From: an uncultured Lachnospiraceae bacterium
GTDB taxonomy: Bacteria; Bacillota; Clostridia; Lachnospirales; Lachnospiraceae
Reading direction: 5' to 3'
Length of the DNA: 42,512 nt
Assembly: GCA_946616835.1 (NCBI GenBank)
Contig: CAMOJK010000013.1
Location: 1-42,512, forward strand
Below are positions 1 through 42,512 of the stretch, one piece after another (position 1 is the stretch's first letter; the number at the start of each line of letters is the position of its first letter). The notes under the pieces are model-generated. The model was not told the DNA's origin. It saw nothing but the letters and a program-made list of their open reading frames with translations, and made no database searches. The position numbers and the translations under genes are program-made.

Positions 1-9
1 GTGCATATG

Positions 10-87
10 CGAGTCGTCGTTCTCTTTCCACAGACTATATGTGGGAAGTTTTAGTATATCAAATTTTCCCACAGCATACAGACTCGC
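10..87. repeat. Nested inverted repeat downstream of kdgK1
   Basis: Two nested inverted repeats lie beyond the kdgK1 stop codon. The outer arms are GCGAGTC (10-16) and GACTCGC (81-87). The inner arms are TGTGGGAA (40-47) and TTCCCACA (about 66-74). On the minus-strand transcript this would fold into a long stem-loop. No clear U-tract follows, so it may be a processing or stability hairpin rather than a classical terminator. Confidence 0.45.
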
Positions 88-105
88 CTGATGTCGACGC
101 CTTTT

Positions 106-1158
106 CTATCTCTTTATATCATAATTCATATTCATGAGATTCCGTATGCTTTCCACATCGTCCGTGATATTTGCATCGCCGCGGATAGTGTGCTTTATGG
201 CGCTGCTTGCCACCGCAAAATTCACCATATCTATCGGCTCATAGCCATGCATCATCGCATAGATAAACCCGCTTGCAAATGCATCGCCGCCGCCCACACG
301 GTCAAGTATCGTGAAAGTAAAAAGCCTGCTTTCATAGGTCTTTCCGTCATACCAGAGATAAGCCTTTAAGCTGTTCTCACTTCCGCTGTGCGCATAACGC
401 ACATGTCTGGCTATACATTTAATATTGGGATATTTTTTTACAAAGGCCTGATTGACCATATCCTGCTGCTCAAGGTCAGGCTGGTAAGGAATATCATCCT
501 TTACATCACCTTTGTCGTGGTCATTTTCATCTTTCCATAAATGATACGGCTCGATGCCAAAAAGCACATCCACATAAGGAAGGCACATAGTACAGAAATC
601 CCTTGCCTCTTCCCATGTCCAAAGTCTCGATCTGAAGTTTCCGTCAAAACTTACCGTAAGCCCTTTTGCCTTGGCAGCCTTTAACGCACGAATTATAAGG
701 TCTGCACAGCTTTGGGAAAGCGCCGGTGTGATGCCGCTTAAGTGCAGCCATGTAAAGCCCTCCAACAGTTTGTCCAGATCAACCCCTGAAAAATCATATT
801 CCGTTATGGCACTGTGTTTGCGGTCATATATCACCTTGCTCGGACGGATACCATATCCCGTCTCAAGGTAATAACTGCCGAGCCTGTGTGTCGGTGTTTC
901 CTCCGGAGTACTTAATATCACGGGAGTACAATGCACATCATTGCTTCTGAGCATCCTTACCGCACTCTTTCCGAGGGAGTTGTTCGGAACTACGGAAAAA
1001 AAACTGCTGTCTACACCGAGATTGGCAAGGGCAAGGGCAATATTTGCCTCGCTCCCTCCGTAGCTTGCCTCGAATTCATGAGACATGCGTATCTTCTCGT
1101 AGTTAGGCGGTGTAAGACGCAGCATTATCTCGCCGATAGTGATAAATTTATGTTCCAT
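106..1158 (-). CDS. kdgK: 2-keto-3-deoxygluconate kinase-like PfkB sugar kinase (copy 1)
   Basis: PfkB/ribokinase-family kinase of 350 residues. It probably phosphorylates 2-keto-3-deoxygluconate (KDG) to KDPG in the cytoplasm, the last step before KDPG aldolase. The N-terminal ITIGEIMLRL strand, the glycine-rich YGGSEANIA segment (sugar-binding lid of KdgK-type enzymes) and the C-terminal DRVGGGDAFASG motif are visible; the catalytic base would be Asp292. I chose the ATG at 1158 because GGAGGG lies 7 bases before it; an upstream in-frame ATG at 1194 lacks a comparable site and would overlap the operator side. The gene has its own promoter and operator. It is a distant paralogue of the kinase at 25166-26263, so one copy may prefer another keto-deoxy sugar acid. 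The family call is firm; the exact substrate is inferred from context. Confidence 0.85.
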   Translation of the reverse strand: MEHKFITIGEIMLRLTPPNYEKIRMSHEFEASYGGSEANIALALANLGVDSSFFSVVPNNSLGKSAVRMLRSNDVHCTPVILSTPEETPTHRLGSYYLETGYGIRPSKVIYDRKHSAITEYDFSGVDLDKLLEGFTWLHLSGITPALSQSCADLIIRALKAAKAKGLTVSFDGNFRSRLWTWEEARDFCTMCLPYVDVLFGIEPYHLWKDENDHDKGDVKDDIPYQPDLEQQDMVNQAFVKKYPNIKCIARHVRYAHSGSENSLKAYLWYDGKTYESRLFTFTILDRVGGGDAFASGFIYAMMHGYEPIDMVNFAVASSAIKHTIRGDANITDDVESIRNLMNMNYDIKR

Positions 1159-1195
1159 ATGACATCCCTCCATGAAAATCCATAAAAAGCGCATA

Positions 1196-1243
1196 AATGT
1201 AAACGCTTACATTTATGTTATAAATAAACAGGGAACCTGTCAA
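1196..1243 (-). promoter_or_regulatory. kdgK1 promoter with LacI-type operator
   Basis: Reading the minus strand, TTGACA (1238-1243) is followed after 17 bases by TAACAT (1215-1220). Three bases downstream is the 14-bp near-palindrome TGTAAGCGTTTACA (1198-1211), embedded in an AATG...CATT context (1196-1213). A protein bound there would cover the transcription start, the classical LacI-family repression geometry. Five similar sites occur in the window. Confidence 0.8.
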
Positions 1244-1264
1244 CAGATTTTTGAAAATCACTTT

Positions 1265-2389
1265 TCACTGTTCATACAAGGCTGCAAACCCCGCTAATTT
1301 TTCCCTGATATTTATATGCTGCGGGCAGTTCTTTTCACATGCTCCGCACTTAACACATTCTGATGCCTTTCCATGATCCATGGAGAAACGCTCATAATAC
1401 ATATTGGACTTATTGCCGGTAACAACATGCATATTATACAGACCGAAGTACTCTGGTATGTTTATGTTTTTGGGACATACCTCAGTGCAGTACCTGCAGC
1501 TTGTGCACTGAATCGTTCCTGTACTTTCAAGTATTTCCGTAATCCGTCCTACTAACTTATATTCATCCTCCGACAGCGGCCTGAATTCCTTCATGAAAGC
1601 CGTATTATTATCAAGCTGTGCGGCATTGCTCATTCCGCTGAGCACCATCTGAACATTATCAAAGGAAGCGGCATACCTTATTGCTAAAGACGCAGGCGTT
1701 ATCTCGGGATCTCCTGCATCTTCATAAAACCTGTCAAACTCTGCCAGCGCGGCATCAGGAAGCTTTACAAGTGCCCCGCCCTTGACCGGTTCCATTACGG
1801 TGATCCTTTTGCCATGCTTTTGGGCCACTTCATAGCAGCGCCCCGACTGTATGGCGGCACTGTTCCAGTCAAGGTAATTTATCTGAAGCTGTACGAAATC
1901 CACCTCCGGATGTTCTGTCAGTATGGTATCCAAAGTATCCGCATCATCATGGAAAGAAAACCCGATATTGCGTACATAGCCTTCCTTTTTCAATTTCTCA
2001 ATAAAAGGAAAGCCTCCGAATTTTTCGGTGTTTAAATATCTGTCTCTGCCGAGATTGTGAAGCAGATAGTAATCAAAATAGTCAACACCGCAGCGCCTTA
2101 GCTGCTCGTCAAAAAATTTCTGATAATCCTCTGCAGACTTAACCTTGAGTATAGGCATTTTATCTGCCAAAAGAAATCTGTCCCTTGGAAACCGCTTTAC
2201 TACAGCTTCCCTTACTGCTGCCTCAGAGCATTCCTGGTGGTAAGGGTATGCTGTATCAAAATAGCAGAACCCCCTTCCAACAAACATATCCGCCATTTCC
2301 TTGAACTGATCCGTATCTATGGATGTGGGATCATCGGATTTTAATAATGGCAGCCTCATTGTTCCGAATCCTAATTTTTTTGCATCCAT
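1265..2389 (-). CDS. Aldo/keto reductase with C-terminal 2x[4Fe-4S] domain
   Basis: 374 residues. The N-terminal 280 or so form an aldo/keto reductase barrel. The expected catalytic elements are visible: Asp/Tyr in FDTAYPYH, Lys in LLADKMP and His in YYLLHNL. The C-terminal part is a ferredoxin-like domain with two CxxCxxCxxxCP clusters (Cys 295/298/301/305 and 345/348/351/355). This architecture is common in clostridial oxidoreductases, usually of unknown substrate. It could reduce or oxidise a sugar-derived carbonyl with electrons passing through the iron-sulfur clusters. It follows the MATE gene on the same strand after a 77-base gap that contains a hairpin. The ATG at 2389 has an AAAGGTG site upstream. 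The fold is certain; a role in uronate metabolism is only contextual. Confidence 0.85.
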   Translation of the reverse strand: MDAKKLGFGTMRLPLLKSDDPTSIDTDQFKEMADMFVGRGFCYFDTAYPYHQECSEAAVREAVVKRFPRDRFLLADKMPILKVKSAEDYQKFFDEQLRRCGVDYFDYYLLHNLGRDRYLNTEKFGGFPFIEKLKKEGYVRNIGFSFHDDADTLDTILTEHPEVDFVQLQINYLDWNSAAIQSGRCYEVAQKHGKRITVMEPVKGGALVKLPDAALAEFDRFYEDAGDPEITPASLAIRYAASFDNVQMVLSGMSNAAQLDNNTAFMKEFRPLSEDEYKLVGRITEILESTGTIQCTSCRYCTEVCPKNINIPEYFGLYNMHVVTGNKSNMYYERFSMDHGKASECVKCGACEKNCPQHINIREKLAGFAALYEQ

Positions 2390-2411
2390 AATTCACCTTT
2401 CCGCCTTACCG

Positions 2412-2451
2412 GCATCGCAAAGAAAATCTGCGCAGGCAGATTCTCTGATGC
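2412..2451 (-). repeat. Intercistronic stem-loop between MATE and aldo/keto reductase genes
   Basis: On the minus-strand RNA, arms AGAGAATCTGC and GCAGATTTTCT pair over 11 bases (one G-U) around a four-base loop, closed outside by GCATC/GATGC. It lies 22 bases upstream of the reductase start. There is no U-tract after the outer stem, so partial termination or RNA processing is possible. Confidence 0.5.
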
Positions 2452-2465
2452 GATATAGAACATTG

Positions 2466-3887
2466 TCAGATTTTTTTTACTGCAAGCCTCGGAAAGTGGA
2501 ATTTCCCCTTACCTTCAGCTTTTTCTTTATCCGTTTCCTTATCCGGATTTGCCTCTGCCATCAGTGCCTTCCACGAAGGCGAAACAATATAGTAAGCTAT
2601 CATACAGATCATACCAAAAGCAAATGATATGGGAAAACTGTACATGTAATATTTTCCGTCAATAAATGCTGCTATAAGATATGCCGCGGGGATGCGCACA
2701 GCCCAGAGCATCATCAGGTTTATCACTGTGGTATATTTTACCCTGCCTGTTCCGTTGACAATACAGGATATGCCGTTAAATACCGCATACATCCATTGGC
2801 TGAGCAGCATCACGCATACGAATCCCTGGGCAAAATCCAGCACCGGCACTTCATCCGTAAACATCCTGAGTATAGGCATACGCAGCATTATAAATATCAC
2901 TCCGAAGGAAAGGGTGATAAGTCCCGAAACCGCCGGGATCATTATCTGTCCTTCGCGAAGGCGCTTTATATTTCCTGCGCCGAAATTCTGTCCCGAAAAA
3001 GTGGTAGCCGCTGCGGATACTCCCGTTATGGCCATGTTTGCAATGCCTGTCACTCTTCCGGAAATGGAGCATCCCGCCATGATCACAGAGCCCTGTGAAT
3101 TAACCAGTCCCTGCATCGCCATATGTCCGAAGGAAAAAAGTGAATTATTAAGTCCTATGGGAAGCCCTATTCCCAGGATCTTCCTCATCTCACTCCAGAC
3201 TACCCTGCCGGGAAACCAGGGAAGCCCGAGCTCCGGATATCTCTTCCTGATATAGACTATGCTGAATATCCATGAAAGAAACATTGCAATAGCGGTAGCC
3301 AAAGCCACTCCGCCGACTCCCCAGCCAACATATGCAACAAATACTATATCAAGCACCACATTAGCTACACATGATACAAAGAGGAAATATAGTGATGCCT
3401 TGCTGTCTCCTGCTCCCCGCAGTATTCCCGCATTCATATTATAGCCGATATTTCCCACAGCTCCGCACAGCACCAGACGAGTGTAAAGCAAAGCATTATC
3501 CCATACATCTGAAGGAACCCCTAAGAGCTTAAGCAACAGCGGAGCCGCAAACCAGCCTATTACCGCAACCGGTATACCACAGTAATAAACCAGGGAAACC
3601 GCCGTCACACAGGCATCCTTTACCTTTTCCTTATGTCCTGCTCCGATATGCTGAGACACAAGTATGCTGACCCCCGTGCCTATCCCGAGAAAGATACAGA
3701 GTAATACCTCTATCGGCTGTGAACTGGTGCCGACAGACGCTATCGCTTTGTAATCGCAGTACTTTCCTATTACAAGCGTGTCCACCGTAGTATAAAGATA
3801 CTGCAGTATATTGCCTGCGATTATCGGCAGTGCAAATAACAGTATGTTCCCCATTATGGGGCCTTTTGTCATATCAATTTTTTTCAT
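2466..3887 (-). CDS. MATE family efflux transporter
   Basis: 473-residue polytopic membrane protein with about 12 hydrophobic segments arranged as two MatE halves. The start MTKGPIMGNILLFALPIIAG and the segment LYTTVDTLVIGKY are typical of the clostridial DinF/NorM-like MATE branch. These proteins export small molecules against Na+ or H+. It lies between the PL26-like lyase and the aldo/keto reductase in what looks like one minus-strand transcription unit. Its substrate could be a by-product of pectin breakdown, or the linkage may be incidental. It is the only multi-pass transporter in the window, and MATE proteins are not known as sugar importers. The charged C-terminal tail (about 30 residues, Lys/Glu-rich) is cytoplasmic. 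Confidence 0.9.
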   Translation of the reverse strand: MKKIDMTKGPIMGNILLFALPIIAGNILQYLYTTVDTLVIGKYCDYKAIASVGTSSQPIEVLLCIFLGIGTGVSILVSQHIGAGHKEKVKDACVTAVSLVYYCGIPVAVIGWFAAPLLLKLLGVPSDVWDNALLYTRLVLCGAVGNIGYNMNAGILRGAGDSKASLYFLFVSCVANVVLDIVFVAYVGWGVGGVALATAIAMFLSWIFSIVYIRKRYPELGLPWFPGRVVWSEMRKILGIGLPIGLNNSLFSFGHMAMQGLVNSQGSVIMAGCSISGRVTGIANMAITGVSAAATTFSGQNFGAGNIKRLREGQIMIPAVSGLITLSFGVIFIMLRMPILRMFTDEVPVLDFAQGFVCVMLLSQWMYAVFNGISCIVNGTGRVKYTTVINLMMLWAVRIPAAYLIAAFIDGKYYMYSFPISFAFGMICMIAYYIVSPSWKALMAEANPDKETDKEKAEGKGKFHFPRLAVKKI

Positions 3888-3939
3888 AGTTTTCTCTGTG
3901 CCGAAATACTTTTTAACTTCCCACTTGACGTTTTAATAC

Positions 3940-6339
3940 TCAGATACTTTCTCCGCACTCTGACAATGCGCGGTAATAAGTGGTAAGGGGTATCATACTC
4001 TGTGCAAATGTCTTGCTGCTCATGCTTCCAAACAGGACTGCGTTTTCCTCTCTCCTCTTTGCACCTCCTGCTAAAGGCTGCTTATCCGATATGGCATTGC
4101 GGAAAGTCTCGATACCGTAATCAAGATATTTTCTGTTCCCGCTTAAGTCATACGCTGCTGCAAGCGCCTCCAGCAAAAGGGTATTATTTCCCACACGGTT
4201 AAGACTGGGAAGTTCTTTATAATAGAATACGCCCCATTCTTCCACATAGCAGTTCTCCACCAGATCATCAACTGCCCTGAGTATCATTGCCTTCAGCTCC
4301 GGATCCGGGAATACACGGTAGTAACGCATCAGACTTCCTACGGCGATAGAAATCATAAAGCCCACACGCACCAGCGTATTGTCAGTATAGGGAGCAAGCC
4401 AGTGACCATACTGTTCTTCCCATACCCTGAAATCATTAATTATCCTGCCGCATTTTTCTAACCACTTTTCGTCACCGGTCTCAACATATAAAGCTGTCAG
4501 TGTCCTGAGTGCCCATCCGGTCTCTCTGGCATTGGCCTCTCCGGCCTTGGCATACATCGGCAGTTCCAGCAATCTGTTCACATTTTCACCGATACCGATG
4601 GCAGTTTCAAGGCCTCTCTCGTCACCGGTAAGATGATAATAATCAAGAAGGCCTTCCACCCATTCATGGGAGCATACCATTACACCGTTTTCACAGTGCC
4701 CTGCCGTATGTTCCCACTGTCCGCCCCGGTATATGGGGTCCTTGTGATAGTGGCATACATCCACATCCATCCAGTGGCTGCATGATGCGATGTTGTAATC
4801 AAGGAAACGTCGTATGCCTGTTCTCGCAAACATCAGTGCACAGGAGTGAGGATAGTCATACTCATTATTGCACCATACAAGCCTTCCGCCTCCGCGTCCC
4901 TGGGCAGTATAATTGCTGTCGTAAGAATCTCCGAAATGAAGCATTCCGTATGCACGGCCATGGGCATCCCCACGGCACACCAGATTCTGCTCTACCCGCA
5001 CATCTGTCTTTTTGGGGAAAATATCGGGCCACACTCCCGAAGCTGCATGCACTGCAGGTGAAACATACGGTCTGTCCGGCATCTGGTAAATGATGCTGCG
5101 GTCATTGATCTCACTGACAGTCATCTCTGCATCATGAAAATGCAGCAGGCATTTCTGCTCTCTGGACATACCGCTCTGCAATACGATCTTCTCCACATCT
5201 TCCGGAACAAGCATCACACGGATACCGCCTTCCCCTGCAAGTACTGCCTTGGGGTAATTCTGATGTGCCTGAAAAATGGTTGCTGCCACACCGCCTTTTG
5301 CATCGGTACAGTCTGCGAAAAATGTCCCATAAAACACCTCGGCAAAATGCTCATTAGCTTCTTTTAATAGCCACTCTGCATCTATCAATCTGCCGACTCC
5401 GGCTCCGTTTTTACCGATCAGATAATCGGTTTTGTAGTTAGATGTCGCTGCAATGGTGCGTACTTCCTCTGCCGAAAGAGACTGCACGATCTTTTCTGCC
5501 GCATCTGTGGAGGGAGCATGACATACCATTTCATTGTCTGTACCCTTTGCTGCATCTCCACAGCCTGTGGAATCGAGATTCTTTGGAATGTAAGCACAGC
5601 TCTTGACCGTGTCTTTAAGCGCTGTATCGCGCCACAGATCCAGCTCTAAACGCTTTACTTCAAATGCCTCGTCTGTCGTATTTATCAGTCTGTAGGAAAA
5701 CTCTATCCAGGATTTCCCGGCATAGGCTGTAAGCTTTATCTCAAATTCAGGACCGTCAGCTCCGTTTGCCTTAATGTGCTTTCCGTAATTTTTATATATC
5801 GCACATATGGGACCATTCTCAACCGCCTGCCAGTCTCCGAGCTTTATTCCGTAGTTTTCTCCCTGTCCGTCTTTTAAAAGAGGTCCCGCTATCTGTTCTG
5901 CATTCCATGTTCTTCCGTTTGCCGTGATATCTTCAAATACAAAGTCTGCGTTGTTCTTTATATTAAAGGAAAAAACCTTTCCGCTTTTCTCATCCGTTGT
6001 CTGTACACGGTATCCACCGTCGATATCCTCTGCCGCAACGGGTGAAAAAACATATGACTGTGCGGACTCACGGGCTTTAAGTTCACTCTCTTCAAATACG
6101 CATTCCAGCACTTTTCCTTTATTTGCAGGAAGGTCAGCAAGAAAACGGAGAAAAAGAAAACGAATGGATCCGTCAGCGTACCGCCCGGTCACTTTTGACT
6201 GAACCGGCAGACTCGTACTGCCATCAAAAAGACGCACGGTATTTTCATCGGAAAGCTTCCCCTTAGGCAGCGGGAAACCGATAAAGCTGGGCTCTGACTT
6301 TCTGTCGTACCTGTACAACTTATCGATCTTTATCTCTAT
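3940..6339 (-). CDS. PL26-like exo-rhamnogalacturonan lyase (YetA/PcRGLX family)
   Basis: About 800 residues, no signal peptide, so probably cytoplasmic. The opening residues (IDKLYRYDRKSEPSFIGFPLPKGKL, then DGSIRFLFLRF) match my memory of the N-terminal RIFT-barrel domain of the YetA/PcRGLX family. A beta-rich middle and an alpha/alpha-barrel-like C-terminal half follow (CSHWMDVDVCHYHKDPIYRGGQWEHTAGHC and later helical repeats). Family members release unsaturated galacturonosyl-rhamnose disaccharides from rhamnogalacturonan I ends; Bacillus yetA sits in its rhamnogalacturonan cluster. The ATG at 6340-6342 overlaps the TGA of kdgF (ATGA), indicating translational coupling. KdgF would process the unsaturated uronate released here. 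Family assignment is from recall and should be verified by profile search. Confidence 0.75.
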   Translation of the reverse strand: MEIKIDKLYRYDRKSEPSFIGFPLPKGKLSDENTVRLFDGSTSLPVQSKVTGRYADGSIRFLFLRFLADLPANKGKVLECVFEESELKARESAQSYVFSPVAAEDIDGGYRVQTTDEKSGKVFSFNIKNNADFVFEDITANGRTWNAEQIAGPLLKDGQGENYGIKLGDWQAVENGPICAIYKNYGKHIKANGADGPEFEIKLTAYAGKSWIEFSYRLINTTDEAFEVKRLELDLWRDTALKDTVKSCAYIPKNLDSTGCGDAAKGTDNEMVCHAPSTDAAEKIVQSLSAEEVRTIAATSNYKTDYLIGKNGAGVGRLIDAEWLLKEANEHFAEVFYGTFFADCTDAKGGVAATIFQAHQNYPKAVLAGEGGIRVMLVPEDVEKIVLQSGMSREQKCLLHFHDAEMTVSEINDRSIIYQMPDRPYVSPAVHAASGVWPDIFPKKTDVRVEQNLVCRGDAHGRAYGMLHFGDSYDSNYTAQGRGGGRLVWCNNEYDYPHSCALMFARTGIRRFLDYNIASCSHWMDVDVCHYHKDPIYRGGQWEHTAGHCENGVMVCSHEWVEGLLDYYHLTGDERGLETAIGIGENVNRLLELPMYAKAGEANARETGWALRTLTALYVETGDEKWLEKCGRIINDFRVWEEQYGHWLAPYTDNTLVRVGFMISIAVGSLMRYYRVFPDPELKAMILRAVDDLVENCYVEEWGVFYYKELPSLNRVGNNTLLLEALAAAYDLSGNRKYLDYGIETFRNAISDKQPLAGGAKRREENAVLFGSMSSKTFAQSMIPLTTYYRALSECGESI

Positions 6340-6680
6340 CATACAAAGTCCTCTCTCATGGGTGAAAAGATATCAAGGAGTACGCCTTCTTCAAGACATA
6401 CGCAGCCGTGAACGATACCGTCCTTTTTTAACAATGTGTCTCCGCTGTTTACGACCTTTGTCTCATCACCTATCGTAAACTCAAAACTTCCGGATATAAC
6501 ATAAGTTATCTGCGTGTGCGGATGGCTGTGCAGTGCACCTACAGCACCTTTTTTGAAATGATTCTCTACAACCATCACTTCATCAGTGTAGCTCTTAACA
6601 AAACGAACAACACCTTCTCCTGCCTCTTCTCCTTCAATATCCTTTGCAAAAATCCATCTCTGATTCTTTACTGCTTTCAT
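6339..6680 (-). CDS. kdgF: KdgF-like cupin, unsaturated uronate to 5-keto-4-deoxyuronate conversion
   Basis: 113-residue single cupin domain, the usual KdgF length. The metal-binding cupin motif is seen in ALHSHPHTQITYVISGSFEFTIG, with the second cupin motif around DTLLKKDGIVHGC. The C-terminus LLDIFSPMREDFV is a strong KdgF signature. KdgF speeds linearisation of 4,5-unsaturated galacturonate to 5-keto-4-deoxyuronate (DKI), the substrate of KduI/DhuI further along the window. The start has GAGGAGGT nine bases upstream. It is the first gene of the kdgF-PL26-MATE-reductase transcription unit, divergent from the AraC-type gene. The 3' end overlaps the lyase start by four bases. Confidence 0.9.
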   Translation of the reverse strand: MKAVKNQRWIFAKDIEGEEAGEGVVRFVKSYTDEVMVVENHFKKGAVGALHSHPHTQITYVISGSFEFTIGDETKVVNSGDTLLKKDGIVHGCVCLEEGVLLDIFSPMREDFV

Positions 6681-7053
6681 TTAAAACATACCTCCTCTGT
6701 TTGATGTCAGACTGCTATGAGTCCTATACCTGTATTTATACTTGGGAACTGTAGCCTAGTCCCTTATCAATTTTAGCTATTTTTATTATAGGTCATAAAA
6801 ACATGGCTTTCCTTTACTATGATGCTAATATAATGTGAAAAACTTTGATATTATGATATTATTGGAATAAATGGAGACCAAGACTATGGAGACGTATGAC
6901 TGATTTGGAATGGAGACCAATGGAGACGAATGGATGAATTGTAATGCTGAATTAGAATCCGCGCCCCCGGTTCCAGTTTGAAAAAGTAAATTCCGGTTCC
7001 GGATAACTCTTGCAAGAGTAATTTCCGGAATCATTAACTAAGGAGAACTTAAT
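6681..7053. promoter_or_regulatory. Divergent regulatory region between kdgF and araC-type gene
   Basis: 373 bases without a credible gene. On the minus strand a TATAAT (6785-6790) faces kdgF with no recognisable -35, as expected for an activator-dependent promoter. Repeats of ATGGAGAC occur at 6871-6878, 6886-6893, 6910-6917 and 6920-6927. Nearer the AraC-type gene are a perfect palindrome ACTCTTGCAAGAGT and flanking ATTCCGG/CCGGAAT arms, which would form a hairpin in its leader. AAGGAGAA precedes the start at 7054. Confidence 0.55.
6863..6934. repeat. Four ATGGAGAC direct repeats in two imperfect blocks
   Basis: Two imperfect copies of a block that starts TTGGAAT and contains two ATGGAGAC words, followed by a partial fifth word ATGGA at 6930. 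Within blocks the words are 15 and 10 bases apart; the blocks are about 39 bases apart. Placed 80-150 bases upstream of the kdgF -10 element, they are candidate AraC-family binding sites, but local duplication is also possible. Confidence 0.6.
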
Positions 7054-7881
7054 ATGCCGATACGGATGCCCAAAAATTCTCTTATTACAGTACAAAAGCG
7101 TAACCTTGCCGCTGACTATCGCATGCCGCAGATGGAAATAGCACAGTCACACTACAGCATAGGCTATCTTATCTCGGGAGACCGCCGTATCATTACACCT
7201 ACGACACAATTTGAAGCCCACGCCGGAAATGTGACTCTGATGCCGCCTCTTGTCTACCACCGCACTTTTTCCATTAGTGATAAACCCTACGTAAACTATC
7301 TCATCAAAGTATCCGACAAACTTGCCGACAGGTTTTGCAGCGAAGTCGATCCATACATCTGGAACCACATCTTTGAACAGAAGCTCCTTACTTTCAGCGA
7401 TGAAGACTCCGCAAAAATTGCACTGTATTTTGAAGATATGCTGAAAATATATAAAGAAAACAAACCCTACAGCGAGACTGTACTCTGCGGCATGCTCTAC
7501 AGACTGATACTGCTTATCAATGAATGCGATAAGGGCTCACAGATACTGCATTTTAAGAACGAGCTTTCCGATACCATACTTAATGCTACATTTTATATAG
7601 AACAGCACTATATGGAAGATATACGTCTGGCTGACGCTGCCGAAGATGCCGGCTTTTCCGAAGGGCATTTTTCCAGACTCTTTTCCGCACAGGTCGGCAC
7701 ATCCTTTTCCCGCTACCTCACCAATGTAAGGATACGCCATGCAAAAGAACTGCTCCTCAACACAAAAAAACCGGTTTCCGAGATTGCTCTGGATACCGGC
7801 TTTTCCAATTCTGATTATTTTTCTTCATGCTTCACAAAAAGCGAAGGAATAACGCCTGTTGCCTTTCGGAAAAAGGGATAA
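7054..7881 (+). CDS. AraC family transcriptional regulator
   Basis: 275 residues. An N-terminal cupin-like ligand-sensing domain (about 15-150, with the metal/sugar-binding-type segment AHAGNVTLMPPLVYHRTF) precedes a C-terminal double helix-turn-helix. The signature ISEIALDTGFSN-like segment is present as VSEIALDTGFSNSDYFSSCFTKSEGITPVAFR. The gene is divergent from kdgF, so it most likely activates the kdgF-PL26 operon in response to a rhamnogalacturonan-derived sugar. This is inference from position and from the usual role of such regulators. The start has AAGGAGAA seven bases upstream. Confidence 0.9.
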   Translation: MPIRMPKNSLITVQKRNLAADYRMPQMEIAQSHYSIGYLISGDRRIITPTTQFEAHAGNVTLMPPLVYHRTFSISDKPYVNYLIKVSDKLADRFCSEVDPYIWNHIFEQKLLTFSDEDSAKIALYFEDMLKIYKENKPYSETVLCGMLYRLILLINECDKGSQILHFKNELSDTILNATFYIEQHYMEDIRLADAAEDAGFSEGHFSRLFSAQVGTSFSRYLTNVRIRHAKELLLNTKKPVSEIALDTGFSNSDYFSSCFTKSEGITPVAFRKKG

Positions 7882-7917
7882 AACACCGTCAGACAGGACT
7901 ACACAGTGTGGGAAGTT

Positions 7918-8112
7918 TTAGACAATTTCACCATTACATTCATCAATATTGTCCGGGATATTATATTTTCCTTTTGCAATGCCAAGTGTTCGTTTTGAAG
8001 ATCTCGGTGCCGATTGACTAGGATTCATTCTTTTTATCAATTCGATTATGACTCTAACACTATCTTCCGGCAATGTATCAATTAGTGAAATTGCTTCCTG
8101 CTGAACAGTCAT
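7918..8112 (-). CDS. Small antitoxin-like protein (orphan)
   Basis: 64 residues, preceded by GGGAGGG before the ATG at 8112. The N-terminal half (TVQQEAISLIDTLPEDSVRVIIELIKRM) is an amphipathic helix of the kind seen in small Firmicute antitoxins. The C-terminal half (LGIAKGKYNIPDNIDECNGEIV) resembles the 'GKF-PDDFDE-NDEIA' tail of antitoxins normally paired with PIN-domain toxins. The usual last residues are missing and no toxin gene is adjacent, so this looks like an orphan or remnant. It is convergent with the AraC-type gene; both stop codons are close. Family assignment is from pattern memory only. Confidence 0.6.
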   Translation of the reverse strand: MTVQQEAISLIDTLPEDSVRVIIELIKRMNPSQSAPRSSKRTLGIAKGKYNIPDNIDECNGEIV

Positions 8113-8213
8113 AATGCATCCCTCCCTGTCTTGTAAACTTAAACTTTTACTAGCTGTTTATATTCTACTACAACCATAAATCCTTGTGAATACTCACCTA
8201 AGGCCACCTACGA

Positions 8214-8306
8214 TTGACATTTCTGTTATTTCTATGCTATTATTTCCTCAACTTCTCCCTCAGGCCTCTGTGGAAACACATGCACACTTGAGGGCGTTTT
8301 GTTTTT
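8214..8306 (+). ncRNA. Promoter and short terminated leader RNA upstream of the Abi_2 gene
   Basis: TTGACA (8214-8219), 18 bases, then TATTAT (8238-8243) makes a good promoter. Transcription from about 8250 would meet a stem-loop with arms CCCTCA (8257-8262) and TGAGGG (8289-8294), an inner TGTG-GAAA-CACA hairpin (8269-8280) and then CGTTTTGTTTTT (8295-8306). This is a terminator-like end just before the AGGAG of the Abi_2 gene. The result would be either a roughly 55-base RNA or read-through into the toxin-like gene. Confidence 0.6.
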
Positions 8307-8319
8307 AGGAGACAACCAC

Positions 8320-9198
8320 ATGGAAGAAAAAGCTTTCAAAACAATCGATGAGCAACTCGTAATTCTCAAGTCACGCGGGCTGAAAGTAGTCGATGAACAG
8401 AAAGCAAAAGATTTTCTGTTCAATAACAATTATTATCGTATAAGCGGTTATTCTCTTACTCTTCGCAAGAACGATGTCTTTTCCCCCAATGCCACATTTC
8501 AGAATATTGTAGATATATACAATTTCGACCATGAATTCAGGCATATCCTCCTTGAATATCTCGAAACCATCGAAGTCAGAATGAAGTCAATCTATGCCTA
8601 TGAATTCACAAAAGTTCATGGTGCAACAGGATATCTTAATGATGCATTTTTCACCAATGCCGCAAAGCACGCAGAAATCATTAATAAAGCCGAACAACAA
8701 AAAACATCCCGGCTCCCGCATGAAGCATACCTTAAACACTTTGTGAAGGATCTTCAACAGGATGTACCACTTTGGGCATATGTCGATCTGCTGACCATCG
8801 CTGATATTTCTTTTCTATATGCTATTTCAGAACCAGCGATCAAGGCTTCAGTCGCTAATGCTTTTGGTTTTACAATGAGTCGAAACACTGAGATACTCGG
8901 CAACTTCATGCACAGTATGACAATAATCCGAAACTTATGCGCCCATGGAAGTCGTCTCTACAATCGTCTCTTTGAACAGAAGCCCTCTCTGAATAAAAAA
9001 GAAAAGGCTTTACTTATTACAAAAGATGGACATATCGACAACTCGCATCTTTATGGTTTCATCCTTATAATGAGAAGACTTCTTCAAAAAAATGACTTTT
9101 CTTCACTGAAAGATGCTATAATAAGATTGACGGAAAAATATCCCTTTGTCCGGATGTCATACTACGGATTCCGTGATGATTGGCAAGACAAATTATAA
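8320..9198 (+). CDS. Abi_2/AbiF-type abortive infection protein (HEPN)
   Basis: 292 residues, start chosen at the ATG at 8320, nine bases after AGGAG. The N-terminus (TIDEQLVILKSRGLKV, then NNNYYRISGYSLTLR) and the middle (FDHEFRHILLEYLETIEVRMKSIYAYEF) are typical of the Abi_2 family (AbiD/AbiF). The HEPN-type ribonuclease motif is RNLCAHGSRLYNR, with Arg204 and His209 as RxxxxH-like residues. Members abort phage infection, probably by RNA cleavage or nucleotide transfer. The gene interrupts an otherwise metabolic island and has its own promoter and strong terminator, which suggests a mobile defence cargo. Structured RNA candidates flank it on both sides. Confidence 0.88.
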   Translation: MEEKAFKTIDEQLVILKSRGLKVVDEQKAKDFLFNNNYYRISGYSLTLRKNDVFSPNATFQNIVDIYNFDHEFRHILLEYLETIEVRMKSIYAYEFTKVHGATGYLNDAFFTNAAKHAEIINKAEQQKTSRLPHEAYLKHFVKDLQQDVPLWAYVDLLTIADISFLYAISEPAIKASVANAFGFTMSRNTEILGNFMHSMTIIRNLCAHGSRLYNRLFEQKPSLNKKEKALLITKDGHIDNSHLYGFILIMRRLLQKNDFSSLKDAIIRLTEKYPFVRMSYYGFRDDWQDKL

Positions 9199-9204
9199 CG
9201 AACA

Positions 9205-9279
9205 TCCCCCACGAGCCTTCGGGCGCAATACTGTGGGTGATCTGATCCGGGAGCAGGAAACTGCTTCCGGATATTTTTT
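9205..9279 (+). terminator. Structured 3' element and Rho-independent terminator after the Abi_2 gene
   Basis: First a compound hairpin: CCCAC (9208-9212) pairs with GTGGG (9233-9237) and encloses GCC-TTCG-GGC (9215-9224). Eight bases later comes a strong terminator: ATCCGGGAGCAG (9245-9256), GAAA loop, CTGCTTCCGGAT (9261-9272), then A and six T. The two-hairpin arrangement is more than a terminator needs and could be a separate small RNA partner of the Abi_2 protein. Confidence 0.8.
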
Positions 9280-9537
9280 CACTCACCTTTGAAACAAGAG
9301 CACATTCTAAAAACGGCTGTTTTTTATCTACCGCTATGATAGAGAGTGTATGCGCCATCTTTCAGCCAACGGAGAATCAGGTTTCAATGTTTATCGAGAT
9401 GTTCGTTGGCCGTCTCCCAATTTATATCCGTAACTCACTTACGATGGCAGTTTTGACAGCTTGAATACACTATCTGATTACCTGTATTATTGATTTCTCA
9501 AGGTACAAAGCCTATTTGGGGTATGGAATGTTTTAGT
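9280..9537. other. Non-coding stretch between Abi_2 terminator and HAD gene terminator
   Basis: No supported gene. One inverted repeat is visible, GCCAACG (9365-9371) with CGTTGGC (9404-9410). A TTGACA lies near 9453 but has no convincing -10 or gene downstream. Short open frames here lack ribosome binding sites and overlap terminators. Confidence 0.5.
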
Positions 9538-9574
9538 AAAAAAGATTATTCTTTCCACGAGAATAATCTTTTTT
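9538..9574. terminator. Bidirectional Rho-independent terminator
   Basis: AAAAAAGATTATTCT and AGAATAATCTTTTTT are perfect 15-base arms separated by TTCCACG. Reading the minus strand it terminates the pectinesterase-HAD unit just after the HAD stop at 9600; reading the plus strand it backs up the Abi_2 terminator. Confidence 0.9.
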
Positions 9575-9599
9575 ATGTCAGATCAGAATATATAGATTC

Positions 9600-10202
9600 T
9601 TACTGATTTATGATTTCGCTGAGTCTGGCAGATGCATCTTCATATCCGGTAAATACTATACCTTTTATCCCAAGCTTTTCAGCACCGATCACATTTTCTT
9701 CCGTATCATCGATAAACACACATTCTTCTGCTTTCAGGTCATACCGGTTTAACAGGATCTTATATATCTCCGGATCAGGCTTTGCTACGCCCTCCCTAAA
9801 CGAATAGACACACCCATCAAATTTCTCTACAAAAGATATACAGTCGTAGCACTGCTCGTATCCGGCAGGTGTAAAATTAGTGATGCAGTAAAGCTTATAA
9901 CCGGCATCTTTCAGCGCACTTATCCAGCCCTCGGTGTAGTCATATCTGCCCATAATTCCAGAACACGAATCATAGGCTTTACGCAGTTCAGCTGCAATAT
10001 CAGGATCTGTACTGATAAAACCATTCATTGCTTCCTCATATGTAAGCTTCCCCTTTTCATATTCAGTCCAGTACGGCGTCATGGCGGAAGCCTTGATAAT
10101 CCTTTTTATCATCGATCCGTCAAAACCTTTTTCCGCAAGAAACTCTTTAAATCTGAAAGGAGCCAGGACATTGCTGATGTCAAAGACTATATTCTTTACC
10201 AT
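9600..10202 (-). CDS. HAD superfamily IA hydrolase (YihX-like phosphatase)
   Basis: 200 residues, full length for the family. Motif I is FDISNVLAPF: the nucleophile Asp is present, and the second Asp of DxD is replaced (DIS), as in YihX-type sugar-phosphate phosphatases (DLG). Motif II is ITNF, motif III Lys is in VAKPDPEIY, and motif IV is FIDDTEEN. The likely role is dephosphorylation of a small sugar phosphate. It follows the pectinesterase gene by 18 bases on the same strand, so the two are probably cotranscribed. A link with pectin use is only positional. Confidence 0.85.
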   Translation of the reverse strand: MVKNIVFDISNVLAPFRFKEFLAEKGFDGSMIKRIIKASAMTPYWTEYEKGKLTYEEAMNGFISTDPDIAAELRKAYDSCSGIMGRYDYTEGWISALKDAGYKLYCITNFTPAGYEQCYDCISFVEKFDGCVYSFREGVAKPDPEIYKILLNRYDLKAEECVFIDDTEENVIGAEKLGIKGIVFTGYEDASARLSEIINQ

Positions 10203-10220
10203 TCTATTCTCCTTATCACT

Positions 10221-10976
10221 TTATCCCCTGAGCACCCACGGCAGGCGGGACATTTTGTCTGCTCCGGGGCCGTATGAGCCGCGCTCTTCGAATACCACTC
10301 CGCCGAGAATACCGCGGCCGTTCCAGTCTGCAAAACCTTCCGGATGAATATGGGCATCCAGATAGCAGTCTTCAAGCAAAACTTTTGCATTCTCTCTCCA
10401 GGGGCGGCCTATGTAGCAGCTTCCATCCGCAACATTCTCCGTACGGAGGAATTTGCAGCGCCTTGCTACGAAACCGGTCTCAACATCCTTTGGAGTACAG
10501 GGGGCAAACACATAGCCGGGCTCGATATTAACAAACTCACAGTCATCAAAGTATGCTGTTGCACCACCGAATATAAAATCTACACCACCTTCTATACGGC
10601 AGCGTTTAAAGTGCACTGTCCTTGGAATCCTCGGTGTCACCTGTCTTGCACCGAGAAACCCATCCTTCTGTACTTCCTTAACGGGAAGAGGCGCAAGGAA
10701 TAATGTATCCTGATGTCCCTTTAATACACAATCCTCCAATGAAATATCATCACCATCCAGATAAAGAGCAATCGCCTGCCCCACCTGCTTTCCAGGTCCT
10801 GCAGTATTTTCAAAAGTGCAGTTTTTGAAGACAGCACGGTCTCCATAAACCCTTAAAGTGGATGTGCGGAATGTCCCATAGGGACGGCCATCAGGGTGGA
10901 TCGCATATGCACCGGTATCACCTGTATAATATTCTCCCTCAACAACTATATCCGATTCTTCCAGTATTGTCTGCAT
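10221..10976 (-). CDS. Pectin methylesterase (CE8), short N-terminus, no signal peptide
   Basis: 251 residues; right-handed beta-helix pectinesterase that removes methyl esters from homogalacturonan. The four catalytic regions are all present: VGQAIAL (Gln), GHQDTLF (Asp), GGVDFIFGGA (nucleophilic Asp) and YIGRPW (Arg). Compared with usual CE8 domains of about 290-300 residues, the first 50-80 residues (first helix coils) are missing: the protein begins where homologues already read 'kTIL...'. The start is real, with GGAAGGAGT five bases upstream and an in-frame TAA further up, so the gene is N-terminally short rather than mis-called. Lack of a secretion signal suggests action on imported oligomers in the cytoplasm. 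It is followed by the HAD gene. Confidence 0.85.
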   Translation of the reverse strand: MQTILEESDIVVEGEYYTGDTGAYAIHPDGRPYGTFRTSTLRVYGDRAVFKNCTFENTAGPGKQVGQAIALYLDGDDISLEDCVLKGHQDTLFLAPLPVKEVQKDGFLGARQVTPRIPRTVHFKRCRIEGGVDFIFGGATAYFDDCEFVNIEPGYVFAPCTPKDVETGFVARRCKFLRTENVADGSCYIGRPWRENAKVLLEDCYLDAHIHPEGFADWNGRGILGGVVFEERGSYGPGADKMSRLPWVLRG

Positions 10977-11157
10977 ATTTACTCCTTCCGTTACAAAACT
11001 TTTTTACTGTTCAGGATCGTTCTTACTTTTAGTTGAGCAGTCCTTAATCAATGATCTACTCTATGTGAATAGGCACAGATTTTGAGATTTTGTATTGAAA
11101 TGCACCTCTTGAAGCTGTCAAAATTGTCGTTTGTTATATTTTTGACTCAGCATATAT

Positions 11158-11194
11158 AAAACCGCAGACTTTTTAGTTTATAGTCTGCGGTTTT
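11158..11194. terminator. Terminator after ackA
   Basis: AAAACCGCAGACT and AGTCTGCGGTTTT arms around an AT-rich loop. On the minus strand the stem is followed by TTTTATA, about 55 bases after the ackA stop codon, so it probably ends the seven-gene uxaC-to-ackA operon. A TGTCAA at 11116-11121 (TTGACA on the minus strand) could be the -35 of the pectinesterase unit, though its -10 is weak. Confidence 0.85.
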
Positions 11195-11249
11195 CACATT
11201 ATTGCAATTATCCTGAAAAAATATTAGCAATAGTCTTGTTATATTCTTC

Positions 11250-12443
11250 TTATAACAGTGCCAATGTCTGTCTTGCAATAGACAGTTCTTCATTTGTAGG
11301 AACAACCATCACTGTCACTTTGCTCTCAGGCTCTGTAATCACTTTTTCTTCACCGCGCACCTTATTAGCTTCCTCATTAACCACAGCTCCAAGGAATCCT
11401 AAATATGAACATACATCTGCGCGTACACCTGCACTGTTCTCTCCGATACCTGCAGTAAATGCGATCACATCCACACCCTGCATTGCTATTGCATATGAAC
11501 CGATATACTTAGCTACACGGTAGCAATATGCACTTAATGCAAGTTTTGCAAGCTTGTTCCCCTTTTCCGCAGCATCATCAAGATCACGGAAATCACTGGA
11601 AAGTCCGCCGGAAAGTCCCAGTACACCTGACTTTTTATTAAGCACCGTATTCATCTCCGATGAAGACAGCCCCTCCTTTTCACAGAGGAAATCAAGAATA
11701 GCAGGATCAAGATCACCGGAACGGGTTCCCATAATAAGACCTTCCAAAGGAGTCAGTCCCATTGAGGTATCGATACATTTTCCATTCTTTACTGCTGAAA
11801 CGCTGGCTCCATTTCCCAGGTGACATACTATGATCTTCAGATCTTCCCTTTTCTTTCCAAGGATCTCAGCAGCACGGGCAGAAACATAATCATGGCTTGT
11901 ACCGTGGAAACCATAACGCCGGATCTTGTACTTCTCATAGTACTCGTAAGGAATACCATACATATATGCCTTCTCCGGCATTGTCTGATGAAATGCCGTA
12001 TCAAATACTGCCACCTGCTTAACGCCCGGCATATTTTCAGCACAGGCATGTATACCGATAAGGTTTGCAGGATTGTGCAGCGGTGCCAGTGCACTCAGCT
12101 CCTCGATGTCCTTTATCACGCTGTCATCTATGACAACTGCCCTATTGAATTTTTCCCCACCATGCACTACTCTGTGTCCCACAGCTCCGATTTCGGACAG
12201 TGAACCTATAACGCCGTGCTCAGCATCCAGCAGTGCCTCGATCACGAGACGAACCGCCTCCTTATGGTCAGGCATGGGTACTTCAAGCTTTACTTTGTCC
12301 TTTCCTGCAGGCGTATGTGTAAGCAAGCTTCCGTCGATTCCTATACGCTCGGCAAGTCCCTTTGCCAGTACGGACTCATTATCGGAATTAATGAGCTGAT
12401 ACTTCAAAGATGAGCTGCCACAGTTTATAACCAAAATGTTCAT
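11250..12443 (-). CDS. ackA: Acetate kinase
   Basis: 397 residues, full length. It converts acetyl phosphate and ADP to acetate and ATP in the cytoplasm. Diagnostic segments are the N-terminal phosphate-binding [56 protein letters not shown] and HLGNGASV. It is the last gene of the uronate operon, 24 bases after dhuI, and is separated from pta by dhuI and kduI. This placement couples pyruvate from the KDPG pathway to acetate and ATP formation. Whether the genome has a second housekeeping ackA cannot be seen here. Confidence 0.97.
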
Positions 12444-12467
12444 CTTAATATTTCTCCTTTGCTGTGA

Positions 12468-13106
12468 TCAGGACTTGAGTTCCTTTACCAATGCGATAAG
12501 CTTCTCATCCTTTGCGGACGCAGAGAAAAGCTCATCAAACTTCTCGCCTGCGATCGCACCTTTCACAAGCTCCCTGTCAAGGCTTTTCAGGATCTCATCA
12601 AGAGGCTTGAATGCCTGCTCCCTTACGCCGTCAAGGATCTTCTTATTACGCTGTTCAGGCACTACCCTCTCCTTGGGATATCCACCGCCAAAGGGTTCGG
12701 AAAAAAGCTTTTCAAAAATATATTCCAGATTAAGATCTCCGCCCCATCCAAAACCGAGGGCAAAAGGAATGGCAATTGCATTGCCGTCATTGATCTGTGC
12801 AAATGTATATGCATCAAGAGGATTTGTCACATGTCCGCAAATAACTCCCGGAAAAGAATTAAGCGCAAGCATAGCACCTTCGCCTGTGCCGCATCCGGTA
12901 ACAACAAAATCAGCCGCGCCGGAATTGAGCAGAATCGCTGCCAGGATACCATTCTGTACATAGGTGAGCTGTGCTTTATCATCAGCACTGTACATTCCGT
13001 AATTATCAACATCGTATCCCTTTTCATCCGCTACTTTTTTAAGGGCATTGTATATGATACCGTTTTTTGCAGCCTGCGAATTTTCATTTATAAGTGCAAT
13101 TTTCAT
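12468..13106 (-). CDS. dhuI: RpiB/LacAB-type 4-deoxy-5-hexosulose-uronate isomerase (DhuI-like)
   Basis: 212 residues, longer than ordinary RpiB (about 150). The N-terminal RpiB fold has MKIALINENSQAAKN and the active-site loop VVTGCGTGEGAMLALNSFPGVICGH. The C-terminal extension carries GGGYPKERVVPEQRN. It closely resembles my recall of streptococcal DhuI, an RpiB-family isomerase of glycosaminoglycan breakdown that turns DKI into DKII, the same reaction as KduI. It lies directly after kduI (48-base gap) in the operon, so two unrelated isomerases for one step are encoded together. One may serve galacturonate-derived and the other a differently configured product. The family is clear; the substrate is inferred. 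Confidence 0.8.
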   Translation of the reverse strand: MKIALINENSQAAKNGIIYNALKKVADEKGYDVDNYGMYSADDKAQLTYVQNGILAAILLNSGAADFVVTGCGTGEGAMLALNSFPGVICGHVTNPLDAYTFAQINDGNAIAIPFALGFGWGGDLNLEYIFEKLFSEPFGGGYPKERVVPEQRNKKILDGVREQAFKPLDEILKSLDRELVKGAIAGEKFDELFSASAKDEKLIALVKELKS

Positions 13107-13154
13107 TTTCTCTCCTTCCGCCGCTTTGCGGCATCAATGGTAACTGCTCAGAAT

Positions 13155-14018
13155 TTATAACAGATCCTGATTCCTCACATCATCCATATCATCAAAGTCC
13201 TGGTTTTCTCCGACCATGCCCCAGATGAAGGTATAATTTCTGGAACCTGCTCCGGAATGTATGGACCAGCTAGGTGATATTACAGCCTGCTCATTTCTCA
13301 TAACGATATGACGTGTCTCCTGAGGCTCGCCCATATAGTGCATTACGAAAGCATCCTCCGGAAGATCAAAATAAAGGTATACTTCCATGCGTCTGTCATG
13401 TGTGTGACAAGGCATTGTGTTCCAAACGCTTCCGGGTTCAAGACAGGTCATTCCCATCTCCAGCTGGCAGCTCTCTACCTGTCCAGGAAGAATGTACTTA
13501 TTTATGGTACGCCTGTTGGCATCCTCCACTGTACCCAGGTGTTTCTTGTTTTCATCCTTTATTACTACTTCGCCCTCACCCGCTACACCTTCACGCTTAA
13601 TGAGCACTGTAGGATAAGTGGTATGAGCAGGTGCGGAATTGATATAGAACTTTGCAGGTGCGGATGAGTCAATGCTTTCAAAAGTGATATCCTTTGCACC
13701 CATACCGATATACATGCCGTTTCGGCTCTCTACCTCATATTTTTTACCGTCAATGGTGATAACACCCGCACCGCCTATATTGATAACTCCCATTTCCCTT
13801 CTCTCGAGGAAATATGATGCACGAAGCTCATCGCCGGCTTCAAGCTTTAATACCTTTCCCACAGGCATCGCCGAGCCTGTGATAATACGGTCTATATGAC
13901 TGTAAACAAGATAAATCTCGTCCTCATGAAAAACCTTCTCTATAAGGAATTCCTCACGAAGCCTCTTTGTATCGTAATGTTTCACATCCCTGGGTGATGC
14001 TGCGGTTCTTAATTCCAT
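13155..14018 (-). CDS. kduI: 4-deoxy-L-threo-5-hexosulose-uronate ketol-isomerase
   Basis: 287 residues when started at the ATG at 14018, preceded by AAAGGGG; an upstream in-frame ATG at 14063 has no good site. KduI is a zinc-dependent cupin that isomerises 5-keto-4-deoxyuronate (DKI) to 2,5-diketo-3-deoxygluconate (DKII), which KduD then reduces. Metal-ligand region: [21 protein letters not shown]. The N-terminus [24 protein letters not shown] and the C-terminal [19 protein letters not shown] are family hallmarks. It lies between pta and dhuI in the uxaC-to-ackA operon. Confidence 0.96.
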
Positions 14019-14132
14019 TTTCTTACCCCTTTCATGTTTTATCTTCAGCCATCCGTCAGTCACTGGATCATATAATCGATCCGTGTGTCATCCTGATGCA
14101 GTTATTGTTCATAAAATGTAATCAAAGTACTG

Positions 14133-14159
14133 GATATACTGTTACTGTAACAGTATATC
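14133..14159. repeat. Perfect 27-base palindromic hairpin at the pta stop codon
   Basis: GATATACTGTTAC (14133-14145) and GTAACAGTATATC (14147-14159) are exact inverted repeats around a single T. As RNA it gives a 12-bp stem with a CUG loop. Its 5' arm on the minus strand includes part of the pta stop codon (14158-14160). No U-tract follows before kduI. It could set the pta/kduI ratio by processing, or be a protein-binding dyad. Confidence 0.75.
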
Positions 14160-15144
14160 AGGTCAGCGCAGCTGTGATTATTGCCATTGAATAAACTTCC
14201 AGGGCGTTGCAGCCGCGTGAAAGGTCATTAACCTGTGCATTTAAGCCCAGCAGGATAGGTCCGTATGCTTCGAAATTACCCATACGCTGTGCTATCTTGT
14301 AACCAAGGTTTCCGGCATTGATATCCGGGAAAATAAATGTATTTGCATATCCTGCAACCTTTGAATCAGGAGCTTTCTGTCTTGCTACGCGGGGTGAAAC
14401 AGCAGCATCGAACTGAAGCTCACCATCGATGGGAACATCAGGGAATTCCTCTTTTGCCTTTGCTGCTGCATTGCGCATCTTGTCAACAGAGTCTCCCTTG
14501 CCTGAACCCAGGGTTGAATAGCTCAAAAATGCAACCTTGGGATCAATGCCGAATATCCTTGCACAGTTGATGGTCTCACCACAGATCTCAACCAGCTCAT
14601 CTTCTGAAGGCTGAATATTTATTGCACAGTCAGCCATAGCAAGCACTTCGTTTTCACCGGTTGCACTGGGACGTACCAGAATGAAGCAGGAGCTTACAAT
14701 GGAATTGCGTGGCTTTGTCTTTATGATCTGAAGTGCAGGACGAACAGTATCTGCAGTTGAGTATGTAGCACCGCCAAGCAGGCAGTCTGCAATGCCCATC
14801 TTTACAAGCATGGTACCGAAATAATTACGCTGCTCCATAAGCTTGGCTGCCTTTTCCATAGTCATGCCTTTTTCCTTACGGATCTCGTAGAATTCCTTTA
14901 TAACTTCTTCCTTATTTTCATATGTAAGAGGATTGATGATATGTGCACCGCGGATATTGAAGCCTGCCTCTTCCGCAGCATCTGCTACCACTTTCTCATC
15001 ACCCAAAAGGATAGGTGTAAGGAAGCTGCTCGCAAGAAGACGTGATGCAGCCTCAAGTATACGGGGATCTTCACCCTCCGTAAGTACGATCTTCTTGGGA
15101 TTCTCTTTTAATTTCTGTATCATTGCTCCAAAACCAAACATCAT
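14158..15144 (-). CDS. pta: Phosphate acetyltransferase
   Basis: 328 residues, the short class I Pta that consists only of the catalytic PTA_PTB domain. It converts acetyl-CoA and phosphate to acetyl phosphate. Supporting segments: KKIVLTEGEDPRILEAA near the N-terminus, MGIADCLLGGATYSTADTVRPALQIIKT in the middle, and GSGKGDSVDKMRNAA, ANTFIFPDINAGNLGYKIAQR and GPILLGLNAQVNDLSRGC at the C-terminus. AGGAGG precedes two adjacent ATG codons, either of which may serve. It sits in the uronate operon between uxaA and kduI; its partner ackA is three genes downstream. Confidence 0.96.
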   Translation of the reverse strand: MMFGFGAMIQKLKENPKKIVLTEGEDPRILEAASRLLASSFLTPILLGDEKVVADAAEEAGFNIRGAHIINPLTYENKEEVIKEFYEIRKEKGMTMEKAAKLMEQRNYFGTMLVKMGIADCLLGGATYSTADTVRPALQIIKTKPRNSIVSSCFILVRPSATGENEVLAMADCAINIQPSEDELVEICGETINCARIFGIDPKVAFLSYSTLGSGKGDSVDKMRNAAAKAKEEFPDVPIDGELQFDAAVSPRVARQKAPDSKVAGYANTFIFPDINAGNLGYKIAQRMGNFEAYGPILLGLNAQVNDLSRGCNALEVYSMAIITAALT

Positions 15145-15212
15145 ATATTCCTCCTGATTTTTTGTTTTTCTCAGTATATGTTAATCAATACAAAACACTT
15201 ATTCAGCCGTAC

Positions 15213-16691
15213 TTACAGGACTACTCCGTCCTTAAAGATCGAAATCTCCCGAATACCTTTTTCTTCCGTCTTTGTCTGCTTTCCGCTTGCGATCTCCATC
15301 ACGAAATCAAGCAGCCTCTCACCGGCAGCATCCAGATCTTCACCTTCAGCAACAGTTCCTGCATTAAAGTCTATCCATGAGGATTTTTTCTCATAAAGAG
15401 CCGTATTCGTGGATATCTTTACCGTAGGTGCCGGTGCTCCGAAAGGTGTGCCGCGTCCGGTTGTAAAAAGTATCATATGTGCTCCCGCTGCAGTAAGATC
15501 CGTTGCGGATACAAGGTCATTACCGGGACCGCTTAATACATTCAGTCCTTTCTTGGTCACAGGCTCAGCATACTCAAGCACATCTACGATCTGGGCACTT
15601 CCACCCTTCTGTACGCATCCGCAGGACTTATCTTCCAGCGTGGTAATACCGCCCTCTTTATTTCCCGGGCTCGGATTCTCGTATACTACCTGACCGTGGC
15701 TTACGAAATAATCCTTGAAGTCATTGACCATACCTACAGCTTTTTCAAATACCTGTTCATTTTCACAGCGAGAGAAAAGAATATTCTCTGCACCAAACAT
15801 TTCAGGCACTTCAGTCAGTACAGTGGAGCCTCCCAGTGAGATCAGCCTATCAGAGAAACGTCCCACAGTGGGATTGGCCGTGATTCCGGAGAGTCCGTCA
15901 CTGCCGCCGCACTTCATTCCTATCACCAGCTCGCTTGCGGGAATCTCTTCTCTTTTAAACGAAGAAGCATAAGCAGCAAGCTCTTTTATGATCTTTACGC
16001 CTTCTCCAACATCATCACTTACATCCTGGCAGCGCAGGAATTTTACGCGTTCCGGATCATACTCACCCAGTTCTTTAAGGAATATCTCATGAGTCAGATT
16101 TTCACATCCAAGCTCCAGACAGAGCACTCCTGCCGCATTTGGATGTCTTACCAGCGCTGCGAGCAGTCTCTTGGTCTGATCGAGATCTCCGCCAAGCTGT
16201 GAACAACCAAAGGGATGAGGGAATGTATATATACCTTCAACACTTCCGCTTACCAGATCCTGAGTCTGCTCTACGATCTGCTTTGCTATGCCGTTAACAC
16301 AGCCCACTATCGGAATGATCCAGATTTCATTTCTGATAGCAGCTCTTCCGTCTTTTCTTCTGTATCCCAGGAATGTTCTCTTTGCCGTATCGGGAAGATC
16401 GTATGTCTTGTGATCATATACATACTCACCGCCTTCTTTAAGCGTAGTCTTTACATTGTGAGTATGAACCCAATCACCCTCTGCAATATCGGCTGTAGCC
16501 GAAGCAATGGTATTGCCGTATTTAACAACATTCTCACCGCTTGCAATGGCCGTAAGCGCAATCTTGTGCCCCCGGCGGATTTCTTCATTTGCAAGGATTT
16601 TCTTGCCATCTACCGTTACTTCTGCACCTTTAGGAATATCTTCAAGTGCAACGGCCACATTATCTGACGGATGTATTTTGATCAGCTGCAT
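15213..16691 (-). CDS. uxaA: Altronate dehydratase
   Basis: 492 residues, the full fused form. The N-terminal SAF-like domain (about 1-95, MQLIKIHPSDNVAVALEDIPKGAEVTV) is joined to the large UxaA catalytic domain. Visible family segments are FLGYRRKDGRAAIRNEIWIIPIVGCVN, PHPFGCSQLGGD, LELGCENLTHE, GMKCGGSDGLSGITANP and LEDKSCGCVQKGG, which carry the conserved cysteines thought to bind iron. It dehydrates D-altronate to KDG. Cytoplasmic; third enzyme of the galacturonate (Ashwell) route, directly following uxaB in the operon and feeding the kdgK kinases. Confidence 0.96.
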   Translation of the reverse strand: MQLIKIHPSDNVAVALEDIPKGAEVTVDGKKILANEEIRRGHKIALTAIASGENVVKYGNTIASATADIAEGDWVHTHNVKTTLKEGGEYVYDHKTYDLPDTAKRTFLGYRRKDGRAAIRNEIWIIPIVGCVNGIAKQIVEQTQDLVSGSVEGIYTFPHPFGCSQLGGDLDQTKRLLAALVRHPNAAGVLCLELGCENLTHEIFLKELGEYDPERVKFLRCQDVSDDVGEGVKIIKELAAYASSFKREEIPASELVIGMKCGGSDGLSGITANPTVGRFSDRLISLGGSTVLTEVPEMFGAENILFSRCENEQVFEKAVGMVNDFKDYFVSHGQVVYENPSPGNKEGGITTLEDKSCGCVQKGGSAQIVDVLEYAEPVTKKGLNVLSGPGNDLVSATDLTAAGAHMILFTTGRGTPFGAPAPTVKISTNTALYEKKSSWIDFNAGTVAEGEDLDAAGERLLDFVMEIASGKQTKTEEKGIREISIFKDGVVL

Positions 16692-16830
16692 ATATCAAGC
16701 CTTTCTTTATATATTATGATTAACTCTCAAAAAATAGCTTACAACTTTCCTGTTTATTATGTTTCGTACTTATGAAACGCTTATTATTCAGTACGTTTTA
16801 CAGGACACATTCTTAGTGCCGGCATCTTCA

Positions 16831-18318
16831 TTACAGTACGCTCTTGTATGCTGCTTCAGCGCCTTCTGTACGGATCAGCTTAAGGTCTGCAAGAACGGTA
16901 TCATAAAGACCCTCGATCTTTGTGAGATCCTGATCCCACATCTTTTCATTTGTAAGCACATCCTTAACAAGTGTCTCGTCATCAGCATCCTTGTGCTCAT
17001 AATAGAAATCCAGTACCCATGCGTCATCCTGAACCTTATACTCATTTCCCTTAGGACGAACACACACAAGTCCGTCTTCTGCACGCTCCTTAATTCCTGT
17101 TGAATAGAAAGCGATATATGCAGCAAGGCTCATGGTGAGAGCTGCGGGAAGCTTACCGAACTTCTCGATATACTCAAGGAATGACGGCATGTTACGAGCC
17201 TTCCACTTGGATGTTGAGTTAAGAGAAATACTCATCAGTTCGTGATTTACAAAAGGATTGTTGAAACGGTCTGTTACTGCTGCCGCAAAATCATCACAAT
17301 CCTGCTTATCCAGAGGCAGTACAGGGATAACCTCATCAAAGAGCATCTTATTCATGAAGCCCTTGATAGTGTCGTTGTGCATACAGTCACGAACGATATC
17401 CTGGCCGGAAAGATAAGCACCAAGTACAAATCCGGTATGAGCACCGTTTAAGATGCGAACCTTACGCTTTTTGTAAGGAGTAACATCAGGTACTACATGA
17501 ACATTGACACCTGCCTTCTTGAAAGGAAGCTTTTCAGCAAGCCATTCAGGACCTTCAATATACCATACACCGAATACTTCACCTACATCCAAAAGAGGAT
17601 CTTCATAACCGTTTATCTTCTCAAGCTCCTCTACTTCCTTGGGATCGCGGATACGACCGGGAACAATACGGTCTACAAGTGTAGAACAGAAGAGGCAGTC
17701 CTCATTTATCCATTTTTTGAAGTCCTCGCCCCATCCCCAATCATCGATGTGCTTAAGGATAATCTTCTGTAATTCTTTACCATTATTATCAATAAGCTCG
17801 CAGGAAAGGATCACAAGTCCCTTGCCACCTGCGAGGAAACGCTCATGCAGAAGTACTGCGAGTTTTGCAGGGAATGATGTGGGAGGCACCTGATCAGGCT
17901 TTGACTCAGGATCATAAACTATACCGGCCTCTGTTGTATTGCTGGAAACATACTCAAGATCTGCACTCTTAGCGATCTCTTTTACAGCATCCCAGTCCTT
18001 AACAGGGCTGTAGCACTTATCTACTACTGAGATCACACGCTTGCGGTCAACCTTCTCACCCTTCTCGGAGCCACGAAGATATAAAGTATAAAGACCTTCC
18101 TGCTCATTGATCAGATCAGAAAGTCCCTGTGCGATAGGCTGAAGAAGTGCAACCTTTCCGTTCCAGCCTGCCTTTTCATTTGACATATCAAAAAAGTAAT
18201 CAACAAATGCACGGAGGAAATTTCCCTCTCCGAACTGCAGCATTTTTACCGGTGCTTCCTTTAAAATGTATCCATCGTAACCTGATTTTTCTAATACTTC
18301 ATAATTAAGCTTTGCCAT
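16831..18318 (-). CDS. uxaB: Tagaturonate reductase (altronate oxidoreductase)
   Basis: 495 residues, mannitol dehydrogenase superfamily. The N-terminal Rossmann region includes VKMLQFGEGNFLRAFVDYFFD. The C-terminal domain carries the conserved catalytic segment KKRKVRILNGAHTGFVLGA (Lys-Asn-His pattern). It reduces tagaturonate to D-altronate with NADH. AGGAG precedes the ATG at 18318. It lies between uxaC and uxaA. The near relative UxuB acts on fructuronate, but the neighbouring uxaA and pectin context favour UxaB. The 139-base gap to uxaA holds no gene. Confidence 0.95.
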   Translation of the reverse strand: MAKLNYEVLEKSGYDGYILKEAPVKMLQFGEGNFLRAFVDYFFDMSNEKAGWNGKVALLQPIAQGLSDLINEQEGLYTLYLRGSEKGEKVDRKRVISVVDKCYSPVKDWDAVKEIAKSADLEYVSSNTTEAGIVYDPESKPDQVPPTSFPAKLAVLLHERFLAGGKGLVILSCELIDNNGKELQKIILKHIDDWGWGEDFKKWINEDCLFCSTLVDRIVPGRIRDPKEVEELEKINGYEDPLLDVGEVFGVWYIEGPEWLAEKLPFKKAGVNVHVVPDVTPYKKRKVRILNGAHTGFVLGAYLSGQDIVRDCMHNDTIKGFMNKMLFDEVIPVLPLDKQDCDDFAAAVTDRFNNPFVNHELMSISLNSTSKWKARNMPSFLEYIEKFGKLPAALTMSLAAYIAFYSTGIKERAEDGLVCVRPKGNEYKVQDDAWVLDFYYEHKDADDETLVKDVLTNEKMWDQDLTKIEGLYDTVLADLKLIRTEGAEAAYKSVL

Positions 18319-18499
18319 GATAATTCTCCTGTTCTTTATTTACCTGACATCTGTTGCTATATCTGTAACTGTTTAACATAGTTACTTTTTATTTTTACTC
18401 CCTCTCCTTTGTCTGTGCCTGCAATCCGCAGCATGCACGGTTCCTTTTCCATACATGCTGTGGCTGCCGGCTATTTGGGATTGGGAAGTAATTAGCATT

Positions 18500-19930
18500 T
18501 TATATGCAGAAATATCTCTCTGCGTTGTAGTATGATATTCCTTCAACTATCTTCTTGAGGGATTTCTCATTGTTAGGATACTCGCCGTCCTCTACCCACT
18601 TTCCTATAAGGTTGCAGGCGATTCTTCTGAAGTAGTCGTGTCTTGTATATGAAAGGAAGGAACGGGAATCTGTAAGCATGCCTACAAAATTTCCAAGCAG
18701 TCCCAGATTTCCAAGGGAACGCATCTGCTCTTCCATGCCATCGCGGGTATCAAGGAACCACCAAGCTGCACCAAGCTGCATCTTTCCGGGCACCTCATCA
18801 GACTGGAAAGGTCCGAGGCAGGTGGTTATCTGGTTGAAATCATTATGATCGAGAGAGAATACGATAGTCTTCGGAAGCTCGTTTGTTGCATCCAGCTCCG
18901 AGAAAAGCTCTGCCAGCTCGTTATAGCAGCTGCTCTTTGCGATCATGTCAAAACCGGTATCCGGTCCTTCGATCTTGAACATTCTCTCGTTTACATTTCT
19001 TGTGCAGGAGTAGTGAATCTCCATTACAACATTCTCTTTGTGATACTTTCTTGCAAGACTTAAAAGCACCTTTGTCTGATAGATCTCAGCCTCTTCAGTA
19101 GTGATGCTCTCGCCACGCATTACCTTCTGGAAAGCAGCATCAGCCTCTGCATCACTGCCCTTTCTGAACATCACATAGTCTATGCCGTGGTCAGAAGCCT
19201 TGCAGCCGTGCTTTACGAAGAAATCCAGTCTTTCATTAAGTGCATCGCAGACATCCTGTACTGTATCAAGACTTTCCTTTCCAACGCTTTTTGCGAGTTT
19301 CTTTATATACTCTCTGAATCCGTCCTTTGTGATGTTAATTGCCTTGTCGGGACGGTACGAAGGGCATACGGTAAAGCCAAGATCTTCTTTTGCAAGCTTT
19401 TCATGCCATTCAAGCGAATCAACGGGATCATCGGTGGTTCCGACAAACTTTACATTGGACTTGCGGATGATCCCGCGAACGGAAAGTTCAGGATCATTCT
19501 TTAACATATCGGAAGTCTTGTCCCAGATTTCCTTTGCATTATCTTCTGTTAAAGGCTCGGTTATACCGAAATATTTCTTTAATTCCAGGTTTGACCAGTG
19601 ATACATAGGGTTGCCGATTGCCATTTCAAGAGCCTTGGCAAACTCAAGAAACTTTTCAAAAGGCTCAGCATCGCCTGTGATCTTGTCCTCAGGAACACCG
19701 TTTGATCTCATTACACGCCATTTATAATGATCACCGAAATAGCTGCCATCGGGATTCTTCCCGCCCAGCCATATCTGTGCAATATTGTCATAACGTCTGT
19801 CCTCATATATCTCCTGCGGTGAGATGTGACAGTGATAATCGATTATAGGAAGTGACTCTGCGTAATCGTGAAACAGATGCTTAGCTGTATCGTTATATAG
19901 CATGAAGTCCTTATCCATAAATTCTTTCAT
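18500..19930 (-). CDS. uxaC: Glucuronate/galacturonate isomerase
   Basis: 476 residues from the ATG at 19930, ten bases after GGAGGT; a GTG at 19942 overlaps the ribosome binding site and is unlikely. Amidohydrolase-fold uronate isomerase that converts D-galacturonate to tagaturonate (and glucuronate to fructuronate). Signature segments: IIDYHCHISPQEIYEDRRYDNIAQIWL with the metal-type histidines, MEIHYSCTRNVNERMF, and FSLDHNDFNQI. First gene of the seven-gene operon uxaC-uxaB-uxaA-pta-kduI-dhuI-ackA and directly downstream of a promoter with a perfect operator. The 181-base gap to uxaB contains an imperfect hairpin (CAGCATG/CATGCTG near 18432-18465). Confidence 0.96.
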   Translation of the reverse strand: MKEFMDKDFMLYNDTAKHLFHDYAESLPIIDYHCHISPQEIYEDRRYDNIAQIWLGGKNPDGSYFGDHYKWRVMRSNGVPEDKITGDAEPFEKFLEFAKALEMAIGNPMYHWSNLELKKYFGITEPLTEDNAKEIWDKTSDMLKNDPELSVRGIIRKSNVKFVGTTDDPVDSLEWHEKLAKEDLGFTVCPSYRPDKAINITKDGFREYIKKLAKSVGKESLDTVQDVCDALNERLDFFVKHGCKASDHGIDYVMFRKGSDAEADAAFQKVMRGESITTEEAEIYQTKVLLSLARKYHKENVVMEIHYSCTRNVNERMFKIEGPDTGFDMIAKSSCYNELAELFSELDATNELPKTIVFSLDHNDFNQITTCLGPFQSDEVPGKMQLGAAWWFLDTRDGMEEQMRSLGNLGLLGNFVGMLTDSRSFLSYTRHDYFRRIACNLIGKWVEDGEYPNNEKSLKKIVEGISYYNAERYFCI

Positions 19931-19964
19931 TGTATAATACACCTCCGTGTTAAAATGTTTTCAT

Positions 19965-20021
19965 AACGCTTACTGTAAGCGCTTACATTATTGTTATACC
20001 TATATTTTTTGATTCTGTCAA
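19965..20021 (-). promoter_or_regulatory. uxaC operon promoter with perfect palindromic operator
   Basis: Minus strand: TTGACA (20016-20021), 17 bases, TATAAC (19993-19998). Five bases further is the perfect palindrome TGTAAGCGCTTACA (19974-19987). An extra half site AACGCTTAC (19965-19973) abuts it, so a second, overlapping dyad GCTTAC-T-GTAAGC exists. This is the strongest operator arrangement in the window and controls the main catabolic operon. Confidence 0.85.
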
Positions 20022-20118
20022 TAACTATTTTCAAAAAATCACTGAGTTTTATAAAATATATTTTTCAAATATCGGGAATGATTAGAAAAATTTCCGGCCG
20101 TAGCCCGGTAAAAGTTCC

Positions 20119-21135
20119 TTACACCGTTGTTTCCCGGGCGATCAGCGTGCAGGGAACCGATATCTTGTGGGTAAGCTTGTCCACTCCTCCATCGAGTAAC
20201 CGCATAATCCTGTCCACTGTGTCCTTGCAGATTTCTTCTGTATGATTGTCTATGCTTGTTACCTCCGGATTACAGGAAATTGCCAGATCGGAATTGTTAT
20301 AACCGATGATCTCGATTTCTTCAGGTATGTTCAATCCTTTAGCCTGTGCATATTTAACCGCACCGATTGCTATCATGTCATTTGATGCTATGATGCCGTC
20401 GCACTTAAGATCCTCCATTGCCAGCAACTGATCCCTCACTGAGTGAATACGGTTTTCTACATAGATTATCCCGTCTTTTGCACTTTTTCCTACACTCTTC
20501 ATGGCGCGCTCGTAACCGTTTCTCTTTTTATTAGCGCTGTATGAGTGAGAATCTGTAAGGAATACTATATTTTTCCTGCCACGCCTGAGCATAGAGGTAG
20601 CTGCCTCGTAGATAGCTTTTTCATCCTCGCATACGGAAGCATATATATTTTCACCATTTACATTTCCATTAATGATAAAAACAGGAACACGCTTTGCTGC
20701 CGCACGGATATACTCTGTAGCATTGGTATCGCTTCCGTCACCCGCATAGGTCGAACCAATCAACACGAGGCTGTCAATATGTTTTGATAAAAGCATATCC
20801 GTTTTTTTCTGTTTTCCTTCCAGATCAAAACCGCTGTTGCCAAGTATGCAGTCATAGCCATGCTTTATCAGCTCTGTCTCCAGATATGCCACTGCACTTG
20901 CCATATAGGGGTCAGCTATTGTGGGAACCAGCACTCCGATGGTATGCATGGTATTAAGGCCCAGCCCTTGTGCAAATACATTGGGCGTATATCCCACCTT
21001 ATCGATAACCTCCATAACTTTTTTCCGCGTCTTCTCCGATACCTTTTCGGAGCCATTCATTACACGGGATACGGTTGCTATGGAAACACCGGACATCTTC
21101 GCAATATCATAAATATTTATCGCATCTTTATTCAT
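20119..21135 (-). CDS. LacI family transcriptional regulator of the uronate regulon
   Basis: 338 residues. The N-terminal helix-turn-helix reads NIYDIAKMSGVSIATVSRVMNGSEKVSEKTRKKV, and the hinge helix YTPNVFAQGLG has the residues that insert at a central CG step. A periplasmic-binding-like effector domain follows (TIGVLVPTIADPYM..., ASNDMIAIGAVKYAQ, IGYNNSDLAISCNPEVTSID). It most likely represses the surrounding uronate genes and releases DNA on binding a pathway intermediate such as KDG. The predicted recognition sequence fits the six TGTAAGCGCTTACA-like sites. An operator lies upstream of its own gene, suggesting autoregulation. Functionally it is a KdgR/UxuR-type regulator; I give no symbol because orthology cannot be tested here. 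Confidence 0.9.
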   Translation of the reverse strand: MNKDAINIYDIAKMSGVSIATVSRVMNGSEKVSEKTRKKVMEVIDKVGYTPNVFAQGLGLNTMHTIGVLVPTIADPYMASAVAYLETELIKHGYDCILGNSGFDLEGKQKKTDMLLSKHIDSLVLIGSTYAGDGSDTNATEYIRAAAKRVPVFIINGNVNGENIYASVCEDEKAIYEAATSMLRRGRKNIVFLTDSHSYSANKKRNGYERAMKSVGKSAKDGIIYVENRIHSVRDQLLAMEDLKCDGIIASNDMIAIGAVKYAQAKGLNIPEEIEIIGYNNSDLAISCNPEVTSIDNHTEEICKDTVDRIMRLLDGGVDKLTHKISVPCTLIARETTV

Positions 21136-21521
21136 ATAAGACCAGACCTCTTTTTAATTTTTACATCAGTAATATCAGTGAAGTCAGCTTGTGAGCATCC
21201 AGAATAGTACTAGGCAATACAATGTATGCATGATCGAAATGAATTCATCATTCTTCATTTTCGGGCTCTTTCATTAAACCGTTTACACAGCCCACCAATG
21301 TAAGCGCATACATTTTAGTTTACAACACTATTTTACTGTATTTTTCAATAAAGGAAATACTGAAATATGCTGAAACCGCAATAGTTTTTATATTAAAATT
21401 GACCAATACTACGCACATTTCATTCAATCTAAGGGGTTTTGTGTAAAATGTTGCAAAATAAATCAGAAATTTAGTGAATTTAACAATTCACAATAAATGG
21501 ACTCTATGCTAATATAATTTA
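21136..21521. other. Upstream region of the LacI-type gene
   Basis: AT-rich, no credible gene. It contains the regulator's operator (21297-21314) and a degenerate half site AAACCGTTTACA near 21277-21288. No convincing consensus promoter for the regulator is visible on the minus strand; TAAACT just upstream of the operator is a possible weak -10. Confidence 0.5.
21297..21314 (-). promoter_or_regulatory. Operator upstream of the LacI-type gene
   Basis: AATGTAAGCGCATACATT, one substitution from the perfect palindrome, 162 bases upstream of the regulator start codon. Its centre is 223 bases from the perfect site at 21522-21535, about 21 helical turns, so both could be bridged by a tetrameric repressor. 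Confidence 0.75.
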
Positions 21522-21535
21522 TGTAAGCGCTTACA
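21513..21535 (+). promoter_or_regulatory. Operator-controlled plus-strand promoter for a candidate small RNA
   Basis: A perfect TATAAT (21513-21518) is followed three bases later by the perfect palindrome TGTAAGCGCTTACA (21522-21535). This is the same -10/operator spacing seen at kdgK1 and uxaC. The -35 region is weak (TTCACA at 21487-21492 would need a 20-base spacer). No protein gene lies downstream on this strand. Confidence 0.65.
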
Positions 21536-21611
21536 TTGATTGTGAACCAATTAGTCGCTTTATCCTCCCCCTATTAAAATGCCGGTCTTTGCACACCGGC
21601 ATTTTTGTTTT
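21525..21611 (+). ncRNA. Candidate regulon-controlled small RNA with C-rich seed
   Basis: From the predicted start near 21525 a transcript of about 85 bases would end at a clean Rho-independent terminator: TGCCGGT (21580-21586), loop, ACCGGCA (21595-21601), then TTTTTGTTTT. Between them AAGCG (21525-21529) can pair with CGCTT to make a 5' domain. The stretch TATCCTCCCCCTATT (about 21561-21575) is left single-stranded. Such unpaired CU-rich seeds bind Shine-Dalgarno sequences in several Gram-positive small RNAs. No open frame with a ribosome binding site is present. Alternatively the terminator only protects against read-through and the operator is a looping site. Confidence 0.5.
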
Positions 21612-21652
21612 CCTTTTTTCCATGAACCACATATTCGTACAGTAGACTACAT

Positions 21653-21687
21653 AAAAAAGACCTGCCAACATGATATCGACAGGTCTT
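21653..21687 (-). terminator. Terminator of the kdgK2-kdgA-kduD-GH43 operon
   Basis: On the minus strand AAAGACCTG pairs with CAGGTCTTT, followed by TTTTAT; it lies about 45 bases after the GH43 stop codon. Confidence 0.85.
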
Positions 21688-21730
21688 TGTCATCCGATAA
21701 TTAAAGTTTTGATCAGGCGCTCAGCCAAGT

Positions 21731-23359
21731 TTAAAAATCTGCACTTTGTACTTTAAGGAACCCTTTCGAGCCTTCCCCGGACGACACGCAGAATACTCCG
21801 TATTTTACGCCTACCCATCGTCCCGGAACGGCCTTCATCTCAAAAGCTTTTTTATACTCTGCACCATCCGTGGAGTAATACATGCTTACTGTTTCCTCCG
21901 GAAAGTTTCTCTCCGTAGGGCTTAAGTCCCTTATGCCGGTACGCTCCACAACATATTTTACAAACACGGATCCGGCTTCATCCGGCAGGCTTTCCAATTC
22001 TGCGCTGTACTCACTTATTTTTTCCGCAAGGATCTTTCCGAAATGCTGCTTTCCCAGCACACGGGTTACCTTTATTCCGTCAGCCTCCCGTGTAAAGGAG
22101 AGCAGACCATACTCCATTCCCATAGAGATAACACCGGCCTCATCCCCCTTTTGCAGATTTGATATGTCTAATTTTATTATATCTCTGAATTCAGGAGCCT
22201 GCCATTTCTGCAGGAGGAGATTCGGAATATCTCCATAAGCTCCATCCTTTTTTACTGCATGCAGGATTAAATCCTGACCATCCGTGTCATACCATTCCTT
22301 TTTTTCGTTTGCATTCCACTGCCATCTGAGGTCAGGGATGCCTGTAAGGCCTTTAAAACAGCCTGATGAAGCTTCCGCCCGGACTGCTTCAGCTCCGGAT
22401 ACTCCCCCGGAAGGCTCTGAAGCCTTGTCACTCATACCGACATTTGGCATCCGGTATCTCCTTACCGGTTCTCCATAGTCATTTCCGGCCTTTGCAATGC
22501 CGATCACAGGCCAGTCATCATGCCATTCCATAGGCTGCAGGTGCACAATGCGTCCTGCTGCATAGACATCCTGGAAATGTATGAACCAGTCCTCGCCTAT
22601 GACGGTATCTACCCAGGCCCCCTGGTGAGGTCCGTTTATATCCGACTCACCCTGCCGCATCACGACACGGTATTCATAAGGTCCAAATATATTTTTTGAG
22701 CGAAGCACCGTCTGCCATCCTGTCTTCACACCTCCTGCCGGTGCAAAGATATAATACCAGCCGTTCCGTTTATAAAGCTTGGGACCTTCTATCGTGGTCT
22801 GGTCATTTTCATTCCCATCAAAGACCACAACCGGCTCTCCGATGAGCCCCATTCCGTCCGGCTGCATCTCCTGTACATGGAGTACACTTTTATATCCTAT
22901 CCGGCTCTTTGCAACACCGCTTACCAGATACGCCCTGCCATCTTCATCCCAGAAAGGACATGGATCGATCCTGCCCGCTCCCTCATATATCCTTACGGGA
23001 TCAGACCATTCGCCATACGGATCTTTTGACGTACACATATATATCCCTTCATCAGGCATAGGGAAACAAATAAAGTATTTTCCGTCGTGGTACCTTATCG
23101 CAGGAGCCCACACGCCACATCCGTGAACAGCCCTGTCATAGCGGCTGTCAGGCAGTTTTTTCAGTGCATAACCGATAAGCTCCCAGTTCACCAGATCACG
23201 CGAATGCAGAACGGGAAGTCCCGGTGTATTGCTAAAGCTCGATGCCGTCATATAATAATCAGCCCCGACGCGTATCGCATCGGGGTCTGAATAATCCGCA
23301 TATAAAACCGGATTGGTATATGTGCCGTCATCATTATCTGATATCCATGCATTAACCAT
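21731..23359 (-). CDS. Glycoside hydrolase family 43 (xylosidase/arabinofuranosidase-like)
   Basis: 542 residues without a signal peptide, so probably intracellular. The N-terminal five-bladed propeller (about 1-300) shows the three GH43 acidic residues: Asp in NPVLYADYSDPDAI (general base), Asp in RIDPCPFWDEDG (pKa modulator) and Glu in TTIEGPKLYKRNGWYY (general acid). The C-terminal 200 residues form the beta-sandwich seen in beta-xylosidase-type members (GH43_C2/DUF1349-like: LLLQKWQAPEF..., RWVGVKYGVFCV). It probably removes arabinose or xylose from imported pectin side-chain oligosaccharides. Last gene of the kdgK2 operon; it starts 53 bases after kduD with a GAGGA site. Confidence 0.88.
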   Translation of the reverse strand: MVNAWISDNDDGTYTNPVLYADYSDPDAIRVGADYYMTASSFSNTPGLPVLHSRDLVNWELIGYALKKLPDSRYDRAVHGCGVWAPAIRYHDGKYFICFPMPDEGIYMCTSKDPYGEWSDPVRIYEGAGRIDPCPFWDEDGRAYLVSGVAKSRIGYKSVLHVQEMQPDGMGLIGEPVVVFDGNENDQTTIEGPKLYKRNGWYYIFAPAGGVKTGWQTVLRSKNIFGPYEYRVVMRQGESDINGPHQGAWVDTVIGEDWFIHFQDVYAAGRIVHLQPMEWHDDWPVIGIAKAGNDYGEPVRRYRMPNVGMSDKASEPSGGVSGAEAVRAEASSGCFKGLTGIPDLRWQWNANEKKEWYDTDGQDLILHAVKKDGAYGDIPNLLLQKWQAPEFRDIIKLDISNLQKGDEAGVISMGMEYGLLSFTREADGIKVTRVLGKQHFGKILAEKISEYSAELESLPDEAGSVFVKYVVERTGIRDLSPTERNFPEETVSMYYSTDGAEYKKAFEMKAVPGRWVGVKYGVFCVSSGEGSKGFLKVQSADF

Positions 23360-23411
23360 ATACAGTCCTCAGTATATATCCTGACAAAAAACTGTGTTCT
23401 TCAGAAAATTA

Positions 23412-24173
23412 TTATCTTGCAAGCCATCCGCCGTCAACAGCAATGGTAAACCCGTTCATATAAGAAGATGCCTCGGAAGCTAAGAAGATAGCAGCACCGG
23501 CCATATCTTCCGGAGTACCCCAGCGTCCTGCAGGAATACGACCAAGGATCTCAGCGCTTCTGTTTTCATCATCACGAAGCTGTGCAGTATTATTGGTAGC
23601 CATATAGCCGGGAGCAATGGCATTAACATTGATATTATACTTTGCCCACTCATTTGCGAGAGCACGTGTCATACCAAGTACTGCGCTCTTGCTTGCTGTA
23701 TAAGCAGGCACACGGATTCCGCCCTGATAGCTGAGCATGGAAGCAATATTTATAATCTTTCCACCCTTACCATCAGCGATCCAGGTCTTTGCAAAAGCCT
23801 GGCTTAAGAAAAATACCATACGCTCGTTAAGATTGATAACTGCATCCCAGTCCTCTTCCGTAACATCAGCTGCATCATTACGCCTGATGATACCGGCATT
23901 ATTTACCAGGATATCGATCCTGCCTGCACTCTCTGTCTTTGCAAGAATCTGTGCAATAGCATCCTCAGCTGAAAGATCAACTATCACCTCGGTAAATTCA
24001 CCGCCGTTTTCCTTAATCTTTGCTGCAGTCTCCTCACAGCTCCTTCTTGCTACGCCATATACATGAGCACCTGCTGCCGCAAGTCCCACACTTACGCCCT
24101 GGCCAAGACCTGTGTTCGCACCGGTAACTACCGCATTTTTTCCTTCAAGTGAAAATAAACTCTGAATATCCAT
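23412..24173 (-). CDS. kduD: 2-dehydro-3-deoxy-D-gluconate 5-dehydrogenase (KduD, SDR)
   Basis: 253 residues, classical short-chain dehydrogenase. The cofactor motif is TGANTGLGQG, then VNNAGIIRRND; the catalytic Ser in NIASMLSYQGG and the YTASKSAV Tyr-Lys pair follow. The N-terminus (MDIQSLFSLEGKNAVVTGANTGLGQG) and the C-terminus (DGGWLAR) match KduD. It reduces DKII, the product of KduI/DhuI, to KDG with NADH in the cytoplasm. It sits between kdgA and the GH43 gene. A short hairpin (TCAAAAT/ATTTTGA, 24229-24258) lies in the 113-base gap before it. Confidence 0.95.
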   Translation of the reverse strand: MDIQSLFSLEGKNAVVTGANTGLGQGVSVGLAAAGAHVYGVARRSCEETAAKIKENGGEFTEVIVDLSAEDAIAQILAKTESAGRIDILVNNAGIIRRNDAADVTEEDWDAVINLNERMVFFLSQAFAKTWIADGKGGKIINIASMLSYQGGIRVPAYTASKSAVLGMTRALANEWAKYNINVNAIAPGYMATNNTAQLRDDENRSAEILGRIPAGRWGTPEDMAGAAIFLASEASSYMNGFTIAVDGGWLAR

Positions 24174-24286
24174 GACATTTTCCTCTCTTTAATTCCTTAT
24201 CGGTTCTTATTTTCCTATCTTGTCCTGCTCAAAATCACCGTAATTGCAGGCATTTTGAACAGCTGTTTATAAAAATCGCTTTTATA

Positions 24287-24937
24287 TTATCCGCGCACAT
24301 CCTTAACAATCTGTGCAGCCTCTGCAACCTTTGCCTTTATGGCATCAAAATCTCCTGCCTTGATCATATCTCCCTTTACCATCCATGATCCTCCGCAGCA
24401 GAAGATCTTGTCAGACTGAAGATATTCGGTAACATTAGACGCGCTGATTCCGCCGGTAGGCATAAACTTAAGTGCTGTAAGTGCTGCACCAACAGCTTTG
24501 ATCATTTTAAGTCCGCCTGCATTTTCAGCAGGGAAAAACTTAACATGAGTAAGTCCCAGCTTTATTGCACGCATCATCTCGCTAGCAGTCTGGGTTCCGG
24601 GACAAACGGGAATATCCTTTTCCAGGCAGTACTTTACGATTTCCTCATCAAGTCCGGGAGCCACGATAAACTTAGCACCTGCTGCCACTGCACGATCAAC
24701 CTGCTCAATCGTAAGCACTGTACCTGCACCTACGAGCATATCCGGAAATTTCTCTGCCATTATGCGGATGGATTCCTCTGCTGCCTCTGTACGGAATGTC
24801 ACCTCTGCAGCGGGAAGTCCCCCTTCCATAAGGGCTTTGCCGAGAGGCTCCGCATCCTTTACATCGTTTAATACTACAACGGGAATGATCCCGATCTCAC
24901 TGAATCTCTTAAATACAGCATCTGTTTTTGCGCTCAT
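24287..24937 (-). CDS. kdgA: KDPG/KHG aldolase
   Basis: 216 residues from the ATG at 24937, chosen because AAAGGAG lies five bases upstream; a more distal in-frame ATG at 24952 lies before that site. Class I aldolase that cleaves KDPG to pyruvate and glyceraldehyde 3-phosphate. Catalytic residues are visible: Glu in AAEVTFRTE and the Schiff-base Lys in THVKFFPAE; VGAGTVLT and FMPTGGIS form the phosphate-binding loops. Second gene of the kdgK2 operon, so kinase and aldolase are cotranscribed. Confidence 0.95.
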   Translation of the reverse strand: MSAKTDAVFKRFSEIGIIPVVVLNDVKDAEPLGKALMEGGLPAAEVTFRTEAAEESIRIMAEKFPDMLVGAGTVLTIEQVDRAVAAGAKFIVAPGLDEEIVKYCLEKDIPVCPGTQTASEMMRAIKLGLTHVKFFPAENAGGLKMIKAVGAALTALKFMPTGGISASNVTEYLQSDKIFCCGGSWMVKGDMIKAGDFDAIKAKVAEAAQIVKDVRG

Positions 24938-25014
24938 TTCTGCTCCTTTCATTTTTCATTTTCTCATTTTTTATAAAAATCAATGATTCTCTCATCTGCA
25001 CAATCTCTTCTCAC

Positions 25015-25100
25015 CGATGCCGCACCGACGGTAATGCCCTTCAACCGGCAATACTTGCGAAAATGCTATGGCTCGTTTCGCACCGTCGGGCGCACCTGTA
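25015..25100. repeat. Nested cruciform-like element between kdgK2 and kdgA
   Basis: Outer arms CCGACGGT (25025-25032) and ACCGTCGG (25082-25089) enclose TGCGAAA (25056-25062) and TTTCGCA (25076-25082). GC-rich compared with its surroundings. With the hairpin at 25129-25155 it fills most of the 228-base intercistronic gap. Confidence 0.6.
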
Positions 25101-25128
25101 TGGAGTGGATAGTATCGAATATTGGAAA

Positions 25129-25155
25129 TGGGCATGCTGCATGTGCAGATGCCCA
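25129..25155 (-). repeat. Intercistronic hairpin after kdgK2
   Basis: TGGGCAT and ATGCCCA arms with an inner CTGC-ATGT-GCAG hairpin, 10 bases after the kdgK2 stop codon. There is no U-tract, so it is more likely a stability or processing element than a full terminator. Confidence 0.6.
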
Positions 25156-25165
25156 ATGTCTTTAA

Positions 25166-26263
25166 TTATCTCTTAACTCTTGCTCCGGCTCCGCCCATAA
25201 TAGCTTCTACTTCTTCCTTGCTTGCCATGGAAGTATCTCCGGGTGTAGTCATTGCAAGTGCACCGTGTGCTGCACCGTAATTTACGGCCTTCTCTGCATC
25301 CTGGGTTGTCATCAGTCCGTAAACAAGTCCGGAAGCAAATGAGTCGCCGCCACCTACGCGGTCAAGTATCTCAAGTCCGTTGTACTCTTTTGACATATAG
25401 ATCTCACCGTCTGCCCAGCAGATAGCCTTCCAGTCGTTGACGGTAGCTGTCTTTACGGTACGAAGTGTGGTAGCAACAGCCTTGAAATTAGGATATGTCT
25501 TTGCAGCCTCACCGATCATCTTCTTGTATCCGTCAAGGTTAAGCTCTTTTAAGTTTGCATCATTTCCCTCTATCTGGAAACCAAGGCATGCAGTAAAGTC
25601 TTCCTCATTGCCTATCATTACATCAACATACTTTGCAACTTCTTTATTTACTTCCTGAGCCTTCTCAAGTCCGCCGATAGCGCTCCACATGGAGGGACGA
25701 TAATTTAAGTCATAGGAAACAATGGTGCCGTATTTCTTTGCAGCCTTGCATGCAGCGATAACAGTCTCACATGCCTGCTCTGAAAGTGCAGCATAAATAC
25801 CACCTGTATGGAGCCAACGTACTCCAAGCTCTCCGAATATATAGTCAAAATCAAAATCTGAAGGTGTTGCCTGTGAGATTGCAGTATTAGCACGATCAGA
25901 GCAGCCTACTGCACCGCGGATTCCGTAGCCTCTCTCGGTAAAATTCAGTCCGTTTCTGCAGATACGGCCGATACCGTCTGTCTTCTTCCAATAAATAAGT
26001 GAAGTGTCAACGCCGCCCTGCTCGATCAGATCTTTCATCAGTCTGCCGACCTCATTATCAGCAAAAGAAGTGATGACTGCTGTATTCAGGCCAAAGCATT
26101 TGTGAAGTCCGCGGATGACATTGTATTCTCCGCCGCCTTCCCATGCCTTAAACTCTCTTGCCGTGCGGATCCTTCCCTCGCCCGGATCAAGACGCAGCAT
26201 TATCTCTCCAAGAGATACCGCATCATATTTACACTCTTTGCTGTCACGCAACTTCAGATCCAT
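25166..26263 (-). CDS. kdgK: 2-keto-3-deoxygluconate kinase (copy 2, operonic)
   Basis: 365 residues, PfkB family. N-terminal VSLGEIMLRLDPGEGRIRTAREFKAWEGGGEYNV is the KdgK-type start. The catalytic segment LDRVGGGDSFASGLVYGL carries the base Asp near residue 307. It phosphorylates KDG to KDPG for the aldolase encoded next. AAAGGGG precedes the ATG at 26263. First gene of the kdgK2-kdgA-kduD-GH43 operon behind an operator-controlled promoter. It differs widely from the copy at 106-1158 (insertions around the middle), so the two are old paralogues rather than a recent duplication. Confidence 0.9.
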   Translation of the reverse strand: MDLKLRDSKECKYDAVSLGEIMLRLDPGEGRIRTAREFKAWEGGGEYNVIRGLHKCFGLNTAVITSFADNEVGRLMKDLIEQGGVDTSLIYWKKTDGIGRICRNGLNFTERGYGIRGAVGCSDRANTAISQATPSDFDFDYIFGELGVRWLHTGGIYAALSEQACETVIAACKAAKKYGTIVSYDLNYRPSMWSAIGGLEKAQEVNKEVAKYVDVMIGNEEDFTACLGFQIEGNDANLKELNLDGYKKMIGEAAKTYPNFKAVATTLRTVKTATVNDWKAICWADGEIYMSKEYNGLEILDRVGGGDSFASGLVYGLMTTQDAEKAVNYGAAHGALAMTTPGDTSMASKEEVEAIMGGAGARVKR

Positions 26264-26373
26264 TTTGTTACCCCTTTCTTATCTTTCTTTATGGGCGGAA
26301 ACCCGCCCGGATCTCCGCAGTCTAACATTATGTTCTTACACGACGCATTTACAAAAAAGCCTTATTTTAAGCC

Positions 26374-26422
26374 AATGTAAACGCTTACATTTTCATTATA
26401 GCCCTTTTCTTTCTCTTGTCAA
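26374..26422 (-). promoter_or_regulatory. kdgK2 operon promoter with operator
   Basis: Minus strand: TTGACA (26417-26422), 16 bases, perfect TATAAT (26395-26400). Five bases further is the operator AATGTAAGCGTTTACATT (TGTAAACGCTTACA on the plus strand, 26376-26389), identical to the site at kdgK1. The start codon is 110 bases downstream. Confidence 0.85.
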
Positions 26423-26429
26423 GAATATT

Positions 26430-27896
26430 TTATTGCCCTTCAGTCCTTTCTCCGTTCGCCGGCGGCTCAAATCCGTCAGGTCGGTTTCCGTTTGCAGGCG
26501 GTTCAAACCCTTCCGGCACCTCTCCGTCTGCAGACGGCCCCATACCTTCCGGCATCTCACCATTCGAAGGCAGCTCCATACCTTCCGGCATCTCATCATT
26601 CGTCGCAGGCTCCCTGCCCCCAGGCATTTCTCCGTCTGCAGGCAGCTTTGTTCCTTCCGTTTTCGTACCTTCCGGTCTTGTGCCATCATTTGGGAATCTG
26701 TTACCGTGTCCGCCTTCCATACCCGGTCCACCCATAAACTGGTTTGTAATGGTATCAGTCTCTTCACCATTCACGATTATAGTTCCACCGTTATATTCCG
26801 CACTACCGTTATAATCAAATGCAGACTGTCCCGTAATGCTTATCGTCCCGCCATTAATGATTATGTCTCCGTTTGAATCCACACCGTCCGTATCACCTGC
26901 CCCCATAGCTATGGTAACATTTCCGTCGTTAAGCTCGAAAAGAGGTTCGTATGCTGATGATTTACTTGCAGCATTAATGCCGTCATCCGTTGCGCTTATA
27001 TTTATTTCGCCTCCGTTTATCTGAATTGCCGTTCCTTCTATAGCCTCAGCAGCAGTCAGATCAAAAGTACCATCATCTATCTTTACGATAGTAGTTGCAT
27101 GCAGAGCATCGTCCGATGCATTTATACTGATCCTGCCGCCACTGATATAAATATATCCCGCAGTATCATCATCGCTGTCTTCGGCATGCAATCCGTCATT
27201 GCATTTACTGATGTCAATTACTCCGTCTGCGATCTCGATTGCATTATGTGCTTCTATTGCACTTCCTTCGCACGATATCTCCAGACTCCCACCAGTGATC
27301 CTTACTCCATCCTTACCGGCAATTCCATTATCTGAAGATGTGACCGTAAGGCTGCCCGTACCGTTCAGTACCAGATCATCTTTTGAAAAGATCACCGCGT
27401 CAGTATTGGTTTCCCCGTCTGTGGCAAAGCTCCCGCTTACTGTCAGAACATTATCATCGGAAACAGTCGTAAGAAATACCTTGTCTGAACTCTTCACATA
27501 AATACAGGGCTCATCCTGATTACTGATCTCAAGGCCATCTAACACAAGCTGAACTTTTGCACTGCTGTCAGCCTCTACATATACCGTCGCATCCTCCGCC
27601 GAACCACTCAACACATATACCCCTTCTTCGGTAATTGTTACATCACTTCCATCCTTAACACTAATATATGAAGCGTCCGTCAGATCAGCAGACTGCTCGT
27701 TATCCCTGTCGGTAAATATGTCGTCACTGTCTATCTCTTTAAAAATCTCAGATCCGATATCACTGTTTTCCCCTTCCAAAGAAGTTAAAACATAGTCCTC
27801 GCTTTCTGACAGTACTACATCTCCGCTATCTTTCTTCCCACATGCTGCCATTAAAAACGCTGTTCCTATGATGGCCATAATGACTTTTTTCTTCAT
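26430..27896 (-). CDS. DUF4353 / Cthe_2159-type polysaccharide-binding beta-helix lipoprotein
   Basis: 488 residues from the ATG at 27896 (GGAGG upstream). A lipoprotein signal ends in LMAAC (Cys19). After an acidic linker, residues of about 75-380 form repeated beta-helix rungs with SDDGI, NDGLHAEDSDDD, SDDALHA and TDDGINA turns that look calcium-binding. This matches DUF4353, whose member Cthe_2159 of Clostridium thermocellum is described as binding cellulose and polygalacturonic acid. The last 80 or so residues are Pro/Glu/Gly-rich imperfect repeats ending PANGERTEGQ. Third gene of the VTC-DUF4956-DUF4353 set. It probably sits on the outer membrane face and binds an acidic polysaccharide; no catalytic role is evident. 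Confidence 0.85.
   Translation of the reverse strand: MKKKVIMAIIGTAFLMAACGKKDSGDVVLSESEDYVLTSLEGENSDIGSEIFKEIDSDDIFTDRDNEQSADLTDASYISVKDGSDVTITEEGVYVLSGSAEDATVYVEADSSAKVQLVLDGLEISNQDEPCIYVKSSDKVFLTTVSDDNVLTVSGSFATDGETNTDAVIFSKDDLVLNGTGSLTVTSSDNGIAGKDGVRITGGSLEISCEGSAIEAHNAIEIADGVIDISKCNDGLHAEDSDDDTAGYIYISGGRISINASDDALHATTIVKIDDGTFDLTAAEAIEGTAIQINGGEINISATDDGINAASKSSAYEPLFELNDGNVTIAMGAGDTDGVDSNGDIIINGGTISITGQSAFDYNGSAEYNGGTIIVNGEETDTITNQFMGGPGMEGGHGNRFPNDGTRPEGTKTEGTKLPADGEMPGGREPATNDEMPEGMELPSNGEMPEGMGPSADGEVPEGFEPPANGNRPDGFEPPANGERTEGQ
26437..26660 (-). repeat. Tandem repeats coding the Pro/Glu/Gly-rich tail
   Basis: Six to seven imperfect units of roughly 39-42 bases, each coding a variant of 'P-NGEMPEG-E' (for example PSNGEMPEGMGP, SADGEVPEGFEP, PANGNRPDGFEP). 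Units differ by substitutions and by small in-frame length changes, consistent with slippage-driven expansion. Confidence 0.75.
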
Positions 27897-27959
27897 ATCC
27901 CTTTCCTCCTGTCTTATCACTTATTCACTAAAACTTCCCGCTCGTTATATACCACTAAC

Positions 27960-28020
27960 TTCCTCACACCGGCAGCACACCTGACGGTGGTGCCGTTCGC
28001 CGGATAATTATATCCGGCAT
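27960..28020. repeat. Hairpin-rich spacer between DUF4956 and DUF4353 genes
   Basis: Contains CACC-TGAC-GGTG and the palindrome CCGGATAATTATATCCGG within a GC-rich block, in a 200-base gap between two same-strand genes. No gene is seen. Its composition resembles the other structured spacers at 25015-25100 and 29832-29976. Confidence 0.5.
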
Positions 28021-28096
28021 ATTCTTCACTGAAGGACTTTGGCAAATTTCTCTTTCGGAAACACAAGCGTATAAAGAGCTTATCTGTTCCATATGC

Positions 28097-28777
28097 TCAT
28101 AATGCCTCCTGTGTTTCTACTGCTCTACCCAGGCTTATATCAAGATTTCCGTTCAATGTGCGCATTTCATCAAGAAACTCCCTGGTAGATATGCGCTCCT
28201 TTGGAATAACACTCAGAGTCAGCTTATACATGCTGCCCATATTTGCGGTACGTACTTCATCATAGGTATATTCCCTGAGATATTTATTAAAGACTTCTTC
28301 AAATCTTCCTTCATAATCGAGATTCTCCGGGATCATGATCCGAAGCCTCCGTATTCCCTTATCCTCTGCGCCAAAACGAAGCAGATTCATCAATACACCA
28401 AGCCCGGAAACCACTAGCGTAAACATCACTGCAATGCCGATATATCCCATACCTGCTGCCAGACCTACCGCCATGGCTAAAAATATACCTGCTATCTCCT
28501 GGCCCCGCCCCGGAACAGAACGGAAACGCACCAGACTGAATGCTCCGGCAACAGCAACTCCTGCGCCTATATTTCCATTTACCATTATGATCACCAGCTC
28601 TACGATTGCCGGCAGAAGCACAAGTGTAACTATAAAACTCTTTGAATAATGATTTCTGAACATATAGGCTGCGGCAATGATCAGTCCGCATACAAACGCC
28701 GTCAATGTCACTATTACAAATTCACTTGCCGTGAATGTCCCCGTTGTAAGAATTGTTGTAAAAAAACTGTCTAACAT
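28097..28777 (-). CDS. DUF4956 integral membrane protein
   Basis: 226 residues. Four hydrophobic segments lie in the first 135 residues (about 17-40, 47-68, 72-92, 97-130). A soluble C-terminal domain of about 90 residues follows (RIMIPENLDYEGRFEEVFNKYLREYTYDEVRTANMGSMYKLTLSVI). The conserved loop SLVRFRSVPGRGQEI is characteristic of DUF4956. No function is established to my knowledge. Genes of this family commonly neighbour VTC-domain proteins and surface beta-helix or CotH proteins, as here, which suggests a membrane partner for the polymerase-like protein. An AAAGGAGA site precedes the start. Confidence 0.88.
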   Translation of the reverse strand: MLDSFFTTILTTGTFTASEFVIVTLTAFVCGLIIAAAYMFRNHYSKSFIVTLVLLPAIVELVIIMVNGNIGAGVAVAGAFSLVRFRSVPGRGQEIAGIFLAMAVGLAAGMGYIGIAVMFTLVVSGLGVLMNLLRFGAEDKGIRRLRIMIPENLDYEGRFEEVFNKYLREYTYDEVRTANMGSMYKLTLSVIPKERISTREFLDEMRTLNGNLDISLGRAVETQEAL

Positions 28778-28837
28778 ATTCTGTTTCTCCTTTCCAATTT
28801 TCCGTTATACCCTTTATGTAATAATTAATCCCGCGTT

Positions 28838-28860
28838 TTGTTATATCTTTTATATAACAA
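28838..28860 (-). repeat. AT-rich hairpin between VTC and DUF4956 genes
   Basis: TTGTTATAT-CTTTT-ATATAACAA, nine-base arms, with further TTATAT words on both sides (28804-28880). It may modulate expression between the two genes. Confidence 0.5.
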
Positions 28861-28889
28861 TCAACCCTTCGATTCGTTATATCAAACCT

Positions 28890-29672
28890 TTAACAGCATA
28901 TTGCTTCCGGCAGTCCTGAATACTTTCTTTTTACGGAAACCCTGCTTGCTGCAGGAAGTACGGTCAGACGTTTTCTCATCATTGTCTTGTATCCGGCTCC
29001 GTATTTTGAAAATGATGTCGGGAAAATCCCAAGCTCACTGAGCTTCCCGGACAGCTCTATCGGAAATGCACCTGCTATCTTGATCTCCATAAGGCGCTGT
29101 CCTTTTTTTAGGAGCTGATGTCCTTTTTTTATCTGTCTTAAGTCCCTGCAGTCTGAGTTCCACTCTATATTGCTGTCAAAGGTTACCCGGAAATCCGGAT
29201 CGTAAATCCCTGCCATTGCGATCCTGTCATAGCATATGCTCATTGCAGGTATCAGATTTCCGTAAAGCTTTATAAACTCTTCTATCTCTTTTGATATCTG
29301 TGATGTTCCTATGCTTCCTTCATCTCCTGAAAGATATCCGTACATATCCTTATACTTTCCGGAAATCCTTCTTTTGTAAACGATGCCGTCATACTTTTTC
29401 TTTATCTCGATAAATGCATTGGTATCGTCATTTGTGTTCCCGTATGTACGCAGCCTGAGTTTCTCCTTGTATAAAGGTTTTTCGATGGAAGTCCGTATCA
29501 GCCTGTAGTCCTCAGTATCGTAGTAGATATTATTTATCCGGGATAAACCATATGTGTCTATCTTTGCCATCCCTTCGAGATAAGCCATAAGCTGCTCGTA
29601 CTGTCCTTCATCCAGCAGATACTTGACTTCTTTTCTTTTAAACACTTCCCTGTAGTTGCTCATAAATTTCAC
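28890..29672 (-). CDS. VTC-domain polyphosphate polymerase-like protein
   Basis: 260 residues, a single VTC/CYTH-like tunnel domain. The basic and acidic residues expected in the tunnel are in place: KRKEVKYLL, NNIYYDTEDYRLIR, EKLRLRTYG, AFIEIKKKYDGIVYKRR, CYDRIAM, RVTFDSNIEW, LMEIKIAGAFP and FSKYGAGYKTM. Eukaryotic VTC4 makes polyphosphate from ATP; bacterial homologues are poorly characterised. No membrane segment is present, so it could act at the inner membrane face with the DUF4956 protein encoded next. The start has AAAGGA six bases upstream. The function in this organism is unknown. Confidence 0.88.
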   Translation of the reverse strand: MKFMSNYREVFKRKEVKYLLDEGQYEQLMAYLEGMAKIDTYGLSRINNIYYDTEDYRLIRTSIEKPLYKEKLRLRTYGNTNDDTNAFIEIKKKYDGIVYKRRISGKYKDMYGYLSGDEGSIGTSQISKEIEEFIKLYGNLIPAMSICYDRIAMAGIYDPDFRVTFDSNIEWNSDCRDLRQIKKGHQLLKKGQRLMEIKIAGAFPIELSGKLSELGIFPTSFSKYGAGYKTMMRKRLTVLPAASRVSVKRKYSGLPEAICC

Positions 29673-29725
29673 ATCCTTTCCGTTTTGTTAAGGCTATGGT
29701 ATATTTGAAACCTTAAACGAGCATT

Positions 29726-29759
29726 AAAAAAACACCGTAATTTTAAAATTACAGTGTTT
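29726..29759 (-). terminator. Terminator/attenuator in front of the VTC gene
   Basis: On the minus strand AAACACTGTAATTTT pairs with AAAATTACGGTGTTT, followed by a run of T (plus-strand A run 29726-29732). It lies 54 bases upstream of the VTC start, leaving little room for a separate promoter. It may end the DGC-RR-HK transcript or act as a conditional terminator in a VTC leader. Confidence 0.8.
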
Positions 29760-29831
29760 ACTGTTTACCACCCTCGCAGCGCAGTTTCGGTTTATAACTA
29801 AAGCTGCCTATGTGGGGAAATGAGTGGTATG

Positions 29832-29976
29832 TATAGTAAACGACAAAACTCTTTTCGTTTTGTCGTTTACTGCGCCGGATTTTGGCCGCTGAAAGCGGCG
29901 TATTTCCTTACAAAATCCGTGCGCATCCTCGCGGAGCGTTATAGTAAGCGCAATTATTTATTGCGCTTACTATAAC
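29832..29976. repeat. Triple-hairpin element, MITE-like
   Basis: About 145 bases made of three perfect or near-perfect hairpins. The first has 15-base arms at 29835-29849 and 29857-29871. The second has CGGATTTTG (29876-29884) with CAAAATCCG (29911-29919), enclosing GCCGCT-GAA-AGCGGC. The third has 17-base arms at 29938-29954 and 29960-29976. The ends are inverted: TATAGTAAACG (29832-29842) and CGCTTACTATA (29964-29974), 10 of 11 matching, with TA at the borders. No coding potential. Confidence 0.7.
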
Positions 29977-29982
29977 AAATTT

Positions 29983-31287
29983 TTATCTAAGCTCTATATC
30001 AAATATCGTATCGCCATTCTCCGAGTATGCCCGGATATCTCCGTTATGATTACGGGCAATACGCCTTGCAATGGCCAAACCTAAGCCGTAATGATTCTCG
30101 TCTCTGCTCCTAGCTTTATCGCCGCGGTAGAATCTTTCGAATATCTTCTCCCTGTCTTCATCAGGTATCGGGGTCCCGGTATTTATCACCTGTATGGATA
30201 CAGCGTTTTTCCTGTTATTTCGTCCGGCCTTTACACGAACCTGCGTATCTTTGAAGCTGTGACGCACGGCATTGTCAAGGATTGTTGTCACCATCTGTTC
30301 TATTTCTTCTTTATTACATTTATAGACCAAATTCTCTTCTATATCCGTGCAGATCATCACTCCCTGTTCGAAGGCAACTCCGTCAAAAGCCATGCAGTTT
30401 TTTTCCAGTATCCGGGACAGATCTTCCTCCTTGTGAAGTGATACTGCTTCTGCATCCTCCAGCCTGGACAGATTAAGCAGTCCCGCTATCAGCCGGTTCA
30501 TTCTATCGGATTCGTATCTGATATTTTCAAGATATTTTTCATCATCCGCCTTTGCCTGCATCTCATCGGCAGAGGCCATTATCACAGCAAGAGGTGTCTT
30601 AAGCTCATGAGACGCATCTGCAATGAATTCCTTTTGTCTGGCAAAAGCCTCTTCCGCAGGTTTTGTGATCCACCTTGTGATCCGTACAGATGCAAGGATT
30701 ATGATCAGTTCAAAAATAATAAACAGGATAGCACTTTCAAAGAAAAGCTCCCAAAGCTTCTTCGTTATATCGTTATTATTCAGGATCACTATGGAGTCCA
30801 TGTAGTGATACTGATACGAATATCCACCGAAATATAGATTTCCGACAGACAGTGAATTATTCTTTTCTTTTGCAATTATTCTATCGGCAGCTTTATTTAC
30901 ATCAAAATCCTCTGATGTTTCTCCCAGGCTGTAAATTCCTGCAATTGCTCCATCCTGTATATCCACCGTATAGAGTTCATGATCCAGTATCATCATATTT
31001 TCCATCCGGCGTGGTTCTGTCCCATAAATTTCCTGCTCCGGCACTCCCTCCATTGCAGGCTTCTCCGGTATCCCCGCAGGATCAGGATTGTTTCCAAAGG
31101 AATCCGGCACGGATTCCTTTCCCGGCTCTACAGGTCCCATACGGCTGTCAAGAATATTCAGGCTCCTGCGTATATCTTCCTTTTCGCTATTATAGGAATG
31201 TACATTAAGAAATACCAGTACGACAAGCAGTATCATACTCAGTATTGCGATAAGAGTCAGATTTGTCTTTCTTTTTAATTCCTTCAT
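29983..31287 (-). CDS. Sensor histidine kinase
   Basis: 434 residues. A membrane segment at about 9-28 and a second at about 182-204 bracket an extracytoplasmic sensor of about 150 residues. A HisKA helix with the phospho-acceptor His in FIADASHELKTPLAVI follows, then a HATPase_c domain with ILDNAVRHS (N box), GTPIPDEDREKIFERFYRGDKARS and HYGLGLAIARRIA (G boxes). It pairs with the response regulator encoded six bases upstream. The sensor has a Pro/Glu-rich segment and no recognisable domain. Its proximity to the VTC set suggests control of envelope functions. Confidence 0.93.
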   Translation of the reverse strand: MKELKRKTNLTLIAILSMILLVVLVFLNVHSYNSEKEDIRRSLNILDSRMGPVEPGKESVPDSFGNNPDPAGIPEKPAMEGVPEQEIYGTEPRRMENMMILDHELYTVDIQDGAIAGIYSLGETSEDFDVNKAADRIIAKEKNNSLSVGNLYFGGYSYQYHYMDSIVILNNNDITKKLWELFFESAILFIIFELIIILASVRITRWITKPAEEAFARQKEFIADASHELKTPLAVIMASADEMQAKADDEKYLENIRYESDRMNRLIAGLLNLSRLEDAEAVSLHKEEDLSRILEKNCMAFDGVAFEQGVMICTDIEENLVYKCNKEEIEQMVTTILDNAVRHSFKDTQVRVKAGRNNRKNAVSIQVINTGTPIPDEDREKIFERFYRGDKARSRDENHYGLGLAIARRIARNHNGDIRAYSENGDTIFDIELR

Positions 31288-31293
31288 ATACCG

Positions 31294-31971
31294 CTATTCT
31301 TCATACTCCAGCCGGTATCCCATGTTGCGGATCGTTTTTATCGAAACCTTCGAGCCTATGATCTTTAGTTTCTTCCGTAAAAATGACATATATGCTTCCA
31401 GATTATTTGATAATGCTTCAGACTCCATTCCCCACACGCGGTCATAGATCATATCTCTTGAAAGTATCCTGTCCGCATTTGTCATCAGGTATTCTATCAG
31501 CTGAAATTCTTTATTATTAATTCCTACATCTTCCCGGTTTGTGATACACCGCAGTTTTGAAAGCTTGTAGTCCAGCACTATATCTCCGAATTCCAGATTC
31601 TGATCCATGGCTTTTCCGATATTAAGCTGTGCATTTACCCTTGCCGCCAGTTCCTCAACATGGAACGGCTTCGGAACATAGTCATTTGCTCCGTTTTCAA
31701 AACCTGACAGTCTGTCATCCAGCTCAGCCTTTGCAGTCAGCATTATCACCTTTACGGCCCTGTCTTTTTTTCTTATTTCCTTGAGAATGTCTATCCCATT
31801 TATTTTTGGAAGCATTATATCCAGTATGATGAGATCATAAATCCCCGTAAGGGCATTGTCCAGACCACTCTCTCCGTCGTTAGATATATCTATGATATAG
31901 CGGTCTTTTTTTAGTCTCTCCGCCACTATATTTGCTAATGAAATTTCATCCTCAACTATCAGGATCCTCAT
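31294..31971 (-). CDS. OmpR/PhoB family response regulator
   Basis: 225 residues. The receiver domain (1-115) has the acidic pair in LIVEDE, the phospho-acceptor Asp51 in LIILDIMLPKING, Thr in IMLTAKAEL and Lys in YVPKPF. The C-terminal winged helix (130-225) has NNKEFQLIEYLMTNADRILSRDMIYDRVWG and IKTIRNMGYRLE. GGAGG lies upstream. It lies between the diguanylate cyclase gene (33-base gap) and the kinase gene (six-base gap), all three on one strand and probably cotranscribed. Confidence 0.95.
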   Translation of the reverse strand: MRILIVEDEISLANIVAERLKKDRYIIDISNDGESGLDNALTGIYDLIILDIMLPKINGIDILKEIRKKDRAVKVIMLTAKAELDDRLSGFENGANDYVPKPFHVEELAARVNAQLNIGKAMDQNLEFGDIVLDYKLSKLRCITNREDVGINNKEFQLIEYLMTNADRILSRDMIYDRVWGMESEALSNNLEAYMSFLRKKLKIIGSKVSIKTIRNMGYRLEYEE

Positions 31972-32004
31972 TCAGCCGCCTTTCCTCCGGGACATAATTC
32001 CCGG

Positions 32005-33060
32005 TCATCTCGACTTCCTGTTTTTGACCTTATAATACTCGTCCTTGTCTTTATACATTTTTGACTCTGCTTCAACTATCAGTTTGTTTATATTCAGGTT
32101 CTTTCCTTTATGATATTCGTATCCGACAGCTGCATGATATCCGCGCTTTGTTATCAGATCATTAAGTGTCTGCAGCTTTGACTTTATCTCGTCTTCGGAA
32201 GTATCCATAACAAATACCACGTATTCATCCCCGCCTACACGGTATGCATCCCTGACTCCGAACTGCTTCTGAACCATATCCGCTATATAGCACAGCATCT
32301 CATCCCCCGCCTTATGTCCCTTTGTATTATTAAGCTCATGAAGTCCGTTGACATCAATATAGATACAGCAGATATTCTCCTGATACAAAGTATCATAAAC
32401 CGGGAGCTTCATCTCGTAACAGTTTCTGTTATTCAGGCCCGTCAGCTGGTCTGTCTCACTCATTATATGAAGCTTGTTGTCAAGAACATAGCCTCGTATC
32501 TTTGCCCTGTTTACCACTGTTTCCGATACAAGGGAAAGCATTCCGAAAATGAGGGCATCGGTAACATCCACCGAAAGTACTGCACCGGTCTTGTTCTTGT
32601 ATGCCATGATCAAAAACAGGATAATATAAAATATAAGGCTGATCGCTATGTTTACAGGCCGGTCCACGAATATAAGAGGAACAAATATGAGCAGTACCAT
32701 AAAAGTCACAGTCTGCTCCTCAGGTCTGGTCAACGTTGCTATCGCGATACCATATAAGAGGAATACCGAAATAGCCGCATATACCGATATATATGATAAC
32801 CACGGAACTTTACGCGAGTGTAACGAAAGTATTATCTGTATCAGAGAAAGTATCAGTCCGGCTATATATACAGGTCTTGATCCCGAAAATCCTTCCTGTG
32901 TATGCGAAAGCATCAGCATTATCCCTATAAGTATAGATGCAACAGATGCAAAAACCAAAGACATGATACTGTTATTTTCCTGTATCCTGCCTTTTACCGC
33001 ATTATAGCTCTCCCTGTCCGTTCCGCCATAAAGCGCGATATTTTTTATCCTTTCAAACAT
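32005..33060 (-). CDS. Membrane-bound diguanylate cyclase (GGDEF)
   Basis: 351 residues. Six hydrophobic segments occupy residues of about 30-185. A GGDEF domain follows, starting SETDQLTGLNNRNCYEM, with metal-binding Asp in CIYIDVNGLHELNNTKGHKAGDEML and the active site RVGGDEYVVF. The final Phe of GGDEF is Tyr here, a tolerated change. I do not see the RxxD inhibitory site at its usual place, so product feedback may be absent. It would make cyclic di-GMP at the membrane. Upstream of and on the same strand as the two-component pair. Divergent from the GltD-like gene across a 207-base region. Confidence 0.92.
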   Translation of the reverse strand: MFERIKNIALYGGTDRESYNAVKGRIQENNSIMSLVFASVASILIGIMLMLSHTQEGFSGSRPVYIAGLILSLIQIILSLHSRKVPWLSYISVYAAISVFLLYGIAIATLTRPEEQTVTFMVLLIFVPLIFVDRPVNIAISLIFYIILFLIMAYKNKTGAVLSVDVTDALIFGMLSLVSETVVNRAKIRGYVLDNKLHIMSETDQLTGLNNRNCYEMKLPVYDTLYQENICCIYIDVNGLHELNNTKGHKAGDEMLCYIADMVQKQFGVRDAYRVGGDEYVVFVMDTSEDEIKSKLQTLNDLITKRGYHAAVGYEYHKGKNLNINKLIVEAESKMYKDKDEYYKVKNRKSR

Positions 33061-33190
33061 TCCCGGTCACTCCCTATAATCTTACCGTATAGTTAACAAC
33101 ACAAGCTTTTGTCTGTTATCGTCTGGGATAATCAATAATACTAAAATATAGCACATACAATTATTTCTTTCAAACAACAAAGTCTCCCTA

Positions 33191-33241
33191 TTGACAAACA
33201 AAATTTTGTCTCCTATAATCGAAAATGTAAGCGCTTACATT
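33191..33241 (+). promoter_or_regulatory. Consensus promoter with perfect operator before the GltD-like gene
   Basis: TTGACA (33191-33196), exactly 17 bases, TATAAT (33214-33219). Six bases later is the perfect palindrome TGTAAGCGCTTACA (33226-33239) inside AATG...CATT. Both promoter boxes are perfect, so strong expression is expected when the repressor is released. Confidence 0.9.
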
Positions 33242-33267
33242 TTCATTTGTCCAAAGGAGGCCAAACC

Positions 33268-34488
33268 ATGTCAGTACATGTAATAGATGAATCCAACAGA
33301 TGCCTTCAGTGCAAAAATCCCAAATGCCGCGAGGAAGGCTGCCCCATACATACCAATATCCCGGAGGTAATCCGTCTTTTTAAGGAAAGGGATATGATGC
33401 AGGCTGCACAGATACTTTTTGATAATAACCCCCTTTCCATGATCTGCTCTCTGGTTTGTGATCATGAAAAACAGTGCGAAGGCCACTGTGTGCGCGGAAT
33501 AAAGGGTGACCCGGTTCATTTTTCCACCATAGAAAACTATATTTCCGATTCCTGTTTCGAGAGACTCGAACTCAAGGTGCCGGAACCCAACGGCATGAAA
33601 GCAGCAGTAATAGGAGCCGGTCCCGCCGGGATCACCATTGCTATCCAGTTAGCCATGAAGGGCTACAAGATCACCGTCTTTGAAACAAGGGAAAAGATCG
33701 GCGGAATCCTTTATTACGGCATTCCTGAGTTCCGTCTGCCGAAGTCCATACTCGACCGCTACTACAAGAGAATGCGGGAAATGGGTATCATGTTCCGTCC
33801 CAACTTTGCACTCGGCGGATCTACCACCATTAAGGATCTTCTGGATGACGGCTATAAGGCTGTATTCGTTGGAACCGGGGCATGGAGGCCTCGTAAACTT
33901 GGTATCCCCGGGGAAACTTTTGGAAATGTTTTTTACGCTATCAACTACCTGAACAGCCCTGATGTATATGAGCTCGGAGACCGCGTGGCGATCATAGGCG
34001 GCGGCAATGCTGCTATGGATGTAGCAAGGACTGCTATCCGCCACGGATCAAAAGAAGTCACTGTATATGTCCGCGGTGATTCCGTAAGTGCATCAACAAC
34101 GGAATTCGAGTATGCCAAAGTAGACGGCGTCAGATTTGTTTTCCGTAAGACTCCCATACGTATCGAGGACGAAGGTCCCGTATTCTGTGATATGGAAGGA
34201 AACAGAGAAGAAGGATATAAGATATTAACGGAAACAGAGGAGCTGATCCCTGCTGACAGCATAATAATCGCAATTTCACAGGTGCCGCAGGACAATCTGC
34301 ACAAGGATGTTGAGCTTAAGAAAAATCAGCGCGGTACTCTGGAAACCAACGAACACGGCGAAACCACCATGCCAGGCGTCTTCGCTTCCGGGGATGTAGT
34401 AACCGGTGCCAAGACAGTAGTAGCTGCCGTCGCTGTGTCCAAGCAGATTGCTGAGGATATGGATAAATACATGCAGGGTCTAAAATAG
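33268..34488 (+). CDS. GltD-like NAD(P)-dependent flavin oxidoreductase
   Basis: 406 residues from the ATG at 33268, eight bases after AAAGGAGG; an earlier in-frame codon at 33247 lies before that site. N-terminal Fer4_20-type iron-sulfur region with cysteines at 12, 15, 20 and 25 and a second group in CSLVCDHEKQCEGHC. FAD-binding AAVIGAGPAGITIAIQLA, then NAD(P)-binding VAIIGGGNAAMDVARTA, then the C-terminal FAD segment PGVFASGDVVTGAKTVV. It resembles the glutamate synthase small subunit or NfnB-type diaphorases, but no GltB or NfnA partner is adjacent. The regulated promoter places it in the uronate regulon, where it may balance NADH/NADPH or ferredoxin. Substrate unknown. Confidence 0.88.
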   Translation: MSVHVIDESNRCLQCKNPKCREEGCPIHTNIPEVIRLFKERDMMQAAQILFDNNPLSMICSLVCDHEKQCEGHCVRGIKGDPVHFSTIENYISDSCFERLELKVPEPNGMKAAVIGAGPAGITIAIQLAMKGYKITVFETREKIGGILYYGIPEFRLPKSILDRYYKRMREMGIMFRPNFALGGSTTIKDLLDDGYKAVFVGTGAWRPRKLGIPGETFGNVFYAINYLNSPDVYELGDRVAIIGGGNAAMDVARTAIRHGSKEVTVYVRGDSVSASTTEFEYAKVDGVRFVFRKTPIRIEDEGPVFCDMEGNREEGYKILTETEELIPADSIIIAISQVPQDNLHKDVELKKNQRGTLETNEHGETTMPGVFASGDVVTGAKTVVAAVAVSKQIAEDMDKYMQGLK

Positions 34489-34510
34489 AATCAAACAATA
34501 TCTGCGTATC

Positions 34511-34542
34511 AAAAAGCTGCACCGAAAATGATGCAGCTTTTT
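34511..34542 (+). terminator. Terminator after the GltD-like gene
   Basis: AAAAAGCTGCA and TGCAGCTTTTT are perfect arms around a ten-base loop; the plus-strand T-tract follows. It starts 23 bases after the stop codon and shows the gene is monocistronic. Confidence 0.9.
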
Positions 34543-34605
34543 ATGTTCATTTGGGAAAGTCATCTCCCGCGTTTGTATTTGGTATCGTTATGAGCAGGCC
34601 GGATC

Positions 34606-35478
34606 TTACTTGTCGCTGCTGCTGAAATACAAATGAGGATGGTCGGTGTCGGTGAAGAAAGGATACACATCCACTTTTACAGGTGTTGAATAGTCGATAC
34701 TTGTATAGGGCTCGTCATCATTAACCCCTAATTCGGGACTGTATTTAGTACCGCATCCGATATCGAAAACGGTACCATCATAATCAACCGGACAGACAAC
34801 GGTAACGGTACAGGTGTTTATCAGGCGGCCTTCATCATAGTCATAATCTGCACCCCATTCAAATCCGCAGTTTACATCATAGGTTTCGCCCTCATATTCA
34901 ATAGGGATAACAACATCGCCGGGCTCAAAAGAGGTACCGGTATAACGGTCAAAAGCGCTGATCCATACGGAAGGCTTTACGCTTCCAAGACCGGGATCAT
35001 ATGAAAGGATCGGCTCGTATGAAAAGAAAAACTTGCTCCAGTCATATTCAAACTCCGCGACTACTTTCTTGTAACCGTCTTCCATTCCGTCAGTTGTTTC
35101 CGTGACAGTTGAATTAACAGTTATGGTAACCTCATCACCCGGTTTTTTGCTGGCGGATTCTTCGTAATCAGGTCCGCCCCAGTAATTCCACTGGGTTTGT
35201 AATTTAAATTCGCCCTGCGGTGTAACAGTCAGCCCCTGTTCCTCAAACCATGTTTCGGGTTCAGGTTCAGGTGTAGGTGTAGCTGTCGGCTCCGGTGTGG
35301 GTTCCTCGGTTGCTTCCACAGTTGCTTCATCAGTCTGTTCAGCTTCTTCTGTTTCAGTTTCTGCTATCTCAGTTTCTGCAACATTCCCATTATCAGAACT
35401 GCAGCCTGCAAGAGCAAAACATGCTGTGGCAGATGTTAAAGCAATAAGTTTGATGAGTTTAACAGTTCTTTTTTTCAT
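34606..35478 (-). CDS. Secreted lipoprotein of unknown function
   Basis: 290 residues. The signal peptide ends in the lipobox LAGC (Cys26). An acidic Thr/Glu-rich and then Pro-Thr-Glu linker (about 30-75, TPEPTATPTPEPEPE) leads to a beta-rich domain of about 210 residues with many aromatic and acidic residues. No catalytic motif is recognised. Convergent with the GltD-like gene and divergent from the lipoprotein gene at 35742. The linker suggests display away from the membrane surface. Confidence 0.8.
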   Translation of the reverse strand: MKKRTVKLIKLIALTSATACFALAGCSSDNGNVAETEIAETETEEAEQTDEATVEATEEPTPEPTATPTPEPEPETWFEEQGLTVTPQGEFKLQTQWNYWGGPDYEESASKKPGDEVTITVNSTVTETTDGMEDGYKKVVAEFEYDWSKFFFSYEPILSYDPGLGSVKPSVWISAFDRYTGTSFEPGDVVIPIEYEGETYDVNCGFEWGADYDYDEGRLINTCTVTVVCPVDYDGTVFDIGCGTKYSPELGVNDDEPYTSIDYSTPVKVDVYPFFTDTDHPHLYFSSSDK

Positions 35479-35741
35479 AGTTTTTTCCTCCCTGTTAAAA
35501 TGACCGGCATCATATTTTGATACCGTACAGCAAAGTTTAGGACAGCGGGGACTTCAGGCTATTCTAAATATTTACAAGTATAGAATCATCACCGGATTTG
35601 TCAACTGCCAGTTCTTGTTGTTTCTGTGAATCTGAAACGGCATTATATTTGTAAACAGTTTCTAATTTTTATGAAATATGTGGTAAAATGCTACGCTGTG
35701 TAATGAACATTCATGGAACAGATGAAAAGAGGATGAAGATT

Positions 35742-36599
35742 ATGAGAAAGAAACAGTTTTTAAGCAGTATTGCAGGTGGATTAATGATCTCGTGTTTATG
35801 TGTCGGTTGTGCCAATGATAATGTGACAAACGAAGCAACATTGGAAGAAAGCGAAGAAATCACAGAAGATAACACAGAGAATAATAAAGAGGAAGCAGTT
35901 TCCGAAGAAAATTCAGGGGAAGCTGATGATGCTGTTGAAGAAAATGATACGGAATCTTTAGAAGATAATACTGATGAACAGTCAGGGGATATCTTTCTTT
36001 CAGAAGACGGATCAGTCTATATCCTGCAGGATTATGACAAAATGGAATCCTATATCGTAGACGGAGACGAAGAAATTCCGGTGGATATAGCCATGGGCGT
36101 GTATGGTCCTTCAATTGCAAAGACTGATGCAGACGGTGACGGCGAAGATGAATATCTCATCGCAGAATGTGAGGGAACCGGAACAGGCGTATCTCTTTAC
36201 GGACTTTGTATTGTTGAGAAAGACGGAGATGATTACAAGGTCACAAAATACGAGTGTGACTATTTTACAGCAGTGATCGAAGAAAGAGTAAGTTATTCTT
36301 ATGATAAGGATTCAAAGCAGGTTACATTCACTGCATCAAACGAAAATGAGAATACAGACTATTCCGTAACACTCGACGCAGAAGATTATAAAGAAACGGA
36401 TGTTGAAAGTGTGGTATGGTCAGATGTTGTCAGAATAGAATTTAAGGATGGAGTGCCTTATCTGACTGCCCCTTCCGGTTATGTTTGCACGGATATCCCT
36501 ATGCCGGACTATGAGCAGGCTATCATTGTATCTGCACCCATAAGCATTGATACGGATTCAAATATTGAAGTCGGAGATTTTAGCTTGAGCGAGGAGTAA
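35742..36599 (+). CDS. Acidic lipoprotein of unknown function
   Basis: 285 residues from the ATG at 35742 (AGAGG nine bases upstream; the alternative at 35733 overlaps that site). Signal peptide with lipobox LCVGC (Cys23). A very acidic linker of about 70 residues (Glu/Asp/Asn-rich) follows, then a globular region with TDADGDGEDEYLIAE, a calcium-binding-like DxDxDG loop as in FG-GAP/VCBS repeat proteins. I do not recognise the family. Divergent from the lipoprotein gene at 34606 and convergent with the LppM-like gene. Confidence 0.8.
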   Translation: MRKKQFLSSIAGGLMISCLCVGCANDNVTNEATLEESEEITEDNTENNKEEAVSEENSGEADDAVEENDTESLEDNTDEQSGDIFLSEDGSVYILQDYDKMESYIVDGDEEIPVDIAMGVYGPSIAKTDADGDGEDEYLIAECEGTGTGVSLYGLCIVEKDGDDYKVTKYECDYFTAVIEERVSYSYDKDSKQVTFTASNENENTDYSVTLDAEDYKETDVESVVWSDVVRIEFKDGVPYLTAPSGYVCTDIPMPDYEQAIIVSAPISIDTDSNIEVGDFSLSEE

Positions 36600-36633
36600 G
36601 GTAGATTAAACAACATAAATGTGTATGATCAAC

Positions 36634-36666
36634 AAAAACGACATCCACTCTCCGGATGCCGTTTTT
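36634..36666. terminator. Bidirectional terminator between convergent genes
   Basis: AAAAACG-A-CATCC pairs with GGATG-C-CGTTTTT. An outer pair GGTAGAT (36600-36606) and ATCTACC (about 36670-36676) extends the dyad. It serves both the acidic lipoprotein gene and the LppM-like gene. Confidence 0.85.
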
Positions 36667-36699
36667 GCTATCTACCATTATTCTACATTCTTTTATTTC

Positions 36700-37458
36700 T
36701 TACGCTTCAGTAGAATCATTTGCAGAAGAGTTATTGCTGTTTTGAACTGAAGAAAATGTTTCAACATTCTCACGGCTCTTAACTTTATTCTTTCTCTTTT
36801 TTGCCATAACCACAAATACAACAATCGCAATGACCACAATAATAGCCAATAATATCAGTACACACAGAATAATTATAATTGGTACAGGATTTATTAAACT
36901 GAATTTAATATGAATGGTATCATCCTCCATATCTAATAAATCCCAAGTATATGTTTTACCATCCGAAGATACTGATGTCGCATTACTCTCTATTGCTTTT
37001 TGCGGTAACGTTATTACAAATTTAATATATCCGCCGCTACTCTTTATAGCACTTCCATATGATTCTAGAGAATCTAGTTGATCATCATCCAATACTTTCA
37101 TATCTATTGTATATATGGTTCCAATTTTTTCTATGCTTATATCACTGTCGCCTGCATTAAAATTTTCGGCCAGGTCAGACAGTTTTTTCCCCTGTATACT
37201 CTGCGTATACCCCACATAACCTTCTTCCTCATATCTCTCACATGTCCAGCCTTCTTTTTCAGCTTGTTCCATTTTTTGAACAAAACCACTTAAATCATCA
37301 TCGTCTATAAGTGAACCGCTTTCTGCAAATAAGATGTTAGCGTCACTAGTCCCATCTGCGTGTATTGTCCATTCTGCCTTGCTTCTAACACACCCCGAAA
37401 GAAACATGCAACAACACATCAAAACCAGTATTCTTTTAATTTGATCCATTTTTTTCAT
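36700..37458 (-). CDS. LppM-like membrane-anchored lipoprotein
   Basis: 252 residues from the ATG at 37458 (AAGGAAGG five bases upstream). The signal peptide ends in LSGC (Cys23). The ectodomain of about 165 residues (AEWTIHADGTSDANILFAES...) resembles the LppM-type domain. A long hydrophobic segment (about 187-218) and a basic Lys/Arg stop-transfer signal follow, then a Ser/Asn-rich cytoplasmic tail. It is thus anchored at both ends. Function unknown; LppM of mycobacteria is linked to envelope and host interaction, which says little here. Family assignment is tentative. Confidence 0.75.
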   Translation of the reverse strand: MKKMDQIKRILVLMCCCMFLSGCVRSKAEWTIHADGTSDANILFAESGSLIDDDDLSGFVQKMEQAEKEGWTCERYEEEGYVGYTQSIQGKKLSDLAENFNAGDSDISIEKIGTIYTIDMKVLDDDQLDSLESYGSAIKSSGGYIKFVITLPQKAIESNATSVSSDGKTYTWDLLDMEDDTIHIKFSLINPVPIIIILCVLILLAIIVVIAIVVFVVMAKKRKNKVKSRENVETFSSVQNSNNSSANDSTEA

Positions 37459-37752
37459 AACAACCTTCCTTTCTTGTAATAACTCTCTGTAAGTCCATTC
37501 ACATAGAAGCAATAAATCATCAGGATTATCCAGATATATACGACAATATCGTAATCACCAAATTTGCTTCTACCCCAATATTATCAATATAGATGTGCAT
37601 TTTTATGTACATTTTGTTCTTTTTCAAAAGAAAATGGACAAAGCGATTTAGGCATTTGTCCTATCGCATTGTCCATTGTAAAAATGAAAACTATTTATAA
37701 AAACAATTTTCAAATGGCACTATTACGTACCCTTTGCGGATTGTCTATGCAT
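37459..37752. other. AT-rich intergenic region with terminator
   Basis: 294 bases, no supported gene; a 71-codon plus-strand frame here runs through the terminator and lacks a ribosome binding site. The only structure is the terminator at 37633-37677. Confidence 0.55.
37633..37677 (-). terminator. Terminator of the KAP/beta-flower unit
   Basis: AATGGACAA-A-GCGAT (37633-37647) and ATCGC-A-TTGTCCATT (37663-37677) pair over 14 of 15 positions. On the minus strand the stem is followed by TTCTTTTG. It lies 75 bases after the small-gene stop codon. Confidence 0.75.
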
Positions 37753-38010
37753 TTAGTCCTGGAAATACAGTCCTACTAGCAGGTTTCCTTTAGCAATTTT
37801 GCGGCCGTTAGGTTCATAAGTTATATCCGTATTCTCGTCCCAGAATGCCATCTTTCTTCCAAGCTTATCAAAAGCTATAAGCCTATGACCATTGGGCCTA
37901 ATTTCTCCTATCTTTGCCCCCATTTTATTATAGATTATTGATTTTCCATTGAGCTGAGTATCAATTGATCCAATCTTTTGGTTCCTATTATTCTTTAAAT
38001 CCTGACGCAT
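37753..38010 (-). CDS. Small 4-fold beta-flower-like protein
   Basis: 85 residues from the ATG at 38010, nine bases after AGGAGG; a GTG at 38019 abuts that site. After a short polar N-terminus there are four similar beta-hairpin units: KIGSIDTQLNGKSIIYNKMG, AKIGEIRPNGHRLIAFDKLG, RKMAFWDENTDITYEPNG and RKIAKGNLLVGLYFQD. This fits the '4-fold beta flower' fold, found in small bacterial proteins often near conflict genes. It starts at or just beyond the end of the KAP gene, so both are cotranscribed. Function unknown; it could be a sensor or inhibitor for the NTPase. Family name is from recall. Confidence 0.75.
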   Translation of the reverse strand: MRQDLKNNRNQKIGSIDTQLNGKSIIYNKMGAKIGEIRPNGHRLIAFDKLGRKMAFWDENTDITYEPNGRKIAKGNLLVGLYFQD

Positions 38011-38025
38011 TTTTTCCACCCTCCT

Positions 38026-39783
38026 TTATTTATTGTTTTTATGAGCCGCAATAGTCTCATTTACTGAAATATATGCATTTCGTGTAACAGCCGCTATCTG
38101 ATCCGATGCACTAGAATCACTTGCATTGATACGCAAAACATTTGTATATGCATATTTCCCCCAATCTTCTTTATGCGGAGAATTATCTAGATTTAGCGGA
38201 TTCGAACCAAGTATCTCAAAAAACATCTCCTCCTGGCCCTTTCCCTGACTAAGTGTAAGAATAAAACTCACACCTATTATGTATTCGCTTATTCTAGAAA
38301 GGTAATACTCCAATGTACAATCAAAACCCGCTTCAGTAGTCCATGTGTACCATCCGGAAATATCCGAAAATTTAATTCCTGCACGTGCTTTTCTCGGCAT
38401 CCAAGGAGTAAACTTCCCAATATCCTTCAGTTTTTCTGCCGTTATCTTTACAATATCTTTATTCTTATTTCTGTAATCCCAGTCCTTGGAGCCAGAATCG
38501 GATTCTTCCGTTTTTGCATTTACAGAAGTAACAATTGAGCACCTTAATATAGCCCTAAAGATATCAAGTTCCTTCTCCGAAAGACAGTTATTATCGTCAG
38601 CCTGTAGTGCTTGTATGAAGTACGGAATAAACTCCTTTAATCGATATATCTCTTCCGTCTCTTCATCATCTGATCCAACACCATAAATCTCACGCAGCGA
38701 TGCCTCCAATGTATTTGCATCTTGCAAAGAAGAAAATGTATCCTCATCCACTCTCGTCGATGTAAAATACAAATAAAGCTTTTCATAGCACATCTGGGCA
38801 CATATTATGGCAAATAGCACTCTTTTCCGATCCGAATCTTCAATGTTAATTACTGTGGATTCTGTAACTATGTCAAGCAGTTCATATGTATTAAACATAC
38901 GTTTCATGCTTCTAGGATTAAATCCTATTGATGTTTTAATCAAATTAAAGAATAAATCTACCTCTCTCTCATCAGTAGCAACATCTATGCGTTCCATCAT
39001 CCCTTTTACATACCTATGAATATCATAGCTGGCAACCGGCATCTTAAAGGGTAACTGAATGATCTTGTCAAAGAAGCTTCTTCCTTTTTCTACTGAAACA
39101 TCATCTCCATATTTTTGTCTAATACCAGAAGTTACCACTTCATAATCAACAGCAAGAACAAATACGCATTGTTCACAATCAAGAAACAGCTTCAGCACTT
39201 CAAGAAGTTCCACAGCCTTTGCCGGCTGCAATCTATCCAAATCATCTACAAAAATTACAACCCTGTCTCGATGTTCCTTTTCTAGTTTTGATCTTACCGC
39301 CTCTACAAATTTATCCTTTAACTCTGTTATTTCGGAAGCGAAATCTACCTCCACCGGATCCGAATCCAGTGTATTAGTGATTACGCTTGTAATCTCCCCT
39401 CCCAAAGTATAATCCGACACGTTTCGAATTACGCGTTTTCCAAAACCTACAAGACCGCTAATTATCTTCTTTCTTACATCTGCCTTACAGTCTAACCCCT
39501 TCAAAATGACATCCATCATCGAGAAAGCTAATGAATTACCCATATCAAACTGGGAAAACTGCCAGGTGTTGAACCAGATTGGCCATACAGAACCTTGCAT
39601 GTTAGCCTTCATCATGTTCATCATACTTGTTTTTCCACTTCCCCAATCCCCTTGGATAGAAATGGTCATAGGTGTCTCGCAGCTCCTTATGAAGCTGCAG
39701 AGAGCATTTACATATACCTCGACATTAAACAAATCCTCTGTGATATTTGCTACCGGTCTGTCTGGGTATCCCATTTTTTTCAT
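38026..39783 (-). CDS. KAP family P-loop NTPase
   Basis: 585 residues from the ATG at 39783 (GGGGGTGA upstream; a TTG precedes it). Walker A is GDWGSGKT (45-52), Walker B VVIFVDDLDRL (175-185), and a sensor-like segment CVFVLAVDYEVVTSGIRQKYG follows. The strand WPIWFNTWQFSQFD is a KAP hallmark. KAP NTPases are membrane-associated STAND-like ATPases; some take part in phage defence. There is no long hydrophobic insert here, though residues 100-125 are moderately hydrophobic. The C-terminal 250 residues are helical with no recognised effector. It is cotranscribed with the beta-flower gene and lies 198 bases after the WYL regulator gene. Confidence 0.9.
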   Translation of the reverse strand: MKKMGYPDRPVANITEDLFNVEVYVNALCSFIRSCETPMTISIQGDWGSGKTSMMNMMKANMQGSVWPIWFNTWQFSQFDMGNSLAFSMMDVILKGLDCKADVRKKIISGLVGFGKRVIRNVSDYTLGGEITSVITNTLDSDPVEVDFASEITELKDKFVEAVRSKLEKEHRDRVVIFVDDLDRLQPAKAVELLEVLKLFLDCEQCVFVLAVDYEVVTSGIRQKYGDDVSVEKGRSFFDKIIQLPFKMPVASYDIHRYVKGMMERIDVATDEREVDLFFNLIKTSIGFNPRSMKRMFNTYELLDIVTESTVINIEDSDRKRVLFAIICAQMCYEKLYLYFTSTRVDEDTFSSLQDANTLEASLREIYGVGSDDEETEEIYRLKEFIPYFIQALQADDNNCLSEKELDIFRAILRCSIVTSVNAKTEESDSGSKDWDYRNKNKDIVKITAEKLKDIGKFTPWMPRKARAGIKFSDISGWYTWTTEAGFDCTLEYYLSRISEYIIGVSFILTLSQGKGQEEMFFEILGSNPLNLDNSPHKEDWGKYAYTNVLRINASDSSASDQIAAVTRNAYISVNETIAAHKNNK

Positions 39784-39981
39784 CAAGTCACCCCCGAAAT
39801 AAGTATTATATTAGACATGTATTTTTCTTTTTATTGATACTCAACTCTCAAAAGCATCATATACACCTAAAATCCCCAAATCTATAAGCATACATGCTAA
39901 TTTCCTAACCATGATATTATTTTAGTTCCGTTCGTAGTATATTTCAACAAAATGAACTCCATAATTGTTTTAACTTATGCT

Positions 39982-40965
39982 TTATTTGTATTTTTCTACC
40001 ATCTTCTCAATATCTTCCCTTAGCTGATTCCTAAGCGACTCCGGCTTTAGAATCTCAACATAAGGACCATATTGAAGAGCCCAATAACGCATTGCGTATC
40101 TGTTGCATTTTACCCTTGCAACAATGGAATCCTCGCTTTTCTCGATAAGCCTGAAATCGTTTCCAAACCAGTCCACCAACTCAGTCATCATATCCGGCGT
40201 AGTTTTCATTTCCACAGCAATACTTTCACCGCTAAACATATACACATGCTCAGCCATATGTTTTGGCAAATCCAGACCATTTTCTAACTCTGGTACCGAC
40301 TTCATCGGTTTAACCTTGGACTCTAATTTATGAACATCTGTCATCCGGTCAATGCGAAAGTGAGCCACATTATCATATTTGTCATAGTTCCCGATTAAGT
40401 AGAATCTGCCATTGTTTGCAACAATTTGATAGGGATTTACGATATATGGTTCTTCTCGCCTGGGATAAAGTTTGAAATCCACTCCAATGCTGTTATAGAT
40501 AAAACTGATTTTTTTCTTGCCCGAAATGGCGTCATTAATGGTATCTACCGAATATAAGACCTGCTTATTAACTGTACGGTTAAGATCTGGCAGATTACAA
40601 ACATGTGAAACCTTTGCATTAAAATACTTGCTTGCAAGCCCTCTTATCTTTTCAATCAGGGCTTTGGACTGACGCGAAGATATTGATTTGGAAAACAGAA
40701 CGCTGTCAATCAATATACGCAATTCAGCATCATCAAATTCTCTTGAAAGTATCCGGTATCCTTTATCCATAGAAATATCATAGCCCAGCTCTTTTAGGTA
40801 TATAATGTTGTTTTTCACAGAGCGTCTGTCACATTCCATCCCATAATTCTGTTCCAGCAGCTTAAGGATTTCCTGCTGCGTTAATGAATGCTCTTCATCA
40901 GTATACTCCCTGAGTATTTCCAATATAAGCATATTAAGCATTTTTTTATTTCCAGTTGCGTACAT
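39982..40965 (-). CDS. WYL domain-containing transcriptional regulator
   Basis: 327 residues. N-terminal winged helix (about 5-75, SLTQQEILKLLEQNYGMECDRRSVKNNIIYLKELGYDI). Central WYL domain (about 135-215, ISFIYNSIGVDFKLYPRREEPYIVNPYQIVANNGRFYLIGNYDKYDNVAHFRIDRM). C-terminal WCX-like extension. WYL proteins bind nucleic acid or nucleotide ligands and often control defence genes. AGGGGA lies before the ATG at 40965. The gene starts 11 bases after the nuclease stop codon, so the two form an operon. Confidence 0.92.
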   Translation of the reverse strand: MYATGNKKMLNMLILEILREYTDEEHSLTQQEILKLLEQNYGMECDRRSVKNNIIYLKELGYDISMDKGYRILSREFDDAELRILIDSVLFSKSISSRQSKALIEKIRGLASKYFNAKVSHVCNLPDLNRTVNKQVLYSVDTINDAISGKKKISFIYNSIGVDFKLYPRREEPYIVNPYQIVANNGRFYLIGNYDKYDNVAHFRIDRMTDVHKLESKVKPMKSVPELENGLDLPKHMAEHVYMFSGESIAVEMKTTPDMMTELVDWFGNDFRLIEKSEDSIVARVKCNRYAMRYWALQYGPYVEILKPESLRNQLREDIEKMVEKYK

Positions 40966-40976
40966 AAATTTATCCC

Positions 40977-42059
40977 CTATTTGTCCTGAATTTCATTAAT
41001 CAAAGCCTTAGTAATCGAATTTACATCATTAATCAGAGCATCGTGCTTTTCAGGCCAGTTTTCTATATAGCCTCTTAAGTGAAAAGTTAAAAGTGATGAT
41101 TCAAAGTAATTCCCACGATATCCGTCCTTCACATCGTTCCAACTTATATTTATTTTTCCATCTAAATCCGAAATCACCTTCTCACATAATTGAATATACT
41201 TTTCATATAATTCAACATGTCTATTAGCTGCCGATTTATCCTGCTTATCAAACCAATCGTATAATCTCAATGAAAGATATGGCCCTTCAATATCAGAATC
41301 AACACGCCAAAATATGCAATATATATCCTTAGATCCAACGTGTCTCATATCCTCACATATTTTTGTTTCGGCCCAGGGCTTACCTCTACTAGATCCCAGC
41401 TTAACCTTATAAACCTCATTTTTCTTATTCCACATTTCTTTTGGAAAAACGGCTCTCATTAGATTGTACTGTGCTATACTATGCCAATTAAGATTTTCCT
41501 CTTTACAATAATCGCCATGCGTCTTGTAATAATCCATTATCCCATGCAAGTGCTCTATAAAAGCATCAAGTATTTCCGATTTTCCCCGGTATTGTTGGTT
41601 AGAAATAACACTAAAAAACATATGTGAATCTACTTTTACATCCGCAGTAACACTCTGGTCATCGTCATAATGAAATCCAGTTTTGAAATAAATAGTTCTA
41701 ATATCATATGGTTCATCAATTTCATCATCTGCAAGTTTCTGATGCTCTAACTCTTTGAAATAGTCAGCATATTTCTTTATCTGTTCATCATGCTCAGAAG
41801 AGTATACCTTGTCTTCAATTATCAATAACTGATTCTTCCCATGCAAAGCCACCACGATGTCAGCCTTGTATACTTGTTGTTTGATCACTATTTTTTGTAT
41901 TTTTTCAATATCAGTAACTCCCAAGAGTTTTATCATATCAATAGCTAAACCGTGAAGATCCGAACTTGGATAGTTATACCAATTCAGAAGCCAGCATATT
42001 ACAGCATCCTGAGACAGTTCTTTTGTTGCGTACTTGAAAATATTGTTCATCTCATTCAT
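40977..42059 (-). CDS. PD-(D/E)XK nuclease superfamily protein
   Basis: 360 residues; AAGGAGG six bases before the ATG at 42059. The N-terminus NNIFKYATKELSQDAVICWLLNWYNY is the conserved start of the PDDEXK_4 group. The nuclease core follows: Asp67 in YKADIVVAL and Glu82-Asp83-Lys84 in LLIIEDKVYSSEHDEQI, a D-x14-EDK signature. The rest (about 130-360) is of unknown fold. Such proteins are common in defence islands and near WYL regulators, though direct nuclease activity is rarely shown. First gene of the nuclease-WYL operon. Confidence 0.88.
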   Translation of the reverse strand: MNEMNNIFKYATKELSQDAVICWLLNWYNYPSSDLHGLAIDMIKLLGVTDIEKIQKIVIKQQVYKADIVVALHGKNQLLIIEDKVYSSEHDEQIKKYADYFKELEHQKLADDEIDEPYDIRTIYFKTGFHYDDDQSVTADVKVDSHMFFSVISNQQYRGKSEILDAFIEHLHGIMDYYKTHGDYCKEENLNWHSIAQYNLMRAVFPKEMWNKKNEVYKVKLGSSRGKPWAETKICEDMRHVGSKDIYCIFWRVDSDIEGPYLSLRLYDWFDKQDKSAANRHVELYEKYIQLCEKVISDLDGKINISWNDVKDGYRGNYFESSLLTFHLRGYIENWPEKHDALINDVNSITKALINEIQDK

Positions 42060-42184
42060 CGTTAGCCTCCTTATTCGTGATAAAACTTTGTTATATTCAC
42101 ATTATAATCATATCAAATGTACATTTTTTTGAACATATTAAATATAAAATACGATGTCATGTGTGAAGAAATCGTAGCTAATAT

Positions 42185-42445
42185 CTATTTTTTCACATAT
42201 ATCCATACTTCTTCTAAATCAAGTAATTTATAGAATTTACAGGCCATATCATCTGGAAGATGTATCTTACTATCACCGGGCCCATTTTGAACAATGCATT
42301 CACATTTTATATCGGGATCTATCCATAGTCGTCTGTCGGAATCTATTTTTCTATCGCCATTCCAGTATCGGCAATAACAACAAATATCTCTACGCATATA
42401 ACATCTTATAAAATTAAACTCCCTTTTTACATTTGTGTTGCTCAT
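42185..42445 (-). CDS. Small Cys-rich hypothetical protein
   Basis: 86 residues if started at the ATG at 42445; no good ribosome binding site is seen, and an internal ATG at 42397 is an alternative. Cysteines cluster in MRRDICCYCRYWNG, IKCECIV and MACKFYK, giving a C-x2-C...C-x-C...C pattern that could bind a metal. The surrounding 'YCRYWNGDRKI' and 'ACKFY' words look like those of small conserved Firmicute proteins of unknown function. Divergent from the truncated gene at the window edge. Moderate confidence that it is a gene. Confidence 0.5.
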   Translation of the reverse strand: MSNTNVKREFNFIRCYMRRDICCYCRYWNGDRKIDSDRRLWIDPDIKCECIVQNGPGDSKIHLPDDMACKFYKLLDLEEVWIYVKK

Positions 42446-42484
42446 GATAGAATAATTCAAATTGGGATTTGAAGGAGTATCACT

Positions 42485-42512
42485 ATGTGGTTTTTATTAG
42501 CGCTTGGTTCGG
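42485..42512 (+). CDS. 5' end of a gene cut by the window edge
   Basis: ATG at 42485 is preceded by GAAGGAGT (42471-42478), a strong ribosome binding site at proper spacing. Only nine codons (MWFLLALGS) are visible, hydrophobic, possibly a membrane segment or signal. The product cannot be named. Confidence 0.5.

Follow-up and report, generated by a model that had tools for sequence, protein, structure and literature searches.

A predicted C-rich small RNA gene in a uronate regulon, and similar RNAs in Lachnospiraceae

Does the intergenic space beside a sugar-specific repressor gene hold a small RNA that answers to the same repressor? The question is raised by a window (the whole stretch of DNA analyzed, 42,512 nucleotides) from an uncultured Lachnospiraceae bacterium, which is one contig of a 178-contig assembly (3.05 Mb, 85.6% complete). 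The window is a galacturonate/pectin neighbourhood encoding UxaC, tagaturonate reductase, altronate dehydratase, KduI, KduD, and KDPG aldolase, together with two PfkB-type sugar kinases, a pectinesterase, acetate kinase, and phosphotransacetylase. The lacI and GH43 genes both lie on the minus strand, and the 595-nt gap between them houses a plus-strand cassette. Judging from its sequence, we think it likely that this stretch is a stand-alone regulatory RNA gene of about 90 nt, repressed by the LacI-type protein, released by sugar, and endowed with a seed that would pair with Shine-Dalgarno regions. A sequence-only reading had already proposed such a gene in the uronate LacI-type regulon, and this proposal gains from the conservation of the cassette and from the match between its layout and a separate family of C-rich sRNAs.

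An operator-bearing cassette between lacI and GH43

The presumed regulon comprises the following features.

20119-21135, minus strand: LacI-family repressor gene, whose product is presumed to bind the operators
21522-21535: operator, perfect palindrome TGTAAGCGCTTACA, which overlaps the expected transcription start and is presumed to bind the LacI-type uronate repressor
21299-21312: operator with one mismatch near lacI, kept in genomes G008 and G026, degenerate in G034
19974-19987: perfect operator upstream of uxaC, same regulon
33226-33239: perfect operator, same regulon, upstream of an oxidoreductase gene on the plus strand
26376-26389: operator with one mismatch upstream of a PfkB-type sugar kinase gene, same regulon
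1198-1211: operator with one mismatch upstream of a PfkB-type sugar kinase gene, same regulon

We found seven sites in the window within three mismatches of the operator, when 1.57 were expected and none of 100 shuffles reached seven. With at most one mismatch, the operator occurs at seven places in the whole assembly, six of them inside the window (the backwards pattern occurs once). These six stand at galacturonate/pectin genes, including uxaC, the two sugar kinases, lacI, and the oxidoreductase. The perfect operator at 21522-21535 is common to the cassette and the uronate genes, which we took as the criterion for membership in the regulon. The sole operator-like site outside the window (G000:C7:5651, L004) has one mismatch.

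The operator at 21299-21312 probably serves the autoregulation of lacI. The oxidoreductase gene (33226-34488) resembles that of the small subunit of glutamate synthase and has a TTGACA-17-TATAAT promoter next to its perfect operator; it thus seems to belong to the uronate regulon, without obvious reason. Orthologues of the repressor (E <= 1e-60) were found in 21 of the 35 genomes of the genus. When 20 of the lacI loci were examined, 14 had operators (at most two mismatches) and 6 had none.

The cassette itself is composed of the following elements, all on the plus strand.

21487-21492, plus strand: -35 hexamer TTCACA, 17 nt before TAATAT; TTAACA in G008 and G026
21510-21515, plus strand: extended -10 element TG-C-TAATAT, overlapping the alternative -10 TATAAT
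21513-21518, plus strand: alternative -10 TATAAT, invariant across four species
21522-21612, plus strand: predicted sRNA of about 87-91 nt, its start placed from the promoter and its end from the terminator
21525-21560, plus strand: 5' hairpin, predicted in each of the four species though from different pairs
21561-21573, plus strand: C-rich seed TATCCTCCCCCTA, identical in four species, its core unpaired
21576-21605, plus strand: intrinsic terminator hairpin, an 11-pair stem followed by a T-rich tail TGTTTTCCTT

A promoter, a perfect operator, a gene-free stretch, and a terminator can thus be read directly and in this order, as the sequence-only reading had it, and no open reading frame of at least 90 amino acids overlaps the stretch. 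Consensus scans of 19900-23500 found 10 promoters against 9.1 expected, which alone is at chance level, and 5 terminators against 2.7 expected, which alone is not above chance; the evidence hence lies in the combination of the elements and in their conservation.

The spacing between promoter and operator (measured by eye) depends on which -10 element is used. In the cassette, TATAAT ends 3 nt short of the operator; the corresponding distance is 6 nt for the operator at 33226 and 5 nt for those of uxaC and 26376, and at 1198 the kinase promoter allows a reading of either 3 or 5 nt. The idea that the cassette has the same spacing as kdgK1 and uxaC thus needs correction for TATAAT (3 nt, against 5 at uxaC); TAATAT (21510-21515) ends 6 nt before the operator, in agreement with the majority spacing of 5-6 nt. 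Since this extended -10 element has TTCACA 17 nt upstream, the -35 box is also less weak than had been stated, although it is not the TTGACA of the promoters at uxaC, 26376, and 33226, which read TTGACA-17-TATAAC or TATAAT.

The C-rich segment TCCTCCCCC is read at 21563-21571. In predicted folds of all four species, the seed core CCTCCCCC is unpaired with a probability of 0.98-1.00. The claim of an unpaired C-rich segment stands for this core, and less fully for the 13-nt seed as a whole, whose mean unpaired probability is 0.81-0.91 in the same predicted folds.

Transcription, repression by this LacI protein, the nature of the inducer, and pairing with targets are what we infer from this anatomy. 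When pectin sugars are lacking, the LacI-type repressor encoded by the neighbouring gene would occupy the operator over the start site and block transcription. Sugars of the galacturonate pathway would free the repressor, and RNA polymerase would start near 21522-21525 and stop near 21612. The resulting RNA would hold its C-rich segment UAUCCUCCCCCUA unpaired, with the 5' hairpin on one side and the terminator on the other. This segment could then pair with the G-rich Shine-Dalgarno regions of other mRNAs and lower their translation.

Conservation and distribution of the cassette

We searched 60 genomes, including the bacterium's own, with the DNA of 21440-21720. Matches were found in eight: the own genome, three with long matches (G008, G026, and G034), and four with short matches only; G008 also gave one short extra match. 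The long matches have 86% identity over window positions 21479-21610 (G008), 85% over 21476-21610 (G026), and 82% over 21505-21611 (G034). In other words, they cover the cassette only, starting at 21476-21505 and ending at 21610-21611, just beyond the T tract. The three genomes are from three other species of the same genus, and in each the cassette likewise lies between lacI and a GH43-like gene. Two of the short matches (L012, L013) were inspected in sequence and are not the cassette, and three others (L009-L011) align only with positions 211-246 of the query, beyond the cassette.

Identity across the four species, in bins of 20 nt, is 60% at 21500-21519, 90% at 21520-21539, 55% at 21540-21559, 77% at 21560-21579, 80% at 21580-21599, and 45% at 21600-21619, and falls to 0-15% in all bins from 21620 on. 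The cassette is thus a conserved block in diverged intergenic DNA. A further patch, at 21300-21400, is partly conserved (45-70%), as expected of the lacI promoter. TATAAT, the operator, and the 13-nt seed are identical in all four species, and the terminator stem of G034 shows one compensatory change from T-A to C-G and the loss of one pair beside the loop. Promoter, operator, seed, and terminator are hence found in order, as one block, in the sequences of four species, so that promoter, seed, and terminator are conserved jointly in three relatives. Since G008 and G026 are nearly identical here, the four carriers amount to about three independent lineages. The predicted pairs of the 5' hairpin differ among the four species, which leaves this hairpin weakly supported, and the failure to keep it pair by pair counts against the reading as an RNA gene.

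One may ask whether the operator belongs instead to lacI or to a remote loop, with the hairpin being only a bidirectional terminator of GH43 and no functional RNA being made. In its favour, lacI and GH43 are both minus-strand genes, and minus-strand transcripts too could stop at the hairpin. Yet GH43 has its own minus-strand terminator-like hairpin (21688-21656), and a nearer operator for lacI exists at 21299. This account also leaves unexplained why the 13-nt unpaired seed is invariant, why a plus-strand promoter stands in register with the operator, and why conservation ends just beyond the plus-strand T tract. We consider it unlikely, and retain the stand-alone RNA gene as the better explanation.

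To place the cassette in a broader sample, we scanned for operator plus seed in the genome_contigs collection (one genome per species, 84,980 species). Five stretches were found, in the three relatives and in two Thermus-group bacteria; the latter two lack the terminator and the rest of the cassette (by eye) and were rejected. Within the genus, the cassette was found in only 4 of the 35 genomes, and in 4 of the 21 that have the repressor. In the other 17 repressor-bearing genomes, none of the matches turned out to be the cassette. The cassette model (R1) matched weakly in G019 and G020, at a different gene with the same plan, which led us to the class A genes described below; a match in G032 (L020) was dismissed by eye. 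The RNA cassette has the look of something added in one lineage to a regulon that is older.

Known small RNAs and a putative wider C-rich family

The predicted RNA has the layout of the csRNAs of streptococci, with an unpaired anti-Shine-Dalgarno stretch between two stem-loops (predicted folds), but csRNAs are driven by the response regulator CiaR and occur in different bacteria. The CiaR promoter motif is a direct repeat, TTTAAG-N5-TTTAAG, and TTTAAG is absent from 21400-21522. Passages of PMC3091779 describe CiaR-dependent csRNAs as typically having the unpaired anti-Shine-Dalgarno region between two stem-loops, as occurring in several related copies with predicted sizes of 51-202 nt, and as carrying an anti-AUG CAU in 53 of 61 cases. 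CAT is absent from TATCCTCCCCCTATTAAAA, i.e., the window seed is without the anti-start-codon CAU of csRNAs.

C-rich regions are also found in RoxS, FsrA, and CsfG of Bacillus and in staphylococcal RsaE, which are under the control of metabolic regulators; those of RoxS and FsrA pair with mRNAs (parts of PMC8216469). The window RNA differs from these four in its regulator, a sugar-specific LacI-type repressor. The seed had been likened to that of RsaE, and Rfam lends no support to a kinship: at gathering score no family was found in the whole window, and a loose search of 21440-21640 returned 12 other families with E of 0.32 or worse, and no RsaE/RoxS, FsrA, or CsfG. The window RNA appears to resemble csRNAs or RoxS/FsrA in layout and presumed action and, as far as these comparisons go, to be a member of neither group.

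Control of an sRNA by a LacI-family protein that responds to the carbon source has precedents in RosA of B. subtilis and RsaI of S. aureus, which are controlled by CcpA (as given in portions of PMC8216469). The same portions place a predicted CcpA site of RosA from -1 to +12 of its 5' end, and describe RosA as about 229 nt long, with G-rich regions and a sponge action. The window RNA is predicted to be, like these two, a stand-alone sRNA under a LacI-family protein, although CcpA is global and the window repressor local. It could be that the RNA is made but acts mainly, in the role of partner or sponge, by pairing with other small RNAs instead of repressing mRNAs: the stand-alone, CcpA-controlled RosA and RsaI pair with C-rich sRNAs (PMC8216469, in part), and the own genome has two more C-rich sRNA candidates of similar layout. 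RosA and RsaI act, however, through G-rich regions, and the window RNA is C-rich, so that it would be a partner and not a sponge. We give this possibility little credence.

As the product of the transcript, a short peptide is very improbable, and we rejected it because the frame of the seed differs between species: from a TTG start, a frame of 13 codons reaches SSPY-stop in both the window and G034, but the seed is in another frame and the SSPY stop is absent in G008 and G026, and by eye the TTG has no Shine-Dalgarno sequence before it.

The first group of C-rich genes similar to the window element, class A, consists of a 5' hairpin, TCTCCCCC(C)TCAT, and a terminator. The pattern CTATCTCCCCCN{0,1}TCAT has 28 sites in 27 of the 35 genus genomes (reversed pattern: 0), nearly all of which show, by eye, a promoter-like region, a 5' hairpin (e.g., GATAGTG...TTACTATC), and a terminator whose sequence varies. 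A close variant in G004, G010, and G016 brings the total to 30 of the 35. Of the genomes sampled from the order, 17 of the 48 that belong to the same family have the pattern, as do 2 of the 247 from other families; the latter two (L056, L073) and an extra site in the same family (L065) do not resemble a class A gene. Paired copies of class A occur in three genomes inspected (L224, L226, L230). Class B is defined by CTATCTCCCCC(C)TCACC and a strong terminator, and is found in five genus genomes including the own (L110, L111-L114).

Contig 47 of the own assembly, G000:C47:4407-4498, minus strand: class A (L047)
Contig 3 of the own assembly, G000:C3:46235-46333, minus strand: class B, CTATCTCCCCCTCACC (L110)
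Other loci of class A: L023-L050, L057-L079 (except L065 and L073), and L222-L230

Another C-rich candidate (L118, G029:C114:13052-13143, minus strand) has a hairpin, CTACCCCCCTC, and a strong terminator. Upstream of class A genes (e.g., L030, L033, L045), we observed ACACA repeats spaced by 11 or 22 nt ahead of the -10 element. They suggest control by a response regulator, which we would take to be of the OmpR type, or by a similar tandem binder.

We collected 49 class A sequences and aligned 37 of them (alignment A4), leaving out 12 from the family sample. The A4 consensus has changes on both sides in 8 of 15 pairs, seven in the terminator and one in the 5' hairpin. The covariance model R2, built from A4 without the window element, reaches E <= 0.05 in 33 of the 35 genus genomes, with some of these matches being weak and not sRNA-like. 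With a cut-off of E <= 1e-4, it has matches in 43 of 120 family genomes, which represent 42 of 119 genera; at least 4 of the 43 had supplied training sequences (G000, G002, G177, G306).

The sole R2 match in the window is 21514-21620 on the plus strand (E 2.5e-4), a score similar to that of about a dozen unexplained matches of at least 21 bits in the 35 genomes; at the genome scale the G034 cassette has E 0.02 only, and the search of the own genome (two matches) omits the window element. The window element shares with classes A and B a 5' hairpin, a TATC-(C)TCCCCC core, and a terminator. In class A, CTATC is part of the hairpin, the C run is followed by TCAT, and direct repeats stand in the promoters, whereas the promoter of the window element carries the operator. 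Common descent of the window element with classes A and B is suggested. Rfam at gathering score also had nothing for nine further loci, of which seven are class A and two are relatives of the window element. There looks to be an undescribed Lachnospiraceae family of similar C-rich RNAs, absent from Rfam in the loci tried. Among the matches listed from open-licence papers, none reports the window RNA or class A; the nearest in theme concerns RNAs from the E. coli uxuR gene (PMC10016265, as far as its available text goes).

Candidate targets and significance

We looked for complements of the seed before ATG in the four carrier genomes. The pattern TAGGGGGAGG gave 2 matches, against 5 for the reversed pattern. 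Its match in the own genome is a 13/13 seed complement, lies upstream of what is by eye a Cas9-like gene, and is probably due to chance. This 13-nt complement (L129, around 1501-1524 of G000:C85) lies before a tiny open reading frame and is absent from the other three carriers. The pattern AGGGGGAG gave 53 matches against 36 in controls, including near-identical site strings at a Ser/Thr-kinase-like gene in all four carriers (the protein was read in G000 and G026 only).

The pattern GGGAGGATA gave 51 matches against 3 in controls. For comparison, these 51 sites in the 12.15 Mb of the carriers stand beside 214 in 60.5 Mb of 18 non-carriers, i.e., 4.2 against 3.5 per Mb, so that seed-complementary Shine-Dalgarno sites are not clearly enriched in carriers. 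As the rate is nearly equal in the 18 cassette-free genomes, we regard them as strong Shine-Dalgarno sequences, not as demonstrated targets. The genes with GGGAGGATA sites include four whose proteins were named by a family scan: sufC (G000 and G034), galM (G000), the glucose-6-phosphate isomerase gene pgi (G000; the protein of G026 shares its N-terminus), and a gene for a GGDEF protein (G034), with an identical site string in all four carriers. These four are candidates only. In the window, no obvious link is seen for any of the three best duplexes, which involve a WYL protein, a KAP NTPase, and an unassigned protein.

We see about even chances that Lachnospiraceae have a family of C-rich, Shine-Dalgarno-blocking sRNAs, absent from Rfam and often in several copies, of which one clade has placed a member under a local pectin-sugar repressor, such that one sugar signal would open the catabolic operons of its own pathway and silence other messages. 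The proposed control by a local, sugar-specific repressor and the apparently unreported Lachnospiraceae family are the new points. Lachnospiraceae are a main fibre-degrading group of the gut and rumen, and their post-transcriptional control is little described in the literature searched. If the pectin-switched sRNA is real, one glycan could hold back the use of other glycans, and no global regulator would be needed. The wider RNA family provides a ready list of genes for tests in cultured species.
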